The position numbers were made by a program, and so were the translations under genes. From NCBI RefSeq assembly GCF_016839145.1, contig NZ_CP069303.1, forward strand, positions 2,232,001-2,296,000: a DNA stretch of 64,000 nt. The letters run 5' to 3'. Of the stretch, positions 1 through 64,000 are shown piece after piece. The first letter of the stretch is position 1; every line of letters starts with the position of its first letter. Under the pieces are notes generated by a model. It ran no database searches and had not been told where the DNA came from. It saw nothing but the letters and a program-made list of their open reading frames with translations. Origin of the DNA: Shinella sp. PSBB067 (GTDB lineage: Bacteria > Pseudomonadota > Alphaproteobacteria > Rhizobiales > Rhizobiaceae).

Positions 1-1
1 C

Positions 2-364
2 TTCACCTTCTTCCGCCTGGTGCCCGAGCGCGCCTTTCTCAACGGCGGTTTCGGCAAGGCCTTCCTGCTCACCGCCGACGACCTTCTGATTCGCTCTCCC
101 GCCCGCAGCGCGCTTGCGGCGATGGAAACCGGCGCCGTCGAGCACATGAACAGCGACCACGCAGAGGCCGCCGGCGTCTATGCCCGCCACTATTGCCGCG
201 CGAGGGACGGCGACTGGATCATCGTCGGACTGGACGCGGCCGGCGTCGACCTTGCGAGCGGAGACAGGCTGAAGCGCCTCGAATTTCCCCATGAGCTTGA
301 AAACGCCGGGGAACTTCGCAGCGAGCTTGCACGTTTGCTTCGGGAAGCAAGAGCAGCGGGCTGA
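2..364 (+). CDS. HugZ-like heme/pyridoxamine-oxidase-fold protein, C-terminal part
   Basis: The gene enters from the left edge, so only its last 120 residues are present and its start is not in the window. The visible part matches the C-terminal DUF2470-type domain that follows a split-barrel FMN/heme-binding domain in HugZ-family proteins; the stretch HMNSDHAEAAGVYARHY is the recognisable core of that domain. HugZ relatives bind heme and some degrade it to release iron, but the N-terminal domain that would decide this is missing here, so only the family is called. A short GC-rich stem-loop lies 25 bp past the stop. Confidence 0.7.
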   Translation, partial: FTFFRLVPERAFLNGGFGKAFLLTADDLLIRSPARSALAAMETGAVEHMNSDHAEAAGVYARHYCRARDGDWIIVGLDAAGVDLASGDRLKRLEFPHELENAGELRSELARLLREARAAG

Positions 365-389
365 CCCGCCGACGAATTCGCTGTTCGCG

Positions 390-409
390 CCCCCCGTCAT
401 TGCGGGGGG
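390..409. terminator. Candidate stem-loop terminator after the HugZ-like gene
   Basis: A perfect 7-bp stem (390-396 with 403-409, CCCCCCG/CGGGGGG) encloses a 6-base loop. It begins 25 bp after the preceding stop codon. It is followed by AATTTA rather than a clean T tract, so it is a weak intrinsic terminator at best. Confidence 0.4.
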
Positions 410-450
410 AATTTAGCGTCATACGTGCACCCTACCCCCATTTCTTGCTC

Positions 451-481
451 TTGATGAGGTAGGTTTTGTTTATATGCTAAC
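451..481 (+). promoter_or_regulatory. Candidate nolR promoter with overlapping NolR-type box
   Basis: In an AT-rich gap, TTGATG (451-456) and TATGCT (473-478) are spaced by 16 bases and could be -35 and -10 elements. On the minus strand, 466-481 reads GTTAG-N9-AA. This differs from the NolR consensus that I recall, (A/T)TTAG-N9-A(T/A), only in its first base. The box covers the putative -10, as expected for autorepression. This is inference from sequence only. Confidence 0.4.
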
Positions 482-539
482 AAGCGGATTCACATAAAAT
501 CACATGATTTGAAAGCGGAAACGCCCAAAGGAGTTTCAG

Positions 540-878
540 ATGGACAAGATTTCAGACGCAGAACACGCACAGGCCGAAGTTGCATCCGATTTTCTTTCCG
601 CCATGGCCAATCCCAAGCGCCTTCTCATCCTGAAGGTCCTGGTGAGCGGCGAAATCGCCGTCGGCGCGCTTGCAAATCAGGTCGGCCTCAGCCAGTCGGC
701 TCTGTCGCAGCATCTTTCGAAACTGCGCGCGCAGAACCTCGTGACCACCCGTCGCGATGCGCAGACCATCTACTATTCCAGCAAGTCGGATGCCGTGATG
801 ACCATTCTCGAAGCGCTCGATCAAATCTACCGGGGCTCGGGCAACGGCGCGGCGGAAAAGAAGCTCCGCATCGCCTGA
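540..878 (+). CDS. nolR: ArsR-family transcriptional repressor NolR
   Basis: A 112-residue ArsR/SmtB winged-helix protein. The central part (roughly residues 18-85) contains FLSAMANPKRLLIL, then GLSQSALSQHLSKLRAQNLV as the helix-turn-helix, then RRDAQTIYYS as the wing. I recognise this as NolR of Sinorhizobium and Rhizobium, which represses nod genes and its own gene and also affects growth and conjugation genes. No metal-binding ELCV-type motif is seen, consistent with NolR rather than a metal sensor. The start is supported by AAAGGAG seven bases upstream. It is monocistronic: an AT-rich promoter region precedes it and a strong hairpin follows. NolR is known mainly from rhizobia and relatives, so it also serves as a taxonomic marker here. 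Confidence 0.88.
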   Translation: MDKISDAEHAQAEVASDFLSAMANPKRLLILKVLVSGEIAVGALANQVGLSQSALSQHLSKLRAQNLVTTRRDAQTIYYSSKSDAVMTILEALDQIYRGSGNGAAEKKLRIA

Positions 879-904
879 AATCCCCGAAATCCTCCGCCTT
901 CCAG

Positions 905-931
905 CGCCCCGGATGAAAATCCGGGGCGTTT
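905..931 (+). terminator. Intrinsic terminator of nolR
   Basis: A perfect 10-bp stem, CGCCCCGGAT (905-914) with ATCCGGGGCG (919-928), closes on a GAAA tetraloop and is followed by TTTCG. It starts 27 bp after the nolR stop. Confidence 0.8.
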
Positions 932-1053
932 CGCATGGAAGCTCCGCTTGACGCCTCCGGGCGCCTTGATAGTTTGACCATCGGGTAAAATCCCGCCCCT
1001 TCCGCACCGCCAGCCGGGACGGCCCCCGCATTCAAAGGCCATGGAGAGACCGC

Positions 1054-2379
1054 ATGTCCAACCGCCTCAACACCCCCAACGATCTGCGAGCCTTCTGGAT
1101 GCCGTTCACGGCGAACCGGCAGTTCAAGAAGGAGCCGCGCCTCTTCGTCGGCGCCAAGGACATGTACTACACCGCCCATGACGGCCGTCAGGTACTCGAC
1201 GGCACGGCGGGCCTGTGGTGCGTCAATGCCGGCCACTGCCGGCCGAAGATCACCGAGGCGATCCGCGAGCAGGCCGGCGAACTCGACTACGCCCCCGCCT
1301 TCCAGCTCGGACATCCCAAGGCCTTCGAACTCGCCAACCGCCTCGTCGACATCGCCCCTGATGGCATGGACCACGTCCTCTACACCAATTCCGGCTCCGA
1401 ATCGGTCGAGACCGCGCTGAAGGTGGCGCTCGCCTATCACCGCGCCAAGGGCGACGGCTCGCGCTTCCGCCTGATCGGCCGCGAGCGCGGCTATCACGGC
1501 GTCAATTTCGGCGGCATCTCCGTCGGCGGCATTGTCTCCAACCGCAAGATGTTCGGTACGCTGCTGACCGGCGTCGACCACATGCCGCACACGCACTTCC
1601 CGGACAAGAACGCCTTCTCCCGCGGCGAGCCGGAGCATGGCGGCGACATCGCCAGCGAACTCCAGCGCATCATCACCCTGCATGACGCCTCGACCATCGC
1701 GGCCGTCATCGTCGAGCCGGTCGCCGGCTCCACCGGCGTCCTCATCCCGCCGAAGGGCTACCTGCAGAAGCTGCGCGAGATCTGTACGCAGCACGGCATT
1801 CTCCTGATCTTCGACGAGGTCATCACCGGCTTCGGCCGCCTCGGCGCGCCCTTCGCCGCGCAGTATTTCGACGTGAAGCCGGATATCATCACCACCGCCA
1901 AGGGCCTCACCAACGGCGTGATCCCGATGGGCGCCGTCTTCGTGACGTCGGAAATCCACGACGCCTTCATGAACGGCCCGGAACACATGATCGAATTCTT
2001 CCACGGCTATACCTATTCCGGCAACCCGATCGCCTGCGCCGCCGCCCTCGGCACGCTCGACACCTACAAGGAAGAGGGCCTTCTGACCCGCGCCAGCGAG
2101 CTTGCCTCCTATTGGGAAGAGGGCCTGCATTCGCTGAAGGACTGCCCGAACGTCATCGACATCCGCAATGTCGGCCTGATCGGCGCCGTCGAGCTCGCCT
2201 CCATCCCCGGCGAGCCGACCAAGCGCGCCTTCAACGCCTTCCTCAAGGCCTACGAGAAGGGCCTGCTCATCCGCACCACCGGCGACATCATCGCCCTCTC
2301 CCCGCCGCTCATCATCGAGAAGCCTGAGATCGACGAACTGTTCGGCAAGCTGCGCGAGGTCCTGCAGAACAACATCTGA
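1054..2379 (+). CDS. Class III omega-amino acid--pyruvate aminotransferase
   Basis: A 441-residue fold-type I PLP enzyme of the usual class III length. The PLP lysine is K283 in TTAKG, the cofactor-contacting aspartate is D254 in FDEVITGFGR, and TNSGSESVETALK near residue 115 binds the phosphate. The sequence style (AFWMPFTANRQFKKEPR start, SGNPIACAAALGTLD) fits the beta-alanine/omega-amino acid:pyruvate transaminase subgroup. These enzymes move the amino group of beta-alanine or other omega-amines to pyruvate, giving a semialdehyde and alanine. The start follows GGAGA eight to nine bases upstream. It stands alone between the nolR terminator and a repeat-rich gap, so context does not reveal the true substrate; taurine, beta-alanine or other omega-amines are possible. 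Confidence 0.82.
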   Translation: MSNRLNTPNDLRAFWMPFTANRQFKKEPRLFVGAKDMYYTAHDGRQVLDGTAGLWCVNAGHCRPKITEAIREQAGELDYAPAFQLGHPKAFELANRLVDIAPDGMDHVLYTNSGSESVETALKVALAYHRAKGDGSRFRLIGRERGYHGVNFGGISVGGIVSNRKMFGTLLTGVDHMPHTHFPDKNAFSRGEPEHGGDIASELQRIITLHDASTIAAVIVEPVAGSTGVLIPPKGYLQKLREICTQHGILLIFDEVITGFGRLGAPFAAQYFDVKPDIITTAKGLTNGVIPMGAVFVTSEIHDAFMNGPEHMIEFFHGYTYSGNPIACAAALGTLDTYKEEGLLTRASELASYWEEGLHSLKDCPNVIDIRNVGLIGAVELASIPGEPTKRAFNAFLKAYEKGLLIRTTGDIIALSPPLIIEKPEIDELFGKLREVLQNNI

Positions 2380-2420
2380 GCCGGCACGCCGGGCAGACGG
2401 AAATGGCGGCTCCGGCCGCC

Positions 2421-2571
2421 ATCAGCTTGTTGACAAACCTCGCCTCGCCCACCGCCGTCATCCTCGGCCTTGTGCCGAGGATCTGCCAACGCATTGAAAA
2501 GTCGCAACGTTTGCAGATGCTCGGGACAGGCCCGAGCATGACGGAAGAGAGGTTTCGTACTTTGTCGGCAG
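2421..2571 (+). repeat. RIME-like palindromic intergenic element, copy 1
   Basis: A 151-bp element made of two imperfect hairpins. The first is built on CATCCTCGG...CCGAGGATCTGCC, the second on GCAGATGCTCGG...CCGAGCATGACGG, with a short AT-richer spacer. It ends near GTCGGCAG. Three further copies occur at 28481-28631, 54497-54634 and 60770-60921. The two-palindrome layout resembles RIME1-type elements described in rhizobia. This copy lies 41 bp after the aminotransferase stop. Confidence 0.85.
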
Positions 2572-3093
2572 TCTGATCGCGGCTCCGGCCGCCATTCTCA
2601 CCGCCACAGGATGGCTCCTGCCCCTCATCCTAACCCTTGTAACTTGGACTTTGCTTCCCGGACTGGCCGGTTCGGGGGGATTGGCGATCAAGCCCGATAA
2701 CTCTGAGAACTTGAAGTTCGTGGGAGAGCAAGGGACACTCGCCAGGATTTCCCAAGCCCGTACAGTCGCTTGGGCCAAGCTCCGGCCGGGGACCAAGCCC
2801 GCTATGCGCAAGGATGGGACACCGAAATTCTCAACAAGCTCCTCATTCCCAAGCCCTTTCTTGGCTTGCAGCTCTAGACAGTCGCTCTCCCGCAAGCGGG
2901 GAGAGGGGACTTGCCCCACGAACGGTTGCTGATTGGGGAAAACGGCGCGGCATATCCCCTTCTCCCCCTTGTGGGAAGAAGGTGGCCGGCAGGCCGGATG
3001 AGGGGCAAGCGGCACATGCCGTCGTCGACCGCCGCTCTTGCAAGTCCGCCCCGTTCAGCGCAATTGTGCGGCCACCACGACGAGGGCCAGCCG
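2572..3093. other. Gene-free mosaic region between aminotransferase and epimerase genes
   Basis: No convincing gene is seen. Together with the element just upstream it makes a gap of about 700 bp. Positions 2886-2907 hold a hairpin (CTCTCCCGC...GCGGGGAGAG) and 2956-3005 hold a copy of a second repeat family. Positions 2650-2880 are lower in GC than the flanks, with open frames up to about 93 codons but no recognisable protein or ribosome binding site. It looks like a pile-up of repeat debris. Confidence 0.6.
2956..3005 (+). repeat. CTTCTCCCC-type palindromic repeat, diverged copy
   Basis: CCCCTTCTCCCC, a short loop, GGAAGAAGGTGGCCGGCAGG, then CGGATGAGGGG. The same pattern recurs as an inverted pair at 24244-24375. 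Here it lies just upstream of the epimerase-like gene and is translated in the artificial 5' extension of that reading frame, which argues for the later start. Confidence 0.7.
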
Positions 3094-3963
3094 ATGCCGA
3101 CCATGACCCGCATAGCGAACGAATTCCTCTCCATCGAGGTCTCCGCCCTCGGCGCCGAGATGCAATCGGCGACGACGCGCGACGGGGCGGACTGGCTGTG
3201 GAACGGCGACGCCGCCTTCTGGACCGGCCGCTCGCCGATCCTCTTCCCCATCGTCGGCAAGGCGCCGGACGATACGTTGCTGATCGACGGCAAGCCCTAT
3301 CCGATGGCGCAGCACGGCTTTGCCCGCCGGCTGGAATTCTCGCTCGAAGCCGCGGAGGACAGCGCCTGCCGCTACGTGCTGGAAGCATCGCAGGAAACCC
3401 GCGCCGCCTATCCCTTCGATTTCCGGCTTTCCGTCGAGCACCGCCTGGATGGCCCGGCGCTAACCGTCTCCGCCGAGGTGGAAAACCGCGGCACGCTCCC
3501 CATGCCCTTCGGCTGCGGCTTCCACCCCGCCTTCCTCTGGCCCCTGCCGGGCGCCGCCGGCCGGCCGCACACCGTCACGCTCGACAATGGAGGAGAGCCG
3601 GAGCGCCAGCCGCTGGAAAAGGGCCTCCTCTCGCCCCACCGGCTCCCCTCGCCCTTCAGCAAGGGCCGGCTCACGCTCGCCCATGCGCTCTTCGACAACG
3701 ACGCCCTCGTCTTCCCGCAGGGCGCCGGCACCGGCCTCACCTATGCCGCCGAGGATGGCCCGGCGCTGCGCTTCCGTTTCGAAAACCTGCCGAACCTCGC
3801 GCTCTGGACCAAGCCCGGCGCGCCCTTCCTCTGCATCGAGCCGTGGCACGGCACGGCCGCCGAATATGGCGGCGCGCACGAACTGAAGGACCGGCCCTTC
3901 ACCACCGTGCTTGCCGCGGGCGCGCGCACGCGTTTCGCCTTCACCGTGACCTTCCCGCACTGA
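3094..3963 (+). CDS. Aldose 1-epimerase-like (galactose mutarotase-fold) protein
   Basis: A 289-residue protein of the galactose mutarotase-like fold, close to the short LacX/YeaD-type subgroup. Features seen: a YPMAQHGFARRLEF block near residue 70 with the His of the active site region, CGFHPAF near residue 147 with a second conserved His, and an FLCIEPWHG block near residue 248 carrying the expected catalytic Glu. These proteins interconvert alpha and beta anomers of aldoses or act on hexose-6-phosphates. The frame is open upstream to 2911, but that stretch translates repeat DNA, so ATG 3094 (GAGGG upstream) is chosen; ATG 3103 is also possible. It appears monocistronic and is followed by a palindromic repeat. 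Substrate unknown. Confidence 0.72.
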   Translation: MPTMTRIANEFLSIEVSALGAEMQSATTRDGADWLWNGDAAFWTGRSPILFPIVGKAPDDTLLIDGKPYPMAQHGFARRLEFSLEAAEDSACRYVLEASQETRAAYPFDFRLSVEHRLDGPALTVSAEVENRGTLPMPFGCGFHPAFLWPLPGAAGRPHTVTLDNGGEPERQPLEKGLLSPHRLPSPFSKGRLTLAHALFDNDALVFPQGAGTGLTYAAEDGPALRFRFENLPNLALWTKPGAPFLCIEPWHGTAAEYGGAHELKDRPFTTVLAAGARTRFAFTVTFPH

Positions 3964-4000
3964 AGATCCGCCGCCCCGGCCCTTTCTTCCTGCGGCGGCC

Positions 4001-4101
4001 AGAGCATTTCCAGCAAAAGTGCCAAGCGATTTTGCGTAGGGAAATGCGGCAAGCAAAGAGTTGGAGCGTTTTCGCAATTCGGAGAAAAGCGGAAATGCTC
4101 T
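4001..4101. repeat. Rhizobial palindromic repeat (AGAGCATTTCC family), full composite copy
   Basis: The ends form a perfect 11-bp inverted repeat (AGAGCATTTCC at 4001-4011, GGAAATGCTCT at 4091-4101). Inside are two sub-elements: a 44-bp type built like GCATTTCCAGCAAAAG...TTTTGCG...GGAAATGC, and a TTTCGCAATTCGGAGAAAAG type. Related copies are at 54895-54988 and 57092-57135. It fills the gap before adenine deaminase. Confidence 0.8.
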
Positions 4102-4133
4102 AGAGTCTGCGAAAAGGGATTCGGAGACCAGCC

Positions 4134-5828
4134 ATGACCGATTTGGAACGCTTCATCGACCAGGGAACCGGCCGCGAGGATGCCAATATCGTGCTGAAGG
4201 GCGGGCAGTTCTTCGACCTCGTGACGGGCGAGCTCGTCGCCTCCGACATCGCCATCTGCGGCGAGCGCATCGTCGGCACCTGCGGCGAATACAAGGGCCG
4301 GACGGAAATCGACATCACCGGCCGCATCGTCGTGCCCGGCTTCATCGATACGCATCTCCATATCGAATCCTCGCTGGTGACACCGCACGAATTCGACCGC
4401 TGCGTGCTGCCCTACGGCGTGACGACCGTCATCTGCGACCCGCACGAGATCGCCAACGTGCTCGGCACCGAGGGCATCCAGTTCTTCCTCGACAGCGCCA
4501 TGGAAACGATCATGGATATCCGCGTGCAGCTGTCGAGCTGCGTGCCGGCGACGCATCTGGAAACCTCCGGCGCCGACCTGCCGGTCGAGCGCCTGCTGCC
4601 CTTCCGCGACCATCCCAAGGTCCTCGGCCTTGCCGAGTTCATGAATTTCCCCGGCGTCATCCACAAGGATCCCGTCTGCCTCGCCAAGCTGGAGGCCTTC
4701 CAGGGCGGCCATATCGACGGACATGCGCCGCTCCTTCGCGGCAACGACCTCAACGGCTATCTTTCCGCCGGCATCCGCACCGAGCACGAATGCACGACGG
4801 CCGAGGAAGCGCTGGAGAAGATTCGCAAGGGCATGCATATCCTTATCCGCGAGGGCTCCGTCTCCAAGGACCTCCTCGCCCTGATGCCCATCCTCACCGA
4901 ACGGCTCTCCCCCTTCCTCGCCCTCTGCACCGACGACCGCAACCCGCTCGACATCGCCGAACAGGGCCATCTCGACTACATGATCCGCACGGCCATCGCC
5001 CACGGCCGCGCCCCGCTCGCCGTCTACCGCGCCGCCTCCATCTCCGCGGCAAAGGCCTTCGGCCTTCGTGACCGCGGCCTTGTCGCCCCCGGCTGGCGGG
5101 CCGACCTCGTCGTCGTCGATACGCTGGAGACCTGCAAGGCCGGGATGGTCTTCTCCGCCGGCCGCAAGGTGGACGACGCGCTCTTCGCGACCCGCAAGGC
5201 TGTCAAGCCCGTCGGCCTCGACAGCGTCAAGGCCCGCCCCGTCAGCGCCGCCCATTTCGCCGTTCCCGTCACGGAAGGCGAGACTTCGGTCATCGGTGTC
5301 CTGCCCGGCAAGATCATCACCGAGCACCGCCGCTACCGCCTGCCGGCCGGCGACAACCAGACCGCCGTCGACCTCGCACAGGATATCATCAAGGTCGCCG
5401 TCATCGAGCGCCACGGCAAGAACGGCAACCACGCCAACGGCTTCGTGCAGGGCTTCGGCCTCAAGAAGGGCGCCATCGCCTCGACGGTCGGGCACGACAG
5501 CCACAATATCTGCGTCGTCGGCGTCGACGAGGACGACATGGCGCTCGCGGCGAACCGCCTCGGCGAGATCAAGGGCGGCTTCGTCGTGGTGGAGAACGGC
5601 AAGGTCACCGGCGAGATCGCCCTGCCCGTCGCCGGCCTGATGAGCCTCGAACCCTACGAGGCCGTGCGCGACACCCTGCACCACCTGCGCCAGGCCGCCT
5701 TCGCCCTTGGCGCCACGCTGGAAGAACCCTTCCTCCAGCTCGCCTTCCTGCCGCTACCGGTCATCCCGCACCTGAAGATTTCCGATAGGGGGATGGTGGA
5801 TGTGGACCGGTTCGCGCTGATCGGGTGA
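4134..5828 (+). CDS. ade: Adenine deaminase
   Basis: A 564-residue amidohydrolase matching AdeC-type adenine deaminase in full length: adenine + water to hypoxanthine + ammonia. Seen are the metal-binding [11 protein letters not shown] motif (near residue 77), [11 protein letters not shown] (near 101), a GHIDGHAP histidine block (near 194), RTEHECTT, and [12 protein letters not shown] with the catalytic-site Asp pair. The C-terminal domain carries [12 protein letters not shown], typical of the bacterial Ade family and absent from adenosine-deaminase-like enzymes. GGAG stands eight to nine bases before the ATG. Hypoxanthine produced here would feed the purine catabolism genes at 23-31 kb. The stop lies two bases from the end of the convergent parE. 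Confidence 0.93.
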
Positions 5829-5830
5829 GC

Positions 5831-6118
5831 CTAGCCGGCGGGAAACTCGTCCTCGCCAATATCCAGGTAGCGGCTGAGAACACGCACGAGCACAAGACGG
5901 GCGGGGTCGACCTTATAAAAAAGAACGTAGTTTCCAATCACGAAGCTGCGCAGACCTGCCGCGAGTTCCGGCCGCAAACGGCCGGCCTCGGGATGCGCCG
6001 AAAGCTTTCGCGTGACCGCCGCGATGCGGTCGAGGAGACGGTCGGCCGCCGCTTCGTTGTCGTCTGCGATATAGCGCCAGATCGCGATCAGGTCCTCTTC
6101 CGCTTGCGGAAGATGCAT
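5831..6118 (-). CDS. parE: ParE-type toxin of a ParDE toxin-antitoxin pair
   Basis: A 95-residue RelE/ParE-superfamily protein: AEEDLIAIWRYIADDN as the leading helix, then PEAGRLRPELAAGLRSFVIGNYVLFYKV as the strand-rich core. ParE toxins inhibit DNA gyrase; other members of the superfamily cut mRNA, so the target is assumed from the partner type. ATG 6118 has GAGG just upstream. A GTG at 6130 would give a longer first strand and overlap parD by 8 bp, which is plausible. It follows parD in the same operon, 4 bp after its stop from the ATG start, and meets ade tail to tail. Confidence 0.85.
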   Translation of the reverse strand: MHLPQAEEDLIAIWRYIADDNEAAADRLLDRIAAVTRKLSAHPEAGRLRPELAAGLRSFVIGNYVLFYKVDPARLVLVRVLSRYLDIGEDEFPAG

Positions 6119-6122
6119 GACC

Positions 6123-6371
6123 TCAAGCACGGCCGGCTCGCGCCCGCGCCTTGATGGCATCGATGTCGAGCGGGGCAGCCGGGCCGCTTTCCAACCCTTC
6201 GCGGATGGCATCCCGCAACGCGGCGATCTTCGCCTCCCGCTGCCGTTCGCGGTCCTCCAGAAGGCGCAGGCCGTCCCGCAGCACCTCGCTGGCACTGGCA
6301 TAACGGCCGCTGGCCAGAAGCTCGCGGACGAAAGTCTCGTAGTGATTGCCGAGCGTATAGCTGGAGGCCAT
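6123..6371 (-). CDS. parD: ParD-type antitoxin
   Basis: An 82-residue CopG/Arc/MetJ-family ParD antitoxin. It begins MASSYTLGNHYETFVRELL, a standard ribbon-helix-helix opening, followed by SGRYASASEVLRDGLRLLED and a charged C-terminal arm that would wrap the toxin. ATG 6371 is chosen because GGAG stands eight bases upstream; an in-frame ATG at 6392 lies inside the operator palindrome and is unlikely. It is first in the operon, as expected for an autoregulated antitoxin-toxin pair. Confidence 0.88.
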   Translation of the reverse strand: MASSYTLGNHYETFVRELLASGRYASASEVLRDGLRLLEDRERQREAKIAALRDAIREGLESGPAAPLDIDAIKARARAGRA

Positions 6372-6385
6372 GGCGAAACTCCGAA

Positions 6386-6402
6386 GTATCACTTTATGAT
6401 AC
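6386..6402. promoter_or_regulatory. Palindromic operator in the parDE promoter
   Basis: GTATCA-N5-TGATAC is a perfect inverted repeat 15 bp upstream of the parD start. The sequence around it is a local AT-rich island (TATCAT, CATAAA) that could supply a -10 element on the minus strand. ParD proteins typically bind such repeats and repress their own operon. Assignment to ParD is inference. Confidence 0.6.
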
Positions 6403-6426
6403 TATCGGCGCCGGCCGCCTGCAAGC

Positions 6427-8070
6427 TCAAAGCCGCACGCAGGCCATGTCCAGTGCATCCAGCTCGATCGTCCCGTCCTTCAGCTTCGCGCCGAAGCCGG
6501 GGACCGGCAGCGGCTCGCCGAGCTTCAGCGATTTCGCCGGCACGAATTCCGCCTTCTCGCGCGTCAGGTTGAAGACGAAGAGCAGCCTCTCGCCACCCTT
6601 CTCGCGGGTGAAGGCGAGGATGTCGTGGTTGGAATGGAGGAAGGACATGTCGCCGTCGTGCAGGGTCTCGTGCTCCCTGCGGAAGGCGAGCGTCGCGCGG
6701 TAGTGGTTGAGCACGGAGCCGGCGATCTTCTCCTGCGTATCGACGGCAAGGCGGGCGTGGTCCTCCGGCACCGGCAGCCAGGGCTTGGCGGTGCTGAAGC
6801 CGGCATGGGCCTCGCCGCGCTGCCAGGGCATCGGCGTGCGGCATCCGTCGCGGCCCTTGAAGGCCGGCCAGAAGCGGATGCCGTAGGGATCGCGCAGGTC
6901 CTCGAAGGCAAGCTCGGCTTCCGTGAGGCCCAGTTCCTCGCCCTGGTAGAGGCAGATCGAGCCGCGCAGCGTCGAAAGCAGGGTGACAGCCAGCTTGGCG
7001 ACGCGCTCGCGCTCCTCCGGGGCATGGATGAAGCGGCTGACATGGCGGTTGACGTCGTGGTTGGAGAAGGCCCAGCAGACCCAGCCGTCCGTCACCGCCC
7101 GCTGGAAGCCCTGCACGCATTTGCGGATATGGTCGGCGGTGAAGTCCGGTCCGAGCAGGTCGAACGTGTAGCACATGTTCAGCTTGTCGCCGCCGCCCGT
7201 GTATTCGGCGACCGTCTTCAGCGAGCGCGCGCCGTCGCCGACCTCGCCCACCGTCATGCGCCCCTCGTATTCGTCGAGCAGCGCGCGGAAGCGCCTGAGG
7301 AAATCGACATTCTCCGGCTGTGTCTTGTCGTAGCGATGCGTCTGCATGCCGTAGGGGTTCACATCAGGCGCATCGAGGCCGATCTCGTCCGGGTTCGGCT
7401 CGTGGGGCGGGTTGTCGCGCAGCTTCCTGTCGTGGAAATAGAAGTTCACCGTGTCGAGGCGGAAGCCGTCCACGCCGCGGTCGAGCCAGAAGCGCACGGT
7501 CTTCAGCAGCGCGTCCTGCACGGCCTTGTTATGGAAGTTGAGATCCGGCTGCGAGGTCAGGAAGTTGTGCATGTAATATTGCTTGCGCACGCCGTCCCAT
7601 TCCCAGCCCGGCCCGCCGAAGATCGACAGCCAGTTGTTGGGCGCCGTGCCGTCCGGCTTCGGATCGGCCCAGACATACCAGTCCGCCTTCGGGTTGGATC
7701 GGCTGGACCGGCTCTCGACGAACCAGGGATGCTGGTCGGACGTGTGCGAGATCACCTGGTCGATGATGACCTTGATGCCGAGGCGATGGGCCTCGGCCAG
7801 CATCGCGTCGAAATCGGCGAGCGTGCCGAACATCGGGTCGACATCGCAATAGTCCGAGACGTCATAGCCCATGTCCGCCATCGGCGACTTGAAGAAGGGC
7901 GAGAGCCATATGGCGTCGACGCCGAGCGAGGCGATATGCCCGAGCCGCCTGGTGATGCCCCTGAGGTCCCCCATGCCGTCGCCGGTCGTGTCCTGGAACG
8001 AGCGGGGATAGACCTGGTAGATGACCGCGCCGCGCCACCAGTCGTCGGCCTTCTTATGGGGCTTTGCCAT
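6427..8070 (-). CDS. aglA: Alpha-glucosidase, GH13 family
   Basis: A 547-residue GH13 oligo-1,6-glucosidase/alpha-glucosidase. Seen: VIYQVYPRSFQDTTGDGMGD at the N-terminus, catalytic nucleophile D206 in GFRLDTVNF, acid/base E276 in VGEVGD, and transition-state stabiliser D339 in FSNHDVNR. It hydrolyses alpha-glucosides such as maltose, sucrose or trehalulose in the cytoplasm. No signal peptide. The sequence resembles AglA of the rhizobial agl (alpha-glucoside) locus, but the aglEFG and aglK transporter genes are not next to it. The start is set at ATG 8070 with AGGA upstream; the longer open frame to 8139 has no ribosome site. Its 3' end abuts the parDE promoter. Confidence 0.87.
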   Translation of the reverse strand: MAKPHKKADDWWRGAVIYQVYPRSFQDTTGDGMGDLRGITRRLGHIASLGVDAIWLSPFFKSPMADMGYDVSDYCDVDPMFGTLADFDAMLAEAHRLGIKVIIDQVISHTSDQHPWFVESRSSRSNPKADWYVWADPKPDGTAPNNWLSIFGGPGWEWDGVRKQYYMHNFLTSQPDLNFHNKAVQDALLKTVRFWLDRGVDGFRLDTVNFYFHDRKLRDNPPHEPNPDEIGLDAPDVNPYGMQTHRYDKTQPENVDFLRRFRALLDEYEGRMTVGEVGDGARSLKTVAEYTGGGDKLNMCYTFDLLGPDFTADHIRKCVQGFQRAVTDGWVCWAFSNHDVNRHVSRFIHAPEERERVAKLAVTLLSTLRGSICLYQGEELGLTEAELAFEDLRDPYGIRFWPAFKGRDGCRTPMPWQRGEAHAGFSTAKPWLPVPEDHARLAVDTQEKIAGSVLNHYRATLAFRREHETLHDGDMSFLHSNHDILAFTREKGGERLLFVFNLTREKAEFVPAKSLKLGEPLPVPGFGAKLKDGTIELDALDMACVRL

Positions 8071-8219
8071 GCGTTCCTGCTCCGCTGCTGTTTGTCTCGG
8101 GCAAGATGTAACGCGCACCCCCCGGAGCGTAAACGGCACATGCCCCGATTTTTCGAAGGTTGACGAAAGACCGGCCGGTCTCGATGATGCCGGCCAATCC
8201 CATAGAGAAGGTTGACCAT

Positions 8220-9224
8220 ATGGCCGACGACGTCACCCTTTCCCCGACCGAGGCGATCGACTTCGCCCGTGCCGCGCTTGCGCGCGTGGGCATGGCGGAG
8301 GCCGCCGCCACGGCGCTCGCCCGCGCCACCGTCGATGCCGAGATGGCCGGCAGGCGGACCATGGGCCTCCAGCACCTGACGGACTACATGCGCGGCCTCG
8401 TCGACGGCCGCATCGCAGGCCGGGCCGAGCCGCTCATCACCTCGCCCGTGCCGGCCATCATGAAATGCGACGCGATGGGCGGCGTGGCGCAGCACGGCTT
8501 CTCGGCCGCCTGCGAGGAACTGGTATCGAAGGCCAAGACCTTCGGCATCGCCGTCTTCGCCTCGCAAAACAGCTATACCGCCGGCGAGCTCGGCTGGTAT
8601 GCCGCCCGCCTCGCCGAAGAAGGCCTCGTGGCGCTGGCCGCCACCAACGGCCCGGCCCTGCTCGCCGGTTCGGGCAGCCGCCAGCCGGTCTACTGCACCA
8701 ATCCGCTCGCCTTCGCCGCCCCGTTGGCGGACGGCCGGCTGCTGCTGGTCGACCAGGCCTCGAGCGCCACCGCCTTCGTCAACATCCGCGCGGCCGCGGC
8801 GCGCGGCGAGGCGCTTCCCGAGGGCTGGGCGCTCGATCAGGACGGCGAGCCGACCACCGACCCCTTCGCGGCCATGCAGGGGGCGCTGCTGGCCTTCGGC
8901 GGCGCGCGCGGGGCGAACATCGCCCTCATGGTGGAGGTTCTGGCCGCGGGCCTCACGGGTGCGAACTGGTCGCTCGACGCGCCGGACTTCCAGGCGGGCG
9001 AGGTCACGCCCGGCGTCGGCCTCTTCGTCCTAGCCCTTTCGCCGACGCTTTTCGCCGACGACTTCCCGGCCCGGCTCTCCGGCCAGGTGCAGCGCCTTTC
9101 CGGCGACTACGGCGTCTATATTCCCGGCCTCGAACGCCTGGAGCGTCGGCGGCAGGCAGAAAGCGCCGGCATCGTCTTGCCCCGCCAACTCTTTGACAGT
9201 ATTTCCTCTTTCCGGCGAAGTTGA
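8220..9224 (+). CDS. Ldh-family (malate/L-lactate dehydrogenase-like) NAD(P)-dependent oxidoreductase
   Basis: A 334-residue protein of the Ldh/YlbC/YiaK family, whose members reduce or oxidise 2-keto/2-hydroxy or cyclic imino acids. Typical blocks are LQHLTDYMRGL near residue 45, AATNGPALLAGSG near 140, CTNPLAFAAP near 160 and an ALMVEVLAAGLTGA helix near 240. In place of the usual SxHxG catalytic histidine motif the sequence reads NSYTAGELGWY, so the histidine appears to be absent. GAGAAGG eight bases upstream supports ATG 8220. It lies 15 bp before the sugar kinase, so the two are probably co-transcribed and may share a sugar-acid pathway. The substrate is not known. Confidence 0.75.
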   Translation: MADDVTLSPTEAIDFARAALARVGMAEAAATALARATVDAEMAGRRTMGLQHLTDYMRGLVDGRIAGRAEPLITSPVPAIMKCDAMGGVAQHGFSAACEELVSKAKTFGIAVFASQNSYTAGELGWYAARLAEEGLVALAATNGPALLAGSGSRQPVYCTNPLAFAAPLADGRLLLVDQASSATAFVNIRAAAARGEALPEGWALDQDGEPTTDPFAAMQGALLAFGGARGANIALMVEVLAAGLTGANWSLDAPDFQAGEVTPGVGLFVLALSPTLFADDFPARLSGQVQRLSGDYGVYIPGLERLERRRQAESAGIVLPRQLFDSISSFRRS

Positions 9225-9239
9225 CCGGGAGGAACGGGC

Positions 9240-10154
9240 ATGGCGGGACGGCTGCTGGCGATCGGCGAGTGCATGGTGGAACTGATGCAGGCCGAAGGCG
9301 GCCTGATGCGCAAGAGCTTTGCCGGCGACACGTTCAACACCGCCTATTACGCCCGCCAGTACCTGCCGTCCGACTGGAGCGTCGATTATCTCTCCGCCGT
9401 CGGCACGGACACGATCTCTGGCGAGATGCTGGCCTTCATGGAGGGCCACGGCATCGGCACGACCCATGTCGCCCGCATCGAAGGCCGCTCGCCGGGCCTC
9501 TACATGATCCACCTCAAGGACGGCGAGCGCAGCTTCTCCTACTGGCGCTCGGCATCCGCCGCAAAGCGCCTCGCACAGGACGGCGACCGGCTGCGTGCCG
9601 CGATTGAGGCCTCGGACATCATCGTCTTTTCCGGCATCACGCTTGCCATCCTGCCCCCGGAGGACGTGGAGACCCTGCTTGCAGAACTGCGCCGTGCCAG
9701 GGCCGCCGGCAAGCGCGTCGTCTTCGATCCCAATATCCGCCCGCGCCTGTGGGACGATGCGGAGCGCATGCGCGCGACGATCATCGAGGGCGCGCGCGCC
9801 GCCACGCTCGTCATGCCGAGCCTCGACGACGAGACGACCCATTTCGGCGACGCCTCGCTGGAGGAAACCATCGGCCGTTACAATGCGCTCGGCGTCGCGG
9901 AACAGGTGGTCAAGGATGGCGGCAAGGGCGCGACGCTCGTCTTCGGCGAAAAGCGCAGCCATGTGCCTTCGGCGCAGGTGGAGAAGATCGTCGACACGAC
10001 GAGCGCGGGCGACAGCTTCAACGGCGCATTCCTGGCCCGTCTCGCAACGGGCGCAACGCCAGGGGACGCCGCCCGATTCGCGGCAAAGGTCGCCGCCGCC
10101 GTCATCCAGCATCACGGCGCGCTGGTGGCGAAGGACAGGCTGCCGGAGGGGTGA
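9240..10154 (+). CDS. kdgK: PfkB-family sugar kinase, probable 2-keto-3-deoxygluconate kinase
   Basis: A 304-residue ribokinase/PfkB kinase. The N-terminal GECMVELMQ, substrate-site AGDTFNTAYYARQ, a VVFDPNIRPRLW block near residue 160 and the C-terminal anion-hole motif DTTSAGDSFNGAFLA are those of 2-dehydro-3-deoxygluconokinases. It phosphorylates KDG to KDPG for the Entner-Doudoroff pathway. The last motif has SAGD in place of the more common GAGD, which is normal in this subgroup. GGGAGG lies upstream of the ATG, 15 bp after the dehydrogenase gene. It ends 4 bp from the convergent der gene. Confidence 0.85.
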   Translation: MAGRLLAIGECMVELMQAEGGLMRKSFAGDTFNTAYYARQYLPSDWSVDYLSAVGTDTISGEMLAFMEGHGIGTTHVARIEGRSPGLYMIHLKDGERSFSYWRSASAAKRLAQDGDRLRAAIEASDIIVFSGITLAILPPEDVETLLAELRRARAAGKRVVFDPNIRPRLWDDAERMRATIIEGARAATLVMPSLDDETTHFGDASLEETIGRYNALGVAEQVVKDGGKGATLVFGEKRSHVPSAQVEKIVDTTSAGDSFNGAFLARLATGATPGDAARFAAKVAAAVIQHHGALVAKDRLPEG

Positions 10155-10158
10155 GCGC

Positions 10159-11589
10159 TCAGCGCTTCTTCTTGGCCTTGCCGGCGAACGGGTTGTCCGC
10201 CGCCTTGAAATGGATGCGGATCGGCACGCCCGGCAGGTTGAAGTCGTTGCGCAGGCCGTTGGTGAGATAGCGGATATAGGATTCCGGCAGCGCGTCGGGA
10301 CGCGTGCAGGAGATCATGAAGCCCGGCGGGCGGGCCTTCACCTGCGTCATGTATTTCAGCTTCAGGCGGCGGCCGGAGACGGCCGGCGGCGGATGCTGCG
10401 TCTGCACCGCATCCAGCCAGCGGTTGAGCTTGGCGGTGGAGATGCGGCGGTTCCAGGTGCGGTCCGTGTCGATGACGGCCTGCATCAGCTTGTCGAGGCC
10501 GCGGCCCGTCTGGCCGGAGACCGGCACGGCGCGGATGCCGCGCGCCTGCGGCAGGAGGCGGTCGGTCTTCTCGCGAAGTTCGGCAAGCACGGCCTGCGGG
10601 TCGTCGATCAGGTCCCACTTGTTGAAGGCGAGCACGGCGGCGCGTCCCTCGCGCAGCACGAGGTCGACGATCTGCAGGTCCTGCTTCTCGAAGGGAATGG
10701 TGGAATCGAAGACGATGACCACGGTCTCGGCAAAGCGGATGGCGCGCAGGCCGTCGGCGACGGAAAGCTTTTCCAGCTTCTCCTGCACCTTCGCCTTGCG
10801 CCGCATGCCGGCCGTGTCGAACATCTTGATCGTTCGGCCCTTCCAGTCCCATTCGACGGAAATGGAATCGCGCGTGATGCCGGCCTCCGGGCCGGTCAGC
10901 AGGCGGTCCTCGCCGAGGAAACGGTTGATCAGCGTCGACTTGCCGGCATTCGGACGACCGACGATGGCAACGCGCAGCGGCTTCGTCTCGTCGTATTCCG
11001 GCTCGAAGTCCTCGTCCGCTTCCGCGCCTTCGGCCAATTCGGCGCGCACATCGATATTGGTGACGGCCTCGTCGTCCTCGGGATAGGCCCGCTCTTCGCC
11101 GATGGCGGCGACGATGGCGTCGCGCAGGTCCAGCATGCCCTGGCCGTGCTCGGCGGAGATCGGCGTCGGCTCGCCGAGGCCGAGCGTATAGGAATCGTAG
11201 AAGCCGCCGTCGGAGCCGCGGGCTTCCGACTTGTTGGCGACCAGCACGACCGGCTTGCCCTTGCGGCGCAGCATCTCGGCAAGCGTCTGGTCGACGGGGG
11301 TGAGGCCCATCTTGGCATCGACCACGAAGAGCGAGAGGTCGGCTTCCTCGATCGCCGCTTCCGTTTGGGCGCGCATGCGGCCCTGCAGCGTCTCCGGCAC
11401 GGCCTCTTCGAGACCGGCCGTATCGATGATGCGGAACTTCAGGTCGATGAGGCGGGCATCGCCCGGCCGGCGGTCACGGGTGACGCCGGGCGTATCGTCG
11501 ACCAGCGCGAGCTTCTTGCCCACGAGCCTGTTGAACAGGGTGGACTTGCCGACATTGGGGCGTCCGACAATGGCGACGGTGAAGCTCAT
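10159..11589 (-). CDS. der: Ribosome assembly GTPase Der (EngA)
   Basis: A 476-residue protein with two tandem GTPase domains and a C-terminal KH-like domain, the diagnostic architecture of Der. Domain 1 opens with [13 protein letters not shown] and has DTAGLEE as G3; domain 2 has [13 protein letters not shown] near residue 210, DTAGMRR as G3 and NKWD as G4. A short acidic linker ([19 protein letters not shown]) separates them. The C-terminus ends in a basic tail, AKKKR. Der is essential for 50S subunit maturation. It lies downstream of the TPR protein on the same strand (37 bp gap), so they are probably co-transcribed. Confidence 0.95.
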
Positions 11590-11626
11590 GAACGTGTTCC
11601 GTTTTAGTGACCCGGCAGATGCCAGG

Positions 11627-12298
11627 TCAGGAGGACAGCTTGCCGCTTGCCGTAATCAGGTCAAGCAGCATCTGCGCGCGGTTGGCGACGTTGCGCGGGC
11701 TTTCGCTGTCGTTGAGGATGGCGTCGAACCATTCCTTGGCGCGCGCATAGTCCTGGTGCTTGTAGGCGGAAAGGCCGAGAACCTCGCGGGCGGAATGGCG
11801 CTGCGCGCCCTGGGGCGTGGCAAGCTGCTCGACCTCGGCGGAAACCTGTTCGTAGGTGCCCGTGTCGACCAGCAGGTAGGCGGCGCGAAGGCGCGCGGCA
11901 TCGCGCAGCGCCTGCGGCACCGAACTGTCCTTGGAGATCGCCGTGAAGGCGTTGATGGCGCCTTCGGCATCCGTTTCGGCCAGCAGCGAGGCCGAGCGCA
12001 TGCGGGCGAGCACCGGATAGGAACCGAAGCCCTCCTTTTCGAGCTTGCCGAGCGCGGCCAGCGCCTCGTCCTTCTTGCCATCGCGCGCAAGGGTGAGGGC
12101 AGCCAGGAACTCGTCGCCGGCAGCGGAAGCCTCGCTGTCGCGCCAGTACTCGTAGCCCACCTTGCCGATCGTGCCGAGCACGAGGAGAACGGCCGCGCCG
12201 ATGAAGATGCGGCCGAAACGCTTCCAGACCAGACGCATCTGGTCGGAGCGCAGTTCCTCGTTCACCTCGCGGATAAAGCTGTCGTCCTGATTTACCAT
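11627..12298 (-). CDS. Single-pass membrane TPR protein (YfgM-like)
   Basis: A 223-residue protein with a short cytoplasmic N-terminus, one membrane span (about residues 29-49, [21 protein letters not shown]) and an extracytoplasmic TPR-like domain with repeated Ala-rich helix pairs. This matches the TPR_21/YfgM-like family; E. coli YfgM associates with the SecYEG translocon and periplasmic chaperones and its gene also neighbours der. The gene order TPR-der is conserved in many proteobacteria, where bamB may lie between them; bamB is not between them here. The function is inferred from family and neighbour. Confidence 0.78.
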
Positions 12299-12401
12299 GT
12301 CCTGCCCGGCGCCAACTGACGTTTGAAGTTAGCGCCTTCTACCCGATTTTCTCGGCGTTGTAAGGGGGCAGACGCGAAAAGCCCCGGGGAACGGCAATCG
12401 G

Positions 12402-12986
12402 TCAGCCGAGCGGCGCGACGCCGATCAGCCATTCATGCAGCTTGAAGACGATAGCGGCATAGAGCGCAAGGCCGACGACGACGGAGACGATGTCGTATTT
12501 CGCCGAGACGAAAACCGGCAGCACCGTCTCGCCGGCGGCGATGCGCCGCTTGAGCGTGATGCGCAGGATGACCGCCCAGGCGAGGATCGTCACGAAGAGC
12601 AGCACGGAATAGCTCTCGCCGTTCGACAGCAGGTGCGCCAGCGCCCAGATCTTGATGGCGACGAGGATCGGAAACTTCAGCTTCGTGCGGATATGGCCGG
12701 CAGGCAGGAAGCCCGCGACGAGACAGACCGAGGCGATCGCCATCAGCGTCAAAGTGATATGCGTCATGAAGGCCGGCGGGAAATAGAGCATCGCGCCGTC
12801 GTTCTCCCGCGCATTGATGAAGCCGTAGACGATGAGGGCAAGGCTCACCAGCGAGACGATGCCGTGCAGCGCCATCCAGCCCGGCTTGCCGAGCGCCGCG
12901 ATGCCGGCATTGCGCAGGCCCGGCGCGACGGGGCGCAGCAGGTGGGTGACGATGAAGAGAACGAGACCGGCGATGAGCAACGTCAT
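12402..12986 (-). CDS. NnrU family integral membrane protein
   Basis: A 194-residue polytopic membrane protein with about six hydrophobic segments. It opens MTLLIAGLVLFIVTHLL, and the GKPGWMALHGIVSLVSLALI block and AHLLSNGESYSVLLF segment are characteristic of NnrU. NnrU was named from a denitrification regulon and is related to plant zeta-carotene isomerase, which carries heme; its role in bacteria is unclear. No nitrite or nitric oxide reductase genes are nearby. ATG 12986 has AAGGGG upstream; the longer frame to 13223 has no support and would cross the divergent gene. Confidence 0.8.
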   Translation of the reverse strand: MTLLIAGLVLFIVTHLLRPVAPGLRNAGIAALGKPGWMALHGIVSLVSLALIVYGFINARENDGAMLYFPPAFMTHITLTLMAIASVCLVAGFLPAGHIRTKLKFPILVAIKIWALAHLLSNGESYSVLLFVTILAWAVILRITLKRRIAAGETVLPVFVSAKYDIVSVVVGLALYAAIVFKLHEWLIGVAPLG

Positions 12987-13123
12987 GGAAAACCCCTTGA
13001 TGAATATCGGCCGATGGCCGCCGCCTATGGAATATCCGTCACCGGGCGACAATTCCAGCCCGATCAAAGGATTGCCGCATTCCGAACCGATGAGAGACCC
13101 TTTGCAAATTGTCACGGGTCGCC

Positions 13124-14137
13124 ATGTTGTCCTTGTTTTCGCCTCGAATCCTCCTTCTGCCCCTCGCCCTGGCGCTTGCCGCAGGTACGGCCTCTGCAAA
13201 GGACGACGCGGTGGAGCCGGCAAGGCGCAAGCAACTCGTCATCGTCTCCTTCGACGGCGCGCACGACAACCAGCTCTGGGAAAAGAGCCGCGCCATGGCC
13301 AGGCGCACCGGCGCGCATTTCACCTATTTCCTCTCCTGCACCTTCCTGTTCCCGAAGGCCGAGCGCGCGAAGTACCAGGCGCCGCACGAAAAGCGCGGCC
13401 GCTCCAATGTGGGCTTCGCGCAGGACAGGGACGAGACGATCCTGCGCCTCGGCGAGATCTGGCTGGCGAAACTCGAAGGCCACGACATCGGCAGCCATGC
13501 CTGCGGCCACTTCGACGGCGGCAAATGGAGCGCTGGGGACTGGAAGGCCGAATTCGCCTTCTTCCGCGACGCGCTGGAAAATGCCTGGCAGAATGCCGGC
13601 GTCGGCGAACGCGAGCCGGCGGACTGGAAGCGTTTCGCAAGGGAAGACATCAAAGGATTCCGCGCGCCCTATCTTTCCGCCGGCAGCGGCCTCATCAAGG
13701 CGCTTGAGGCGAACGGCTTCACATATGATGCAAGCCTCGTCACCAAGGGGCCGGCCATGCCGGTCGCAAGCGGCGACATCGCCCGCTTCGGCCTGCCGCT
13801 CATCCCGGAGGGCGCGGCACAGCGACCCGTCATCGCCATGGACTACAATCTCTATGTCCGCCATTCCAAGGGCAAGGAAGCTCCGGAAAAGAGCGCGGCT
13901 TTCGAGGAAAGCACGCTCAAGGCCTATCGTGATGCCTTTACCAAACAATATGACGGCGAACGCATCCCGCTGCAGCTCGGCTTCCATTTCGTGGAGATGA
14001 ACGCCGGCGCCTACTGGCGGGCGCTCGACCGCTTCCTGACGGAAACCTGCGGCAAGGCGGATGTCGCCTGCGTCAGCTATGCCGGCGCGCTGGACATCCT
14101 CGCCAGGGAGAAGAAGGCGGCCGGAGCCGCCCTCTGA
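13124..14137 (+). CDS. Secreted polysaccharide deacetylase-family protein
   Basis: About 337 residues, starting with a signal peptide (MLSLFSPRILLLPLALALAA, cleavage likely after ASA near residue 25). The mature part is a NodB-like carbohydrate esterase 4-related domain: VIVSFDGAHDN carries the first Asp, HDIGSHACGHFDGG the His pair, GFRAPYL the Arg/Pro block, and LQLGFHF a late His. Such proteins remove N-acetyl groups from glycans in the periplasm. A TTG at 13109 is also in frame, but ATG 13124 gives the normal signal peptide. It is divergent from nnrU and ends 4 bp from the convergent bacA. Confidence 0.78.
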   Translation: MLSLFSPRILLLPLALALAAGTASAKDDAVEPARRKQLVIVSFDGAHDNQLWEKSRAMARRTGAHFTYFLSCTFLFPKAERAKYQAPHEKRGRSNVGFAQDRDETILRLGEIWLAKLEGHDIGSHACGHFDGGKWSAGDWKAEFAFFRDALENAWQNAGVGEREPADWKRFAREDIKGFRAPYLSAGSGLIKALEANGFTYDASLVTKGPAMPVASGDIARFGLPLIPEGAAQRPVIAMDYNLYVRHSKGKEAPEKSAAFEESTLKAYRDAFTKQYDGERIPLQLGFHFVEMNAGAYWRALDRFLTETCGKADVACVSYAGALDILAREKKAAGAAL

Positions 14138-14141
14138 AGGC

Positions 14142-15419
14142 TCACGGCTCGTTGGCCGCAAGCTCGCCTTCGACCGCCGCCTTTTGCAGGTAGCGCTCGT
14201 CGATATCGGGCAGCGGCTGGTCGTAGATCGCCGCCTCGAAGGCCTTGAGGCGCTTGTAGATCGACAAGAGCTCGACGATCGTCGTCCAGGAATTGACCAG
14301 ATACTGGAACGACTCGCGCACCTGCCCGAACACGTTCTGGATCTGGCTCATCACGCCGAGCGTCAGCTTGCCCGCGACGATGGAGGGCACCAGAACGAAG
14401 GTGCCGAAGAGATTGTCGGCCTGCAGGTAGAAGATGCGGGCGACGTTGAAATAGAGATAGTGGAAATAGAGGCGGAAATAGTTCTTGCGCACATTGGCAA
14501 AGAGCTCAGCCACCGTCGGCGGCTGCGCCCGGTCGGCATGGTCCTCGCCATAGACCAGTTCCTTGCGGTAGGCCGCCTCGACGCGCTGGTTGCGGAATTC
14601 CAGGCCCGGCAGCTTGATGCCGACCGCGGCAAGGAACACCGTGCCGAACAGCGCCCAGCAGATCGCCGCCCAGACCAGCGCATGCGGAACCTCGCCGATG
14701 AAGGGCAGCACCGTCACCGTGCTGGAGAACTTGAAGAGCACCGGGAGGAAGGCGACGAGCGTCATGATCGAGGAAACGAGGCTGACGCCGAGACCTTCCA
14801 CCGTGCGCGAGAAACGCATCGTATCGTCCTGCACGCGCTGCGAGGCGCCTTCGATATGGCGCAGCTTGTCCCAGTGGGACATGTAGAAATCGTTCATCGC
14901 CGTGCGCCAGCGGAAGACGTAATGGCTGACGAAGAACAGGTTCAGCGTGCCGACGGTGATGGCGACGAAGGCGATGCCCGCAAAGCCGATCATGCCGACA
15001 TAGATCTCGGTTTCCGTCGGAATCGGCTCGGTGCGCGCGAGCCCCCGCTGGATCATGTCGTAGAACGGCCCGTACCAGGCGTTGATCGCAACGCTCACCT
15101 GCACCGAGAAATAGGTGTTGAAGATGATGAGCGCCGACCCGAGCACGGACCAGAACTGCCATTTATGCGGGCTGTAGGTGAACCAGAAGGCCGCGAACAG
15201 CCCGACCATCACCGCATAATAGATGTAGAACCAGAGGAAGGGCGCAGACCAGAAGACGGAGACCCCGATGATCGCCTCCTCGCCCGGTTTCAACGGCGGC
15301 AGCCCGATATAGGCGCCCAGACTTTCCCCGCCGGCGTACCAGATCGCCATGGCGAGGGCCGACCATAGGATGACGGAAGGGAAGAACAATCTGGGATAGG
15401 GAAAGAAGGAGACGAACAA
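14142..15419 (-). CDS. bacA: BacA (SbmA/BacA family) peptide transporter
   Basis: A 425-residue inner-membrane protein matching BacA/SbmA along its length: an opening [12 protein letters not shown] like the known MFxSFFPxPKLFF, then [56 protein letters not shown] and a C-terminal [15 protein letters not shown] block. BacA imports peptides, including legume NCR peptides and bleomycin-like antibiotics, and affects lipid A very-long-chain fatty acids; rhizobia need it to persist in nodules. The alignment puts the first codon at TTG 15419, with no ATG in frame nearby; the strong start codons upstream are in other frames. It is monocistronic and convergent with the deacetylase gene. Confidence 0.9.
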
Positions 15420-15522
15420 AGGAATAGCTTTCGTTTCTCATAGGCCGGGCAGCGCGAAGCGCACCGAAGATGCGCAGAACCTAAAGGAGTTTGCGCAGCA
15501 CAACAATTGGTGCCCTGAGGCA

Positions 15523-16713
15523 TTACCGAGATTTAATGGAAAGCACCCCGCCGAGCGCGGTGATGGCCGCGGCAAGCAGAAGAATGCCCGCCGCCGCAAG
15601 GCTGGGCAGCGCGTAGCTTCCCGTGCGCGCGGCGAGAAACCCGGCCCCGAGCGGCCCGAGAATCTGCCCGACGCCGAAGGCCGCCGTCATCAGCGCCAGG
15701 GCGCGGCGCGGGCTTTCGCTGGCGAGCACACGCCCAAGCTGCAGGCCATAGGCCGTGATGACGACGAAGGTCAGCCCCAGCAGCGCACCGCCGATGAGCG
15801 CCGAGGAGGGAAAGGGCAGCGTCACCGTCGCCACGACGCCCGCCATTTCCACGAGGATCGCAAGGAGATAGGCGGCAGCGACGCCGTGGCGCCGCTCCAG
15901 GGGTTTCCAGACAAGCAGCGAGACCGCCGCAGCGACCCCGGTGACGAACCAGGTGAGGCATTCGAGCAGCGGGCTCCCGGCGCCTTCCCGGGCGATGGCG
16001 ACGAGGAAGGTGGCGGTGACCACGTAGCCGATGCCGAAGAGGCCATAGCTCAGCATCAGGGCCACCAGCGGCCGCGTCCAGGCGATAGGCCGCTCGCGCA
16101 CGGCCCTGGCGCTGCCCGTCGGCCGCGGCAGCAGCCACGCGACGGCGGCAAGCCCGCCCGCACCCAGAAGCGCGCCGGCGATCCAGTCCACCCGCCATGC
16201 CGGGATGGCGCAGACGGGCGCCAGCGAAAGGAGGTAGACCAGCACCGCCGAAACCGCGATGCCGCCGCCGACCCCGGAGAAATGCGCCATCTGCACGCGC
16301 GGATCGCGATGCGCAAGGCCGATGGACAGCACGATGCCGGAGGTGAAGATAAGGCCGAAGGCGCTGGCAAGGCCGGCCGCGAAGCGGACCAGCGAAAGCG
16401 CCGCGACACCGGAAAGAAGCGCCATGGCGAGGAGCAGCAGCACGGTCGCGGCGATCGCGCCGACCGCAAGGCGCCGTTCATGGCCGGCCGCCCAGCCATA
16501 GGCGGCCAGCACCGCGCCGAGGAGATAACCGGCGAAATTCGCCGCCGCGATGATGCCGGCATCGGCGGCATTGAGGCCGAGGTCCGCCATCATGCCGGGC
16601 AGGACGGGCGTGTAGAAGAAGCGGCCGAGCCCCATGGCCACCGCCATGGCGAGCGCGCCGGCAATGGCGGCGCGCAGGATCTCGCGCGAAGAAGCGGCTG
16701 TGCGGTGCATCAT
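15523..16713 (-). CDS. MFS transporter, YbfB family
   Basis: About 396 residues with twelve hydrophobic segments and the family opening AIAGALAMAVAMGLGRFFYTPVLPGM. This identifies the YbfB/DUF1228-like MFS subgroup, whose substrates are mostly unknown. The Gly-rich ALLGLTFVVITAYGLQLGR segment and the late FGVGQILGPLGAGFLA segment are intact. ATG 16713 is preferred because relatives begin about 15 residues before the first span; the frame also allows ATG 16755. Neither has a clear Shine-Dalgarno sequence. There is no operon partner: bacA lies 100 bp downstream and map 35-75 bp upstream on the same strand. Confidence 0.78.
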   Translation of the reverse strand: MMHRTAASSREILRAAIAGALAMAVAMGLGRFFYTPVLPGMMADLGLNAADAGIIAAANFAGYLLGAVLAAYGWAAGHERRLAVGAIAATVLLLLAMALLSGVAALSLVRFAAGLASAFGLIFTSGIVLSIGLAHRDPRVQMAHFSGVGGGIAVSAVLVYLLSLAPVCAIPAWRVDWIAGALLGAGGLAAVAWLLPRPTGSARAVRERPIAWTRPLVALMLSYGLFGIGYVVTATFLVAIAREGAGSPLLECLTWFVTGVAAAVSLLVWKPLERRHGVAAAYLLAILVEMAGVVATVTLPFPSSALIGGALLGLTFVVITAYGLQLGRVLASESPRRALALMTAAFGVGQILGPLGAGFLAARTGSYALPSLAAAGILLLAAAITALGGVLSIKSR

Positions 16714-16789
16714 GGCGGGACCATTGCACTGCAACATGGCCGCGGCAAACGACATTTATTGATCAACGGATCAGCGCCGGTGAAGGCTT

Positions 16790-17542
16790 TCAGCCCGGCA
16801 GCGTCACCACCAGCGGGCCGTTGCGCGTGGCGACGACCGTGTGCTCGAACTGCACCGTCGGCGCGCTCGGCTCGCTGTAGAGCGTCCATTCATCCTTGTC
16901 GCCGCCTTCGGCCCAGTTCGCCCCGAGCGAGAGGAACGGCTCGACCGTGAAGACGAGGCCTTCCGTCATGCGGCGCTTTTCCTGCGGGTCCGGCCAGGTG
17001 GCGATCTCCGTCGGCTCCTCGTGCAGCGAACGGCCGACGCCGTGGCTGGCGAGATTGGCGATCAGCGTATAGCGGTTCTTGCGCGCGAAGGCGCCGATGG
17101 CGTTGCCGACTTCGGCCAGCGGCTTGCCGGCCTTGACTTCCTTGAGGCCGACCCAGAGCGCCCGCTTGCCGTCGCGGCAAAGCCGCTCCACCGCCGGCAC
17201 CGAGCGGCCGACCGTGAAGGATGCGCCCGTATCGGCGAAATAGCCGTCGAGCTCGGCGGAAACGTCGATATTGACGAGGTCGCCTTCCTTGATCACCCGG
17301 TCGCCCGGAATGCCGTGCGCCACCTCTTCGTTGATGGAAATGCAGGTCGCACCCGGAAAATTGTAGCAGCTTTCCGGCGCCGAGCGGGCGCCCGTCGCCT
17401 CCAGCATGCGCCGGCCGATCAGGTCGAGCTCGGCCGTCGTCATGCCGGGCCGGACGGCGGTCGACATGTGCTGCAGCACGTTCGCGCAGATCCGGCCGAT
17501 CGCCTTCAGGCCGCTCAGGTCTTCATCGTTTCCAAGGGTCAT
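16790..17542 (-). CDS. map: Type I methionine aminopeptidase
   Basis: A 250-residue pita-bread-fold peptidase that removes the initiator Met from nascent proteins. The five metal ligands are in place: D93 (NIDVSAEL), D104 (FADTGASF), H167 (ASHGVGRS), E201 (TVEPFLS) and E233 (QFEHTVV); the substrate-site His is H76 in EVAHGIPGD. CYNFPGATCISINE is typical. The length matches the type Ia enzyme. Rhizobia often have more than one map gene; this one is not beside secY/adk or glnD-type neighbours, so it may be the second copy. The gene upstream on the same strand is the flavoenzyme, 46 bp away. Confidence 0.92.
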   Translation of the reverse strand: MTLGNDEDLSGLKAIGRICANVLQHMSTAVRPGMTTAELDLIGRRMLEATGARSAPESCYNFPGATCISINEEVAHGIPGDRVIKEGDLVNIDVSAELDGYFADTGASFTVGRSVPAVERLCRDGKRALWVGLKEVKAGKPLAEVGNAIGAFARKNRYTLIANLASHGVGRSLHEEPTEIATWPDPQEKRRMTEGLVFTVEPFLSLGANWAEGGDKDEWTLYSEPSAPTVQFEHTVVATRNGPLVVTLPG

Positions 17543-17588
17543 CGCATCTCTCTTTCGCGGGGCGTCCTAGCACGTCCGCGCCGCGCTG

Positions 17589-18662
17589 TCAGGCGGAAGG
17601 GGCCATTTCCGCCCTGGGCTCGTCCGCCAGCATCTCGCGCACCAGCGGCGCGACCTTCGTGCCGTAAAGCTCGATCCCGCGCAGGATGCGGTCGTGTGGC
17701 ATCAGGCCGATCGCCATCTGGAGCAGGAAGCGGTCGTTGCGGAAGATCTTGTGGTGGGCGACGATCTTCTTCGCGACCGTCTCGGGATCGCCGAGGAAGA
17801 GATGGCCGTCCGGCCCGGTCGACTGGTCGAACTGCGCCCGGCTCGTCGGCCCCCAGCCGCGCTCGCGGCCGATGCGGTTCATCACCTCGGCCTGCGGCCC
17901 GTAGAAGGTGTCGGCCGCTTCCGCCGTCGTATCGGCGATGAAGCCGTGCACGTTGATGCTGGTCTTCAGCTTCGCCTCGTCCTGTCCCGCGCGCCGCGCG
18001 GCCTCGCGGTAGAGATCGAAGAGCGGCGCATAGCGCGCCGGCGTGCCGCCGATGATGGCGAGCGCCAGCGGCAGGCCATAGGCCCCTGCCCGCGCCACCG
18101 ACTGCGGCGTGCCGCCGACGGCGATCCAGACCGGCAGCCGGCCATGGAGGGGCCGCGGATAGACGCCGATGCCCGAAAGCGGCGCGCGCATGACGCCGTT
18201 CCACGAGACCTTTTCGCTTGCGTTGAGTGCGAGCAGCAGGTCGAGCTTTTCCTCGAAGAGCTGGTCGTAGTCGTCGAGCGCATAGCCGAAGAGCGGAAAG
18301 GATTCGATGAAGGAGCCACGCCCCGCCATGATCTCCGCCCGGCCGCCGGACAGAAGATCGACCGTCGAGAACTGCTGGAACACGCGCACCGGATCGTCCG
18401 ACGACAGCACCGTCACCGCGCTCGAAAGACGGATGGTCTTCGTGCGCGCCGCCGCGGCGGCCAGGATGACGGCCGGCGCCGAGGCCGCATAATCCGGCCG
18501 GTGATGCTCGCCGAGCCCGAAGACATCGAGCCCCACCTGATCGGCAAGCTCGATCTCTTCCAGCAGGTTCTTCAGCCGCCGCTCCCCTTCCCGCCCCTTG
18601 TCGGCGGCATTGGGATCGACATCGGCGAAGGTATAGAGGCCAAGTTCCATGGGATGTTCCAT
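17589..18662 (-). CDS. LLM-class (luciferase-like) flavin-dependent oxidoreductase
   Basis: A 357-residue TIM-barrel F420/FMN-type monooxygenase-like protein. It begins [14 protein letters not shown] and continues with [20 protein letters not shown], the LLM signature block near residue 50, and [17 protein letters not shown] near residue 125. In the family such proteins use reduced FMN and oxygen to oxidise small substrates, but this subgroup is uncharacterised. Two starts are possible, 18662 and 18650; the second matches relatives better and has GGA upstream. It lies downstream of the ECF sigma gene on the same strand with a 69 bp gap, so it could be in that regulon. Confidence 0.8.
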
Positions 18663-18731
18663 ATGAGAGGATTTTCCCTCAGATATGGCGCGCGGGCGGA
18701 GGTTGGAAGAGGCGCCGGGGAAACAGTGTGT

Positions 18732-19997
18732 TCACGGGGCCGGAAACATCGCGCCGGCGGCCTCGCGCTGCATGCTGTCGAGATGCTGGCGGATATGGGC
18801 CGCCTCGGCCGAGGTGGTGGCGAGCGCGATGGCGCGGTCGAAGGCCTGATGCGCCTCCCCATAGCGGCCAAGCTGCTTGAGGAGGCCGCCGCGCAGGCCA
18901 TGGAAATAGAAATAGCCGTCGAGCTTTTCCGCCAGCGGCTCGATGAGCGCCAGCGCCGCCTCCGGCCCCTCGCGCTTGGCGACCGCGACAGCCCGGTTGA
19001 GCCGCACCACCGGCGAGGGCTGGAGCCGTTCCAGCGTCTGGTAGAGAAGGTCGATCTCCACCCAGTCCGTCTCCGCCGCCGTCGCGGCGCGGGCATGCAG
19101 CGCGGCAATCGCCGCCTGTATCTGGAAGGGGCCGGGCGCGCGGTGGCGCAGCGCCTTGTCGATCAGCACCAGTGCCTCGTCGATGAGCGCGCGGTCCCAG
19201 AGCGAGCGGTCCTGATCCTCTAGCAGCACGATCTGCCCGTTCCCGTCGAAGCGGGCGGCGAGCCGGGAATGCTGGATGAGCAGCAGCGCCGTCAGTCCCA
19301 TGATCTCGGGCTCCGCCGGAAAGAGCTTGAGCAGCAGCCGGGCGAGCCGGATCGCCTCCGTGCAGAACGGCGTATCCGCTTTCTCGGGCACCCCGGCCGA
19401 ATAACCCTCGTTGAAGACGAGATAGATCATCGCCGCGACCAGCCCGAGCCGTTCGGCCCGCGCCACGGCATCCGGCGTCTCGAAGGGAATGCCGGCCGCG
19501 CCGACCTTGGCCTTGGCGCGGGTGATGCGCTGCTCCATCGCCGCTTCCGAGACGAGGAAGGCCCGAGCGATCTGCCTGACCGAAAGCCCGGAGACGATGC
19601 GCAGCGCCAGCGCGATCTGCTGCGTCGCCGGCAGGTCCGGATGGCAGCAGACGAAGAGCAGGCGCAGGATGTCGTCGCGGTAATGCGCGCCGTCCAGCCG
19701 GTCGGCCAGGTCGCTCTCGGTGTCCTCAAGGTCGGACAGCACCTCCTCGGGCGGCAGTGGCCGGGTTTTCGCGCGCTTCCTCACCTGGTCGATGCCGCTG
19801 TTGCGGCCGACGAAGATGAGCCATGCTGCCGGATCGCGCGGCGGGCCCTTGTCGGGCCATGTCCTCAGCGCGCGAAGGCAGGCCTCCTGAAAGGCCTCCT
19901 CCGCCATGTCGAGGTCACGGAAGTAGCGCAGCAGCGCCCCCATGGCCTGCGGCCGTGCCGAGGTGAGCGCCAGGTCGATCCAGGCAAGGTCCGTCAT
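18732..19997 (-). CDS. ECF42-type RNA polymerase sigma factor with long C-terminal extension
   Basis: A 421-residue sigma factor, about twice the usual ECF length. The sigma2 region (DMAEEAFQEACLRALRTWP) and sigma4 region (IVSGLSVRQIARAFLVSEAAMEQRI) occupy the first 190 residues. The rest is an Ala/Leu-rich, TPR-like helical extension containing YLVFNEGYSAG. This layout, and a DGPF/YCII gene immediately before it, define the ECF42 group. These lack a classical anti-sigma factor; in studied members the extension is needed for activity. The start codon overlaps the stop of the DGPF gene (4-bp TCAT on the plus strand), so the two are translationally coupled. Confidence 0.9.
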   Translation of the reverse strand: MTDLAWIDLALTSARPQAMGALLRYFRDLDMAEEAFQEACLRALRTWPDKGPPRDPAAWLIFVGRNSGIDQVRKRAKTRPLPPEEVLSDLEDTESDLADRLDGAHYRDDILRLLFVCCHPDLPATQQIALALRIVSGLSVRQIARAFLVSEAAMEQRITRAKAKVGAAGIPFETPDAVARAERLGLVAAMIYLVFNEGYSAGVPEKADTPFCTEAIRLARLLLKLFPAEPEIMGLTALLLIQHSRLAARFDGNGQIVLLEDQDRSLWDRALIDEALVLIDKALRHRAPGPFQIQAAIAALHARAATAAETDWVEIDLLYQTLERLQPSPVVRLNRAVAVAKREGPEAALALIEPLAEKLDGYFYFHGLRGGLLKQLGRYGEAHQAFDRAIALATTSAEAAHIRQHLDSMQREAAGAMFPAP

Positions 19998-20368
19998 GAA
20001 ATAGGCACTCCCGGATTGAAGAACTGCAACGGCCGGATCTCATAGGTCCCGTTCGCCGGATTGGCGGCGGAAAGCTCGCGGGCGAACTGGATCGCCTCCT
20101 CCAGCGTCTCGGCCTCAAGCACGAAGAAGCCGAGGAACTGTTCCTTGGTCTCGGCGAAGGGACCGTCCATGACGATATTATCCGTCGGCCCCTTGCGCAC
20201 GGTGACGGCCGCCGTCGTCGGCATCAGCCGCGCGACGGGCCCGAGCTTGCCGGCCTCGGCATAACGCTGGTTGACCGCGCCGAGATCGGCCATGACCTTC
20301 TCGTCCAGCTCCTTCGACCAGGCGCAGACTTCACTTTCGGCATCGTAACAAAGAACGGCATACAGCAT
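19994..20368 (-). CDS. DGPF/YCII-domain protein, ECF42 partner
   Basis: A 124-residue small protein of the YCII-related superfamily. It has the opening MLYAVLCYDAES, the namesake DGPFAETKEQFLGFFVLEA block near residue 70, and a C-terminal GTYEIRPLQFF. DGPF proteins are the hallmark neighbours and regulon members of ECF42 sigma factors; their biochemistry is not settled. ATG 20368 has GGGAG six bases upstream. It is first in a two-gene operon with the sigma factor and is preceded by a candidate ECF42 promoter, which would make a positive feedback loop. Confidence 0.88.
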   Translation of the reverse strand: MLYAVLCYDAESEVCAWSKELDEKVMADLGAVNQRYAEAGKLGPVARLMPTTAAVTVRKGPTDNIVMDGPFAETKEQFLGFFVLEAETLEEAIQFARELSAANPANGTYEIRPLQFFNPGVPIS

Positions 20369-20389
20369 GGTGAACTCCCGTGGTTGATA

Positions 20390-20416
20390 GACGCAGGAGT
20401 AACGCCTCAGCCGACA
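20390..20416 (-). promoter_or_regulatory. Candidate ECF42-dependent promoter of the DGPF-sigma operon
   Basis: On the minus strand TGTCGG (20416-20411) is followed after 17 bases by CGTC (20393-20390), 21 bases before the DGPF start codon. The ECF42 consensus that I recall is TGTCGA in the -35 region and CGA/TC in the -10 region. The spacing leaves room for a short leader with the GGGAG ribosome site. Confidence 0.55.
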
Positions 20417-20462
20417 GGGCGCACCGGAATATTTTTGATTTTCGGCAGGAAATGCCGCCCGC

Positions 20463-20867
20463 TCAGATCTTGAACACGTCATCCTGCCGGAACACGATGA
20501 CGTAGCCGCCCGTCGTTTCGGCTTCACGCGCCCAGTCCAGCAATTGCGAATGGTACAGCTCCCGCCGCCAGATATCGGGATGGTCGGGATCGACCAGAAC
20601 CGTAACCTGCGGCCCCTGCCGGTAGACCATCATGTGCGAGCGCGACGGCTCCCACGCTTCAGCAAGGCCCTCATCGGTCATCCACAGACAGAGGAAATCC
20701 CGGCAGACCGACGGCCGATCCGCATAGATCGAACACCCCTTGCCCGCGACGCAGTGCCGGCACCAGGCATTGGCCGGCTTGTCCAAATGATCGATGTCGG
20801 GCAGCCGGCAGCAGAGCGTGCAGGTGCCGCAGGATCGGCCGGCAACAACGTTAGGGGATGATTGCAT
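20463..20867 (-). CDS. YkgJ-family cysteine cluster protein
   Basis: A 134-residue protein rich in N-terminal cysteines: CGTCTLCC near residue 14, WCRHCVAGKGC near residue 36, then CRDFLCLW. This is the CxxCxxCC zinc- or iron-chelating pattern of the YkgJ family. The biochemical role of the family is not established; a metal or Fe-S cofactor is inferred from the cysteines. ATG 20867 is chosen; a longer frame would need a TTG start at 20894. It stands between glpK and the ECF42 operon on the same strand, with no sign of functional linkage. Confidence 0.78.
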   Translation of the reverse strand: MQSSPNVVAGRSCGTCTLCCRLPDIDHLDKPANAWCRHCVAGKGCSIYADRPSVCRDFLCLWMTDEGLAEAWEPSRSHMMVYRQGPQVTVLVDPDHPDIWRRELYHSQLLDWAREAETTGGYVIVFRQDDVFKI

Positions 20868-20918
20868 GGCCGGTGCATAGCATCCGGCCGCCAAGCCTAG
20901 AAGGGCCGGTTATGCGAA

Positions 20919-22409
<1,491 letters not shown>

Positions 22410-22601
22410 GCTTCCCTCCCGGTGAAGGGCCGCTCCCAGGCCCTTCGGAATCTTCAATACGATACAAAAACGAATGTCAAAGGAAAATAAAACGCAAGTC
22501 GCGCTTTGCCTCCAGCGGGACTGTACCGCGCGGAAAACGCAATTGTCATCGCTTGAGTTTTAGGCGTAGGCTGCCGCAACGCAGCATATCGGGAGATAGT
22601 C

Positions 22602-23375
22602 ATGAAGAGCGTCGTCGTCACCGGCTCCACCAGCGGCATCGGCCTTGCCATCGCCACCGCCTTTGCCGAAACCGGCGCCAATGTCGTCATCAACGGCTTC
22701 GGCGCGTCGGACGAGATCGAGGCGATCCGGGTAAAGCTCGACGGGCTCGGCAAGGGCCGCGTCATCTACCATCCCGCCGACATGACCAAGCCGCACGAGA
22801 TCTCCGACCTCATCGAGACGGCGGTGGAGGAATTCGACGGCGTCGACATCCTCGTCAACAATGCCGGCATCCAGCATGTCGAGAAGATCGAGGATTTCCC
22901 GGTCGAGAAGTGGGACCAGATCATCGCGATCAACCTCTCCAGCTCCTTCCACACCATCCGCGCCGCCGTGCCGCACATGAAGCGCAAGGGCTGGGGCCGC
23001 ATCATCAACGTCGCCTCCGCGCACGGCCTTGTCGCCTCGCCCTTCAAGGCCGCCTATGTGGCGGCCAAGCACGGCGTCATGGGCCTCACCAAGACCGTCG
23101 CGCTCGAGGTCGCCGAGAACGGCATCACCGCCAACGCCATCTGCCCCGGCTACGTGCTGACGCCGCTCGTCGAAAAGCAGATCCCCGATACGGCCAAGGC
23201 GCGCGGCATCAGCGAGGCCGAGGTGAAGACCGACGTCATGCTGAAATTCCAGCCGACCAAGGAATTCGTCGGCACCGACGAGGTGACGGCCATCGCGCTC
23301 TTCCTCGCCTCGGATGCGGCAAAGTCGATCAACGGCACCCATATATCCGTCGATGGCGGCTGGACCGCCCAATAA
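22602..23375 (+). CDS. bdhA: D-3-hydroxybutyrate dehydrogenase
   Basis: A 257-residue short-chain dehydrogenase that interconverts 3-hydroxybutyrate and acetoacetate with NAD, serving polyhydroxybutyrate breakdown. Seen are TGSTSGIGLAIA (cofactor loop), NNAGIQHVEKIEDFP, an active-site Ser region (INVASAHGLVASPFKAAYVAAKHG with Tyr and Lys) and a C-terminal NGTHISVDGGWTAQ, all typical of BdhA. GGGAG stands seven bases upstream. In Sinorhizobium meliloti bdhA is followed by xanthine dehydrogenase genes; here the next gene is xdhC, 39 bp after a hairpin, with no xdhA or xdhB between. Confidence 0.9.
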   Translation: MKSVVVTGSTSGIGLAIATAFAETGANVVINGFGASDEIEAIRVKLDGLGKGRVIYHPADMTKPHEISDLIETAVEEFDGVDILVNNAGIQHVEKIEDFPVEKWDQIIAINLSSSFHTIRAAVPHMKRKGWGRIINVASAHGLVASPFKAAYVAAKHGVMGLTKTVALEVAENGITANAICPGYVLTPLVEKQIPDTAKARGISEAEVKTDVMLKFQPTKEFVGTDEVTAIALFLASDAAKSINGTHISVDGGWTAQ

Positions 23376-23379
23376 GAAG

Positions 23380-23400
23380 GCGCCCCCGATGGCGGGGCGC
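23380..23400 (+). terminator. Hairpin between bdhA and xdhC
   Basis: A perfect 7-bp stem, GCGCCCC with GGGGCGC, and a 7-base loop. No T tract follows, so it may be an attenuator or mRNA-processing hairpin rather than a full terminator; xdhC starts 14 bp later. Confidence 0.4.
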
Positions 23401-23414
23401 GCAAGAAGGACGAA

Positions 23415-24284
23415 ATGAACTTTCTACAGGACAGCCTCGAGGGCTTTCTCGCCCGCGAGCATCGCGTCGTCATCGTCGAGGTCAGTGCAACGAAAGGCTC
23501 CGCCCCGCGCGACAAGGGCACCTTCATGCTGGTCGCGCCGACCGAGATCCACGGCACGATCGGCGGCGGCCAGCTCGAATATGTGGCAATCGAGAATGCC
23601 CGCAAGCTCCTGGCGGGCGCCGGTGGCGAGGCGAGCCTCGACATTCCCCTCGGCCCGGATATCGGCCAGTGTTGCGGCGGCCGCGTCGAGCTCACCTTCA
23701 CCATGGCAGATGAGGCGGCCCGCAAGGCCCTCGATGCCCGGCTGAAGGAAGAGGAACGGCGAAAGCCGCAGGTCTGGGTGTTCGGCGCCGGCCATGTCGG
23801 CCGGGCGCTCGCCGAGGCGCTGACGCTCCTGCCCCTCAAGGTCTTCGTCGTCGAGGCGCGCGAGAGCGAACTCGACCAGCTCACCTCCGAGGTGCACCAC
23901 CGGCTGGACGCCATGCCCGAATCGCTCGTCGCCGATATCCCGCCGGGCTCGGCGGTGGTCATCGTCACCCATGACCATGCGCTCGATTTCCTGATCGGCC
24001 GCGAGGCGCTGGCCCGCACGGACCTTGCCTATATCGGCATGGTCGGCTCGAAATCGAAGCGCGGCAGCTTCCTCCACTATCTGGAGGAGGAAGGCATAGA
24101 GCGCGCCATGGCCGACCGGCTCGTCCTGCCCATCGGCGGAACGGCGGTCGACGACAAGCGCCCGGAGGTCATCGCCGCGATGACGGCCGCCGAGGTGCTG
24201 CTCGCCTTCGCCGCATGGCGGGAAGGACGCCCTTGCCTCCATTCCCTTCTCCCCAGCGGGGAGAAGGTGCCGGCAGGCGGATGA
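23415..24284 (+). CDS. xdhC: Xanthine dehydrogenase accessory factor XdhC
   Basis: A 289-residue XdhC protein, which loads sulfurated molybdenum cofactor into xanthine dehydrogenase. The N-terminal XdhC domain has VSATKGSAPRDKGTFMLV, GTIGGGQLEYVAIE and GPDIGQCCGGRVEL with the conserved Cys pair. A Rossmann domain follows with VFGAGHVGRAL near residue 123 and YIGMVGSKSKRGSF near 208. The core family sequence ends near AAEVLLAFAA; the last dozen codons (SLLPSGEKVPAGG) are translated from the palindromic repeat inserted at 24244, which also supplies the stop. The enzyme subunits XdhA and XdhB are not in the window. Confidence 0.9.
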   Translation: MNFLQDSLEGFLAREHRVVIVEVSATKGSAPRDKGTFMLVAPTEIHGTIGGGQLEYVAIENARKLLAGAGGEASLDIPLGPDIGQCCGGRVELTFTMADEAARKALDARLKEEERRKPQVWVFGAGHVGRALAEALTLLPLKVFVVEARESELDQLTSEVHHRLDAMPESLVADIPPGSAVVIVTHDHALDFLIGREALARTDLAYIGMVGSKSKRGSFLHYLEEEGIERAMADRLVLPIGGTAVDDKRPEVIAAMTAAEVLLAFAAWREGRPCLHSLLPSGEKVPAGG

Positions 24285-24375
24285 GGGGGATGCCGAAGGC
24301 AGGAAGTGAAAGTCTCTCCTGCCGCGCCCCCTCATCCGACCCTTCGGGCCACCTTCTCCCCGCTGGGGAGAAGGG
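24244..24375. repeat. Inverted pair of CTTCTCCCC-type palindromic repeats
   Basis: Two copies face each other: 24244-24289 (CCCTTCTCCCC, AGCGGGGAGAAGG, GCGGATGAGGGGG) and 24327-24375 (CCCCCTCATCCG, CCTTCTCCCC, GGGGAGAAGGG). Together they can fold into one long hairpin. The left copy overlaps the 3' end of xdhC. A diverged relative is at 2956-3005. Confidence 0.85.
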
Positions 24376-24432
24376 AAGAGCGGCAATGTCGAATTTCGTA
24401 TGCGATAGCCCTGCATGGCGGGACGAGAACCG

Positions 24433-24633
24433 CTACGCGCTTCGGCTCGAACGGCCGCTGCGCCCGTCGAGAAAACCGAGATCGCGCTTGATGTGATCGG
24501 ACAGTTCCCGCGGATCGAGCCGCGGGCGGCGCTTCCTCGCGCCCGGGCGCAAGGCAATGGAGAGCTTATGCCAGAGGCCGGGCTTGCGGAACTGCAGGGC
24601 ACCCGCCCGTACCGGGTCGGCGATGCATGTCAT
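24433..24633 (-). CDS. DUF1127-type micro-protein
   Basis: A 66-residue basic protein. The C-terminal block DPRELSDHIKRDLGFLDGR matches the short DUF1127 motif (L-S-D-x-x-L-R-D-I-G-L), common in alphaproteobacterial small proteins; members studied elsewhere affect RNA turnover and carbon or phosphate physiology. ATG 24633 has GAGG eight bases upstream, which is good support for a gene this small. It is divergent from the LysR gene, so it may be under that regulator's control. A longer open frame reaching 24831 crosses the LysR gene and is not believed. Confidence 0.7.
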   Translation of the reverse strand: MTCIADPVRAGALQFRKPGLWHKLSIALRPGARKRRPRLDPRELSDHIKRDLGFLDGRSGRSSRSA

Positions 24634-24739
24634 GGGAAAACCTCGTGAATTCGATCCATTGCTTGCAGGGTGCGCCGAAAGATGATGGAATTCCAATCGA
24701 AGCTTCGTCTGCATGCATGAAGAGAACTTGGCCTTGAAG

Positions 24740-25627
24740 ATGTCCCGCAACTTCCCGCTCAATGCGCTGCGCGTCTTCGACGCGGCGGCCCGGCATGCGA
24801 GCTTCACCCGCGCCGGCGACGAGCTGGGCATGACGCAGACGGCCGTCAGCTACCAGATCAAGCTGCTGGAGGAGACGCTCGGCGAGCCGCTGTTCCTGCG
24901 CCAGCCCCGGCAGGTCATCCTCAGCGAGGCGGGCCAACGCCTCGCGCCGAAGGTGGCCGAGGGGCTCGGCAAGCTCGCCGAGGCCGTCGCGGACCTGCGC
25001 GGCGCGACGGAGCAGAAGCTCTGCATCCACTCCACGCCCACCTTCGCCCTGCAATGGCTGAGCCGCACCGTCGGCGATTTCCAGCTCAGGCACCCGAACA
25101 TTGCCGTCCGCCTCACCACCTCGCAGGACGTGATCGATTTCGCCAAGGAGGAGGCGGACGTCGCGATCCGCTGGGGCAAGGGCGACTGGCCCGGCCTTGC
25201 CAGCCACCGCGTCATGCGCATGAACTTCACGCCGATGCTGAGCCCGGCGCTCGCCGAGACCATCGGCGGCGTGAAGGAGCCGGGCGACCTCCTGAAGTTG
25301 CCGATCATCAGCGCGCGCGACATCTGGTGGCGCACCTGGTTTTCCGCCGCCGGCGTCGACAATCCCGATCTCGAACGCTTCCCGCCCAACGAGCTCGGCA
25401 CGCAGACCATCGATGCACAGATCGCCATGGCCGGCCAGGGCGTCGCCGTCCTCAATCCCGGCCATTTCCGCATGGAGGTCGCCGCCGGCCAGCTCTTCCA
25501 GCCCTTCGAGCTGACCTGCAACGACGGGCGGGACTATTGGCTCGCCTACCCGGAAAACCGCCGCAACATCCCGAAGATCAGGGCCTTCCGCGACTGGATC
25601 CTCGCGACCATGCCGCCGGAGGCGTAG
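24740..25627 (+). CDS. LysR-family regulator, GcvA-like
   Basis: A 295-residue LTTR. The N-terminal HTH is FPLNALRVFDAAARHASFTRAGDELGMTQTAVSYQIK, the GcvA-type opening; the effector domain follows with HSTPTFALQWLSRTVGDF and ADVAIRWGKGDWPGL. ATG 24740 matches the usual MS-R-PLNALR start; ATG 24713 is in frame and neither has a strong ribosome site. Neighbours (xdhC upstream, purine-type MFS and guaD downstream) suggest control of purine breakdown; the ligand is unknown. It reads divergently from the DUF1127 gene across about 100 bp. Confidence 0.83.
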   Translation: MSRNFPLNALRVFDAAARHASFTRAGDELGMTQTAVSYQIKLLEETLGEPLFLRQPRQVILSEAGQRLAPKVAEGLGKLAEAVADLRGATEQKLCIHSTPTFALQWLSRTVGDFQLRHPNIAVRLTTSQDVIDFAKEEADVAIRWGKGDWPGLASHRVMRMNFTPMLSPALAETIGGVKEPGDLLKLPIISARDIWWRTWFSAAGVDNPDLERFPPNELGTQTIDAQIAMAGQGVAVLNPGHFRMEVAAGQLFQPFELTCNDGRDYWLAYPENRRNIPKIRAFRDWILATMPPEA

Positions 25628-25803
25628 GTTACCGCCGGTCTTTGCTGCCGCAAGCCGTTGACTTGCCGTGCGGGAAAATCTATTGCGTTTTTACGCCAGT
25701 GTTCTGGCCGTAAGCGTCTGACGTCAAGCAACGCACAACGACCCTCGCCGGTCGGAGTGCGTTTTTCATGCGCCGTCGGACGAGGGAAAGCCTGGAGGAT
25801 ACC

Positions 25804-26991
25804 ATGGCTCCCCAATTCATGCGCGCGGCCCCGCCGGGCCGGCTTCTGTTGCTGACGGCCATCCTGCTCGTCTCCTATCTCTGCGTCGCGATCTCGCTGC
25901 CCATCGTTCCCGTCTTCGTCACGGGCTCGCTTGGCCTCGGCAATGTCTGGGCCGGGCTCGGCGTCGGCAGCGCCTTCCTGTCCACGATCCTCACGCGCGC
26001 CCATGCCGGCCGGCTTGCCGATGGCCGCGGCGCCAAGACCGCCGTCGCGCGCGGCCTTGTCTTCTACATCGCGGGCGCGCTGGCTTCGCTCGCCGCCGGC
26101 CTCTTGCCCGGCCAGCCCCTGGCCGCCTTCGCCATTCTCCTCGCCGGCCGCCTGCTTCTCGGCCTCGGCGAAAGCCTCGTCGCCGTCGGCGTCATCGCCT
26201 GGGGCGTCGGCATCGTCGGCCCGGCCAATTCGGGCCGCGTGCTGGCGATGGTCGGCGCGGCCATGTACGGCGCACTCGCCATCGGCGGGCCGCTCGGCCT
26301 TGCGCTGCTCCAGGAGGTCGGCTTTGCCGGGGCGATGACGATCAGCGCCCTCCTGCCGGCGCTCGGCCTGCTGGCCATCTGGCGCATCCCGGCCGTCGCG
26401 CCCCATCCCGGGCAGGAAAGGCCCTCGTTCCGCAGCGTGATCAGCCGCATCTGGCTGCACGGCACGATCATCTGCCTGCAGGGCATCGGCTTTGCCGCCA
26501 TCGGCGCGTTCTTCGCCCTCTATTTCCGCGACCAGCACTGGAGCCATGCCGGCCTCGGCCTCACGGCCTTCGGCAGCGGCTTCGTGCTGATGCGCATCTT
26601 CTTCGGCCACCTGCCGGACCGCATCGGCGGGCTGCCGGTGGCGATCGGCTCGCTCGCCGTCGAGGCCGTCGGCCAGATGCTCATCTGGAGCGCGAACGAT
26701 CCCACGCTCGCCCTCGTCGGCGCATTCCTCACCGGCATCGGCTGCTCGATGATCTTTCCCTCGCTCGGGCGGGAGGTCGTGCATCGCGTGCCGCCGCATC
26801 TGCGCGGCACGGCGCTCGGCGGCTTCTCGGCCTTCCAGGATGCAGCCTATGGCCTCACCGGCCCCTTTGCCGGGCTGCTCGCCGACCATGCCGGCTATGA
26901 CAGCGTCTTCCTCGTCGGCGGCATCGCGGCGGCGGCCGGCTTCGTGATCGCGCTGTCGCTCAGGCGCAAAAGCCTCGCGGCCGCCGCATAG
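25804..26991 (+). CDS. MFS transporter, YhhS/YfcJ-like
   Basis: A 395-residue protein with twelve hydrophobic segments. AHAGRLADGRGAKTAVARG near residue 73 is the loop 2-3 signature, GRLLLGLGESLVAVGVIAWG follows, and FFGHLPDRIGGLPVAIGS is its second-half counterpart. It is related to the YhhS/YfcJ exporters, sometimes annotated as arabinose transporters. Its place between a LysR gene and guanine deaminase makes a purine or degradation product a reasonable cargo, but that is inference. ATG 25804 has GGAGG six bases upstream. Confidence 0.82.
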   Translation: MAPQFMRAAPPGRLLLLTAILLVSYLCVAISLPIVPVFVTGSLGLGNVWAGLGVGSAFLSTILTRAHAGRLADGRGAKTAVARGLVFYIAGALASLAAGLLPGQPLAAFAILLAGRLLLGLGESLVAVGVIAWGVGIVGPANSGRVLAMVGAAMYGALAIGGPLGLALLQEVGFAGAMTISALLPALGLLAIWRIPAVAPHPGQERPSFRSVISRIWLHGTIICLQGIGFAAIGAFFALYFRDQHWSHAGLGLTAFGSGFVLMRIFFGHLPDRIGGLPVAIGSLAVEAVGQMLIWSANDPTLALVGAFLTGIGCSMIFPSLGREVVHRVPPHLRGTALGGFSAFQDAAYGLTGPFAGLLADHAGYDSVFLVGGIAAAAGFVIALSLRRKSLAAAA

Positions 26992-27013
26992 CAACCCACG
27001 GATGCGTGAAGAT

Positions 27014-27042
27014 CGCCCGCGCGGACAGCCTTCGCGCGGGCG
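27014..27042 (+). terminator. GC-rich hairpin after the MFS gene
   Basis: A perfect 10-bp stem, CGCCCGCGCG with CGCGCGGGCG, and a 9-base loop, 22 bp past the stop. It is followed by GAAAACC, so it lacks a T tract; it is probably a terminator or 3'-end stabiliser. Confidence 0.5.
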
Positions 27043-27153
27043 GAAAACCGGCACCCGCCCTTTCTTCGCCCGCAAAGCTTGCACAATATGGCAACAGATG
27101 AGACACGCCCTCACCATCCCGTTCGAACCAGCCGCAGAAGGACGCCGACCGCC

Positions 27154-28461
27154 ATGACCCAGACCCTGATCCGCGGACGCCTGCTCTCCTTCCTCCGCCG
27201 CCCGCAAGCCATCGACGATGCCGCAAGCTACCGCTACGAGGAGGACGGCGGCCTGCTGGTCGCCGATGGCAGCATCCTCGCCTCCGGCCCCTATGCCGCC
27301 GTCAGCGCCGAAGCCGCCGGGGATGCCGAGGAGATCGACCACCGCCCCCATCTCATCCTGCCGGGGCTCATCGACACGCACCTGCATTTTCCGCAGATGC
27401 AGGTGATCGGCTCCTATGCCGCCAACCTGCTGGAATGGCTGAACACCTACACCTTCCCGGAGGAATGCCGCTTCGTCGAGAGCGAGCACGCCGCCCGCAT
27501 CGCCCGCCATTTCTACGACGAGATGATCCGCCACGGCACGACGACGGCGGTCGCCTACTGTTCCGTGCACAAGGCTTCGGCCGACGCCTATTTCGCCGAG
27601 GCGCTGAAGCGCGGCATGCGTATGATCGGCGGCAAGGTGATGATGGACCGCAATGCCCCGCAGGGCCTGCTCGACACGCCCGAGATGGGCTATGACGAGA
27701 CCCGCGCGGTGATCGCCGAATGGCACGGCAAGGGCCGCAACCACGTCGCCATCACCCCGCGCTTCGCCATCACCTCGACGCCGGCGCAGATGGAGATGAC
27801 CGCCGCGCTCGCCCGCGAGTTCCCCGACCTGCACATCCAGACCCATCTTTCGGAGAATCACGACGAGATCCGCTTCACCGGCGAACTCTACCCGGACGCC
27901 ATCGACTATACGGATGTCTATGCGAAATATGGCCTGCTCGGGCCGAAAAGCCTCTTCGGCCACTGCATCCATCTTTCCGAGCGCGAGGCGGATGCGATGA
28001 GCGAGGCGGGCGCGGTGGCGGTGCATTGCCCGACCTCAAACCTCTTCCTCGGCTCCGGCCTCTTCCCGCTGAAGAGCCTGTCGCGGCGGGAAAAGCCCGT
28101 GCGCATCGGGCTCGCCACCGATGTCGGCGGCGGCACGAGCTATTCCATGCTGAAGACGATGGACGAGGCCTACAAGATCCAGCAATTGCTCGGCGAGCGG
28201 CTGAACCCCTACGAGAGCTTCTATCACATGACGCTCGGCAATGCCGAAGCGCTCTCGCTGGCGGACCGCATCGGCACACTGGAGGCCGGCACCGACGCCG
28301 ATTTCGTGGTGCTCGACGCCGCCGCGACGCCGGCCATGGCGCTGAAGATGGAAGTGGTGCGCTCGCTCACCGACGAGCTCTTCCTGCTCCAGACCCTCGG
28401 CGACGACCGCGCCGTGCGCGAGACCTATGTGGCGGGCAGGCCGATGAAGGCGATGCTTTGA
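27154..28461 (+). CDS. guaD: Guanine deaminase
   Basis: A 435-residue amidohydrolase that converts guanine to xanthine and ammonia. Metal and active-site blocks: GLIDTHLHFPQMQVIGSYA near residue 71, EECRFVESEHAARIA, THLSENHDEI near residue 230, FGHCIHLSE near 268 and LATDVGGGTSYSMLKTMDEAY near 320. This is the GuaD pattern rather than chlorohydrolase or cytosine deaminase. ATG 27154 has AAGGA upstream with a rather long spacer; the frame is open to 27079 without support. Xanthine formed here is the substrate of the xanthine dehydrogenase that xdhC serves. Confidence 0.93.
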   Translation: MTQTLIRGRLLSFLRRPQAIDDAASYRYEEDGGLLVADGSILASGPYAAVSAEAAGDAEEIDHRPHLILPGLIDTHLHFPQMQVIGSYAANLLEWLNTYTFPEECRFVESEHAARIARHFYDEMIRHGTTTAVAYCSVHKASADAYFAEALKRGMRMIGGKVMMDRNAPQGLLDTPEMGYDETRAVIAEWHGKGRNHVAITPRFAITSTPAQMEMTAALAREFPDLHIQTHLSENHDEIRFTGELYPDAIDYTDVYAKYGLLGPKSLFGHCIHLSEREADAMSEAGAVAVHCPTSNLFLGSGLFPLKSLSRREKPVRIGLATDVGGGTSYSMLKTMDEAYKIQQLLGERLNPYESFYHMTLGNAEALSLADRIGTLEAGTDADFVVLDAAATPAMALKMEVVRSLTDELFLLQTLGDDRAVRETYVAGRPMKAML

Positions 28462-28480
28462 GATAAGGAGCGGCCGCCCC

Positions 28481-28631
28481 CCAGCTTACGGACAAGCTCG
28501 CCTCACCCACTGCCGTCATCCTCGGCCTCGTGCCGAGGATCTGCCGACGCATTGTAAGATCGAGACGTTGCAGATGCTCGGGACAAGCCCGAGCATGACG
28601 AAAGAGAGGCTTTCACGCTATTTCGACAGTC
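28481..28631 (+). repeat. RIME-like palindromic intergenic element, copy 2
   Basis: The same 151-bp length and orientation as copy 1 (2421-2571), including the flanks CAGCTTACGGACAAGCTCGC on the left and TTTCGACAGTC on the right. It fills the gap between the convergent guaD and allA genes, starting 19 bp after the guaD stop. Confidence 0.88.
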
Positions 28632-28667
28632 GGGGGATCAGTCGCAAAGCGACCGTCCTCAAGCACG

Positions 28668-29162
28668 TCAGGGCTGCTCGACGATGAACGGCGTGTCGAA
28701 GAAGTACTCCTCAAGGTTCACGCCGCCGCCGAGGCGGTCGACGACGATGAAGTCGCTGGTGGCGCCGACCGTCATCAGCGGGTGGTGCCAGACGTTGCGG
28801 CGGTAGTTCACGCCCTGCCGTCCGCTGGCGCGGAACACCTGCGGCCGGCCCGGCCTGCCGCCCTCGTCCTGCGCCACGATCACCAGCCAGGGCCGGTCGT
28901 CGATCGGCGAGAAGCTCTGGCTGCCGAAGGGATGGCGCTCCATCATGTCGACGGCATAGGGGAAGATCCGCGGGCTGCCACGGAAGATGTTGATGATGAC
29001 CTTCGCATCCTCGCCGACGGCTTCGGCCTCGGCGAGCGCATGGTAGCGCTCGGTATTGCCGCCGTTGATATGGCGCATGGCGGCGGGATCGGCCTCGATC
29101 ACCGTGCCGAACGGGGCGAAGGCTTCAGGGGTCAGCGGGCGGATCGTCAGTGTCTCAGCCAT
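28668..29162 (-). CDS. allA: Ureidoglycolate lyase
   Basis: A 164-residue cupin-fold enzyme that splits ureidoglycolate to glyoxylate and urea, the last step of allantoin use. Diagnostic blocks: [23 protein letters not shown] near residue 31, [25 protein letters not shown] near 60-85, and the metal-site region [12 protein letters not shown] near 118. The length equals the family norm. It is the third gene of the puuE-uraD-allA run on the minus strand, 51 bp after uraD, so the three are probably one transcription unit. Confidence 0.92.
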
Positions 29163-29213
29163 CGGACAGCCCTCCCGGGGAGAGGAAGGGCGGTCGTGGG
29201 TCGTCGGGCATTT

Positions 29214-29711
29214 TCAATCTCCGGGGAGCAGAGCAGTCAATCTCAGGAGCGCGATGCGCTCCACCTGGGCTTTCGCCGTCTCGAATTCCTTCTCGGCCGT
29301 ATTGCCGATGCGGGCCTCGAAGGCGGCGAGGATGTCGTCCTTGGTAAGCCCTTTCACCGCGATGATGAAGGGGAAACCGAATTTTTCCGTATAGGCGGTG
29401 TTGAGCTTCGTGAAGCGGGCGTGCTCGGCCGGGCTCAGCCGGTCGAGGCCGGCGCCGGCCTGTTCCTTGCGGCTGTCCTCCGTCAGTTCGCCGGAAATGG
29501 CGAGCTTGCCGGCAAGATCGGGATGCGCGGTGAGAACGCCCATCTGTTCGTCGTGGCTCGCCTTGCGGAAGGCATCGGTCAACGCCGCATGGACGCCCTG
29601 CGCCGTCAGCGGCAGGGTGACCGCACCGGCATCGAGCGCGCTCTCGGCGATGAAGGGGGAATGCTCGAAGACGCCGCCGAAGCGGTCGAGGAAGTCGGCG
29701 CGGTCGATCAT
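29214..29711 (-). CDS. uraD: OHCU decarboxylase
   Basis: A 165-residue all-helical UraD protein: 2-oxo-4-hydroxy-4-carboxy-5-ureidoimidazoline to S-allantoin. Seen are FLDRFGGVFEHSPFIAE at the N-terminus (active-site FEHSPW-like motif), LTAHPDLAGKLA near residue 60 and the C-terminal FGFPFIIAVKGLTKDDIL. Its ATG overlaps the puuE stop by 4 bp, indicating coupling. No urate hydroxylase, uricase or hydroxyisourate hydrolase gene is in the window, so the upstream steps must be encoded elsewhere. Confidence 0.92.
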   Translation of the reverse strand: MIDRADFLDRFGGVFEHSPFIAESALDAGAVTLPLTAQGVHAALTDAFRKASHDEQMGVLTAHPDLAGKLAISGELTEDSRKEQAGAGLDRLSPAEHARFTKLNTAYTEKFGFPFIIAVKGLTKDDILAAFEARIGNTAEKEFETAKAQVERIALLRLTALLPGD

Positions 29712-30640
29712 GCGGTCTTGTCCTTCGAGGGGTGGTGATTCTCGATCCAGTGGCGGGCGATATCGATGCGGCGCGGGATCCAGACCTTCTCGTGGCCGAG
29801 CACGTAGTCGACGAAGCGGGCGAGCGCCGCGACGCGGCCCGGGCGGCCGACGAGGCGGCAGTGCAGGCCGATGTTCAGCATCTTCGGGCTGCCTTCCTTG
29901 CCCTCCTGGTAGAGCACGTCGAAGGCGTCCTTCAGGTAGTTGAAGAACTGGTCGCCGGCATTGAAGCCCTGCGGCGTGGCGAAACGCATGTCGTTCGTTT
30001 CGAGCGTGTAGGGAATGATGAGGAAGGGCTCGCCGTCGACGCCCGGCACCCAGTAGGGCAGGTCGTCGGCGTAGGAATCGGAGGAATAGACGAAGCCGCC
30101 CTCCTCCATCACGAGCCGCAGCGTGTTGGACGACGGCTTGCCCTGGTACATGCCGAGCGGATGCGAGCCGGTCAGCTCCTTGTGCAGGCGCACGGCCTCG
30201 CGGATGTGCTCGCGCTCCTGCTCCTCGGAGAAGTCCTTGTATTCCAGCCAGCGATAGCCGTGGCTGGCGATCTCCCAGCCGGCTTCCTTCATGGCCGCGA
30301 CGGCTTCCGGGTTGCGCGCCATGGCGAGCGTCACGCCGTAGACGGTCGTGGTGACGTTGCGGCTGGTGAAGAGCCGGTGCAGCCGCCAGAAGCCGGCGCG
30401 CGAGCCGTATTCGTAGATCGATTCCATGTTGAGGTTGCGCTGGCCTTGCCAGGGCTGCGCGCCGACGATTTCCGACAACAGGCATTCCGACGCCGCGTCG
30501 CCGTCGAGGATGCAGCTTTCGCCGCCCTCCTCGTAATTCACGACGAACTGCACGGCGATATTCGCATCGCCCGGCCAGCGCACCTGCGGCGGGTTGCGGC
30601 CGTAGCCGATCAGGTCGCGCGCATAGGTTTTCTCAGTCAT
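29708..30640 (-). CDS. puuE: PuuE-type allantoinase (polysaccharide deacetylase fold)
   Basis: A 310-residue NodB-homology domain protein: RDLIGYGRNPPQVRWPG, VQFVVNYEEGGES near residue 32, EIASHGYRWLEYKDF (His of the NodB triad) near 121 and LRLVMEEGGFVYSSDSYADDLPYW near 180 are those of PuuE, the metal-independent allantoinase that opens allantoin to allantoate. ATG 30640 has a GAGGTGA ribosome site. It is first of three genes (puuE-uraD-allA). No allantoate amidohydrolase gene (allC or alc) lies in the window, though allA implies one exists. Confidence 0.92.
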   Translation of the reverse strand: MTEKTYARDLIGYGRNPPQVRWPGDANIAVQFVVNYEEGGESCILDGDAASECLLSEIVGAQPWQGQRNLNMESIYEYGSRAGFWRLHRLFTSRNVTTTVYGVTLAMARNPEAVAAMKEAGWEIASHGYRWLEYKDFSEEQEREHIREAVRLHKELTGSHPLGMYQGKPSSNTLRLVMEEGGFVYSSDSYADDLPYWVPGVDGEPFLIIPYTLETNDMRFATPQGFNAGDQFFNYLKDAFDVLYQEGKEGSPKMLNIGLHCRLVGRPGRVAALARFVDYVLGHEKVWIPRRIDIARHWIENHHPSKDKTA

Positions 30641-30779
30641 TCGCTCACCTCGGGAATGGGCCACCCTAGCACCGGATGGCCGGAAGTCGAATTGAATCCG
30701 GGGCATAGATAGCCCCGTAGAGAGGAACCATTACCGCCTTGGCCCGTTTCCTGTCCATGACAACCAAGGAGAAACACTT

Positions 30780-31154
30780 ATGGCCATGCAGGATGCAAAC
30801 ATTCGCGAAACCCAGGATCTGATCGCCAGCGACAAGGTCGAGGGCACGAACGTCTACGGCGCCGACGGCGAGCGCATCGGCTCGGTCGAACGCCTGATCC
30901 TCGACAAGCGGAGCGGCCACGTTTCCTATGCCGTCCTCAGCTTTGGCGGCTTCCTCGGCATCGGCCAGGACCATTATCCGCTGCCCTGGGCCAAGCTGAG
31001 CTATGACGAAGGCCTCGGCGGCTATCGCGTCGACGTGACGAAGGAACAGGTCGAAAACGCCCCGCACTACGAAAGTGACGCAGAATACGATTGGGACCGC
31101 CGCAACGGCAAAGCGATCCACGACTACTACGGTGTTCCGCCCTACTGGATGTAA
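30780..31154 (+). CDS. PRC-barrel domain protein
   Basis: A 124-residue protein with a PRC-barrel core (roughly residues 12-85): LIASDKVEGTNVYGADGERIGSVERLILDKRSGHVSYAVLSFGGFLGIGQDHYPLPW is its signature two-strand start and end. The C-terminal tail is aromatic and polar (YDWDRRNGKAIHDYYG). PRC-barrel proteins bind RNA, electron carriers or cell-division partners; in rhizobia many small ones are stress-linked, and no role can be assigned here. AAGGAG precedes the ATG. It is divergent from puuE and is stopped by a terminator that lies inside the convergent gene. Confidence 0.82.
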   Translation: MAMQDANIRETQDLIASDKVEGTNVYGADGERIGSVERLILDKRSGHVSYAVLSFGGFLGIGQDHYPLPWAKLSYDEGLGGYRVDVTKEQVENAPHYESDAEYDWDRRNGKAIHDYYGVPPYWM

Positions 31155-31160
31155 GGCGTT

Positions 31161-32339
31161 TCACACCCGTCCGGCTTCCTCGAAGTGTGCCGGAACGGTG
31201 AAAGAGGGCGGCACGTCGAGCGTGCCGCCCTTTATTTCGTCGAGGACGGCACGGGCGAGCTCGTGCGCAAGCCCGAAGCTCACCTTGAAGCCGCCCGTCA
31301 TCAGGCTGATATTCGCGTGCTCGGGATGCCGCCCGACCATCGGTTCGCGGCCGATCGCCTTGGGCCTGAGGCCAGCCCACCGCTCGACCACCGGAGCATC
31401 CGCAAGCGCCGGCGCCATTCGGCGCGCTTTCTCGACAAGCGCGTCCAGAAGCCCGTCGGTGCCCGTCGCATCGGCGAAATCGGTCTCGCTGGTGCTGCCG
31501 ATGGCAACGAAGCCGCCCTCGTGCGGCACGATATAGAGGCCGTCGGCGAAGATCACCGGAAGAGCCGGGTCGATGGACGCCCGCAGCAGGGCCGCCTGCC
31601 CCTTCACCCCCATGCCGGAGGGCCTGGCGAGCGGTGGCCCGAGCGGCGCGACGAGGGCAAAGGTCTCCACGCCGGCCGCAAGAACGCAGTTACCGAAGGC
31701 AAGGCTGCTCCCGTCGTCCAGACGGGCAAGGGCGGCGGCAGGATGGAGCGCCGCGATGCCGGTGCCTTCGACGATCGTGGCGTTGGGCAGGCGCGCCAGC
31801 GCGGCGCGCAGCGCAGCAAGAAGCGCGCGGGGAGCAAGGCGGGCCGAAAGTTGTTCCCGGACGAGCCCGCATTCCGTCGCCTCCTCTGAGGGCCAGCCAG
31901 CGACGGGCGCGGCATCGAGAACCTCGAAGGCGAAGGCGCGTTCGCCGGCGTTCCACACCGAAAGCGCATCGCGCGCATGGCCGAGCGCAATGGTGCGGTT
32001 GTGCGGCCTTGCCAGCGGAATGAGGCGGCCGGCGCGTCGATAACCGGTGGAAAGCCCGGTCTCGGCCTCCAGCGCGGCGACGTCCTCCTCCAGTGAAACG
32101 AGCGCCTCGAACTGGAATGCCTTCTTGGCGTTCCAGCGATCCGGCAGGTGGGGCATCAGGGCGCCGAGCAGGCCGCCGCTGGCCCCGGCCCCGATGCGGC
32201 TTCTTTCGACGAGGCGGACGGAAAGCCCCTCCCGTGCTGCGCGGAGCGCGGTCCACAGGCCCATGACCCCGCCACCCGCGACAAGGAGGTCGACGGCCGG
32301 TTGACCGGCGGCCTTCGCGCGATTATCGGCATCTGCCAT
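31161..32339 (-). CDS. DAO-type FAD-dependent oxidoreductase, possible MnmC oxidase partner
   Basis: A 392-residue D-amino-acid-oxidase-fold protein. The N-terminal LLVAGGGVMGLWTALRAAREG is the FAD-binding Rossmann motif; GAGASGGLLGALMPHLPD follows, similar to the corresponding part of the MnmC oxidase domain. The C-terminal RWAGLRPKAIGREPMVGRHP and GGFKVSFGLAHELAR close the FAD site. The start codon overlaps that of mnmD on the other strand (CATG at 32337-32340). In E. coli MnmC is a fusion of an MnmD methyltransferase and such an oxidase, so this gene may encode the separate oxidase. Other DAO roles (glycine or sarcosine oxidase) are not excluded. Confidence 0.72.
   Translation of the reverse strand: MADADNRAKAAGQPAVDLLVAGGGVMGLWTALRAAREGLSVRLVERSRIGAGASGGLLGALMPHLPDRWNAKKAFQFEALVSLEEDVAALEAETGLSTGYRRAGRLIPLARPHNRTIALGHARDALSVWNAGERAFAFEVLDAAPVAGWPSEEATECGLVREQLSARLAPRALLAALRAALARLPNATIVEGTGIAALHPAAALARLDDGSSLAFGNCVLAAGVETFALVAPLGPPLARPSGMGVKGQAALLRASIDPALPVIFADGLYIVPHEGGFVAIGSTSETDFADATGTDGLLDALVEKARRMAPALADAPVVERWAGLRPKAIGREPMVGRHPEHANISLMTGGFKVSFGLAHELARAVLDEIKGGTLDVPPSFTVPAHFEEAGRV
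31206..31237 (+). terminator. Intrinsic terminator for the PRC-barrel gene, inside the opposing gene
   Basis: A perfect 10-bp stem, GGGCGGCACG with CGTGCCGCCC, and a 5-base loop are followed by TTTATTT. It is 52 bp past the PRC-barrel stop and lies within the 3' coding end of the convergent oxidase gene. Confidence 0.78.
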
Positions 32340-33060
32340 GGCTGATCACAATCCTGAAAACCCGATCCGGACCGAAGCGATCCTCGACTGGCACGAGGGC
32401 GATATGCCCTATTCCCGCGCCTTTGACGATCACTTTTATTGTCGCAGCGACGGCCGCCTGGAATGCGCCCATGTCTTCCTCGCCGGCAACGACCTGCCGC
32501 GCCGGTGGCAGCGCCAGGCGCCGTTCCGCATCGCCGAGCTCGGCTTCGGCACCGGCCTCAATCTGGCGGAGACCTGGCGGCAATGGCGGGAGACGGCGCC
32601 GGAAGGGGCGAGCCTCCACTTCACCTCCTTCGAGCGCTTTCCCATGGCGCGCGCCGACATCGCCCGGGCGCTGGCGCACTGGCCGGAAATCGACCGGGAG
32701 CGCGCGATCCTGACCGCCGCATGGCCGGACGCGCCGGCAGGCCGCGTCGAGATCGACCTCGAACCCGGCATGCGCCTTACTGTCGTCTGCGGCGCGGCGC
32801 TCGACAGCCTCTTGAGGGAACAGGAGCCGTTCGACGCCTGGTATCTCGACGGCTTTGCCCCCTCGCGCAATCCGGACATGTGGTCGGCCGAACTGATGGC
32901 GGAGGTCCATCGCCTCACCGTTCCGGGCGGACGCTTCGCCACCTATGCGGCCGCAGGCTTCGTGCGGCGCAATCTTGCGGCGGCGGGCTTTTCGGTGGAG
33001 CGCCGGCCGGGCTTTGCCGGCAAGCGCGAAATGCTCTGCGGGGAAAGGCCGCCGGCCTAG
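32338..33060 (+). CDS. mnmD: tRNA (5-methylaminomethyl-2-thiouridine34) methyltransferase MnmD
   Basis: A 240-residue protein equal to the methyltransferase half of E. coli MnmC: it adds the methyl group that completes mnm5s2U at the wobble position of tRNAs for Lys, Glu and Gln. Seen are MPYSRAFDDHFYC near residue 22, IAELGFGTGLNLAETW (SAM site) near 64, and the family signature DAWYLDGFAPSRNPDMW near 165. No oxidase domain is fused to it. ATG 32338 lies inside the start codon of the opposing oxidase gene; no good Shine-Dalgarno sequence is seen. It ends 4 bp from the convergent kinase gene. Confidence 0.9.
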   Translation: MADHNPENPIRTEAILDWHEGDMPYSRAFDDHFYCRSDGRLECAHVFLAGNDLPRRWQRQAPFRIAELGFGTGLNLAETWRQWRETAPEGASLHFTSFERFPMARADIARALAHWPEIDRERAILTAAWPDAPAGRVEIDLEPGMRLTVVCGAALDSLLREQEPFDAWYLDGFAPSRNPDMWSAELMAEVHRLTVPGGRFATYAAAGFVRRNLAAAGFSVERRPGFAGKREMLCGERPPA

Positions 33061-33064
33061 GCGC

Positions 33065-36000
33065 TCAGTGAAGCTTGCCCTTGGAGGCGGATGCGGGCGC
33101 GCGCTTCAGCCAGCGGTCGATCTTTTCCTCCAGCTTTTCCGCGCTGATCGGCTTCGTCAGGTAGTCGTCCATGCCAGAAGCGAGGCATTCCTCGCGGTCG
33201 CCGTCGAGCACATGCGCGGTCACGGCGACGATCGGCACGCGGCGGCCCGTGCCGCTTTCCAGTTCGCGGATCTTCCGGCTTGCCTGCAGGCCGTCCATGA
33301 CGGGCATTGAAATATCCATGAGGATCATGCCGGGACGGCGCGTGCGGAAGGCCTCGACGGCCGCTTCGCCGTTCTCCACGATCTGGAAGCGCAGGCCCGA
33401 CGCCATCAGCATCTGGGTGAAGAGGATCGTGTTGACCTCGTTGTCCTCGGCGACCAGCACGTCCAGCGATCCGACGTCTTCCGCGGGCGCCGCCGCCTGC
33501 GGGCGCAACGGCAGGACATTGTCCTCCTTCGCGGCCGGAGCGCAAGACGGCGCCCCGCCCCGCGCCACGCGCAGGACCTCGCAGACCGTCTCGCGCAGGA
33601 GGTCGGCGCGGACGGGCTTCATCAGATGGGCCTGGACGTCGTGCGAGGACAGCAGCGGATCCTCGGCGGAAAGGTTCATGGAGGCGAGCACGATCACGGA
33701 AATGCCGGCGATCGAGGCGCTTTCCCGCAACGATAGCACGAAGGCCGGGGAGCGCTCCGGCTCGTAGTCGAGCAGGATCGCGTCCACGCACACCTTCATG
33801 TCCGCGGCCGCGGCGAGCACCGCCAGCGCCTCGGCCTCGGAGCCGACGGCGGTCGCGTCGTATCCCCAGTCGAGCAGCATGTCATGCGCGGCCTTGCGGG
33901 AAAGCGCGTGCGCGTCGACGACGAGAATGCGCGCGCCGGCCGCCTTCGCCGGCGCGATGCGGGCCGGCAGCGCGGCAGCGGCGAGCGCCATGGGCAGGCG
34001 CACCGTGAAGACGGACCCCTTGCCGACCTCGCTCTCCGCCTCCAGCGTGCCGCCGAAAAGGCGCGTCAGCCCTTCGGTGATGGCAAGGCCGAGGCCGGTG
34101 CCCTCGTGGCGGCGCGTCGAGGAGGCATCCACCTGCGAGAACTTCTCGAAGATCGAGTCCATCTTCTCGGGCGGGATGCCGGCGCCGGTATCCTCAACGC
34201 GGATGACGATCTCGACACCATCCCCGGCCGTCCGCGAGGAGAGGTCGATCAGCACATGGCCGCGGTCGGTGAACTTGACGGCATTGCCGACGAGATTGGT
34301 GACGATCTGCCGGAAGCGGCCGGCATCGCCCATGACGGAGGCCGGCATGCCCGCCGCCCCGCGCACGACGAGCTCGATGTCCTTTTCCGCCGCCTTGGCC
34401 GAAAGAAGCGTCGCCACGTCCTCGATCGCCTCGACCGGATTGAAGGCGACGTCGCGCAGGATCATCTGGCCGGCGTCGATCTTGGAAAAATCCAGGATGT
34501 CGTTGATGATCGTCAGCAGCGCATTGCCGGACTTCACCATGATGTCGATGAAGGTCTTCTGGCGGGTATCGAGGTTCGATTTCGCGAGCAGTTCCGCCAT
34601 GCCGAGCACGCCGTTCATCGGCGTGCGGATCTCGTGGCTCATGTTGGCAAGGAATTCCGACTTGGCCTTGTCGGCCGTCTCGGCACGGGTGACGAGCCGG
34701 CGCAGTTCGTCCTCGCGGCTCTTCAGGTCCGTGATGTCGGAAAAGACCAGGACGCTGCGGCCGCGCCGCGTCGGCGTCACGTCGAGGCGCAGCCAGCGGC
34801 TGTAGCCGCTGAACACCGTCAGCGAAGCCGGCAAGCCGGTGAAAAGGATGGCCCCGAATTCGTCGGCCGCGACGGGCCGCTCGCCGAGATACCCGGAAAT
34901 GCCCCGGTCGATGCAGCTCTGCAGCACATGCTTGATGGGCGTGCCGGGCCGCAGGAGTTCGCGCGGCATGGCGATCATGGTGGAAAGCGCCTCGTTGGAG
35001 AGCACCACCGCATCGTCCTCGATGATGAGCAGGCCCTGGCTCATGGAGGAGACCGCGTCCTTGAGCAGGCTGCCGACCTCTTCCAGCGCGGTGCGCGTCT
35101 CCAGCACCTCGCGTTCGCGCTCGCGCCGCTCCGTGATGTCGATATAGGTGAGCAGGCAGCGGCCGCCGGAGATCGCGCAGCCGGCCTCGATCACCGTCCG
35201 GCCGGTGGTATAGGTCACCTCGCGCACTGGCGTCTCGCCCGCGCGGATGCCGGCCAGATACCCCGCATGGCCGCCCGGATTGGGGCTGCCGTCCCAGCAT
35301 ATTCCGCCCTGCGCCTCCTGGAAGCGCAGGAGTTCGACGATGGGGCGGCCCTTCATCGGCAGCAGGGTACCACCCCACAGCTCCTCGAAGGCGCCGTTGA
35401 CCAGCTCGATCGTGTCGTCCTCCTCGACGACGACGATCCCGACGGGAAGCGACTCCACGATGCTTTCCAGATCCGACCGCGCGGCTTCCCCCTGGCGCTG
35501 CGCCTCGATGAGCTGGTCCTCGCGCTTCTTCAGCACCGTCGTGTCGGTGAGCGAGCCGATCAGGTATCTTTTGTCGTCCAGCGTCGTGACGCGATAAAGC
35601 CGCGAGATCGTCGGCAGCACCGAGCCGTCCGCGCGGATATAGTCGATCTCGGATTCGAACAGTTCGCCGGTATCCAGCACGAGCTGGTTCTGCTGGTGGA
35701 ATTCCTCTCCCTGCTCGGGATACATGTGGCGCGTGGTGACGCCGAGCAGGTCTTCCGGCGGCCGGCCCGTCATCTCGACATAGGCCCGGTTGGCGAAGAT
35801 CATGCGCTGGTCCTCGTCACGCATGAAGCTTGCGACCGGCAACTCGTCGAGCAGCGCGCGATAGAGGCTGATCTCCTGCGAATGCTGCTTCAGCCGGCCT
35901 TCGCTCTCCTTGAGGGCGGTGACGTCCAGCCGCAGCACGACGAGCACGCCGTCCGGTCGGCGCTGCGTGACGAGGCGGCTCCAGTCGCCCGCCATGCGCG

Positions 36001-36709
36001 TCACCGATTCGTAGAGCGGCAGGTCGTAGCAGGCGAGCCGGGCGGCGACCCAGGGCGCACGCTCGGCTGCCGGCAGGCACCCGACCTCCAGGTCGTGCAG
36101 GGCCTCGGTGATCGTGGCGAGGCTGACGGGACCGTCCGCGAGATCGCCGACGAGCACCCGGTAGAAATCCCACATGTTGGGATTGGCATAGCACAGCCGG
36201 TTGTCCGCACCGAAAACGGCAACCCCCGCCCCCATCGCGTCGAGCGCGTCTTCGACATGCTCGGCCGCACGCGTCCTGCCGGGCTCGGCCTCCGCGCCCG
36301 CCGCCCTCTGGAGGGTATCGGCATTCGCATTGGCGGCCAGACGGACCGCCGCCGCATCGACGCAAGGCGTGAAGAAGCCGACGAGGATGGAAAGCGTCGA
36401 GGAGATCCGCTCGCGCTTCAACGATATTTCGAAACTGCCGCCGAAGGGATGCAGGTAACGGGCGCGCTCGGGATGGCCGAAGATCAGGCAGCGCCGTTCC
36501 GGATCATCCCGGTCGCTGTGGCCGGGCGCCTCGCCGACCTCGTCGCTGCGCAGGCCGATCATCTCCGCCGGGGCATGGCCGAACAACAGCGCATAGGCAT
36601 CGTTCACCGCCAGATAGCGCAATTCGCTGCTCTTGACGTAGGCCGGATGCGGGTGTTCGCGAACGCGCGCAAAGGCCGCCACCAGCAATTCGTCCTGAGA
36701 TTCAGCCAC
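33065..36709 (-). CDS. Multi-PAS hybrid sensor histidine kinase with two receiver domains
   Basis: A 1214-residue soluble kinase; no membrane span is seen. About five PAS-like modules fill the first 650 residues (for example AYVKSSELRYLAVNDAYALL, FMRDEDQRMIFANRAYVEM, VVVEEDDTIELVNGAFEELW). The HisKA phosphoacceptor is H692 in NMSHEIRTPMNG, followed by a HATPase domain with NLVGNAVKF and DTGAGIPPEKM. The first receiver-like domain (ARILVVDAHALSRKAAHD, ILLDYEPERSP) is diverged. The second is canonical with D1132 in LMDISMPVMDG and a late Lys in YLTKPI. There is no HPt domain. The start is GTG 36709 with GGGGAG upstream. Several PAS modules suggest redox, light or metabolite sensing; no partner regulator is adjacent. 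Confidence 0.88.
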   Translation of the reverse strand: MAESQDELLVAAFARVREHPHPAYVKSSELRYLAVNDAYALLFGHAPAEMIGLRSDEVGEAPGHSDRDDPERRCLIFGHPERARYLHPFGGSFEISLKRERISSTLSILVGFFTPCVDAAAVRLAANANADTLQRAAGAEAEPGRTRAAEHVEDALDAMGAGVAVFGADNRLCYANPNMWDFYRVLVGDLADGPVSLATITEALHDLEVGCLPAAERAPWVAARLACYDLPLYESVTRMAGDWSRLVTQRRPDGVLVVLRLDVTALKESEGRLKQHSQEISLYRALLDELPVASFMRDEDQRMIFANRAYVEMTGRPPEDLLGVTTRHMYPEQGEEFHQQNQLVLDTGELFESEIDYIRADGSVLPTISRLYRVTTLDDKRYLIGSLTDTTVLKKREDQLIEAQRQGEAARSDLESIVESLPVGIVVVEEDDTIELVNGAFEELWGGTLLPMKGRPIVELLRFQEAQGGICWDGSPNPGGHAGYLAGIRAGETPVREVTYTTGRTVIEAGCAISGGRCLLTYIDITERREREREVLETRTALEEVGSLLKDAVSSMSQGLLIIEDDAVVLSNEALSTMIAMPRELLRPGTPIKHVLQSCIDRGISGYLGERPVAADEFGAILFTGLPASLTVFSGYSRWLRLDVTPTRRGRSVLVFSDITDLKSREDELRRLVTRAETADKAKSEFLANMSHEIRTPMNGVLGMAELLAKSNLDTRQKTFIDIMVKSGNALLTIINDILDFSKIDAGQMILRDVAFNPVEAIEDVATLLSAKAAEKDIELVVRGAAGMPASVMGDAGRFRQIVTNLVGNAVKFTDRGHVLIDLSSRTAGDGVEIVIRVEDTGAGIPPEKMDSIFEKFSQVDASSTRRHEGTGLGLAITEGLTRLFGGTLEAESEVGKGSVFTVRLPMALAAAALPARIAPAKAAGARILVVDAHALSRKAAHDMLLDWGYDATAVGSEAEALAVLAAAADMKVCVDAILLDYEPERSPAFVLSLRESASIAGISVIVLASMNLSAEDPLLSSHDVQAHLMKPVRADLLRETVCEVLRVARGGAPSCAPAAKEDNVLPLRPQAAAPAEDVGSLDVLVAEDNEVNTILFTQMLMASGLRFQIVENGEAAVEAFRTRRPGMILMDISMPVMDGLQASRKIRELESGTGRRVPIVAVTAHVLDGDREECLASGMDDYLTKPISAEKLEEKIDRWLKRAPASASKGKLH

Positions 36710-36924
36710 GCCAGGCGCTCCCCAAAGCGGCAAGGAAGGAGGGATTCATACCCCTCGGGGAGTATCATCAATCCTTGAACGGATGGTTAACACTTCGTTG
36801 CCGGAACTGAAGGTGCCCGGCGCTTATCCGGTGAGGGCGCTTGCCTGTCGCAAATGACGGGACATGGCGCCCCGGGATATGCGACAAGGACGCGAAGGCA
36901 AACCAGACCAGGGCTGCGCTGCAT

Positions 36925-38517
36925 ATGGGTGACGTGATCAAGCTCGAAAATCGCCAATCGACCGGCGCCGCGGGCGAAACGCCCGTCGAAAGGCGGCGGC
37001 ACAGCGGGCGCGCCGCCGAGCATGGTCCCCGCGCAACGGCGACCTCGAAATACCTCAACCTCGTCAACGCCACCGCAAGGTCCGCCGTGCTGTCGGAGGA
37101 TGCCTTGGAAGCCGTGCACCAGGCCTCCCTGACGATCCTCGAGGAAATCGGCATGGACATCATCCTTCCGGAGGCGCGCGACCGCATGAAGGCGGCCGGG
37201 GCGGAGGTGACGCCGGGCACCGACCGCGTGCGCTTCGACCGCGGCCTCATCATGGAGATGCTCGCCTCGGTCCCCCCGCGCTTCACCATGCACGCCCGCA
37301 GCCCCGTGCGGAACGTGGAGATCGGCGGCGACAACCTCGTCTTCGCCCAGGTCGCCTCGGCCCCCTTCGTCGCGGACCGCGACGGCGGGCGCCGGGCCGG
37401 CAACCGGGCGGATTTCCGCAAGCTCGTCAAGCTCGCCCAGTGCTACGACATCGTCCACACGACGGGCGGCTACCCGGTCGAGCCGGTCGACATCCCCGCC
37501 CCGGTGCGCCATCTCGACTGCCTGTCCGACCTCGTGAAGCTGACGGACAAGGTTTTCCACGCCTATTCGCTCGGCCGCCAGCGCAACCGCGACGGCATCG
37601 AGATCGCCCGCATCGGCCGCGGCATCTCGATGGAGCAGATGGAGCGCGAGCCCTCGCTCTTCACCATCATCAACACCTCCTCGCCGCTGCGCCTCGACGC
37701 GCCGATGCTCCAGGGCATCATCGAGATGTCCGCACGGGGCCAGGCCGTGGTGGTGACGCCCTTCACGCTGGCCGGCGCCATGGCGCCCGTAACGATCGCC
37801 GGCGCACTGGTGCAGCAGAATGCCGAGGCGCTGGCGGGCATCGCCTTCACGCAGATGGTGCGCAGGGGCGCGCCGGTCATGTATGGCGGCTTCACCTCCA
37901 ATATCGACATGAAGACGGGCGCACCCGCCTTCGGCACGCCGGAATACATGAAGGCCGTCGTCGCCGGCGGCCAGCTCGCCCGCAAGTACGACATCCCCTA
38001 CCGGACTTCCAACACCAACGCCTCCAACACGCTGGACGCACAGGCCGCCTACGAATCCGCCTTCTCCCTCTGGGCGCTGACCCAGGGTGGCGGCAATTTC
38101 ATCATGCATTCGGCCGGCTGGACGGAGGGCGGGCTGACGGCTTCCTTCGAGAAATTCATCCTCGACGTCGACATGCTGCAGATGGTGGCGGAATACCTCG
38201 CGCCGCTCGACGTGAGCGCGGACGCCCTCGGCCTGGAAGCGATGCGCGACGTCGGCCCCGGCGGCCACTTCTTCGGCACGCCGCACACGCTGGCGCGCTA
38301 CGAGACGGCCTTCTATTCACCGATCCTCTCCGACTGGCGCAACTTCGAGGCATGGACCGAAGCCGGCCGGCCGACGACCTACGACCACGCCAGCCGGATC
38401 TTCAAGGAAAAGCTCAACGCCTACGAAAGGCCGCCGCTCGACCCTGCGGTCGAGGACGAACTGGACGCGTTCGTCGCAAGACGCAAGGAAGAGGGCGGCG
38501 CTCCGGCACACCTTTAG
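36925..38517 (+). CDS. MttB-family (non-pyrrolysine) trimethylamine/betaine methyltransferase
   Basis: A 530-residue TIM-barrel protein of the MttB superfamily. No in-frame TAG occurs, so it belongs to the non-pyrrolysine group, whose known members demethylate glycine betaine, proline betaine or carnitine by transferring a methyl to a corrinoid protein. Blocks seen: ILEEIGMDIILPEARDRM, VTPGTDRVRFDRGL, TTGGYPVEPVDIP, VVVTPFTLAGAMAPVTIAGALV, PVMYGGFTSNIDMKTGAPAFGTPEY and FGTPHTLARYETAFY. No corrinoid protein or methylcobalamin:THF methyltransferase gene adjoins it. ATG 36925 is used; the frame is open to 36841. It ends 4 bp from the convergent gene. Confidence 0.83.
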   Translation: MGDVIKLENRQSTGAAGETPVERRRHSGRAAEHGPRATATSKYLNLVNATARSAVLSEDALEAVHQASLTILEEIGMDIILPEARDRMKAAGAEVTPGTDRVRFDRGLIMEMLASVPPRFTMHARSPVRNVEIGGDNLVFAQVASAPFVADRDGGRRAGNRADFRKLVKLAQCYDIVHTTGGYPVEPVDIPAPVRHLDCLSDLVKLTDKVFHAYSLGRQRNRDGIEIARIGRGISMEQMEREPSLFTIINTSSPLRLDAPMLQGIIEMSARGQAVVVTPFTLAGAMAPVTIAGALVQQNAEALAGIAFTQMVRRGAPVMYGGFTSNIDMKTGAPAFGTPEYMKAVVAGGQLARKYDIPYRTSNTNASNTLDAQAAYESAFSLWALTQGGGNFIMHSAGWTEGGLTASFEKFILDVDMLQMVAEYLAPLDVSADALGLEAMRDVGPGGHFFGTPHTLARYETAFYSPILSDWRNFEAWTEAGRPTTYDHASRIFKEKLNAYERPPLDPAVEDELDAFVARRKEEGGAPAHL

Positions 38518-38521
38518 AAGA

Positions 38522-38974
38522 TCAGGCGTCGAACATGATCGACCGGACGGAGGAGATCAGCTTCTCCGTCGGCAGGTTGGAGAAGTTCTTGTCGATCTCG
38601 GCCGTGGTCAGCGTACGGGCCTTGTCCGACAGCTTGCTGCGCAGGTCGCCCAGCGTCTGCGGGGCGGCGCACACGACGAGCCGGTCGAACGCGCCCTCGG
38701 CGGCATAGTCATCGATCCGGCTGGCGACCTCGGCGGTGAATTTCTGCTGCTCCTCGCGCACCGGATCGCTCGAATATTCCATGGCGGAGCGGCCGGGACC
38801 GACCGAGGAATGGCTGCGGCCGGGCTTGTCGGCCATGATGTCCTGCGCCTTCTTCGGCTCCCAGCGAAAGACCTCCTGCTCCGGGTTCTGCTGGCCATCC
38901 TTCAACAGGTTCACTCCCTTGAGCAGGCGGGCCTGATTTCCGTCGGCGGCGAGAATCCAAGTCGTAGCGGTCAT
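38522..38974 (-). CDS. Host attachment family protein
   Basis: A 150-residue protein of the Host_attach family, first linked to plant attachment in Agrobacterium. It opens TTWILAADGNQARLLKGVN, the common start of the family, and carries FDRLVVCAAPQTLGDLRSKLSD near residue 95, which is also the core of the Rossmann-like eRF1-related fold proposed for these proteins. The C-terminal TAEIDKNFSNLPTEKL is typical. The molecular role is unresolved; RNA or ribosome association has been suggested from the fold. It is monocistronic and convergent with the mttB-like gene. Confidence 0.82.
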   Translation of the reverse strand: MTATTWILAADGNQARLLKGVNLLKDGQQNPEQEVFRWEPKKAQDIMADKPGRSHSSVGPGRSAMEYSSDPVREEQQKFTAEVASRIDDYAAEGAFDRLVVCAAPQTLGDLRSKLSDKARTLTTAEIDKNFSNLPTEKLISSVRSIMFDA

Positions 38975-39400
38975 TTTTCACTCCCGTGGCGAGGTTCATC
39001 GGAACGCAGATCCTTCTGCGTCGGCGAGCATCCAACAGGATTGTGGCAGGATGCGTGCTGACCCAACGCAACGCGCAGGCGCATGTTCCGGCAGGGTCGC
39101 GGCGAGGCCATCCTTTCGCGCGCTACGAAACTAGCACTTGACTTTTCGGCGCAAAACAACGACATGAGCCGAAGCGTCGCCCTTCGGCCGCCGCGTGAGC
39201 GAGCCTGCGATTTCCCGACCTTGGGATGCTAAGAAGGACAAGCGCAAGAGAACGATCCGCCTCGATTGCGGAAGACTGCGCTGACGATAGCCAACCAACC
39301 CACAAGTTCCCAATTCACGCGGGGTTCTTGACGCCAGACGAAACCGGAAGCGCATGGTGCGTTCCGGGCAATCGCGTTTGGCGCCCCGAAAGGTATTCAC
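38975..39400. other. Long non-coding leader before the RhlE-type helicase gene
   Basis: 426 bp without a believable gene. The open frame at 39226-39468 has no family resemblance and overlaps the helicase. The stretch probably contains the helicase promoter and a long 5' leader, plus the short promoter of the host-attachment gene on the other strand. A CTTGAC at about 39138 could be a -35 element, but no convincing -10 follows. No clear riboswitch was recognised. Confidence 0.45.
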
Positions 39401-40825
39401 TTGACCACTTTCCACGACCTCGGCCTCTCGAAGACCATCGTCGCCACGCTCTCCACCCTCGGCTTTGAAAAAGCGACCCCGATCCAGGAAAAGGCCATTC
39501 CGCTCGTCATGGAAGGCAGCGACCTCATCGGCCTCGCCCAGACCGGCACCGGCAAGACGGCCGCCTTCGGCCTGCCGATGATCGAAAAGCTCCTCCTGGA
39601 GGCCCGCCGCCCCGACCCGCGCAACATCCGCGCCCTCATCCTTGCCCCGACCCGCGAACTGGTGAACCAGATCGCCGACAACCTGCGCGATTTCGTCAAG
39701 AAGACGCCGCTGCGCGTCGTCACCGTCGTCGGCGGCGCCTCGATCAACAAGCAGTCGGAAATGCTGAACCGCGGCACCGACATCCTCGTCGCCACCCCAG
39801 GCCGCCTGCTCGACCTTATCGCCCGCAAGTCCGTGACGCTGACGCAGGCCCGCTACCTCGTGCTCGACGAGGCCGACCAGATGCTGGACCTCGGCTTCAT
39901 CCACGACCTGCGCAAGATTTCGAAGATGGTGCCGAAGAACCGCCAGACGCTGCTCTTCTCGGCCACCATGCCGAAGCTGATCGCCGAGCTTGCCGGCGAA
40001 TACCTCGTCAACCCGAAGAAGGTCGAGGTCACCCCGCCCGGCAAGGCTGCCGACAAGGTGGAGCAGTACGTGCACTTCGTGCCCGGCAAGGACCAGAAGA
40101 CGCAAATCCTCAAGCAGACGCTCACCGCCAATCCGGACGGCCTGTCGCTCGTCTTCTCTCGCACCAAGCACGGTGCGGAAAAGCTGATGAAGCACCTCGA
40201 CCAGGTCGGCTTCAAGGCCGCCTCCATCCACGGCAACAAGAGCCAGGGCCAGCGCGAGCGCGCCCTCAAGGCCTTCCGTGACGGCGAGATCCGCGTGCTG
40301 GTGGCCACCGACGTCGCCGCCCGCGGCATCGACATCCCGGGCGTCACCCACGTCTACAACTACGACCTGCCGGAAGTGCCGGACGCCTATGTCCACCGCA
40401 TCGGCCGCACGGCCCGCAACGGCCGCGACGGCATCGCCATCGCCTTCTGCGCACCGGACGAAGCGCATCTCCTGCGCGACATCGAGCGGCTGATGGGCAT
40501 CAAGATCGCCGTCGCGAGCGGCGAGGCCCCGGCCGAAAGCACGGCAGGCCCCGGCGGCAAGTCGCGCAAGGGCCGCAACGGCGGCGGCCAGCGCGCCGGC
40601 AACGGCCGCGCCGGCCAGCGTCCGCAGCGCCAGCCCTTCGGCGACGGTGCGCAGGCGGAAGCCGGCGCACCGGCAGGCGCCAAGCGCCCGCAGCACGCCC
40701 GTCCCGCCCAGAAGCAGGGCGAGCGCCAGAACCGCAACCACGGCGGCGGCAACGGCCAGCCCGGCCGCCCGCAGCACCGCGGCAAGCCGCGCCGCGCTGA
40801 AGGCCAGCGCCGCGAACAGGCGTGA
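39401..40825 (+). CDS. rhlE: DEAD-box ATP-dependent RNA helicase, RhlE-like
   Basis: A 474-residue DEAD-box protein. Motifs in order: Q motif (FEKATPIQEKAIP), I (AQTGTGKTAAFG), Ia (PTRELV), Ib (TPGRLLDL), II (VLDEADQMLDLGF), III (SATMPK), then IV-VI ending HRIGRTARNGRDGIA near residue 340. From about residue 380 a basic Gly/Arg/Gln-rich tail runs to the end and would bind RNA without sequence preference. The best start is TTG 39401 with AAAGG eight bases upstream; no in-frame ATG fits. Such helicases remodel rRNA and mRNA, often at low temperature. A strong terminator follows. Confidence 0.9.
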   Translation: MTTFHDLGLSKTIVATLSTLGFEKATPIQEKAIPLVMEGSDLIGLAQTGTGKTAAFGLPMIEKLLLEARRPDPRNIRALILAPTRELVNQIADNLRDFVKKTPLRVVTVVGGASINKQSEMLNRGTDILVATPGRLLDLIARKSVTLTQARYLVLDEADQMLDLGFIHDLRKISKMVPKNRQTLLFSATMPKLIAELAGEYLVNPKKVEVTPPGKAADKVEQYVHFVPGKDQKTQILKQTLTANPDGLSLVFSRTKHGAEKLMKHLDQVGFKAASIHGNKSQGQRERALKAFRDGEIRVLVATDVAARGIDIPGVTHVYNYDLPEVPDAYVHRIGRTARNGRDGIAIAFCAPDEAHLLRDIERLMGIKIAVASGEAPAESTAGPGGKSRKGRNGGGQRAGNGRAGQRPQRQPFGDGAQAEAGAPAGAKRPQHARPAQKQGERQNRNHGGGNGQPGRPQHRGKPRRAEGQRREQA

Positions 40826-40851
40826 GCCGGTCGGTCGGTCATGAATTGAGA

Positions 40852-40879
40852 AACGGCGGGCCTCGGCCCGCCGTTTTCG
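40852..40879 (+). terminator. Strong intrinsic terminator of the helicase gene
   Basis: AACGGCGGGCC (40852-40862) pairs perfectly with GGCCCGCCGTT (40865-40875) and runs into TTCGTTT. The stem is flanked by A on its left side, so it may also stop the convergent EamA gene. Confidence 0.88.
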
Positions 40880-40892
40880 TTTGTGGAGCGCC

Positions 40893-41777
40893 TCACTTCC
40901 CCGGCGCCGGGTCCTTGCGGTTCGTGAGATAGACGCCGACCGCCACGATGACGGTTCCGAGGATCATCGGGACCGTCAGTTCCTCGCCGAAGATGGCGGC
41001 GGCCTGCAGGGCGGCGATGGGCGGGACAAGGTAGATGAGCGAGGCGGCGCGCGAGACCTGGCCGCGGCGCAGCAGATAGAGCAGCAGCAGGATCGCCCCC
41101 ATCGAGATGCCGAGCACCGACCAGGCGAGCAGCGCGACGAAGGCGAAGCCGAAATCGACATGCAGGCTTTCGAGCGCGAGCGCGAAGGGGACGGTGACGA
41201 TCAGCGCGCCGACATATTGCAGCGTCGCGATGGCGCGGATGTCGCCGGTATGCAGGTGCTGCTTCTGGTAGATGGTGCCGTAGGTGACGGCCGCCATGCC
41301 GAACATGTTGACGACGATGGCGAAGGCCGGGATTTCCGCCGAACCGTGGCCGAAGAATTTCGGCAGGACGGCGAGAAGCACGCCGAGGAAACCCAGACAG
41401 AGCCCGAGCTTCTGCGTCGTGCCCAGCCGCTCGCCGATGAAGAACGGCGCCGCCAGCGCCGTCATCAGGGGCTGGAGGGCGGCGATGATGGACGAGAGCG
41501 CCGCGGGAACCCCCTCGCCGATCGCCCACCAGACCGCGCCGAGATAGATGCCGTGCAGGAAGGCGCCGGAGACGACGGCATGCAGGACCGTGCGCGGATC
41601 GCGCGGCCAGGACACGCGGGACGCCACGCAAAGGCCGCCGAATAGCAGCGCGGCGACGACGTAGCGGATGCTGAGGAAGGTCAGCGGCTCGGAGACGATG
41701 GCGCCGAACTTGGCGACGACCCAGCCGGTGGACCAGAGCAGGACGAAGATGACCGGGGCGAGGCGATCGAGGGACAT
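40893..41777 (-). CDS. EamA-family (DMT superfamily) transporter
   Basis: A 294-residue protein with ten predicted membrane spans in two EamA repeats. The first repeat starts VIFVLLWSTGWVVAKFGAIVSEPLTFLSIRY; the second centres on AVTYGTIYQKQHL and AWSVLGISMGAILLLLYLLRRGQVSRAASLIYLVPP. Relatives export amino acids or other metabolites. Start ATG 41777 is the first Met before span 1; the longer frame up to 41993 reads non-coding leader. It is alone on its strand and shares a 308-bp gap with the divergent ATP-grasp operon. Confidence 0.82.
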   Translation of the reverse strand: MSLDRLAPVIFVLLWSTGWVVAKFGAIVSEPLTFLSIRYVVAALLFGGLCVASRVSWPRDPRTVLHAVVSGAFLHGIYLGAVWWAIGEGVPAALSSIIAALQPLMTALAAPFFIGERLGTTQKLGLCLGFLGVLLAVLPKFFGHGSAEIPAFAIVVNMFGMAAVTYGTIYQKQHLHTGDIRAIATLQYVGALIVTVPFALALESLHVDFGFAFVALLAWSVLGISMGAILLLLYLLRRGQVSRAASLIYLVPPIAALQAAAIFGEELTVPMILGTVIVAVGVYLTNRKDPAPGK

Positions 41778-42085
41778 GGTGTTTCCGCGGATGGGACAAT
41801 CGATGCGCGAGCGATAGGCATCGCGCCGGTGATGGTCAAAGGAATTTCCTTGATGCTTAGGTTCAGGCAAAGGCAGGGCGAACAGTCTTTCGGCACCTGC
41901 CCATGTTTTCGGCAACCCCAATCGGGTGGGGCGCGACCTGCGGGGACATTTCCGGCAAGAACCGTCGCGATGGCCGGTTCTGGATGCTTCCAAAGCGGTG
42001 TGAGAATTCTTGACCTCTAATTGAGCATGGTTCTTGCATTGCCGGGGATGTTGTACTCAAATGACGAAAAATGGGGAACACGCCT
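41778..42085. other. Divergent intergenic region between the EamA gene and the ATP-grasp operon
   Basis: 308 bp with no gene. It should carry both promoters. TTCTTGACCTCTAATTGAG near 42007-42025 offers a -35-like TTGACC for the ATP-grasp operon, but a good -10 is not clear. No repeat element or riboswitch was recognised. Confidence 0.45.
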
Positions 42086-43495
42086 TTGGCATTTGATGAA
42101 ATGATGAACGCGGACTCCGGTGCGCGGCAGCCATATCAGAACTACCATGAATGGTACGCAGCACAGGATCGGGCCCGCCTGATCGCCAAATCGAGGGACG
42201 CCGAGAACCTCTTTCGAAAAACCGGCATCACCTTCGCGGTCTACGGACACGCGGACAGCTCCGAAAAGCTCATCCCCTTCGACATCATTCCCCGCATCAT
42301 CTCCGGCCGCGAATGGCGCAAGCTCGCCCAGGGCATCGAGCAGCGGGTCATCGCCCTCAACGCCTTCCTCGACGACATCTACCACAAGCAGGAGATCATC
42401 AAGGCGGGCCGCATCCCGCGCGAGCTGATCGAGCGCAACGAGGCGTTCCTGCCGCAGATGATCGGCTTCAAGCCGCCGGGCGGCGTCTATACCCACATCG
42501 TCGGCACCGACATCGTGCGCACGGGCGAAGACCAGTTCTACGTGCTGGAGGACAATGCCCGCACCCCCTCCGGCGTCAGCTACATGCTGGAAAACCGCGA
42601 AACCATGATGCAGATGTTCCCCGAGCTGTTCCACCTCAACAAGGTGCGCCCGGTCGAGGACTACCCGAAGCTCCTGCGCCAGAGCCTTTCCTCGCTCGCC
42701 CCGCCCGGCTGTTCGGGCAAGCCGCGCGTGGCGGTGCTGACGCCCGGCATCTTCAACTCCGCCTATTACGAGCACGCCTTCCTCGCCGACATGATGGGCG
42801 TGGAACTGGTGGAAGGCTCGGACCTGCGCGTCGTCGACGGCAAGGTGAAGATGCGCACGACCCGCGGCTACGAGGCCATCGACGTCATCTATCGCCGTGT
42901 CGACGACGACTTCCTCGACCCCCTCACCTTCCGGCCGGATTCGGCCCTCGGCATTCCCGGCATCATGGATGTCTACAGGGCCGGCAACGTCACCATCGCC
43001 AATGCGCCGGGCACCGGCATTTCCGACGACAAGGCGATCTATTCCTACATGCCGGAGATCGTCGAGTTCTATACGGGCCGCAAGGCGCTTCTGGAAAACG
43101 TGCCGACCTGGCGCTGCTCGGAAGCGGACAGCCTGAAATACGTGCTCGAACATCTGGAGGAACTGGTCGTCAAGGAAGTGCACGGCTCGGGCGGCTACGG
43201 CATGCTGGTCGGCCCGACCGCCTCGAAGAAGGAATGCGCGGCCTTCGCCGAAAAGCTGAAGGCCCGGCCGGCGAACTACATCGCCCAGCCGACGCTCTCG
43301 CTCTCCACGGTCCCGATCCTCGTCAACAAGGGCATCGCGCCCCGGCATGTCGACCTCAGGCCCTATGTGCTGGTTTCCGACAAGGTGCAGATCATTCCCG
43401 GCGGGCTGACCCGCGTGGCGCTGAAGGAAGGCTCACTGGTGGTCAATTCCAGCCAGGGCGGCGGCACGAAGGACACCTGGGTTCTGGAGGACTGA
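42086..43495 (+). CDS. Circularly permuted ATP-grasp protein (type 2 family)
   Basis: 469 residues from a TTG start. Family blocks: PFDIIPRIISGREWRKLAQGIEQR near residue 65, FLDDIYHKQEII, DIVRTGEDQFYVLEDNARTPSGVSYMLENRE near 155, EVHGSGGYGMLVGP near 375 and the C-terminal HVDLRPYVLVSDKVQIIPGGLTRVAL. These proteins are predicted amide- or peptide-bond-forming ligases related to glutathionylspermidine synthase. TTG 42086 with GGGGA eight bases upstream gives an MAFDEM start like relatives; the ATG at 42071 has no ribosome site. It is first of a tight three-gene operon (4-bp and 15-bp gaps). The product of the operon is unknown. Confidence 0.88.
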   Translation: MAFDEMMNADSGARQPYQNYHEWYAAQDRARLIAKSRDAENLFRKTGITFAVYGHADSSEKLIPFDIIPRIISGREWRKLAQGIEQRVIALNAFLDDIYHKQEIIKAGRIPRELIERNEAFLPQMIGFKPPGGVYTHIVGTDIVRTGEDQFYVLEDNARTPSGVSYMLENRETMMQMFPELFHLNKVRPVEDYPKLLRQSLSSLAPPGCSGKPRVAVLTPGIFNSAYYEHAFLADMMGVELVEGSDLRVVDGKVKMRTTRGYEAIDVIYRRVDDDFLDPLTFRPDSALGIPGIMDVYRAGNVTIANAPGTGISDDKAIYSYMPEIVEFYTGRKALLENVPTWRCSEADSLKYVLEHLEELVVKEVHGSGGYGMLVGPTASKKECAAFAEKLKARPANYIAQPTLSLSTVPILVNKGIAPRHVDLRPYVLVSDKVQIIPGGLTRVALKEGSLVVNSSQGGGTKDTWVLED

Positions 43496-43499
43496 GCCG

Positions 43500-44441
43500 A
43501 TGCTGGGAAGAACTGCAAACGGCCTCTACTGGATGTTCCGCTATATCGAGCGCGGCGAGAACATCGCCCGCCTCGTCGACGCGGGCCTGCGCATGGCGCT
43601 GACGCGCTCCGGCTCTTCCGACGAGGACTGGGACGGCGTCCTGCAAAGCGCCGGCGTGCGCGAGGATTTCGACAGCGTGCACGGTTCGCTGACGAGCGCC
43701 GACGCCATCGACTACCTCCTGCGCGACCGGTCCAACCCGTCGAGCGTCATGTCCTGCATCGAATCGGCGCGCAACAATGCCCGCATGGTCCGCACGGCGC
43801 TGACGCGCGAGACCTGGGAAGCGACGAACGAATGCTGGATCGAGTTCAAGGAGATGCTCGCCAGGCGCGTCCGCCCGGCCGAGATGCCGGAGGTGATCGA
43901 TGCGATCAAGCGGCGCACGGGCCTCATCCGCGGCGCCTTCCACGGCACGATGCTGCGCGACGACATCTACAACTTCTCACGCATCGGCACCTTCATCGAG
44001 CGGGCGGACAACACGGCGCGCATCCTCGACGTGAAATACTACGTGCTGCTGCCGGCGATCGCCAAGGTGGGCTCCTCGCTCGACAACAGGCAGTGGGAAT
44101 CGATCCTGCGCTCGGTCTCGGCGCACCGCTCCTATAGCTGGGTCTACGACGGCGACCATTCCGCGGCCAACATCGCCGACTTCCTGATCCTCAACGAGCG
44201 CATGCCGCGCTCGCTCGCCTACAGCTACGACAAGATCGTCAGCAATCTCGGCTATCTGGCAAAACTCTACGGCGAGACCCATGCCGCGCACGAGACCGCG
44301 TCCTCGACGCTGATGCTGCTGAGAAGCCGCAGCATGGACGACATCATGGAACAGGGGCTCCACGAGTTCATCGAGGAATTCATCGTGCACAACAATCGCC
44401 TCGGGGAGGAAATCTCCGAAGGCTACCGTTTCTATCGCTAG
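43500..44441 (+). CDS. Alpha-E domain protein
   Basis: A 313-residue, almost wholly helical protein of the alpha-E (DUF403) family. It opens MLGRTANGLYWMFRYIERGENIARLVD, the invariant start, with further conserved helices NARMVRTALTRETWEATNECW near residue 95, RRTGLIRGAFHGTMLRDDIYNFSRIGTFIERADNTARILDVKYY near 140, and RMPRSLAYSYDKI near 235. The family occurs almost only beside circularly permuted ATP-grasp genes and may act with them as an enzyme or scaffold. It starts 4 bp after the ATP-grasp stop and is followed 15 bp later by the transglutaminase gene. Confidence 0.9.
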   Translation: MLGRTANGLYWMFRYIERGENIARLVDAGLRMALTRSGSSDEDWDGVLQSAGVREDFDSVHGSLTSADAIDYLLRDRSNPSSVMSCIESARNNARMVRTALTRETWEATNECWIEFKEMLARRVRPAEMPEVIDAIKRRTGLIRGAFHGTMLRDDIYNFSRIGTFIERADNTARILDVKYYVLLPAIAKVGSSLDNRQWESILRSVSAHRSYSWVYDGDHSAANIADFLILNERMPRSLAYSYDKIVSNLGYLAKLYGETHAAHETASSTLMLLRSRSMDDIMEQGLHEFIEEFIVHNNRLGEEISEGYRFYR

Positions 44442-44456
44442 GGCCGGGGACGCGCG

Positions 44457-45281
44457 ATGCTACTGAAGATCAGCCACACGACCGAATACCGCTACGACGA
44501 CCCCGTCCAATATTCCCTGCAACGGCTGCGGCTGACGCCGAAGAACCAGCCGGGCCAGATCGTGCTGCACTGGAGGACCATCGTGGACGGCGCCCGCCAG
44601 GAGGCCGGCTATACCGATCATTTCGGCAATCATGTCGATCTCGTCAGCACCAATGCCGAGCAGGTGGCCATCCGCATCGTCGCCGAGGGCGAGGTGGAGA
44701 CGGAGGACCGGGCGGGCGTCTTCGGCCCGCACCAGGGGTTCGTGCCGCTCTGGCTCTACCTGCGCGAAACGCCGCTGACCCGGTCGGGCAAGCTGATCCG
44801 CGACATGGCAAAGGCCTCCGCCGGCGACAACGAGCTCGCGCGCATGCACGACCTGATGGCGATGCTGCACGAGACCGTCGCCTACAGGCCGGGCGAAACC
44901 GCGGCCAACACCACCGCCGAACAGGCGCTCGAAAGGAAGCAGGGCGTCTGCCAGGACCATGCGCACATCTTTATCTCCGCCGCCCGCCATCTCGGCATTC
45001 CGGCCCGCTATGTCTCCGGCTACCTTCTGATGGAGATGCCCGAGCAGACGGCGAGCCATGCCTGGGCCGAGGTGCATCTGCAGGGCCTCGGCTGGGTCGG
45101 TTTCGACGCGGCGAACAAGATCTGCCCGGATGCGCGCTACGTGCGCCTCTCGACGGGCCTCGACTACAAGGATGCGGCGCCCGTCTCCGGCATGGTGGTG
45201 GGCAAGGCGGCCGAGACGATGAGCGTCTCCATCACCGTGGCGCCGTCCGCCGGCCAGAGCCAGGCGCAGAGCCAGAGCTGA
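44457..45281 (+). CDS. Transglutaminase-like cysteine protease family protein
   Basis: A 274-residue bacterial transglutaminase-like protein. The N-terminal MLLKISHTTEYRYDDPVQYSLQRLRLTP is the domain that usually precedes the enzyme core. The catalytic triad is visible: C165 in QGVCQDHAHIF, H201 in ASHAWAEVHL and D217 in VGFDAAN. The final 40 residues are Ser/Gln-rich and low complexity. In this operon type the protein is predicted to cleave or cross-link the amide product of the ATP-grasp partner. No signal peptide is present, so it acts in the cytoplasm. GGGGA lies before the ATG. Confidence 0.9.
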   Translation: MLLKISHTTEYRYDDPVQYSLQRLRLTPKNQPGQIVLHWRTIVDGARQEAGYTDHFGNHVDLVSTNAEQVAIRIVAEGEVETEDRAGVFGPHQGFVPLWLYLRETPLTRSGKLIRDMAKASAGDNELARMHDLMAMLHETVAYRPGETAANTTAEQALERKQGVCQDHAHIFISAARHLGIPARYVSGYLLMEMPEQTASHAWAEVHLQGLGWVGFDAANKICPDARYVRLSTGLDYKDAAPVSGMVVGKAAETMSVSITVAPSAGQSQAQSQS

Positions 45282-45306
45282 GGGCGACGGCCTGCGGCCG
45301 CCGCCC
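45282..45306. terminator. Bidirectional hairpin between the transglutaminase and glycine-rich genes
   Basis: GGGCGACGGCC (45282-45292) pairs with GGCCGCCGCCC (45296-45306) with one A-C mismatch and a 3-base loop. It sits immediately after the transglutaminase stop and 12 bp beyond the end of the convergent gene. The T tract is short (TCTCGT). Confidence 0.6.
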
Positions 45307-45317
45307 TCTCGTAACGC

Positions 45318-45956
45318 TCAGCGGGAGGCCGTCTGCAGCAGGCGGCAGAGCTTGACCAGGCCGGCATCATAGCCGCCGCTGCCGATGCCGCGGCAGCGCT
45401 TGATCATCTGCATTCGGTCGCGTTGGGGCAGTTGCGAGAACTCGCGCAGCACGGTGCGGTCGCCCGGCGTCAGGCCACCGCCCGCACCGCCGCCGATACC
45501 GATGCCGATATTCGCATCGAGCAGGCTGCCGCCGCCGACATTCGCGCCGACGTTCGCACCAAGCCCGCCGGCGCCGCCGACATTGGCCCGCACATCGGCG
45601 TCCAGCAGCCCGTTGGATCCGCCGACATTGGCTTTCGCACGGGCATTCACGCCGTTTCTGCCGCCGACGGACGCGTTCACATCGGAATCGACGAGACCGC
45701 GCGTGCCGCCGACATTCGCTTTGACGCCGGCATTGATGCCATTCGACCCGCCGACGCTGGCGCCGACCCGCGCGCCGGCGAGCCCGTTGCCGCCGCCGAC
45801 CGTTGCCCCGACGCCGGCCGTTACGCCGCCGACGCTGACACCAACGCCGAGCCCCCGGCCTTCCTGCGCCAGACCATGCGCCGGCACGGCAAGAACCGCC
45901 GCGACCAGAACAGCCGAAAGCCTGGGGATCGACACTGAACGTGATGCTGTGAACAT
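45318..45956 (-). CDS. Secreted glycine-rich repeat protein
   Basis: A 212-residue protein I do not recognise beyond its class. A signal peptide (about residues 1-31, ending AHGLAQ) leads into seven VGG-led repeats of alternating 15 and 14 residues: VGGGNGLAGARVGAS, VGGSNGINAGVKAN, VGGTRGLVDSDVNAS, VGGRNGVNARAKAN, VGGSNGLLDADVRAN, VGGAGGLGANVGAN, VGGGSLLDANIGIG. Acidic units alternate with basic or neutral ones. The last 50 residues are non-repetitive and helical (TPGDRTVLREFSQLPQRDRMQMIKRC) with two cysteines. A beta-solenoid exported to the surface or periplasm is likely. GGAGG lies five bases before ATG 45956. It is convergent with the ATP-grasp operon. Confidence 0.8.
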   Translation of the reverse strand: MFTASRSVSIPRLSAVLVAAVLAVPAHGLAQEGRGLGVGVSVGGVTAGVGATVGGGNGLAGARVGASVGGSNGINAGVKANVGGTRGLVDSDVNASVGGRNGVNARAKANVGGSNGLLDADVRANVGGAGGLGANVGANVGGGSLLDANIGIGIGGGAGGGLTPGDRTVLREFSQLPQRDRMQMIKRCRGIGSGGYDAGLVKLCRLLQTASR

Positions 45957-46121
45957 GGGAACCTCCAATTCAGCATCCGGCCCGGGATTGAGCCGGCATC
46001 GCAAAACGGAAGGTTGAGCAGGCGCCGCTTGTTCCCGCGGAACGGCAGCCATTCCCCGGCAGGGCAAACGAAGGGTTTACACGGAAGGACAAGCCACGCC
46101 GCCGTGCCGTTTCGAGACAGG

Positions 46122-46151
46122 TCGGGCGTGGCCCGCAAAGGCCACGCCCGA
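46122..46151 (-). terminator. Terminator of the chvE-ggu operon
   Basis: A perfect 12-bp stem, TCGGGCGTGGCC with GGCCACGCCCGA, and a 6-base loop, starting 22 bp after the aldehyde dehydrogenase stop on the minus strand. No T tract follows. Confidence 0.65.
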
Positions 46152-46173
46152 GCAAGGAAACGACTGCGCGGCC

Positions 46174-47607
46174 TCAGGCCAGCGTATAGGCGGTCTTCAC
46201 CGTGGTGTAGAACTCGTTGGCATATCTGCCCTGCTCGCGCGAACCGTGCGAGGATCCCTTGCGGCCGCCGAAGGGCACATGGAAATCGACGCCCGCCGTC
46301 GGCAGGTTCACCATGACCATGCCGGCCTCCGCATTGCGCTTGAAGTGCGTCGCATGCTTGAGGCTGGTCGTCGCGATGCCCGAGGAAAGGCCGAACGGGG
46401 TGTCGTTGGCGACGGCCAGCGCTTCCTCGTAGTCCTTGACGCGGATGACCGCGGCGACAGGCCCGAAGATCTCCTCGCGCGCGATGCGCATGTCGTTCGT
46501 CGCCTCGGTGAAGAGCGCGGGCGCTAGATAGAAGCCGGGCGTGTCGCGCTTGAGAAGCTCGCCGCCGAAGGCGAGCTTCGCGCCTTCCTGCCTGCCGATC
46601 TCGATATAGTCGGTATCCTGCTTGAGCTGGCTCTCGTCCACGACCGGGCCGATATGGGTGCCGGCCTTCAGGGCGTCGTCCACCACCACGCTCTTCAGCC
46701 GCTCGCCGACGGCGGCGACGAAGCGGTCGTGGATGCCCTCCGTGACGATGACGCGCGAGGAGGCCGTGCAGCGCTGGCCGGTGGAGAAGAAGGCCGAGTT
46801 GACGGCGGCTTCCACCGCGACGGTGAGGTCCGCGTCGTCGAGCACGACGAAGGGGTTCTTGCCGCCCATTTCGAGCTGGTACTTGCGGTTATGCTCGACG
46901 GAGGCGGCAGCGACACGCTTGCCCGTGCCCGTGGAGCCGGTGAAGGTGATGGCGTGGACGTCGGGGCTGTCGAGCATCGTCTGGCCGACGACCGAACCCT
47001 TGCCCATGACGAGGTTGAGCACGCCCTTCGGCAGGCCGGCGCGCACGAGGATGTCGACGATGGCCCAGGAGCAGCCCGGCACCAGCTCGGCCGGCTTGAA
47101 GACGACCGTGTTGCCGTAGCAGAGCGCCGGCGCGATCTTCCAGGCGGGAATGGCGATGGGGAAGTTCCACGGCGTGATGATGCCGACGACGCCGACCGGC
47201 TCGCGGGTGATCTCGACGCCGATATTCGGGCGCACGGACGGCAGCGTCTCGCCGGCAAGGCGAAGGCACTCGCCCGCGAAGAAATCGAAGATCTGGCCGG
47301 CGCGCACCGTCTCGCCGATCCCCTCGGCCAGCGTCTTGCCTTCCTCGCGCGAGAGCAGCCGGCCGAGTTCGTCCTTGCGGGCGAGGATCTCGTCGGCGGT
47401 CTTCCTCAGGATCGCGTGGCGCTCCAGGATGCCGGAACGCGACCAGGCCGGGAAGGCCGCCTTGGCGGCGGCAATCGCCGCCTTCGTGTCGTCGGCGGAG
47501 GCGCGGGCATATTCGCCGACCACGTCGTCGGTGTTCGACGGGTTGACGTTCTTGATCGCCTCGGAGCCGACCCATTCGCCGGCAATCAGGTTCTGGTGGA
47601 TGGTCAT
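46174..47607 (-). CDS. Alpha-ketoglutaric semialdehyde dehydrogenase (aldehyde dehydrogenase family)
   Basis: A 477-residue NAD(P)-dependent aldehyde dehydrogenase. The cofactor-loop block TPWNFPIAIPAWKIAPALCYG, catalytic Glu in LEMGGKNPFVV and catalytic Cys in STGQRCTASSRVIV (near residue 280) are all present. The sequence resembles KGSADH enzymes that oxidise 2,5-dioxopentanoate to 2-oxoglutarate, the last step of non-phosphorylative L-arabinose, D-xylose and galactarate pathways. It lies last in the chvE-gguABC operon, behind the AraD1/GguC gene, which fits that pathway. The start is ATG 47607 with AGGAGG about 12 bases upstream; an ATG at 47634 has none. Confidence 0.85.
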   Translation of the reverse strand: MTIHQNLIAGEWVGSEAIKNVNPSNTDDVVGEYARASADDTKAAIAAAKAAFPAWSRSGILERHAILRKTADEILARKDELGRLLSREEGKTLAEGIGETVRAGQIFDFFAGECLRLAGETLPSVRPNIGVEITREPVGVVGIITPWNFPIAIPAWKIAPALCYGNTVVFKPAELVPGCSWAIVDILVRAGLPKGVLNLVMGKGSVVGQTMLDSPDVHAITFTGSTGTGKRVAAASVEHNRKYQLEMGGKNPFVVLDDADLTVAVEAAVNSAFFSTGQRCTASSRVIVTEGIHDRFVAAVGERLKSVVVDDALKAGTHIGPVVDESQLKQDTDYIEIGRQEGAKLAFGGELLKRDTPGFYLAPALFTEATNDMRIAREEIFGPVAAVIRVKDYEEALAVANDTPFGLSSGIATTSLKHATHFKRNAEAGMVMVNLPTAGVDFHVPFGGRKGSSHGSREQGRYANEFYTTVKTAYTLA

Positions 47608-47637
47608 GGGCTCGACAAGCCTCCTGTCTGTCATGAT

Positions 47638-47660
47638 GCGGCCCGATAAAACCGGGCCGC
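47638..47660 (-). other. Hairpin between gguC and the aldehyde dehydrogenase gene
   Basis: A perfect 8-bp stem, GCGGCCCG with CGGGCCGC, and a 7-base loop fill the 61-bp gap between the two genes. There is no T tract on the coding strand, so an mRNA-stability or processing element is more likely than a terminator. Confidence 0.4.
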
Positions 47661-47668
47661 GACCGGAA

Positions 47669-48664
47669 TTACAATTGGCGAATGACGATTTCTTCTTCCG
47701 CGGCGACCGCCAGCGGATTGCGCAGCGGCAGGCCGAAGCCTTCCGCGCCGATCTCGAACACGTCGCCCTCTTCCGTGCGGATGCCGTCGCCGAAGGACAG
47801 CGTCGCCGTGCCGAACATGTGCACATGCACGTCGCCCGGCGAACGGAACAGGCCATATTTGAAGTGATGGTATTCGAGATTGGCGAAGCTATGCGACATG
47901 TTCGCCTCGCCCGACACGAACGGCTTTTCCCACAGCACCTTGCCGGCGCGCAGGATGCGCGAGAAGCCGCGGATATCCTCCGGCGCCGCGCCGACGCGGA
48001 TTTCCGGGCCGAAGCTCGCCTGGCGCAGCTTGGAATGGGCGAGGTAGAGGTAGTTGATCCGCTCCGTCACATGGTCGGAGAACTCGTTCGACACGGCAAA
48101 GCCGATGCGGAAGGGCGAGCCGTCCGTGGCGATGACGTAGATGCCGGCCATTTCCGGCTCCTCGCCGCCGTCGAGCGCGAAGGAGGGCGAGGTCAGCGCC
48201 GCGCCCGGCGCGACGGCCTGCGTCCCGTTGCCCTTGTAGAACCATTCGGGCTGCACGCCCTTCTCGCCGGCCTTCGGCTTGCCGTTCTCAAGGCCCATGC
48301 GGAACATCTTCATCGAGTCCGTCAGCGTCTCCTCGGCCGCTTCCGCCGTCTTCTTGTGCATGGAATCGCGCGTGGCGGCGGAGCCGAGATGGGTCAGGCC
48401 CGTGCCGGTCAGGTGGAGATGCGCGGCATCGGGATGGGTGATCGGCGGCAGCAGCCGGCCCTCGGCATAGGCCGCTTCGAGATCGACCTCCGCGCCGAGA
48501 CCTTTCGCGTCGATGACGGCCTTCAGCGATTGTCCGCCATTGGCCGCTTCCATAGCGAGCGCGTGAACGCTCTCCGCGCCCTTCACCGCACGGCCCCTGC
48601 CGCCCTCCTTGCGCACGACCACGGTGATCGAGCCATCGGCATTTCCTACCTGCGAAATCAGCAT
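47669..48664 (-). CDS. gguC: GguC, AraD1-family fumarylacetoacetate hydrolase-fold protein
   Basis: A 331-residue protein of the FAH fold, AraD1 subgroup. N-terminal MLISQVGNADGSITVVVR, then THLGSAATRDSMH, GTQAVAPGAALTSPSFALDGGEEPEMAGIYVIA (metal-site Glu pair) and the C-terminal DVHVHMFGTATLSFGDGI are the conserved blocks. AraD1-type enzymes dehydrate L-2-keto-3-deoxyarabonate. GguC is the name used for the third gene behind Agrobacterium chvE. It lies between the permease gene (127 bp gap) and the aldehyde dehydrogenase that would take the dehydratase product onward. Confidence 0.87.
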   Translation of the reverse strand: MLISQVGNADGSITVVVRKEGGRGRAVKGAESVHALAMEAANGGQSLKAVIDAKGLGAEVDLEAAYAEGRLLPPITHPDAAHLHLTGTGLTHLGSAATRDSMHKKTAEAAEETLTDSMKMFRMGLENGKPKAGEKGVQPEWFYKGNGTQAVAPGAALTSPSFALDGGEEPEMAGIYVIATDGSPFRIGFAVSNEFSDHVTERINYLYLAHSKLRQASFGPEIRVGAAPEDIRGFSRILRAGKVLWEKPFVSGEANMSHSFANLEYHHFKYGLFRSPGDVHVHMFGTATLSFGDGIRTEEGDVFEIGAEGFGLPLRNPLAVAAEEEIVIRQL

Positions 48665-48791
48665 CTTCGTTTCCTTCCTGAAGCCGGCAGCAAGCCGAGC
48701 TCCGCACTTGCGGCGGACGAAGGTCCCCGCTCTGGCCGCGCCGGCGGCCGGTCAAACACGCTTGCGATGGGGCGGCTGGCCGGTTTCCCGG

Positions 48792-50000
48792 TCAGCCCTT
48801 GTTCTTGTTGTAGACGTCGAAGAACACGGCGGCGAGCAGCACCAGGCCCTTGATGAGCTGCTGGTAGTCGATGCCGATGCCCATGATCGACATGCCGTTG
48901 TTCATCACGCCCATGATGAAGGCGCCGATGACCGCACCGGTGATCTTGCCGACCCCGCCCGACGCCGAGGCGCCGCCGATGAAGCAGGCCGCGATGACGT
49001 CGAGCTCGAAGCCGACGCCGGCCTTCGGCGTCGCCGAGTTGAGGCGGGCCGCGATGATCATGCCGGCAAGCGCGGCGAGCGCGCCCATGTTGACGAAGGT
49101 ATAGAAGGTCAGCCGCTCGGTATTGATGCCCGAGAGCTTCGCCGCCTTCTCGTTGCCGCCCATCGCATAGATGCGCCGGCCGATGGTCGTGCGCGTCGTC
49201 ACGAACGTATAGAGCGCGATCAGGAGGCCCATGACGACCAGCACGTTGGGCAGGCCGCGATAGGTGGAGAGCTGGAAGCCGAGGAAGATCGCCACGGCAC
49301 CGATGACCGCCATCTGCACGGCGAAGAAGGCGAAGGGCTCGTTCTCCGTCTCGTGCAGCGTGTTCATGCGCCGCTCGCGCAGGCCCGCATAGACGGCATA
49401 GGCGACGAGCGCCAGCACGGCGATGAGCGCGACATAGTTCTTGATGAGGCTGGTCGCAGGATCGGTGAACGACAGGAAGTCCGGCACGAAGCCGGTGGAG
49501 AGGATCTGGAACTCCTTCGGGAACGGACCGACCGGACGGCCGCCGAGCACGACATAGGTCATGCCGCGGAAGACGAGCATGCCGGCCAGCGTCACGATGA
49601 AGGACGGGATCTTCTGGTAGGCGACCCAATAGCCCTGCGCCGCGCCCATGACAGCGCCGACGAGGATGCAGGCCGGCACGACGACGATCGCCGGCAGCCC
49701 CCATTTCACCAGCATGATCGCCGATATGGCGCCGATGAAGGCGACGATGGAGCCGACCGAGAGATCGATGTGCCCCGCCACGATGATGAGCAGCATGCCC
49801 AGCGCCATGATGACGATGAACGAGTTCTGCAGCACCAGGTTGGTGATGTTGATCGGGCGGAAGAGCACGCCGTTGGTGATGGCCTGGAAGAAGATCATGA
49901 TCACGACGAGCGCCACGAGCAGGCCGTATTCGCGGATGTTCTTCCTGAGATAGTCCCCCACCGAGGTCTGGGTCGTCTTGGTCGCGGTGTCGGTGGCCAT
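48792..50000 (-). CDS. gguB: Sugar ABC transporter permease GguB (MmsB)
   Basis: A 402-residue BPD_transp_2-family permease with about ten or more membrane spans, longer than typical RbsC-like permeases, as usual for GguB/XylH-type proteins. Key blocks: NSFIVIMALGMLLIIVAGHIDLSVGSIVAFIGAISA near residue 55, GRRIYAMGGNEKAAKLSGIN near 265, and FELDVIAACFIGGASASGGVGKITGAVIGAFIMGVMNNGM near 330. Its ATG shares the A of the gguA stop (TAATG), so translation is coupled. It imports monosaccharides bound by ChvE. Confidence 0.93.
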   Translation of the reverse strand: MATDTATKTTQTSVGDYLRKNIREYGLLVALVVIMIFFQAITNGVLFRPINITNLVLQNSFIVIMALGMLLIIVAGHIDLSVGSIVAFIGAISAIMLVKWGLPAIVVVPACILVGAVMGAAQGYWVAYQKIPSFIVTLAGMLVFRGMTYVVLGGRPVGPFPKEFQILSTGFVPDFLSFTDPATSLIKNYVALIAVLALVAYAVYAGLRERRMNTLHETENEPFAFFAVQMAVIGAVAIFLGFQLSTYRGLPNVLVVMGLLIALYTFVTTRTTIGRRIYAMGGNEKAAKLSGINTERLTFYTFVNMGALAALAGMIIAARLNSATPKAGVGFELDVIAACFIGGASASGGVGKITGAVIGAFIMGVMNNGMSIMGIGIDYQQLIKGLVLLAAVFFDVYNKNKG

Positions 50001-51535
50001 TAATGTTTCTCCCCGGAGCGCATGATGGCGCGCATGATGGATTCCTGGCTTGCTTCCGCCTTGGAGAGCTCGGCCACGATGCGTCCTTCGTTCATGACAT
50101 AGATGCGATCGCAGGTCCCGAGCAGTTCCGGCATCTCCGACGAGATCATCAGGATGCCCTTGCCCTCGGCGGCAAGCTGGTTGATGATGGTATAGATTTC
50201 GAACTTGGCGCCGACATCGATGCCGCGCGTGGGTTCATCGAGGATCAGCACCTCGGGATTGGTGAAGAGCCACTTCGACAGCACGACCTTCTGCTGGTTG
50301 CCGCCCGAAAGATTGACCGCTTCCTGGTAGATCGAATGCGAGCGGATGCGCAGCTTCTGCCGGTAGCCGGAGGCGACCTTCGCTTCCTGCCGGTTGTCGA
50401 TCACGCTCGCCCGGGAAACGTCCTTCAGGTTGGCGAGCGTCGTGTTGTGCATGATGTTGTCGATCAGCACGAGGCCGAGCTGCTTGCGGTCTTCCGTCAC
50501 ATAGGCAAGGCCCGCGTCGATGGCCTTCGGGATCGTGCTCACGTCCACGGGCTTGCCGCGCATGGTGACGTCGCCGGTGATCTTGTGGCCCCAGCTCCTG
50601 CCGAAGAGGCTCATCGCCGTCTCGGTACGCCCGGCCCCCATGAGGCCGGCGATGCCGACCACCTCGCCGGCGCGCACGGTGAAGCTCACGTCATGCAGGA
50701 ACTGCCGGTCGCGGTGCTGCTGGTGGAAGACGTTCCAGTTCTTCACCTCCAGGAGCGTCTCGCCGATCGCGGCCTCGCGCGGCGGATAGCGGTCTTCCAT
50801 CTCGCGGCCGACCATGCCCTTGATGATGCGGTCTTCCGAGATGTCGCCGGTGTGGCAGTCGAGCGTCTCGACCGTGCCGCCGTCGCGCAGGATGGTGATC
50901 TGGTCGGCGACCTTTTTGATTTCGTTTAGCTTGTGCGAGATGATGATCGAGGTCATGCCCTGCGTGCGAAACTCCACGAGCAGCTTGAGCAGCGCGTCGG
51001 AGTCCTTCTCGTTCAGCGAGGCGGTCGGCTCGTCGAGGATGAGCAGGCGAACCTTCTTGGAGAGCGCCTTGGCGATCTCGACGAGCTGCTGCTTGCCGAC
51101 GCCGATATTGGTGATCAGCGTGCCCGGCGGCTCCCTGAGGCCCACCTTGTCGAGCAGTTCCTGCGTGCGGCGGAAGGTGGCCTTCCAGTCGATCACGCCG
51201 TTCGTCGCCACCTCGTTGCCGAGGAAGATGTTCTCGGCGATCGACAGCAGCGGCACGAGCGCCAGCTCCTGGTGGATGATGATGATGCCCAGATGCTCGC
51301 TGTCGGAGATCGTGGAGAAATGGCGGACCTCGCCGTCGAAATGGATTTCTCCCTCGTAGGAGCCGTCCGGATAGACGCCGCTCAGCACTTTCATGAGGGT
51401 GGATTTGCCTGCGCCGTTCTCGCCGACAAGCGCGTGGATCTCGCCTTCGCGGACCTTCAGGTTGACGTTGTCGAGCGCCTTTACTCCGGGGAACGTCTTC
51501 GTGATGCCACGCATTTCGAGAAGGGTCTTGCTCAT
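50000..51535 (-). CDS. gguA: Sugar ABC transporter ATP-binding protein GguA (MmsA)
   Basis: A 511-residue duplicated ABC ATPase of the carbohydrate-uptake class 2 family. Domain 1 has Walker [11 protein letters not shown] near residue 36, a variant signature [16 protein letters not shown] and Walker [13 protein letters not shown]. Domain 2 has a degenerate Walker A (GLMGAGRTE) and the intact signature [15 protein letters not shown] with [11 protein letters not shown], the usual asymmetry. It powers GguB. The start is ATG 51535; no strong ribosome site is visible, and the gene is separated from chvE by a hairpin, which may lower its expression relative to the binding protein. Confidence 0.94.
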
Positions 51536-51612
51536 ATACCAGTTTCCAGCGGCCATCGCCTGCAAGAAGGCAGGCAAGGCGAGCCTATTCGCTCTGCGAT
51601 CCGGATAAAAGA

Positions 51613-51637
51613 GGGTTCGCGCGGGAAGCGCGAACCC
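51613..51637 (-). terminator. Internal attenuator-like terminator between chvE and gguA
   Basis: A perfect 10-bp stem, GGGTTCGCGC with GCGCGAACCC, and a 5-base loop; on the minus strand it is followed by TCTTTTATCC. It lies 18 bp after the chvE stop. Partial termination here would give more binding protein than ATPase and permease. Confidence 0.7.
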
Positions 51638-51655
51638 CTTGCAATGGAAGAACGA

Positions 51656-52729
51656 TCAGTTCTTGAGCTGGTCGGCCGTGTAGTAGCCGGAGTCCTCGAC
51701 GAGGATCTTCTCGGCGTTGGACTTGTCGACGGCGACCGGCTTCAGCAGGTAGGACGGAACGACCTTGACGCCGTTGTCGTAGGTCTTGGTGTCGTTCACT
51801 TCCGGTTCCTTGCCTTCCATGATCGCGTTGACCATGTTGACGGCGACCTTGGCGAGTTCGCGCGTGTCCTTGAAGACCGTCGAATACTGCTCGTCGGCCA
51901 GGATCGACTTGACGGACGGAAGCTCGGCGTCCTGGCCAGTGACAACAGCCATCGGCTGGTCGCCCGAGCCGTAGCCGACGCCCTTCAGGGCCGACAGGAT
52001 GCCGATGGACAGGCCGTCATAGGGCGAAAGCACGCCATCGACGCGGCCGTCGGTGTAGGTCGAGGAGAGCAGGTTCTCCATGCGGGCCTGCGCGACCGCG
52101 CCGTCCCAGCGCAGCGTGCCGACGGTTTCCATGCCGGTCTGGCCCGACTTGATGACGATGTCGCCCTTGTCGATCAGCGGCTGGATGACCGACATGGCGC
52201 CGTCATAGAAGAAGAAGGCGTTGTTGTCGTCCGGCGAACCGCCGAAGAGCTCGACGTTCCACGGCTTGGTGTCCGGGAACTTCGCCTTCAGGCCGTCGAC
52301 GAGGCTGGTGGCCTGCAGGACGCCGACCTGGAAGTTGTCGAAGGTGGCGTAGTAGTCGACATTGCCCGAATCGCGGATCAGGCGGTCATAGGCGATGACC
52401 TTGACGCCGGCATCGGCAGACTTCTGGAGGATGTCCGAGAGGGTCGTGCCGTCGATGGCGCCGATCACGAGGACCTTGGCGCCCTTGGTGACCATGTTCT
52501 CGATCTGGGCGAGCTGGTTCGGAATGTCGTCGTCGGCGAACTGCAGGTCCGGCGTGTAGCCGGCGTCCTTGAACAGCTTTTCCATCGTCTCGCCGTCCGA
52601 GATCCAGCGGGTCGAGGTCTTGGTGGGCATGGAAATGCCGACCATGCCCTTGTCCTGGGCAAAGGACGGCGCCACGAACGACGCGACGCTGATGGCAGCG
52701 GCGGCGAGAAGCGAAGTGATCATTTTCAT
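51656..52729 (-). CDS. chvE: Periplasmic multiple-sugar-binding protein ChvE
   Basis: A 357-residue periplasmic binding protein of the xylose/arabinose class. A signal peptide ([20 protein letters not shown], cleavage after SFA near residue 24) precedes the two-lobed domain: [107 protein letters not shown] and [14 protein letters not shown]. This closely follows Agrobacterium ChvE, which binds galactose, arabinose, glucose and related sugars, feeds GguAB and, in Agrobacterium, also activates VirA. GGGAGAGA precedes the ATG. First gene of the operon; the gbpR promoter is divergent. Confidence 0.94.
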
Positions 52730-52927
52730 TGAACGGTCTCTCCCTGGTGCGCACTGGCCGAAATTGCAGCCAGGCATTGTTCCGTGCGCCGGCGGGGCCG
52801 CATTCAGGCGACGCCTGGACTGGTCGGGCAAAAGCCCGCCGATCCCCACTCCCAAGGACCCCAGCGCACATTGGCGCAAGGTCTACCGAATTGCCATAAC
52901 TGTCAAATGCAATGAACTTCTAAACCG

Positions 52928-52943
52928 ATATCAAATTTGATAT
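52928..52943. promoter_or_regulatory. Perfect 16-bp palindrome in the chvE-gbpR intergenic region
   Basis: ATATCAAATTTGATAT is an exact palindrome, 58 bp before the gbpR start, within a strongly AT-rich stretch. GbpR is known in Agrobacterium to act on the chvE promoter, so this is the best candidate operator. Binding is inferred, not shown. Confidence 0.65.
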
Positions 52944-52985
52944 GTAGTGACCGAAATATACTATTTTTTATCGATCGGAGAAACC

Positions 52986-53993
52986 ATGCATCTGCACGGC
53001 GATGGCCAGGAGCAACTTTTTGCCGGCGAGGGCTTCGACAACCTGCAGGGAGTGGGCCTTCTGCGCAGCGGCCTGAAGCTCAGCCACCTGCGCATGATCG
53101 TCGCCATCGAGGAGCACAAGCAGGTGAGCGCGGCCGCCGACGCGCTCAACATCTCCCAGCCCGCCGCCTCGCGCATGCTGACGGAAATGGAGACGATCCT
53201 CAAGGCCCAGCTCTGCGAGCGCGTCTCGCGCGGCGTCGCCCTCACCGCCTTCGGCCGCGCCTTCGCGCGCCGCGCCCGCACCATCCTGCTCGAACTGCGC
53301 GAGGTCGACCGCGAGCTCTCGGCGCTGAAATCCGGCACCGGCGGCTCGGTCTTCCTCGGCTCGGTGACGGCGCCCGCCATCAGCCTCGCCGTGCCGGCGA
53401 TCCAGCAGGTGAGCGCCGCCTATCCCGGCATCGAGGTGAACGTGCGGGTGGAGACCAGCAACGTGCTCGCCCGCGAGCTGCTGGCCGCCCAGCAGGACTT
53501 CATCATCGCCCGCGTGCCGGACGACCTCAACCCGCGCCTCTTCAACGTCACCGAGATCGGCATCGAGCGGGCCTGTCTCATCGTGCGAAAGGGGCATCCG
53601 CTGACGGAAAAACCGGTCGTCGGCCTTGCCGACCTGCCGCATTACGACTGGGTGTTCCAGCCGGCGGGCACGCTGCTGCGGCGCCGCATCGAGGAGCTTT
53701 TCATCGCCGCGGGCGTGCCGCTCCCCTCCACCGTGGTCAACACCTCGTCCATCCTGCTCACCACCGCCATTGTCTGCGGCTCCAATGCGATCGCGCCCGT
53801 CGCGCGCGACATGGCGACCTTCATCGCGGATGTCGGCGCGCAGGCCGGCGAGATCCGCATCCTCGACACGGATTTCGAGATCGACATCAAGCCCTACAGC
53901 CTCATTTCCGTCAAAGGCCGGGCGCTCCCCCCGAGCGCCAAACTGCTCTATGATCTCATCCTGCAACGCAGCCGGATGCTTTCGCCGGACTGA
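52986..53993 (+). CDS. gbpR: LysR-family regulator GbpR
   Basis: A 335-residue LTTR with an N-terminal extension of about 25 residues before the HTH (LKLSHLRMIVAIEEHKQVSAAADALNISQPAASRMLTEME). The effector domain contains LARELLAAQQDFIIARVPDDLNPRLF and PHYDWVFQPAGTLLRRRIEELF. Position and sequence match GbpR, the galactose-binding-protein regulator divergent from chvE in Agrobacterium and Azospirillum, which adjusts chvE expression to sugar. ATG 52986 has GGAG six bases upstream; the open frame from 52947 is not used. The downstream J-domain-like gene starts 15 bp after its stop. Confidence 0.9.
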   Translation: MHLHGDGQEQLFAGEGFDNLQGVGLLRSGLKLSHLRMIVAIEEHKQVSAAADALNISQPAASRMLTEMETILKAQLCERVSRGVALTAFGRAFARRARTILLELREVDRELSALKSGTGGSVFLGSVTAPAISLAVPAIQQVSAAYPGIEVNVRVETSNVLARELLAAQQDFIIARVPDDLNPRLFNVTEIGIERACLIVRKGHPLTEKPVVGLADLPHYDWVFQPAGTLLRRRIEELFIAAGVPLPSTVVNTSSILLTTAIVCGSNAIAPVARDMATFIADVGAQAGEIRILDTDFEIDIKPYSLISVKGRALPPSAKLLYDLILQRSRMLSPD

Positions 53994-54008
53994 TCGATCG
54001 GAGAGACC

Positions 54009-54488
54009 ATGTTCGGCATGACCGTTTTCGAATCCGTGCTGGAGCGGCTGCGGGCCGAGGCGCGCGAGGCGGAGGAAGAGATAGCGGAAGAGCACGGCCC
54101 CGGCCCTGTCCGCGGCCTCTCCTCCGGCTTTGCCGGCCTCGGCGCGACGGGTGCCTTCATGTCCGGCTCTCAGGCCGCCGCAGCCTATCTCGACCTTTAC
54201 GAGGCGCCTGCCCCGCCGGAGCCGGAAAGCCCGCCGGAAGAGCCCGCCTCCGTGCCGGAACATCTCCTGCGCATCACGCCGGAGGCGGTCGCGGAAGACC
54301 TTGCCCTTGCCGGCCGCGAAAGCATCGACGACCTCGCCGCGCGCCGCCGCAGCTTCGCACGCGAAAACCACCCGGACCGCGCCCCGGCCGAGCTTCGCGC
54401 CAATGCGACGCTCCGCATGAAGATCGCCAACATGCTGATCGACGAGACGATCCGGCGGATCCATGTGGAAAGGAGCCTCGGCCTCTAG
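54009..54488 (+). CDS. Small J-domain-like protein
   Basis: A 159-residue acidic protein. The N-terminal 30 residues are a charged helix (ESVLERLRAEAREAEEEIAEEHG), the middle is a Gly-rich linker then a Pro/Glu stretch, and the C-terminal third is a short J-like region with RRRSFARENHPDRAPAEL, containing the HPD tripeptide needed to stimulate DnaK. A complete four-helix J domain is not obvious, so the call is cautious. Its start is 15 bp after the gbpR stop, and its leader is almost identical to that of gbpR. Probably co-transcribed with gbpR; function unknown. Confidence 0.65.
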   Translation: MFGMTVFESVLERLRAEAREAEEEIAEEHGPGPVRGLSSGFAGLGATGAFMSGSQAAAAYLDLYEAPAPPEPESPPEEPASVPEHLLRITPEAVAEDLALAGRESIDDLAARRRSFARENHPDRAPAELRANATLRMKIANMLIDETIRRIHVERSLGL

Positions 54489-54496
54489 CCCGGACG

Positions 54497-54634
54497 GCCG
54501 GCAATGTCCGCCCCCCTCTTCCGTCATGCTCGGGCCTATCCCGGGCATCCGCAAACGTTGCGATCCTTCAAAGCGTTGGCAGACCCTCGGCACAAGGCCG
54601 AGGATGACGAAGCAAGGTTTGCCGATGAGCTGCC
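54497..54634 (-). repeat. RIME-like palindromic intergenic element, copy 3 (diverged, reverse)
   Basis: The reverse orientation of the 2421-2571 element: CCGTCATGCTCGGGCCTATCCCGGGCATCC, then CCTCGGCACAAGGCCGAGGATGACG. It is the most diverged copy (about 138 bp) and fills the gap between the convergent J-domain-like and membrane-protein genes. Confidence 0.8.
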
Positions 54635-54871
54635 TTAGCCGTCGCTCTTCGTCTCACCGCCCTCGACCGTCGGCTTGGCGGCCGGCGCGGAGGGCTTGAA
54701 GAAGAGGATGAGGTTGGCGAAGGCATAGGCGGTCACGATGAGGAAGATCGTACCCCAGGCCTGCTCGCCGTTGTAGAACTCCACCGCCGTCCATGCCGCG
54801 CAGGCCCCGACCAGGAGCAGCCGCCGCCAGAGCGGGCGGTAGAACGGATGGTCGGGATCGATGAATTTCAT
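54635..54871 (-). CDS. Small two-span membrane protein (DUF3329-like)
   Basis: A 78-residue protein: MKFIDPDHPFYRPLWRRLLL, one span (about residues 18-34), a short loop, a second span (about 40-58), then a charged C-terminus (KPTVEGGETKSDG). The DPDHPFYRPLW start resembles a family of short rhizobial membrane proteins that I associate with DUF3329; that name is from memory and unsure. No function is known. ATG 54871 lies just after a GAGGAGA ribosome site. Its 3' end coincides with the edge of a RIME-like element. Confidence 0.7.
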   Translation of the reverse strand: MKFIDPDHPFYRPLWRRLLLVGACAAWTAVEFYNGEQAWGTIFLIVTAYAFANLILFFKPSAPAAKPTVEGGETKSDG

Positions 54872-54894
54872 GAACGTCTCCTCGCGCGTCCAGG

Positions 54895-54988
54895 GCGTTT
54901 CCGCTTTTCTCCGAAATCGCGAAAGCGCCTTATCGCGGCTCCACGCAGTTCCGGACGCAAAACCGCTGCGCACGTTTTCCGGAATTGC
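54895..54988. repeat. Rhizobial palindromic repeat, composite copy (54895-54988)
   Basis: The left part (GTTTCCGCTTTTCTCCGAAATCGCGAAAGCGCC) matches the reverse complement of 4062-4100. The right part, 54945-54988, is a 44-bp unit with ends GCAGTTCC and GGAATTGC that also occurs at 57092-57135. It lies between the membrane protein and the PanB-like gene. Confidence 0.75.
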
Positions 54989-55033
54989 TTCAGCGCCTAC
55001 ATAGGCGGTTTTCCGGCGCGAGGAAACCGGCTT

Positions 55034-55828
55034 TCAACCATCCAGCCGTTCGAGGAAGGCGGCAAGCTCCGCCGCCTCGATGCCGACGAGATGGCCCTTT
55101 TCCGGATAGGCGCCGGAGCGCACGTCGTCGGCATATTCGCGGAAGGCGGCGATGCGCTCCTGCTGCAGCCGGTCGTATTCGGCGGCGAAGTTGCGGTAAA
55201 CCTTGGCATGGCGTGGATAGTGGCCGCGGTTCTGGCCGAGCACGTCCTCGGCGAAGAGATATTGCGCGTCGCAGCCGGTGCCGGCGCCCATGGAGAGCAT
55301 GACGAGCGAGGTCTTCGCGCTGATCGCGGCGGCGACCTCGCCCGGCACGACCTCGATCTCGGCCGCGAAGGCGCCCGCCTCCTCCAGCGCCTTGACCTGC
55401 CGGAAGATATCCAGCGCGATCTCCGCCGTCTTGCCGACGGCGCGGAAGCCGCCCGTCCACGTCGCCTTGGAGGGGATGAGGCCGACATGGCCGCAGACCG
55501 GGATGCCCTCCTCGCGCAACCGCCGCACGGTCGAAAGGCCGGCCGCGCAATAGACGGCATCGCCGCCCGCCTTCATCGCCTGGAAGGCGCCGCGCAGGTA
55601 ATCGTCGGCGGTGACGAAGTCGCCATATTCGAGGCCCGGAAAGGCGAAGACCGTCGGCGCGGCCTCGCGAAAGGCAGGCCCCAGCAGGGCGGGCGGCACG
55701 GAGACGAGGTCGATGCCCGCCTGCTCGGCGGCCTCCGCCTCCTCCAGCGTCACGACGCGCAGCATGGTGAGCTGACGCTTGCCCTTCATGGCCTGGAGGT
55801 CGGCGACGGTCGGTCTCTTGGTCTTCAC
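55034..55828 (-). CDS. PanB paralogue (ketopantoate hydroxymethyltransferase fold) lacking metal ligands
   Basis: A 264-residue protein that aligns with PanB over its full length: GIPVCGHVGLIPS (PanB GHLGLTP), IEVVPGEVAAAIS (PanB ECVP with the catalytic Glu kept) and GHYPRHAKVYRNF (PanB GHIPKFAKNF). However, the PanB magnesium ligands are gone: VGDSLG is replaced by VSVPPALLG, LADLPF by FAFPGLEYGD, and VKIEGG by VYCAAG. It is therefore unlikely to make ketopantoate for CoA, and no panC adjoins it. It starts 10 bp from the mocF stop in the same direction, so it is probably part of the moc operon. Role unknown. Confidence 0.78.
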   Translation of the reverse strand: MKTKRPTVADLQAMKGKRQLTMLRVVTLEEAEAAEQAGIDLVSVPPALLGPAFREAAPTVFAFPGLEYGDFVTADDYLRGAFQAMKAGGDAVYCAAGLSTVRRLREEGIPVCGHVGLIPSKATWTGGFRAVGKTAEIALDIFRQVKALEEAGAFAAEIEVVPGEVAAAISAKTSLVMLSMGAGTGCDAQYLFAEDVLGQNRGHYPRHAKVYRNFAAEYDRLQQERIAAFREYADDVRSGAYPEKGHLVGIEAAELAAFLERLDG

Positions 55829-55838
55829 GGGGATCTCC

Positions 55839-57062
55839 TCAGGCGGCGAGCAGTTTCTTGAGCTTGGTTTCCGGCGCGGCGAGCTCCGCCGGGTCGGGAT
55901 GGATGCGGGCGGCGATCAGCATTTCCGCAAGGCGGATGTCGCGGGCGACCGCATTGCCCGGCCCGATGCCGCTCGCCGCGATCAGCCGGCCCTCGCCGTC
56001 GAGATGGAACAGGATGAAGGCCCCCTCGCCCATCTCGCGCCGCACCGTCGTCACCGTCCCGTCGGCAAGGCCGGCGATCTGGAGCGTCATGTCGTACTGG
56101 TCCGACCAGAACCACGGCACGGCCGAATGGACCTCCGCGCCGCCCAGCATGTTGGCGGCGGCAAGCTGGCCCTGCTCCTGCGCGTTGCGCCAGGATTCGA
56201 GGCGGATGCGGCGATCACCGTAAAGGGGAAGCGGATAAGACGTGCAGTCTCCCGCAGCGAAGATATCAGCATCGGAGGTGCGCAGATGGCCGTCGACGGC
56301 AACGCCGTTGTCCACCGCAAGGCCGGCGGCCTCCGCCAGCTCCGTGTTCGGCACCGCGCCGATACCGACGACGAGGAGGCTTGCGGAAACGACGCGGCCA
56401 TCCTCCAGCGAAATGCGCACCTCACCCGGCAGGTCCTCGATCCCCGTGACCTTCGCGCCGCAGAGAATCTCCACGCCTTCGGCGATGTGCCGGTCGGCGA
56501 CGATCTCGGCGATCTCGGGCGGCACGCCCCGCGTCAGCACGCGCGGCAGGCCCTCGACCAGCGTGACGGAGGCGCCCAGCTTGCGGGCGCTCGCGGCAAG
56601 CTCCAGCCCGATGAAGCCGCCGCCGAGAATGGCGACATGGCTGCCCTCCACCAGATGCGCGCGGATGCGGGCCGCATCGTCATGACTGCGCAGCGCCGCG
56701 ATGCGGCCGCCGTGGTTTGCCCCCGGCAGGGCGCGCGGGCGCGCGCCGGTGGCCAGCAGCAGCCTGTCATAGGCAACGACGGTGCCGTCTCCCAGAACGA
56801 CATGCCTTGCGGCGCGGTCGATCTCGGACACCGTGCGGCCGAGCAGAAGGTCGATGCCGGCCTCCACATAGCGCTCCGCCTGCGCGACCAGCTTCGGGCC
56901 GGCGCCCGCGACCAGCGCCTCCTTGGAGAGCGGCGGGCGCTCATAGGGCAGATGGGTTTCGCTGCCGATCAGGGTGATCGCGCCGTCGAAGCCCTTTTCG
57001 CGCAGCGCGAAGGCCGCGCGTGCGCCGCATTCGCCGGCACCGACGATGACGAAACTCATCAT
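55839..57062 (-). CDS. mocF: FAD-dependent ferredoxin reductase of a moc-type oxygenase (MocF-like)
   Basis: A 407-residue reductase of the putidaredoxin-reductase type: FVIVGAGECGARAAFALRE binds FAD, PYERPPLSKEAL follows, VAILGGGFIGLELAASARKLG near residue 145 binds NAD(P)H, and ADIFAAGDCTSYP closes the FAD site. It would pass electrons from NAD(P)H to the Rieske ferredoxin encoded next to it. GAGG is found eight or so bases before ATG 57062; a second Met follows directly. It lies between the ferredoxin gene and the PanB paralogue, with a palindromic repeat in the 74-bp gap before it. MocF is the matching gene in Rhizobium leguminosarum rhizopine catabolism. Confidence 0.87.
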   Translation of the reverse strand: MMSFVIVGAGECGARAAFALREKGFDGAITLIGSETHLPYERPPLSKEALVAGAGPKLVAQAERYVEAGIDLLLGRTVSEIDRAARHVVLGDGTVVAYDRLLLATGARPRALPGANHGGRIAALRSHDDAARIRAHLVEGSHVAILGGGFIGLELAASARKLGASVTLVEGLPRVLTRGVPPEIAEIVADRHIAEGVEILCGAKVTGIEDLPGEVRISLEDGRVVSASLLVVGIGAVPNTELAEAAGLAVDNGVAVDGHLRTSDADIFAAGDCTSYPLPLYGDRRIRLESWRNAQEQGQLAAANMLGGAEVHSAVPWFWSDQYDMTLQIAGLADGTVTTVRREMGEGAFILFHLDGEGRLIAASGIGPGNAVARDIRLAEMLIAARIHPDPAELAAPETKLKKLLAA

Positions 57063-57091
57063 GGCGATATCCTCTATCTCTTTGTTTCTAC

Positions 57092-57135
57092 GCAATTCCG
57101 GACGCAAAACCGCTGCACACTTTTGCTGGAATTGC
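57092..57135. repeat. 44-bp palindromic repeat between mocE and mocF
   Basis: Perfect ends GCAATTCC (57092-57099) and GGAATTGC (57128-57135). The interior CGCAAAACCGCTGC...CACTTTTGC repeats that of 54945-54988. It lies within the operon and touches the mocE stop, so it is transcribed and may act as a processing or stability hairpin. Confidence 0.8.
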
Positions 57136-57136
57136 T

Positions 57137-57451
57137 CTAGAGACCGATGAAGACGGTGCCGCCCTCGACCTTGACCGGATAGGTCTTGAGGTCGATGCAA
57201 ACCGGCGCGCCCAGCGCCTCGCCGCTCTTGTAGTTGAAGCGGCCGTTGTGCTTGGGACATTCGATGACGTGGTCCATCACGAGGCCGTCGGCGAGGTGGA
57301 TCTTCTCGTGCGTGCAGAGCCCGTCCGTGGCGTGATAGGTGTCTTCCGGGCTGCGGTAGATCGCGAAGGTCCGGCCCGCATGGTCGAAGCGGATGACGTC
57401 CTCCTCGTCGATCTCGTCCGCCGCGCAGACCTCGATCCAGGTGTCGCTCAT
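57137..57451 (-). CDS. mocE: MocE-family Rieske [2Fe-2S] ferredoxin
   Basis: A 104-residue Rieske ferredoxin. Cluster ligands are C46 and H48 (CTHEK) and C65 and H68 (CPKHNGRF), the CxH...CxxH pattern. The N-terminus MSDTWIEVCAADEIDEEDVI and the C-terminus VKVEGGTVFIGL complete the small beta-barrel. It would shuttle electrons from the reductase to the membrane oxygenase encoded upstream. GGAGGAGA stands before the ATG. It is second in the mocD-mocE-mocF order, 24 bp after mocD. Confidence 0.92.
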   Translation of the reverse strand: MSDTWIEVCAADEIDEEDVIRFDHAGRTFAIYRSPEDTYHATDGLCTHEKIHLADGLVMDHVIECPKHNGRFNYKSGEALGAPVCIDLKTYPVKVEGGTVFIGL

Positions 57452-57475
57452 GGTCTCTCCTCCAGTATCTGTTGG

Positions 57476-58561
57476 TTATTCGGCGGCAGCAAAGGCCGGT
57501 TCCGCGTGGAGTTCTTCCTTGTAGGGCCGCGCCGTCGGTGGCAGCTCCCGCTTCAGGAAGTAGTCCTCGTTGCGAAGCTGGCGCAGGAAGGCCGGGATCA
57601 TCTCCCTGTAGCCGTGCCACATCGACGGGTTCGGCGCCGGCAGGTCGTGCCTGATCATGGCGTGCAGCCTCGGCAGCGCATGGTAGGGCACCATCGGGAA
57701 CATGTGGTGTTCCACATGGTAGTTCATGTTCCAGTAGATGAAGCGGCTGACCGGGTTCATGTAGACCGTGCGGCTGTTCAGCCGATGGTCGATGACATTG
57801 TCGGCAAGGCCGCCGTGCTGCAGCAGCCCCGTCAGCACATGGTGCCAGGCGCCGTAGAGCCGCGGCAGGCCGATCAGCATGGCCGGCAGGATCGAGCCGA
57901 ACGCGAAGCAGGCGGCGATGGTCGCGACATAGATGGCGAGCCAGATGCGGGCGATGCGGATCGCCTTCGGCTGCTCGGATTCGGGGATGAAGGTCTTTTC
58001 CGCAGCGCTCATGACACCGGCCGCATTGCGCAGCATGTCGATGACGGCATGCCAGGCATCGAGAAGGCCGAAGAAGTTCAGCACGAGGCGCGCAAGATCC
58101 GGCGGGCGCATGACGGCGATTTCCGGGTCGCGGCCGACGATCACCGTATCCGTATGGTGGCGCGTATGGCTCCAGCGCCAGGTCACCGGATTGCGCATGA
58201 TCATGAAGCAGGCGATCTGGTAGACCGCATTGTTCATCCACATCGTCTTGAAGGCCGTGCCGTGGCCGCATTCGTGCCAGCGGCTGTCGGAGGCCGAGCC
58301 GTAGAGCACGCCATAGACGAGGAAGAACGGCACGCAGGCCCAGGTTCCCCAGAACCACGCGCCCAGCCCGCCCGAAACGACAAGACAGCCGAGCCAGATC
58401 GCGGTGTCGCGGATCGCCGGGGCGTCGCTGCGCTGCATCAGCGCCTTCATTTCCTTGCGGGGGATTTCGGTGTGGTACCACTCGGCTGCCGCAAGACCGT
58501 TGGCAACCGCGGCCTCGGCATCGCGGCCAAGAAGGCTGTAGTCCCGCTTCGTCGGCTTCAT
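57476..58561 (-). CDS. mocD: Membrane di-iron oxygenase of the fatty-acid desaturase type (MocD-like)
   Basis: A 361-residue integral membrane protein with the three histidine boxes of desaturases and alkane hydroxylases: HECGH (H96-H100), HTRHH (H132-H136) and HVEHH (H282-H286), which hold two irons. Hydrophobic segments lie near residues 55-90, 205-232. In R. leguminosarum MocD with MocE and MocF is needed for demethylation of the rhizopine 3-O-methyl-scyllo-inosamine. ATG 58561 has a strong GGAGGAGA site; the longer open frame is excluded. It is first in the moc operon and divergent from the LacI regulator, 160 bp away. Confidence 0.87.
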   Translation of the reverse strand: MKPTKRDYSLLGRDAEAAVANGLAAAEWYHTEIPRKEMKALMQRSDAPAIRDTAIWLGCLVVSGGLGAWFWGTWACVPFFLVYGVLYGSASDSRWHECGHGTAFKTMWMNNAVYQIACFMIMRNPVTWRWSHTRHHTDTVIVGRDPEIAVMRPPDLARLVLNFFGLLDAWHAVIDMLRNAAGVMSAAEKTFIPESEQPKAIRIARIWLAIYVATIAACFAFGSILPAMLIGLPRLYGAWHHVLTGLLQHGGLADNVIDHRLNSRTVYMNPVSRFIYWNMNYHVEHHMFPMVPYHALPRLHAMIRHDLPAPNPSMWHGYREMIPAFLRQLRNEDYFLKRELPPTARPYKEELHAEPAFAAAE

Positions 58562-58652
58562 CGCTCGTCTCCTCCATGAGGGGGCGTTTCCGCTCCACGC
58601 CTCGTCCAGTGACCAAACGATAGCGCCGCTCCTTGCGTCTCTCAATCCTGCC

Positions 58653-58704
58653 ATGATAGAATGCATCAAATTCCATCATCCGCTATCATTCGTCCTTGAT
58701 GGAA
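58653..58704. promoter_or_regulatory. Candidate operator region between mocD and the LacI gene
   Basis: An AT-rich stretch with ATGATAG (58653-58659) facing CTATCAT (58683-58689), and TTCCATCA (58671-58678) facing TGATGGAA (58697-58704). The second 8-mer also occurs upstream of iolI at 59772-59779. The shared sequence suggests control by the LacI protein encoded here; this is inference. Confidence 0.5.
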
Positions 58705-58723
58705 AGATTTCAGGGAGGGGAAA

Positions 58724-59755
58724 ATGGCATCGAGACCCACCATCTCGGATCTCGCCCGCGCCGCCGGCGTCAGCGTCGCGACGGTCGACCGGGTGCTGAA
58801 CGGCCGCCACAAGGTCCGCGAGGAGACGGCGCGCCGGGTCTACGAGGCGGCCAATGCGATCGGCTACCACGCCATCGGCCTCATCCGGCAGCGCGTCTTC
58901 GAGGACCTGCCGCAATATAGGCTCGGCTTCAGCCTTCAGCGCCCGAGCCAGGCCTTCTACCAGAACTTCGCCCGCGAGATCGAAATCGCCTGCAATGCCT
59001 GCACGACCGCCCGCATCGTGCCGCAGGTCGACTTCATCAACGCACAGACCCCGGCGGCGATGACGGAGATGCTGCGCCAGCTTTCCGCGCGCAACCAGGC
59101 GCTCGCCGTCGTCGCGCCGGACTATCCGGCGACGACCGCCATGGTGGAGGAACTGAAAGAGCGCGGCCTTCCGCTGTTCTGCCTGCTCTCCGACTTCGCC
59201 ATGGACGTGCGGCAGGGCTATATCGGCCTCAACAACATGAAGGTCGGGCGCACGGCGGCCTGGATGATCGCCAAGGGCGCAAAACGGCCGGGCAAGGTGG
59301 CGATCTTCGTCGGCAGCCACCGCTTCCACGGCCACGAGCTGCGCGAGATGGGCTTCCGTTCCTTCTTCCGCGAGAAGGGCCAGGATTTCGAGGTGCTGGA
59401 CACGCTGGTCAATCTCGACACCAGCGAGATCACCCACGAGGCGACGGCGAACCTCCTTGCCCAGCACCCCGACCTCGTCGGCCTCTATGTCGCCGGCGGC
59501 GGCATGGAGGGGGCGATCTCGGCGATCCGCGAGGAAGGTTACGCCGGGCGGATCCAGCTCATCGTCAACGAGCTGACGCCCGAATCGAAGGCCGGCCTTG
59601 CCGACGACGTCGTTACCATGGCGATCAACACCCCGCTGCCGGCCCTCTGCCGCGAGCTCGTCTCGCTGATGGTCACCGCCATCGAGAAGGGCGGAAACGC
59701 CGTTCCGGGGCAGACCTTCCTGCCCTTCGACATCCTCCTGCCGGAAAATATCTGA
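58724..59755 (+). CDS. LacI-family transcriptional regulator
   Basis: A 343-residue LacI/GalR repressor. The N-terminal ISDLARAAGVSVATVDRVLNGRHKVREETARRV is the HTH plus hinge helix; a periplasmic-binding-like domain follows (KRPGKVAIFVGSHRFHGHELREMGF, LVGLYVAGGGMEGAISAIREEG, LIVNELTPESKAGLADDVVTMAI). The ligand pocket resembles that of inositol/ribose-type binding proteins, which fits neighbours iolI and ibpA. GGGAGGGG precedes the ATG. It is divergent from mocD and followed 163 bp later by iolI, with a candidate operator in each gap. Confidence 0.88.
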   Translation: MASRPTISDLARAAGVSVATVDRVLNGRHKVREETARRVYEAANAIGYHAIGLIRQRVFEDLPQYRLGFSLQRPSQAFYQNFAREIEIACNACTTARIVPQVDFINAQTPAAMTEMLRQLSARNQALAVVAPDYPATTAMVEELKERGLPLFCLLSDFAMDVRQGYIGLNNMKVGRTAAWMIAKGAKRPGKVAIFVGSHRFHGHELREMGFRSFFREKGQDFEVLDTLVNLDTSEITHEATANLLAQHPDLVGLYVAGGGMEGAISAIREEGYAGRIQLIVNELTPESKAGLADDVVTMAINTPLPALCRELVSLMVTAIEKGGNAVPGQTFLPFDILLPENI

Positions 59756-59763
59756 CCCCGGGA

Positions 59764-59779
59764 TGATGGTTTTCCATCA
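59764..59779. promoter_or_regulatory. Candidate LacI operator upstream of iolI
   Basis: TGATGG-TTTT-CCATCA is a perfect inverted repeat 8 bp after the LacI stop. Its right half TTCCATCA is an exact match to the 8-mer in the mocD-LacI gap. Confidence 0.5.
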
Positions 59780-59918
59780 CGCCTTCGGCCAAATCTTTCA
59801 GCGATGAAGGCGCCCGCCGCGCCTTCGGCTTTGACGCCCGTCAAGTGCGTCCCGATCCTCATGCGTGCATGCGAGGCCGCCCTGTCGGCGGCCTCGAAGA
59901 CCGGAGGACACCCATTCC

Positions 59919-60731
59919 ATGCCGCCCCTTGATTTCGCCCTCAACCACATGACGGCCCCCGGCCTCAAGCTGGACGCCTTCTTCGCCCTTGCCGTCTCCC
60001 TCGGCATGAAGGCGGTGGAGATTCGCAACGACCTCGACGGCAACGCCATCCTCGACGGCACGACACCGGCCGAGGTGAAGGCGCTCGCCGAGCGCCACGG
60101 CGTCACGATCATCTCGATCAACGCGCTCCAGCGCTTCAACGAGTGGACGCCCGCCCGCGCCGCCGAGGCGAAGGACCTCATCGACTATGCCAGCGCCTGC
60201 GGCGCCCGCGCGCTGGTGCTCGTGCCGAAGAACGACGGCACCGGCCAGGCCGACGGCGAGCGCCAGGCGAACCTGCGCACGGCGCTGACGGCCCTGAAGC
60301 CCCTGCTCGACGCCGCCGGCATCGTCGGCCTCGTCGAGCCGCTCGGCTTCGAGGTCTGCTCGCTGCGCTCCAAGCGCGAGGCGGCCGAGGCGATCCGCGC
60401 CGTCGGCGGCGAAACGACGTTCCGCCTGGTGCACGACACGTTCCACCATCACCTTGCCGGCGAGCCCGACCTCTTCGCCGACCTCACCGGCCTCGTGCAC
60501 ATTTCCGGCGTCGAGGACCCGGCGGTCTCCGTTTCCGACATGCGCGACGGCCACCGCGTCCTCGTCGGCCCGAAGGATCGCCTCGATAATGCCGGCCAGA
60601 TCAAGGCCCTCCTGGCCGCCGGCTATGCCGGCCCGCTCTCCTTCGAGCCCTTTTCGCCTTCCGTCCACGACGTCGCGGACCCGAAGGCCGCCGTTGCCGA
60701 AAGCGTCGCTTTCCTCAGCGCAAATATCTGA
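59919..60731 (+). CDS. iolI: IolI-like TIM-barrel isomerase (inosose isomerase family)
   Basis: A 270-residue AP-endonuclease-2-fold sugar isomerase/epimerase. Blocks seen: FALNHMTAPGLKLDAFFALAVSLGMKAVEIRNDL, ISINALQRFNEWTPARAAEA near residue 70, VEPLGFEVCSLRSKREA with a metal-site Glu near 142, RLVHDTFHHHLAGEPDLF near 175 and LSFEPFSPSVHDVADPKAA with a second Glu near 245. This matches IolI (2-keto-myo-inositol isomerase) and the related MocC. ATG 59919 has GGAGGA upstream with a slightly long spacer. A 14-bp hairpin follows the stop immediately, so it is probably transcribed apart from ibpA. Confidence 0.82.
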   Translation: MPPLDFALNHMTAPGLKLDAFFALAVSLGMKAVEIRNDLDGNAILDGTTPAEVKALAERHGVTIISINALQRFNEWTPARAAEAKDLIDYASACGARALVLVPKNDGTGQADGERQANLRTALTALKPLLDAAGIVGLVEPLGFEVCSLRSKREAAEAIRAVGGETTFRLVHDTFHHHLAGEPDLFADLTGLVHISGVEDPAVSVSDMRDGHRVLVGPKDRLDNAGQIKALLAAGYAGPLSFEPFSPSVHDVADPKAAVAESVAFLSANI

Positions 60732-60733
60732 AA

Positions 60734-60771
60734 AGCCTCACGCCGGCGGCCCCTGCTGCCGGCGTGAGGCT
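60734..60771. terminator. 14-bp perfect hairpin after iolI
   Basis: AGCCTCACGCCGGC (60734-60747) pairs perfectly with GCCGGCGTGAGGCT (60758-60771). It starts 2 bp after the iolI stop. The A run lies on the left, so the U tract is on the minus strand; on the plus strand it would act mainly by its stem. Its right arm joins a RIME-like element. Confidence 0.65.
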
Positions 60772-60921
60772 GCCGACAAATTGCGACAACCTCTCTTCCG
60801 TCATGCTCGGGCCTGTCCCGAGCATCTGCAAAGTCTCCATTTTTTCAATATGTTGGCAGATCCTCGGGACAGGCCCGAGGATGACGACAGTGGGTGGAAC
60901 AAGGTTTGTCGACAAGCGGAT
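60770..60921 (-). repeat. RIME-like palindromic intergenic element, copy 4 (reverse)
   Basis: About 152 bp, reverse orientation to copies 1 and 2, with both ends preserved (CTGCCGACAAATTG and GGTTTGTCGACAAGC). The core reads CCGTCATGCTCGGGCCTGTCCCGAGCATCTGC, an AT-rich spacer, then CAGATCCTCGGGACAGGCCCGAGGATGACG. It occupies much of the 421-bp gap between iolI and ibpA. Confidence 0.88.
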
Positions 60922-60998
60922 GCCGGTATTTTTTCCCCAGGACCCGGGCCTTGCCTTATCGCTGAAATGGAACGGGCTTGACGTCCCGGGCAGAAAAT

Positions 60999-61041
60999 GG
61001 AATAAACATTCCGCAATACGGAATTCGCGGTTTGTTTATTC
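60999..61041 (+). promoter_or_regulatory. Candidate IolR operator and nested palindromes upstream of ibpA
   Basis: GGAATAAACATTCC (60999-61012) fits GGAA-N6-TTCC, the IolR motif that I recall from Sinorhizobium meliloti. It overlaps ATTCCG-N5-CGGAAT (61008-61024). A wider inverted repeat, GAATAAACA (61000-61008) with TGTTTATTC (61033-61041), surrounds both. The cluster lies about 112-154 bp before the ibpA start, in the only AT-rich part of the gap. Confidence 0.55.
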
Positions 61042-61152
61042 TGTTTTGACCTTTTGCATCCCGGGAGGAGCAAGGGGCGGGCCGTCCCGCAAGGGCCGGT
61101 CATCCGGTTGATCTGTGGTGCCGCCGGACACCATGTTGAGGAGGAGAACAAC

Positions 61153-62082
61153 ATGAAAAAATTCATTCTTGGTTCGGCGCTCGCCGTCATGATGTCCACG
61201 GCCGCCCATGCCGAAACGATCGGCGTTTCCATGGCGCTGTTCGACGACAACTTCCTGACCGTCCTGCGCAACGGCATGTCCGACTATGCCAAGACGCTCG
61301 ACGGCGTCGAGCTGCAGATCGAGGACGCCCAGAACGACGTCGCCAAGCAGCAGAGCCAGGTCCAGAACTTCATCGCCTCGGGCGTCAGCGCCATCATCGT
61401 GAACCCGGTCGATACCGACGCGACCGCCGCGCTCTCCAAGGCGGCCGCCGATGCCGGCATTCCGCTGGTCTACGTCAACCGCGAGCCGGCCAACGTCAAC
61501 GAACTGCCGGAAAAGCAGGCCTTCGTCGCCTCCAACGAGCAGGAATCCGGCACGCTGGAAACCAAGGAAGTCTGCCGTCTGCTGAACGGCAAGGGCAAGG
61601 TCGTCGTCATGATGGGCGAGCTGTCCAACCAGGCCGCCCGCATGCGCACGCAGGACATCAAGGACGTCATTGCGACCGACGAGTGCAAGGGCCTCGAGAT
61701 CGTCGAGGAGCAGACCGCCAACTGGTCGCGCACCCAGGGCTCGGACCTGATGACCAACTGGCTCTCCGCCGGCCTGGAATTCGACGCCGTCATCTCCAAC
61801 AATGACGAAATGGCCATCGGCGCCATCCAGGCCCTGAAGGCCGCCGGCCGCTCGATGGACAGCGTCGTCGTCGCCGGTGTCGACGCCACGCAGGACGCGC
61901 TTGCGGCCATGGCTGCCGGCGACCTCGACGTCACCGTGTTCCAGGATGCCGCCGGCCAGGGCAAGGGCTCGGTCGACGCCGCACTGAAGCTCGCCAAGGG
62001 CGAGAAGGTGGATACCAAGGTCTACATCCCCTTCCAGCTTGTGACCCCGGCGAACATCGCCGACTTCCAGGCGAAGAACTGA
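61153..62082 (+). CDS. ibpA: Periplasmic inositol-type sugar-binding protein
   Basis: A 309-residue cluster B periplasmic binding protein. The signal peptide is [20 protein letters not shown]. The mature domain has [25 protein letters not shown]-type [39 protein letters not shown], and C-terminal [31 protein letters not shown], all similar to rhizobial IbpA and MocB, which bind myo-inositol or rhizopine. GAGGAGAAC precedes the ATG. It is first in the ibpA-iatA-iatP operon (gaps 103 bp and 36 bp). Confidence 0.87.
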
Positions 62083-62185
62083 CCGGCTCGCCGGCAAACG
62101 AAAACCGATTAGACTGCCATGGACGCGCGCACGCCTGCGTGCGCGCGTCCGACCCGTTTCAGGTGCTCCGGGAGGGAGGAACACG

Positions 62186-63724
62186 ATGGTCAGTCCGACC
62201 ACCATGGCCGCGGTTCGTGCAAGCGGCGCCATTCCGAATGCGGATTATCTTCTGTCCGCGGAAGGCATCCGCAAGGAATTCCCCGGCGTCGTCGCGCTCG
62301 ACGACGTCCAGTTCAAGCTGAAGCGCGGCACCGTGCATGCCCTGATGGGCGAGAACGGCGCCGGCAAGTCCACCCTGATGAAGATTCTCGCCGGCATCTA
62401 CACGCCCGATCAGGGCGAGGTGCTGCTGAAGGGCCAGAAGATCCGGCTCGCATCGCCGCTCGACGCGCTGGAGAACGGCATCGCCATGATCCATCAGGAG
62501 CTCAACCTGATGCCCTTCATGACGGTCGCCGAGAACATCTGGATCCGCCGCGAGCCGAAGAACCGCTTCGGCTTCGTCGATCACGGCGAGATGCATCGCA
62601 AGACGGCCGCCCTCTTCAAGCGCCTCAACATCGCGATGGACCCGGAAACGCAGGTGCGCGACCTCTCCGTCGCCAACCGCCAGATGGTCGAGATCGCGAA
62701 AGCCGTCTCCTACGAGAGCGACGTCCTCATCATGGACGAGCCGACCTCGGCGCTGACGGAACGGGAGGTGGAACATCTCTTCACCATCATCCGGGACCTT
62801 CGCTCGCAGGGCATCGGCATCGTCTACATCACCCACAAGATGAACGAGCTGTTCGAGATCGCCGACGAATTCTCGGTCTTCCGCGACGGCAAGTATATCG
62901 GCACCCACGCCTCGACTGACGTGACGCGCGACGACATCATCCGCATGATGGTCGGCCGCGAGATCACCCAGATGTTCCCGAAGGAGGAGGTGCCGATCGG
63001 CGACGTCGTCCTGTCGGTGAAGAACCTCACCCTCAAGGGCGTCTTCCACGATGTTTCCTTCGACGTGCGCGCCGGCGAGATCCTCGGCCTCGCCGGCCTC
63101 GTCGGCTCGGGCCGCTCGAATGTCGCCGAGACGATCTTCGGCGTGACGCCCGCCACGTCAGGCACGATCTCGATCAACGGCAAGGAAGTCGCGATCGACA
63201 GCCCGAACACGGCGATCCGCCACCGCATGGCCTTCCTGACGGAAGACCGCAAGGACACCGGCTGTCTCCTGATCCTCGACATCCTCGAAAACATGCAGAT
63301 CGCCGTGCTGCAGGACAAGTTCGTCAAGAACGGCTTCGTCCAGGAGGGCGCGCTGAGCAAGGTCTGCGAGGAGATGAGCCGGAAGCTGCGCGTCAAGACG
63401 CCGAACCTTTCCGAAAGGATCGAGAACCTTTCGGGCGGCAACCAGCAGAAGGTGCTGATCGGCCGCTGGCTGCTCACCAATCCGCGCATCCTCATCCTCG
63501 ACGAGCCGACGCGCGGCATCGACGTCGGCGCGAAGGCGGAAATCCACCGCTTCGTCACGGAGCTTGCCCGCGACGGCGTCGCCGTCGTCATGATCTCGTC
63601 GGAAATGCCGGAAGTGCTCGGCATGAGCGACCGCGTCATGGTCATGCACGAGGGCCGCGTCACCGGCATCCTCGACCGCGCCGAGGCGACGCAGGTCAAG
63701 GTCATGGAACTGGCGGCCCAATAA
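62186..63724 (+). CDS. iatA: Inositol-type ABC transporter ATP-binding protein
   Basis: A 512-residue duplicated sugar ABC ATPase. Domain 1: Walker [10 protein letters not shown] at residues 55-63, signature [16 protein letters not shown] and Walker [12 protein letters not shown]. Domain 2: degenerate Walker [10 protein letters not shown], intact [16 protein letters not shown] and [12 protein letters not shown]. The N-terminus is extended by about 22 residues relative to RbsA. GGAGGGAGG stands before ATG 62186. It energises uptake by the ibpA and iatP products; the substrate is inferred from the binding protein and the IolR-like site. Confidence 0.92.
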
Positions 63725-63760
63725 GTTCAGGGCCGCCGAGCGGCCGCAAGGGAGGTAATC

Positions 63761-64000
63761 ATGAGCACGAATTCCGCAGCGCAGGCTCAAGGCCCCGCGC
63801 AGAAATCTGCCCGCCGGCTGCCGCCGGAACTCAGCATCTTTCTCGTCCTCGTCGGCATCGCGCTGGTCTACGAGATCCTCGGCTGGATCTTCGTCGGCCA
63901 GAGCTTCCTGATGAATTCGCAGCGCCTGACGATCATCATCCTTCAGGTCTCGGTCATCGGCATCATCGCCGTCGGGGTGACGCAGGTCATCATCACCGGG
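63761..64000 (+). CDS. iatP: Inositol-type ABC transporter permease, N-terminal part
   Basis: The first 80 residues of a BPD_transp_2 permease; the gene continues past the right edge. A polar N-terminus (MSTNSAAQAQGPAQKSARRL) is followed by span 1 (IFLVLVGIALVYEILGWIFV) and span 2 (LTIIILQVSVIGIIAVGVTQ) leading into the conserved VIITG start of the substrate loop. GGGAGGTAATC precedes the ATG. It forms an operon with iatA, 36 bp upstream, and a 6-bp hairpin lies in the gap. Confidence 0.88.
   Translation, partial: MSTNSAAQAQGPAQKSARRLPPELSIFLVLVGIALVYEILGWIFVGQSFLMNSQRLTIIILQVSVIGIIAVGVTQVIITG

Follow-up and report, generated by a model that had tools for sequence, protein, structure and literature searches.

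A mocDEF oxygenase operon joined to inositol uptake genes in Shinella: a probable O-methyl-inositol catabolic unit

Among the closest described relatives of the genes reported here are the rhizopine mocDEF genes of R. leguminosarum and S. meliloti L5-30, which likewise encode a three-component oxygenase, the Shinella MocE passing the curated model. At the rhizopine-type locus of R. lentis, the D, E and F proteins are 63–78% identical to those of Shinella, and a PanB-like gene, followed by purU, is also present. The fixV-msi119-mocDEF clusters (Sullivan, Brown and Ronson 2013, PMC3538637) likewise have a LacI gene divergent from mocD, followed in several species by a PF01261 'epimerase', and the authors inferred an inositol derivative; the link between LacI, TIM barrel and mocDEF was thus already in print in 2013. 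A third relative is the ibpA-iatA-iatP myo-inositol transporter of Caulobacter and S. meliloti. PMC2597717 describes an IolR-type motif, GGAA-N6-TTCC, that Shinella shares; according to that paper M. loti, like the Shinella locus, has idhA/iolG in its transporter operon, and the S. meliloti IbpA counterpart is required for growth on myo-inositol.

We analysed a 64,000-nucleotide stretch of Shinella sp. PSBB067 DNA (the window), at the end of which these elements come together. The locus differs from the rhizopine loci in having LacI for MocR and IolG for MocA, with a substrate that is presumably a methyl-inositol without the amino group. It differs from the fixV-msi119-mocDEF clusters in that the arm runs on into ibpA-iatA-iatP-iolG, and from the known myo-inositol transporters in its linkage to mocDEF, methyl-inositol uptake being a putative function. 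We consider it probable that the locus serves O-methyl-inositol catabolism and is coupled to an operon for inositol uptake, and that a PanB-like protein carries out a one-carbon step. Its features are:

55034..55828, minus strand: PanB-like gene, last in the mocDEF operon, proposed one-carbon acceptor
55839..57062, minus strand: mocF, FAD/NAD(P) ferredoxin reductase (PF07992 and PF14759, Pyr_redox_2 and Reductase_C)
57137..57451, minus strand: mocE, MocE-family Rieske ferredoxin (TIGR02377, 175.4 bits, cut-off 136.15)
57476..58561, minus strand: mocD, PF00487 membrane di-iron oxygenase, presumed O-demethylase
58654..58668, no strand: candidate LacI-type operator of 15 bp in the mocD-lacI gap, TGATAGAATGCATCA
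58724..59755, plus strand: lacI, LacI/GalR-family regulator divergent from mocD (PF00356 and PF13407)
59764..59779, no strand: perfect 16 bp palindrome in the lacI-TIM gap, TGATGGTTTTCCATCA
59919..60731, plus strand: PF01261 TIM barrel (107.7 bits), presumed inosose (keto-inositol) isomerase/epimerase
60999..61012, no strand: IolR-type box GGAA-N6-TTCC in the ibpA promoter
61153..62082, plus strand: ibpA, inositol-type binding protein (SBP), 87% identical to the S. meliloti pSymB SBP
62186..63724, plus strand: iatA, ABC ATPase, 89% identical to S. meliloti pSymB
63761..64000, continuing beyond the window to 64780, plus strand: iatP, permease, 89% identical to the S. meliloti permease
64876-65874, just beyond the window end, after iatP: iolG, inositol 2-dehydrogenase (TIGR04380, 428.5 bits, cut-off 355)

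The original prediction was of a mocDEF operon divergent from lacI, a gene named iolI and an ibpA-iatA-iatP importer, and all of these genes are present, the one named iolI being more exactly a TIM-barrel gene. The three His boxes claimed for MocD were found by pattern in all 137 loci checked, the Rieske ligands of MocE appear as a CxH...CxxH motif, and MocF, described as a two-dinucleotide reductase, has GxGxxG-type motifs at residues 8 and 147. As expected of a MocDEF-type O-demethylase, the gene for the PF00487 oxygenase with its three His boxes adjoins ferredoxin and FAD reductase genes. The importer genes resemble the S. meliloti pSymB cluster, which has a TIM barrel gene in front and appears to be SMb20712-4; the part of iatP within the window is too short for a Pfam match, and its identity rests on the similarity to the S. 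meliloti permease. The iolG gene, which passes its curated cut-off, lies just outside the window. Elsewhere in this genome are iolD-iolE-iolB and a second IolE/MocC-like gene.

The gene originally called iolI does encode an IolI-like PF01261 TIM barrel, but it is not IolI itself: the closest solved relatives by sequence are 4hgx/2q02 (E 1e-43), whereas B. subtilis IolI (1i60) matches at E 8e-6, and the assignment as IolI proper was rejected. At the PF01261 metal site, the ligand residues E, D, H and E that align with those of 1i60 are kept. Because the barrel is only distantly like IolI, the argument for chiro-inositol is weaker.

Conservation ties mocDEF to inositol catabolism, as had been predicted. 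The whole arrangement, with the same LacI, TIM, uptake and IolG arm, is kept in 15/15 Shinella mocD loci scored. Among 137 mocD loci, 71 have a divergent LacI (at least 40% identity) and 66 do not; 49 of the former have an inositol-type SBP or IolG close by, against 3 of the latter. Of the 134 genome-drawn loci whose flank is long enough, 69 have a LacI of at least 40% identity divergent from mocD. The same arm genes stand at mocDEF in Nitratireductor and in Rhizobium sp. Q54, together with iolC/iolD in Q54. On the basis of the 15/15 arrangement and the 49/71 versus 3/66 association, the O-methyl-inositol reading of the locus is well supported.

Under this reading, IbpA-IatA-IatP would import inositols, and electrons would pass from MocF to MocE to MocD, which would hydroxylate a methyl-inositol at its O-methyl carbon; the likeliest such compound is D-pinitol (3-O-methyl-D-chiro-inositol). 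The hydroxylated product would be a hemiacetal yielding free inositol, to be oxidised by IolG, after which the keto-inositol would be isomerised by the TIM barrel towards the common iol pathway. The one-carbon unit, taken as formaldehyde or straight from the hemiacetal, would be loaded onto tetrahydrofolate by the PanB-like protein, and FolD/PurU, whose genes are within the operon in some relatives and elsewhere in this genome, would oxidise the folate-bound unit to formate. LacI is predicted to govern mocDEF-panB-like and lacI-TIM via TGAT-N7/8-ATCA sites, and IolR to govern ibpA-iatAP-iolG. We infer all of these chemical steps, the substrate and the regulator roles; gene content, conservation, motif conservation and the loss of PanB metal-site residues are observed.

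Pinitol appears the likeliest substrate. PMC5789663 describes it as one of the principal compounds that some legume roots exude and as the most concentrated compound measured in Mimosa root exudate (145 uM), in which mocDEF homologues of R. mesoamericanum, which may not be of the LacI type, rose 1.53–2.11x; its authors take this rise, a small change, as rhizopine catabolism. Among the literature matches listed, there was no bacterial pathway demethylating any methyl-inositol besides rhizopine. If true, methyl-inositol demethylation would account for the retention of mocDEF in bacteria unable to use rhizopine. Both S. meliloti and Shinella lend themselves to a direct test.

A locus for rhizopine itself, with MocDEF demethylating 3-O-methyl-scyllo-inosamine just as the enzymes of R. 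leguminosarum and S. meliloti L5-30 do, has similarity in its favour: MocD, MocE and the PanB-like protein are 78, 76 and 81% identical to their R. lentis counterparts from the rhizopine-type locus, whose SBP in the MocB position shares 73% identity with the Shinella SBP, and the second IolE/MocC-like gene could be counted too. However, the SBP is closer to the inositol type (87%), a tblastn search with R. lentis MocR over the scored 36 kb surrounding mocD gave no match, LacI standing there instead, and there is no MocA, the sole Gfo/Idh match in the scored stretch being IolG (30% to R. lentis MocA). No MocC match was found at the mocD locus, IolE/MocC-like genes being only elsewhere in the genome. 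Moreover, LacI-type mocDEF genes are reported (SM_b20817-20820; PMC11387232) in S. meliloti 1021, a strain described as unable to use rhizopine (PMC2597717). With mocR and mocA absent from that stretch, a rhizopine locus was rejected and rhizopine is an unlikely substrate, the chance of it being slight; the caution over rhizopine in the original prediction was well placed. Somewhat less improbable, though still unlikely, is that an ordinary IolR-controlled ibpA-iatAP-iolG operon is simply the neighbour of a mocDEF whose substrate is some other, unrelated methyl compound, with no pathway link. The IolR-type box of the ibpA promoter and a strong hairpin in the TIM-ibpA gap would fit this, as would the R. 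etli/R. leguminosarum plasmids, where LacI-TIM-mocDEF-panB lies between cob and nad genes and no inositol-type SBP was found near, and the many non-LacI mocD loci accompanied by galM and another SBP. Against it, the 49/71 versus 3/66 association holds across arrangements that differ in Nitratireductor, Q54 and Burkholderia, and in S. meliloti the TIM gene directly precedes the inositol-type transporter, mocDEF being elsewhere.

New relative to the 2013 report is the PanB-like gene that ends the mocDEF operon; the main text of PMC3538637 contains none of the terms panB, hydroxymethyl, ketopantoate, purU and formyl. The range of the original prediction starts at 55034, the end of this gene, yet the gene is absent from its text. 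That it is a second, ordinary panB serving pantothenate is suggested by the database annotation, PF02548 and the retained PanB fold, and a review (PMC3891541) gives a panB of P. putida J5 a part in nicotine catabolism, which it puts down to pantothenate synthesis. Yet the protein misses both curated PanB cut-offs (TIGR00222, 111.2 against 207.55; PRK00311, 130.6 against 272), and another PF02548 protein in the genome scores 341 bits to its 135. The equivalents of D45, D84, K112 and E114 (E. coli numbering), which we take to be the metal- and substrate-binding residues of PanB, are now mostly Pro, Gly (93/95), Tyr (95/95) and Ala/Ser (88/95), whereas those of H136 and E181 are retained in 95/95 sequences and Y93/W124/E157/H207 form a new invariant set. 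An ordinary panB was rejected on the scores, the second gene and the lost metal site, and we give it almost no credence; the database name is very probably wrong. If so, the family is misnamed as pantothenate synthesis in public databases, and may be a missing step in handling the formaldehyde of O-demethylation.

PanB-like genes lie within 4.2 kb downstream of mocD on the same strand in 77/124 genome-drawn and 54/72 named loci with flank. They are not essential to MocDEF, since 17/47 order-level genomes with MocD have none (at E<=1e-30) and 18/72 named loci have none at mocD; no consistent replacement in the slot was found across those 18. Of 57 PanB-like places, only 36 have a mocD match no more than 8 kb away; among the 41 whose identity is at least 54%, 35 do. 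Among eight distant places, three are with MocE, one with a PF04116 di-iron hydroxylase and one with TIM and IolG genes only; at the other three no demethylation link was found. PurU adjoins mocD in a minority only, co-occurring there with PanB-like (9/10 and 13/13 loci), and FolD in 3/151. The protein may hand the released one-carbon unit to tetrahydrofolate. More generally, we tentatively suggest that oxidative O-demethylases have in this family a dedicated and portable partner, paired both with MocD and with an unrelated di-iron hydroxylase, that accepts the one-carbon unit in a folate-dependent reaction. Having lost the metal/keto-acid site of its PanB kin, the protein would move a hemiacetal hydroxymethyl or formaldehyde onto tetrahydrofolate, such that free formaldehyde would never accumulate. 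The purU-mabO-folD genes of the pAO1 nicotine plasmid (PMC3891541) offer a likeness, a demethylating oxidase with FolD/PurU to oxidise the folate-bound unit; there MabO is the oxidase that itself makes methylene-THF, whereas Shinella has a separate putative acceptor. It is also possible, at about the same level of doubt, that the protein works on the ring product, for instance as isomerase, lyase or aldolase, since the PEP-mutase/isocitrate-lyase fold permits many such activities. But it accompanies oxygenases of two families and varying transporters and isomerases, so what these settings share is probably the methyl group rather than the ring; the company of PurU also counts against a ring substrate, as does the methylene-THF chemistry carried out by its nearest relatives.

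As for regulation, operator-like 8-mers had been claimed to be common to both arms. The mocD-lacI and lacI-TIM gaps do share 6 (0.85 expected; reached by 1/500 shuffles), but the mocD-lacI and TIM-ibpA gaps share 2, no excess over the 2.23 expected from shuffles. With both LacI-type consensus motifs defined post hoc, the 15-mer occurs within 3 mismatches in 33/65 loci and the palindrome within 4 mismatches in 25/38 (0.1 expected in each case). GGAA-N6-TTCC occurs 3 times in the window versus 0.96 expected, unremarkable alone; upstream of the SBP it is present in 21/46 loci (0.25/46 expected), and in Shinella in 15/15. Before ibpA, the best match to the LacI-type site has exactly 6/15 mismatches across the 15 Shinella loci, this genome included, and LacI control of ibpA here was rejected. 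With an IolR-type box and no LacI-type operator at the ibpA promoter, the inducers of the mocDEF arm may differ in part from those of the ibpA arm. Four Mesorhizobium-type loci lack the TIM gene and have the SBP directly after lacI; in these, a LacI-type site precedes the SBP.

The mocDEF genes of this 5.8 Mb genome lie on contig C2, in an operon that ends with a PanB-like gene and is divergent from a lacI gene, as follows:

55034–55828, minus strand, PanB-like gene (PF02548)
55839–57062, minus strand, mocF, reductase
57137–57451, minus strand, mocE, Rieske ferredoxin
57476–58561, minus strand, mocD, oxygenase
58724–59755, plus strand, lacI
59919–60731, plus strand, TIM-barrel gene (PF01261)
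from 61153 past the window end, plus strand, genes for the inositol-type binding protein (SBP, ibpA), ATPase (iatA) and permease (iatP)
64876–65874 in window numbering, right of the window in the adjoining stretch L018, iolG (TIGR04380)

The IolG product scores 428.5 bits against TIGR04380, inositol 2-dehydrogenase (cut-off 355), and its nearest PDB entry, 4hkt, is also an inositol 2-dehydrogenase. The named MocD proteins closest to ours are from Shinella (88–93%). The oxygenase, the transporter and the association of LacI, TIM barrel and mocDEF are already known; Sullivan and co-workers noted a LacI (FixV)–epimerase–mocDEF association and inferred an inositol derivative (PMC3538637). What is new here is a complete inositol operon at a mocDEF locus.

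Several other features surround these genes. Intergenic direct repeats fall into two families, one of 98 nt (54513–54610 and 60790–60887, 81% identical) and one of 50 nt (54940–54989 and 57087–57136, 88%), the latter with one copy inside the mocE–mocF gap. To the left, at 48792–52879, are the permease, ATPase and binding protein of a sugar ABC transporter which, by reading, looks to be of the ChvE/GguAB type. Beyond iolG, open frames read by eye (about 2251–19901 of L018) appear to comprise a ROK-like repressor, a second sugar ABC transporter and then a phage-like block. A second inositol-type cluster, with several further Gfo/Idh-type matches, is found elsewhere in the genome, at C2:3036337–3065031, where IolE (390 bits) and IolG (383 bits) each exceed the cut-off.

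The link between mocDEF and inositol genes was surveyed in overlapping samples of genomes, in which MocD matches were found in 47 of 297 (order sample, E ≤ 1e-60), 31 of 397 (phylum sample, 1e-50), 51 of 199 (family sample) and 15 of 21 (genus sample). Neighbours were scored by tblastn at 136 of the 142 distinct MocD matches and at our own locus, 137 in all; the 80 named mocD loci partly duplicate this genome-drawn set. An inositol-type SBP was called at ≥55% to our own SBP or to any of three related inositol/rhizopine-type SBPs, and IolG (≥45%) and a divergent LacI (≥40%) were called within the available flank. By these measures an inositol-type SBP or IolG lies near mocD at 49 of 71 loci with a divergent LacI, as against 3 of 66 without, counts that are not independent owing to kinship among the genomes. 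The Shinella loci, our own included, keep MocE, MocF, PanB-like, LacI, TIM, SBP and IolG in 15 of 15 cases. Three further arrangements point the same way. In Rhizobium sp. Q54, TIM–LacI–mocDEF adjoins a 'rhizopine-binding' ABC system as well as iolC, iolD and iolG; at the Nitratireductor locus the neighbours are iolG and an ABC system, and at that of Burkholderia cenocepacia they are iolG and TIM-barrel genes, along with a LacI that is more distant.

The original prediction held that operator-like eight-mers are common to both arms. This was borne out around lacI, where the mocD–lacI and lacI–TIM gaps have six eight-mers in common, a number reached in one of 500 shuffles and to be compared with an expectation of 0.85, but it did not extend to the TIM–ibpA gap, which had no excess in the shuffle test. 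The mocD–lacI gap carries a 15-bp TGAT-N7-ATCA element, found within three mismatches of TGATATAATCTATCA at 33 of 65 loci (0.1 expected), and the lacI–TIM gap carries a 16-bp version, found within four mismatches at 25 of 38 loci (0.1 expected) and in the mocD–lacI gap at 10 of 65; these counts exclude annotated plasmid loci, and both consensus strings were picked post hoc from the very loci counted. Upstream of the SBP, the 15-mer occurs within three mismatches at 4 of 44 loci, all of Mesorhizobium type with the SBP directly after lacI and no TIM gene, and the best match in the 15 Shinella loci has six mismatches. The ibpA promoter instead contains GGAA-N6-TTCC (60999–61012), a motif tied to IolR (PMC2597717), which is present upstream of the SBP at 21 of 46 loci (0.25 expected) and at 15 of 15 Shinella loci; across the whole window its three occurrences (0.96 expected, with as many in 7 of 100 shuffles) are not unusual. 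Thus, on promoter motifs, the transporter here looks to be under IolR control. L048, L091, L092 and L093, in which the inositol-type binding-protein gene comes directly after lacI, have a candidate LacI-type operator in front of that gene; in these loci the transporter has seemingly been recruited into the LacI regulon.

As to the substrate, we put pinitol itself at a little below an even chance. IolI links 1-keto-D-chiro-inositol to scyllo-inosose. The B. subtilis iol operon serves D-chiro-inositol, and 1-keto-D-chiro-inositol figures in its published scheme (PMC5504672); an isomerase together with IolG therefore fits a chiro-configured product, that is, pinitol. Counting against this argument, the TIM barrel is nearer to 4hgx and 2q02 than to IolI. 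In Mimosa root exudate, where pinitol was the highest compound measured (145 μM; inositol 0.73 μM), the mocDEF homologues of R. mesoamericanum rose 1.53–2.11-fold along with a mocB-like ABC operon, iolB, iolC, iolA and idhA (PMC5789663). Whereas the authors of that paper interpreted the rise as rhizopine catabolism, we take it as a response to pinitol.

A rhizopine locus was rejected for our own genes. The R. lentis plasmid locus (L011) is composed as a rhizopine locus should be, its mocDEF genes coming after those for a MocR-like regulator, an SBP, Gfo/Idh-type proteins and a MocC/IolE protein; in comparison with it, neither MocR nor MocC had a match at our locus, and the sole MocA match was IolG at 30%. 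MocR drives mocB, mocD is rhizopine-inducible, and MocR boxes have been proposed at both (PMC10107442). S. meliloti 1021, which is unable to metabolise rhizopine according to PMC2597717, has LacI-type genes SM_b20817–20820 (PMC11387232).

Many mocD loci without a LacI of our type adjoin galM and a different SBP, and therefore probably serve the demethylation of other methylated sugars or compounds. At L095–L098, L100, L101, L107 and others among them, mocD is found with a PanB-like gene, galM (aldose 1-epimerase), another binding protein and often mocE. We found nothing in open-licence PMC text that describes the PanB-like proteins as often accompanying demethylases. A nadA-type gene lies near the same module in Rhizobium-type plasmids or genomes (L005, L016, L017, L040, L042 and L139); in L005, L016 and L017, which are annotated records, the module is flanked by cob and nad genes, near repA. 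Finally, at one locus (L254) a distant MocD-like gene stands together with genes for MocE, a creatinase-family protein (PF00557/PF01321) and a PanB-like protein, a set that may encode an N-demethylation pathway.
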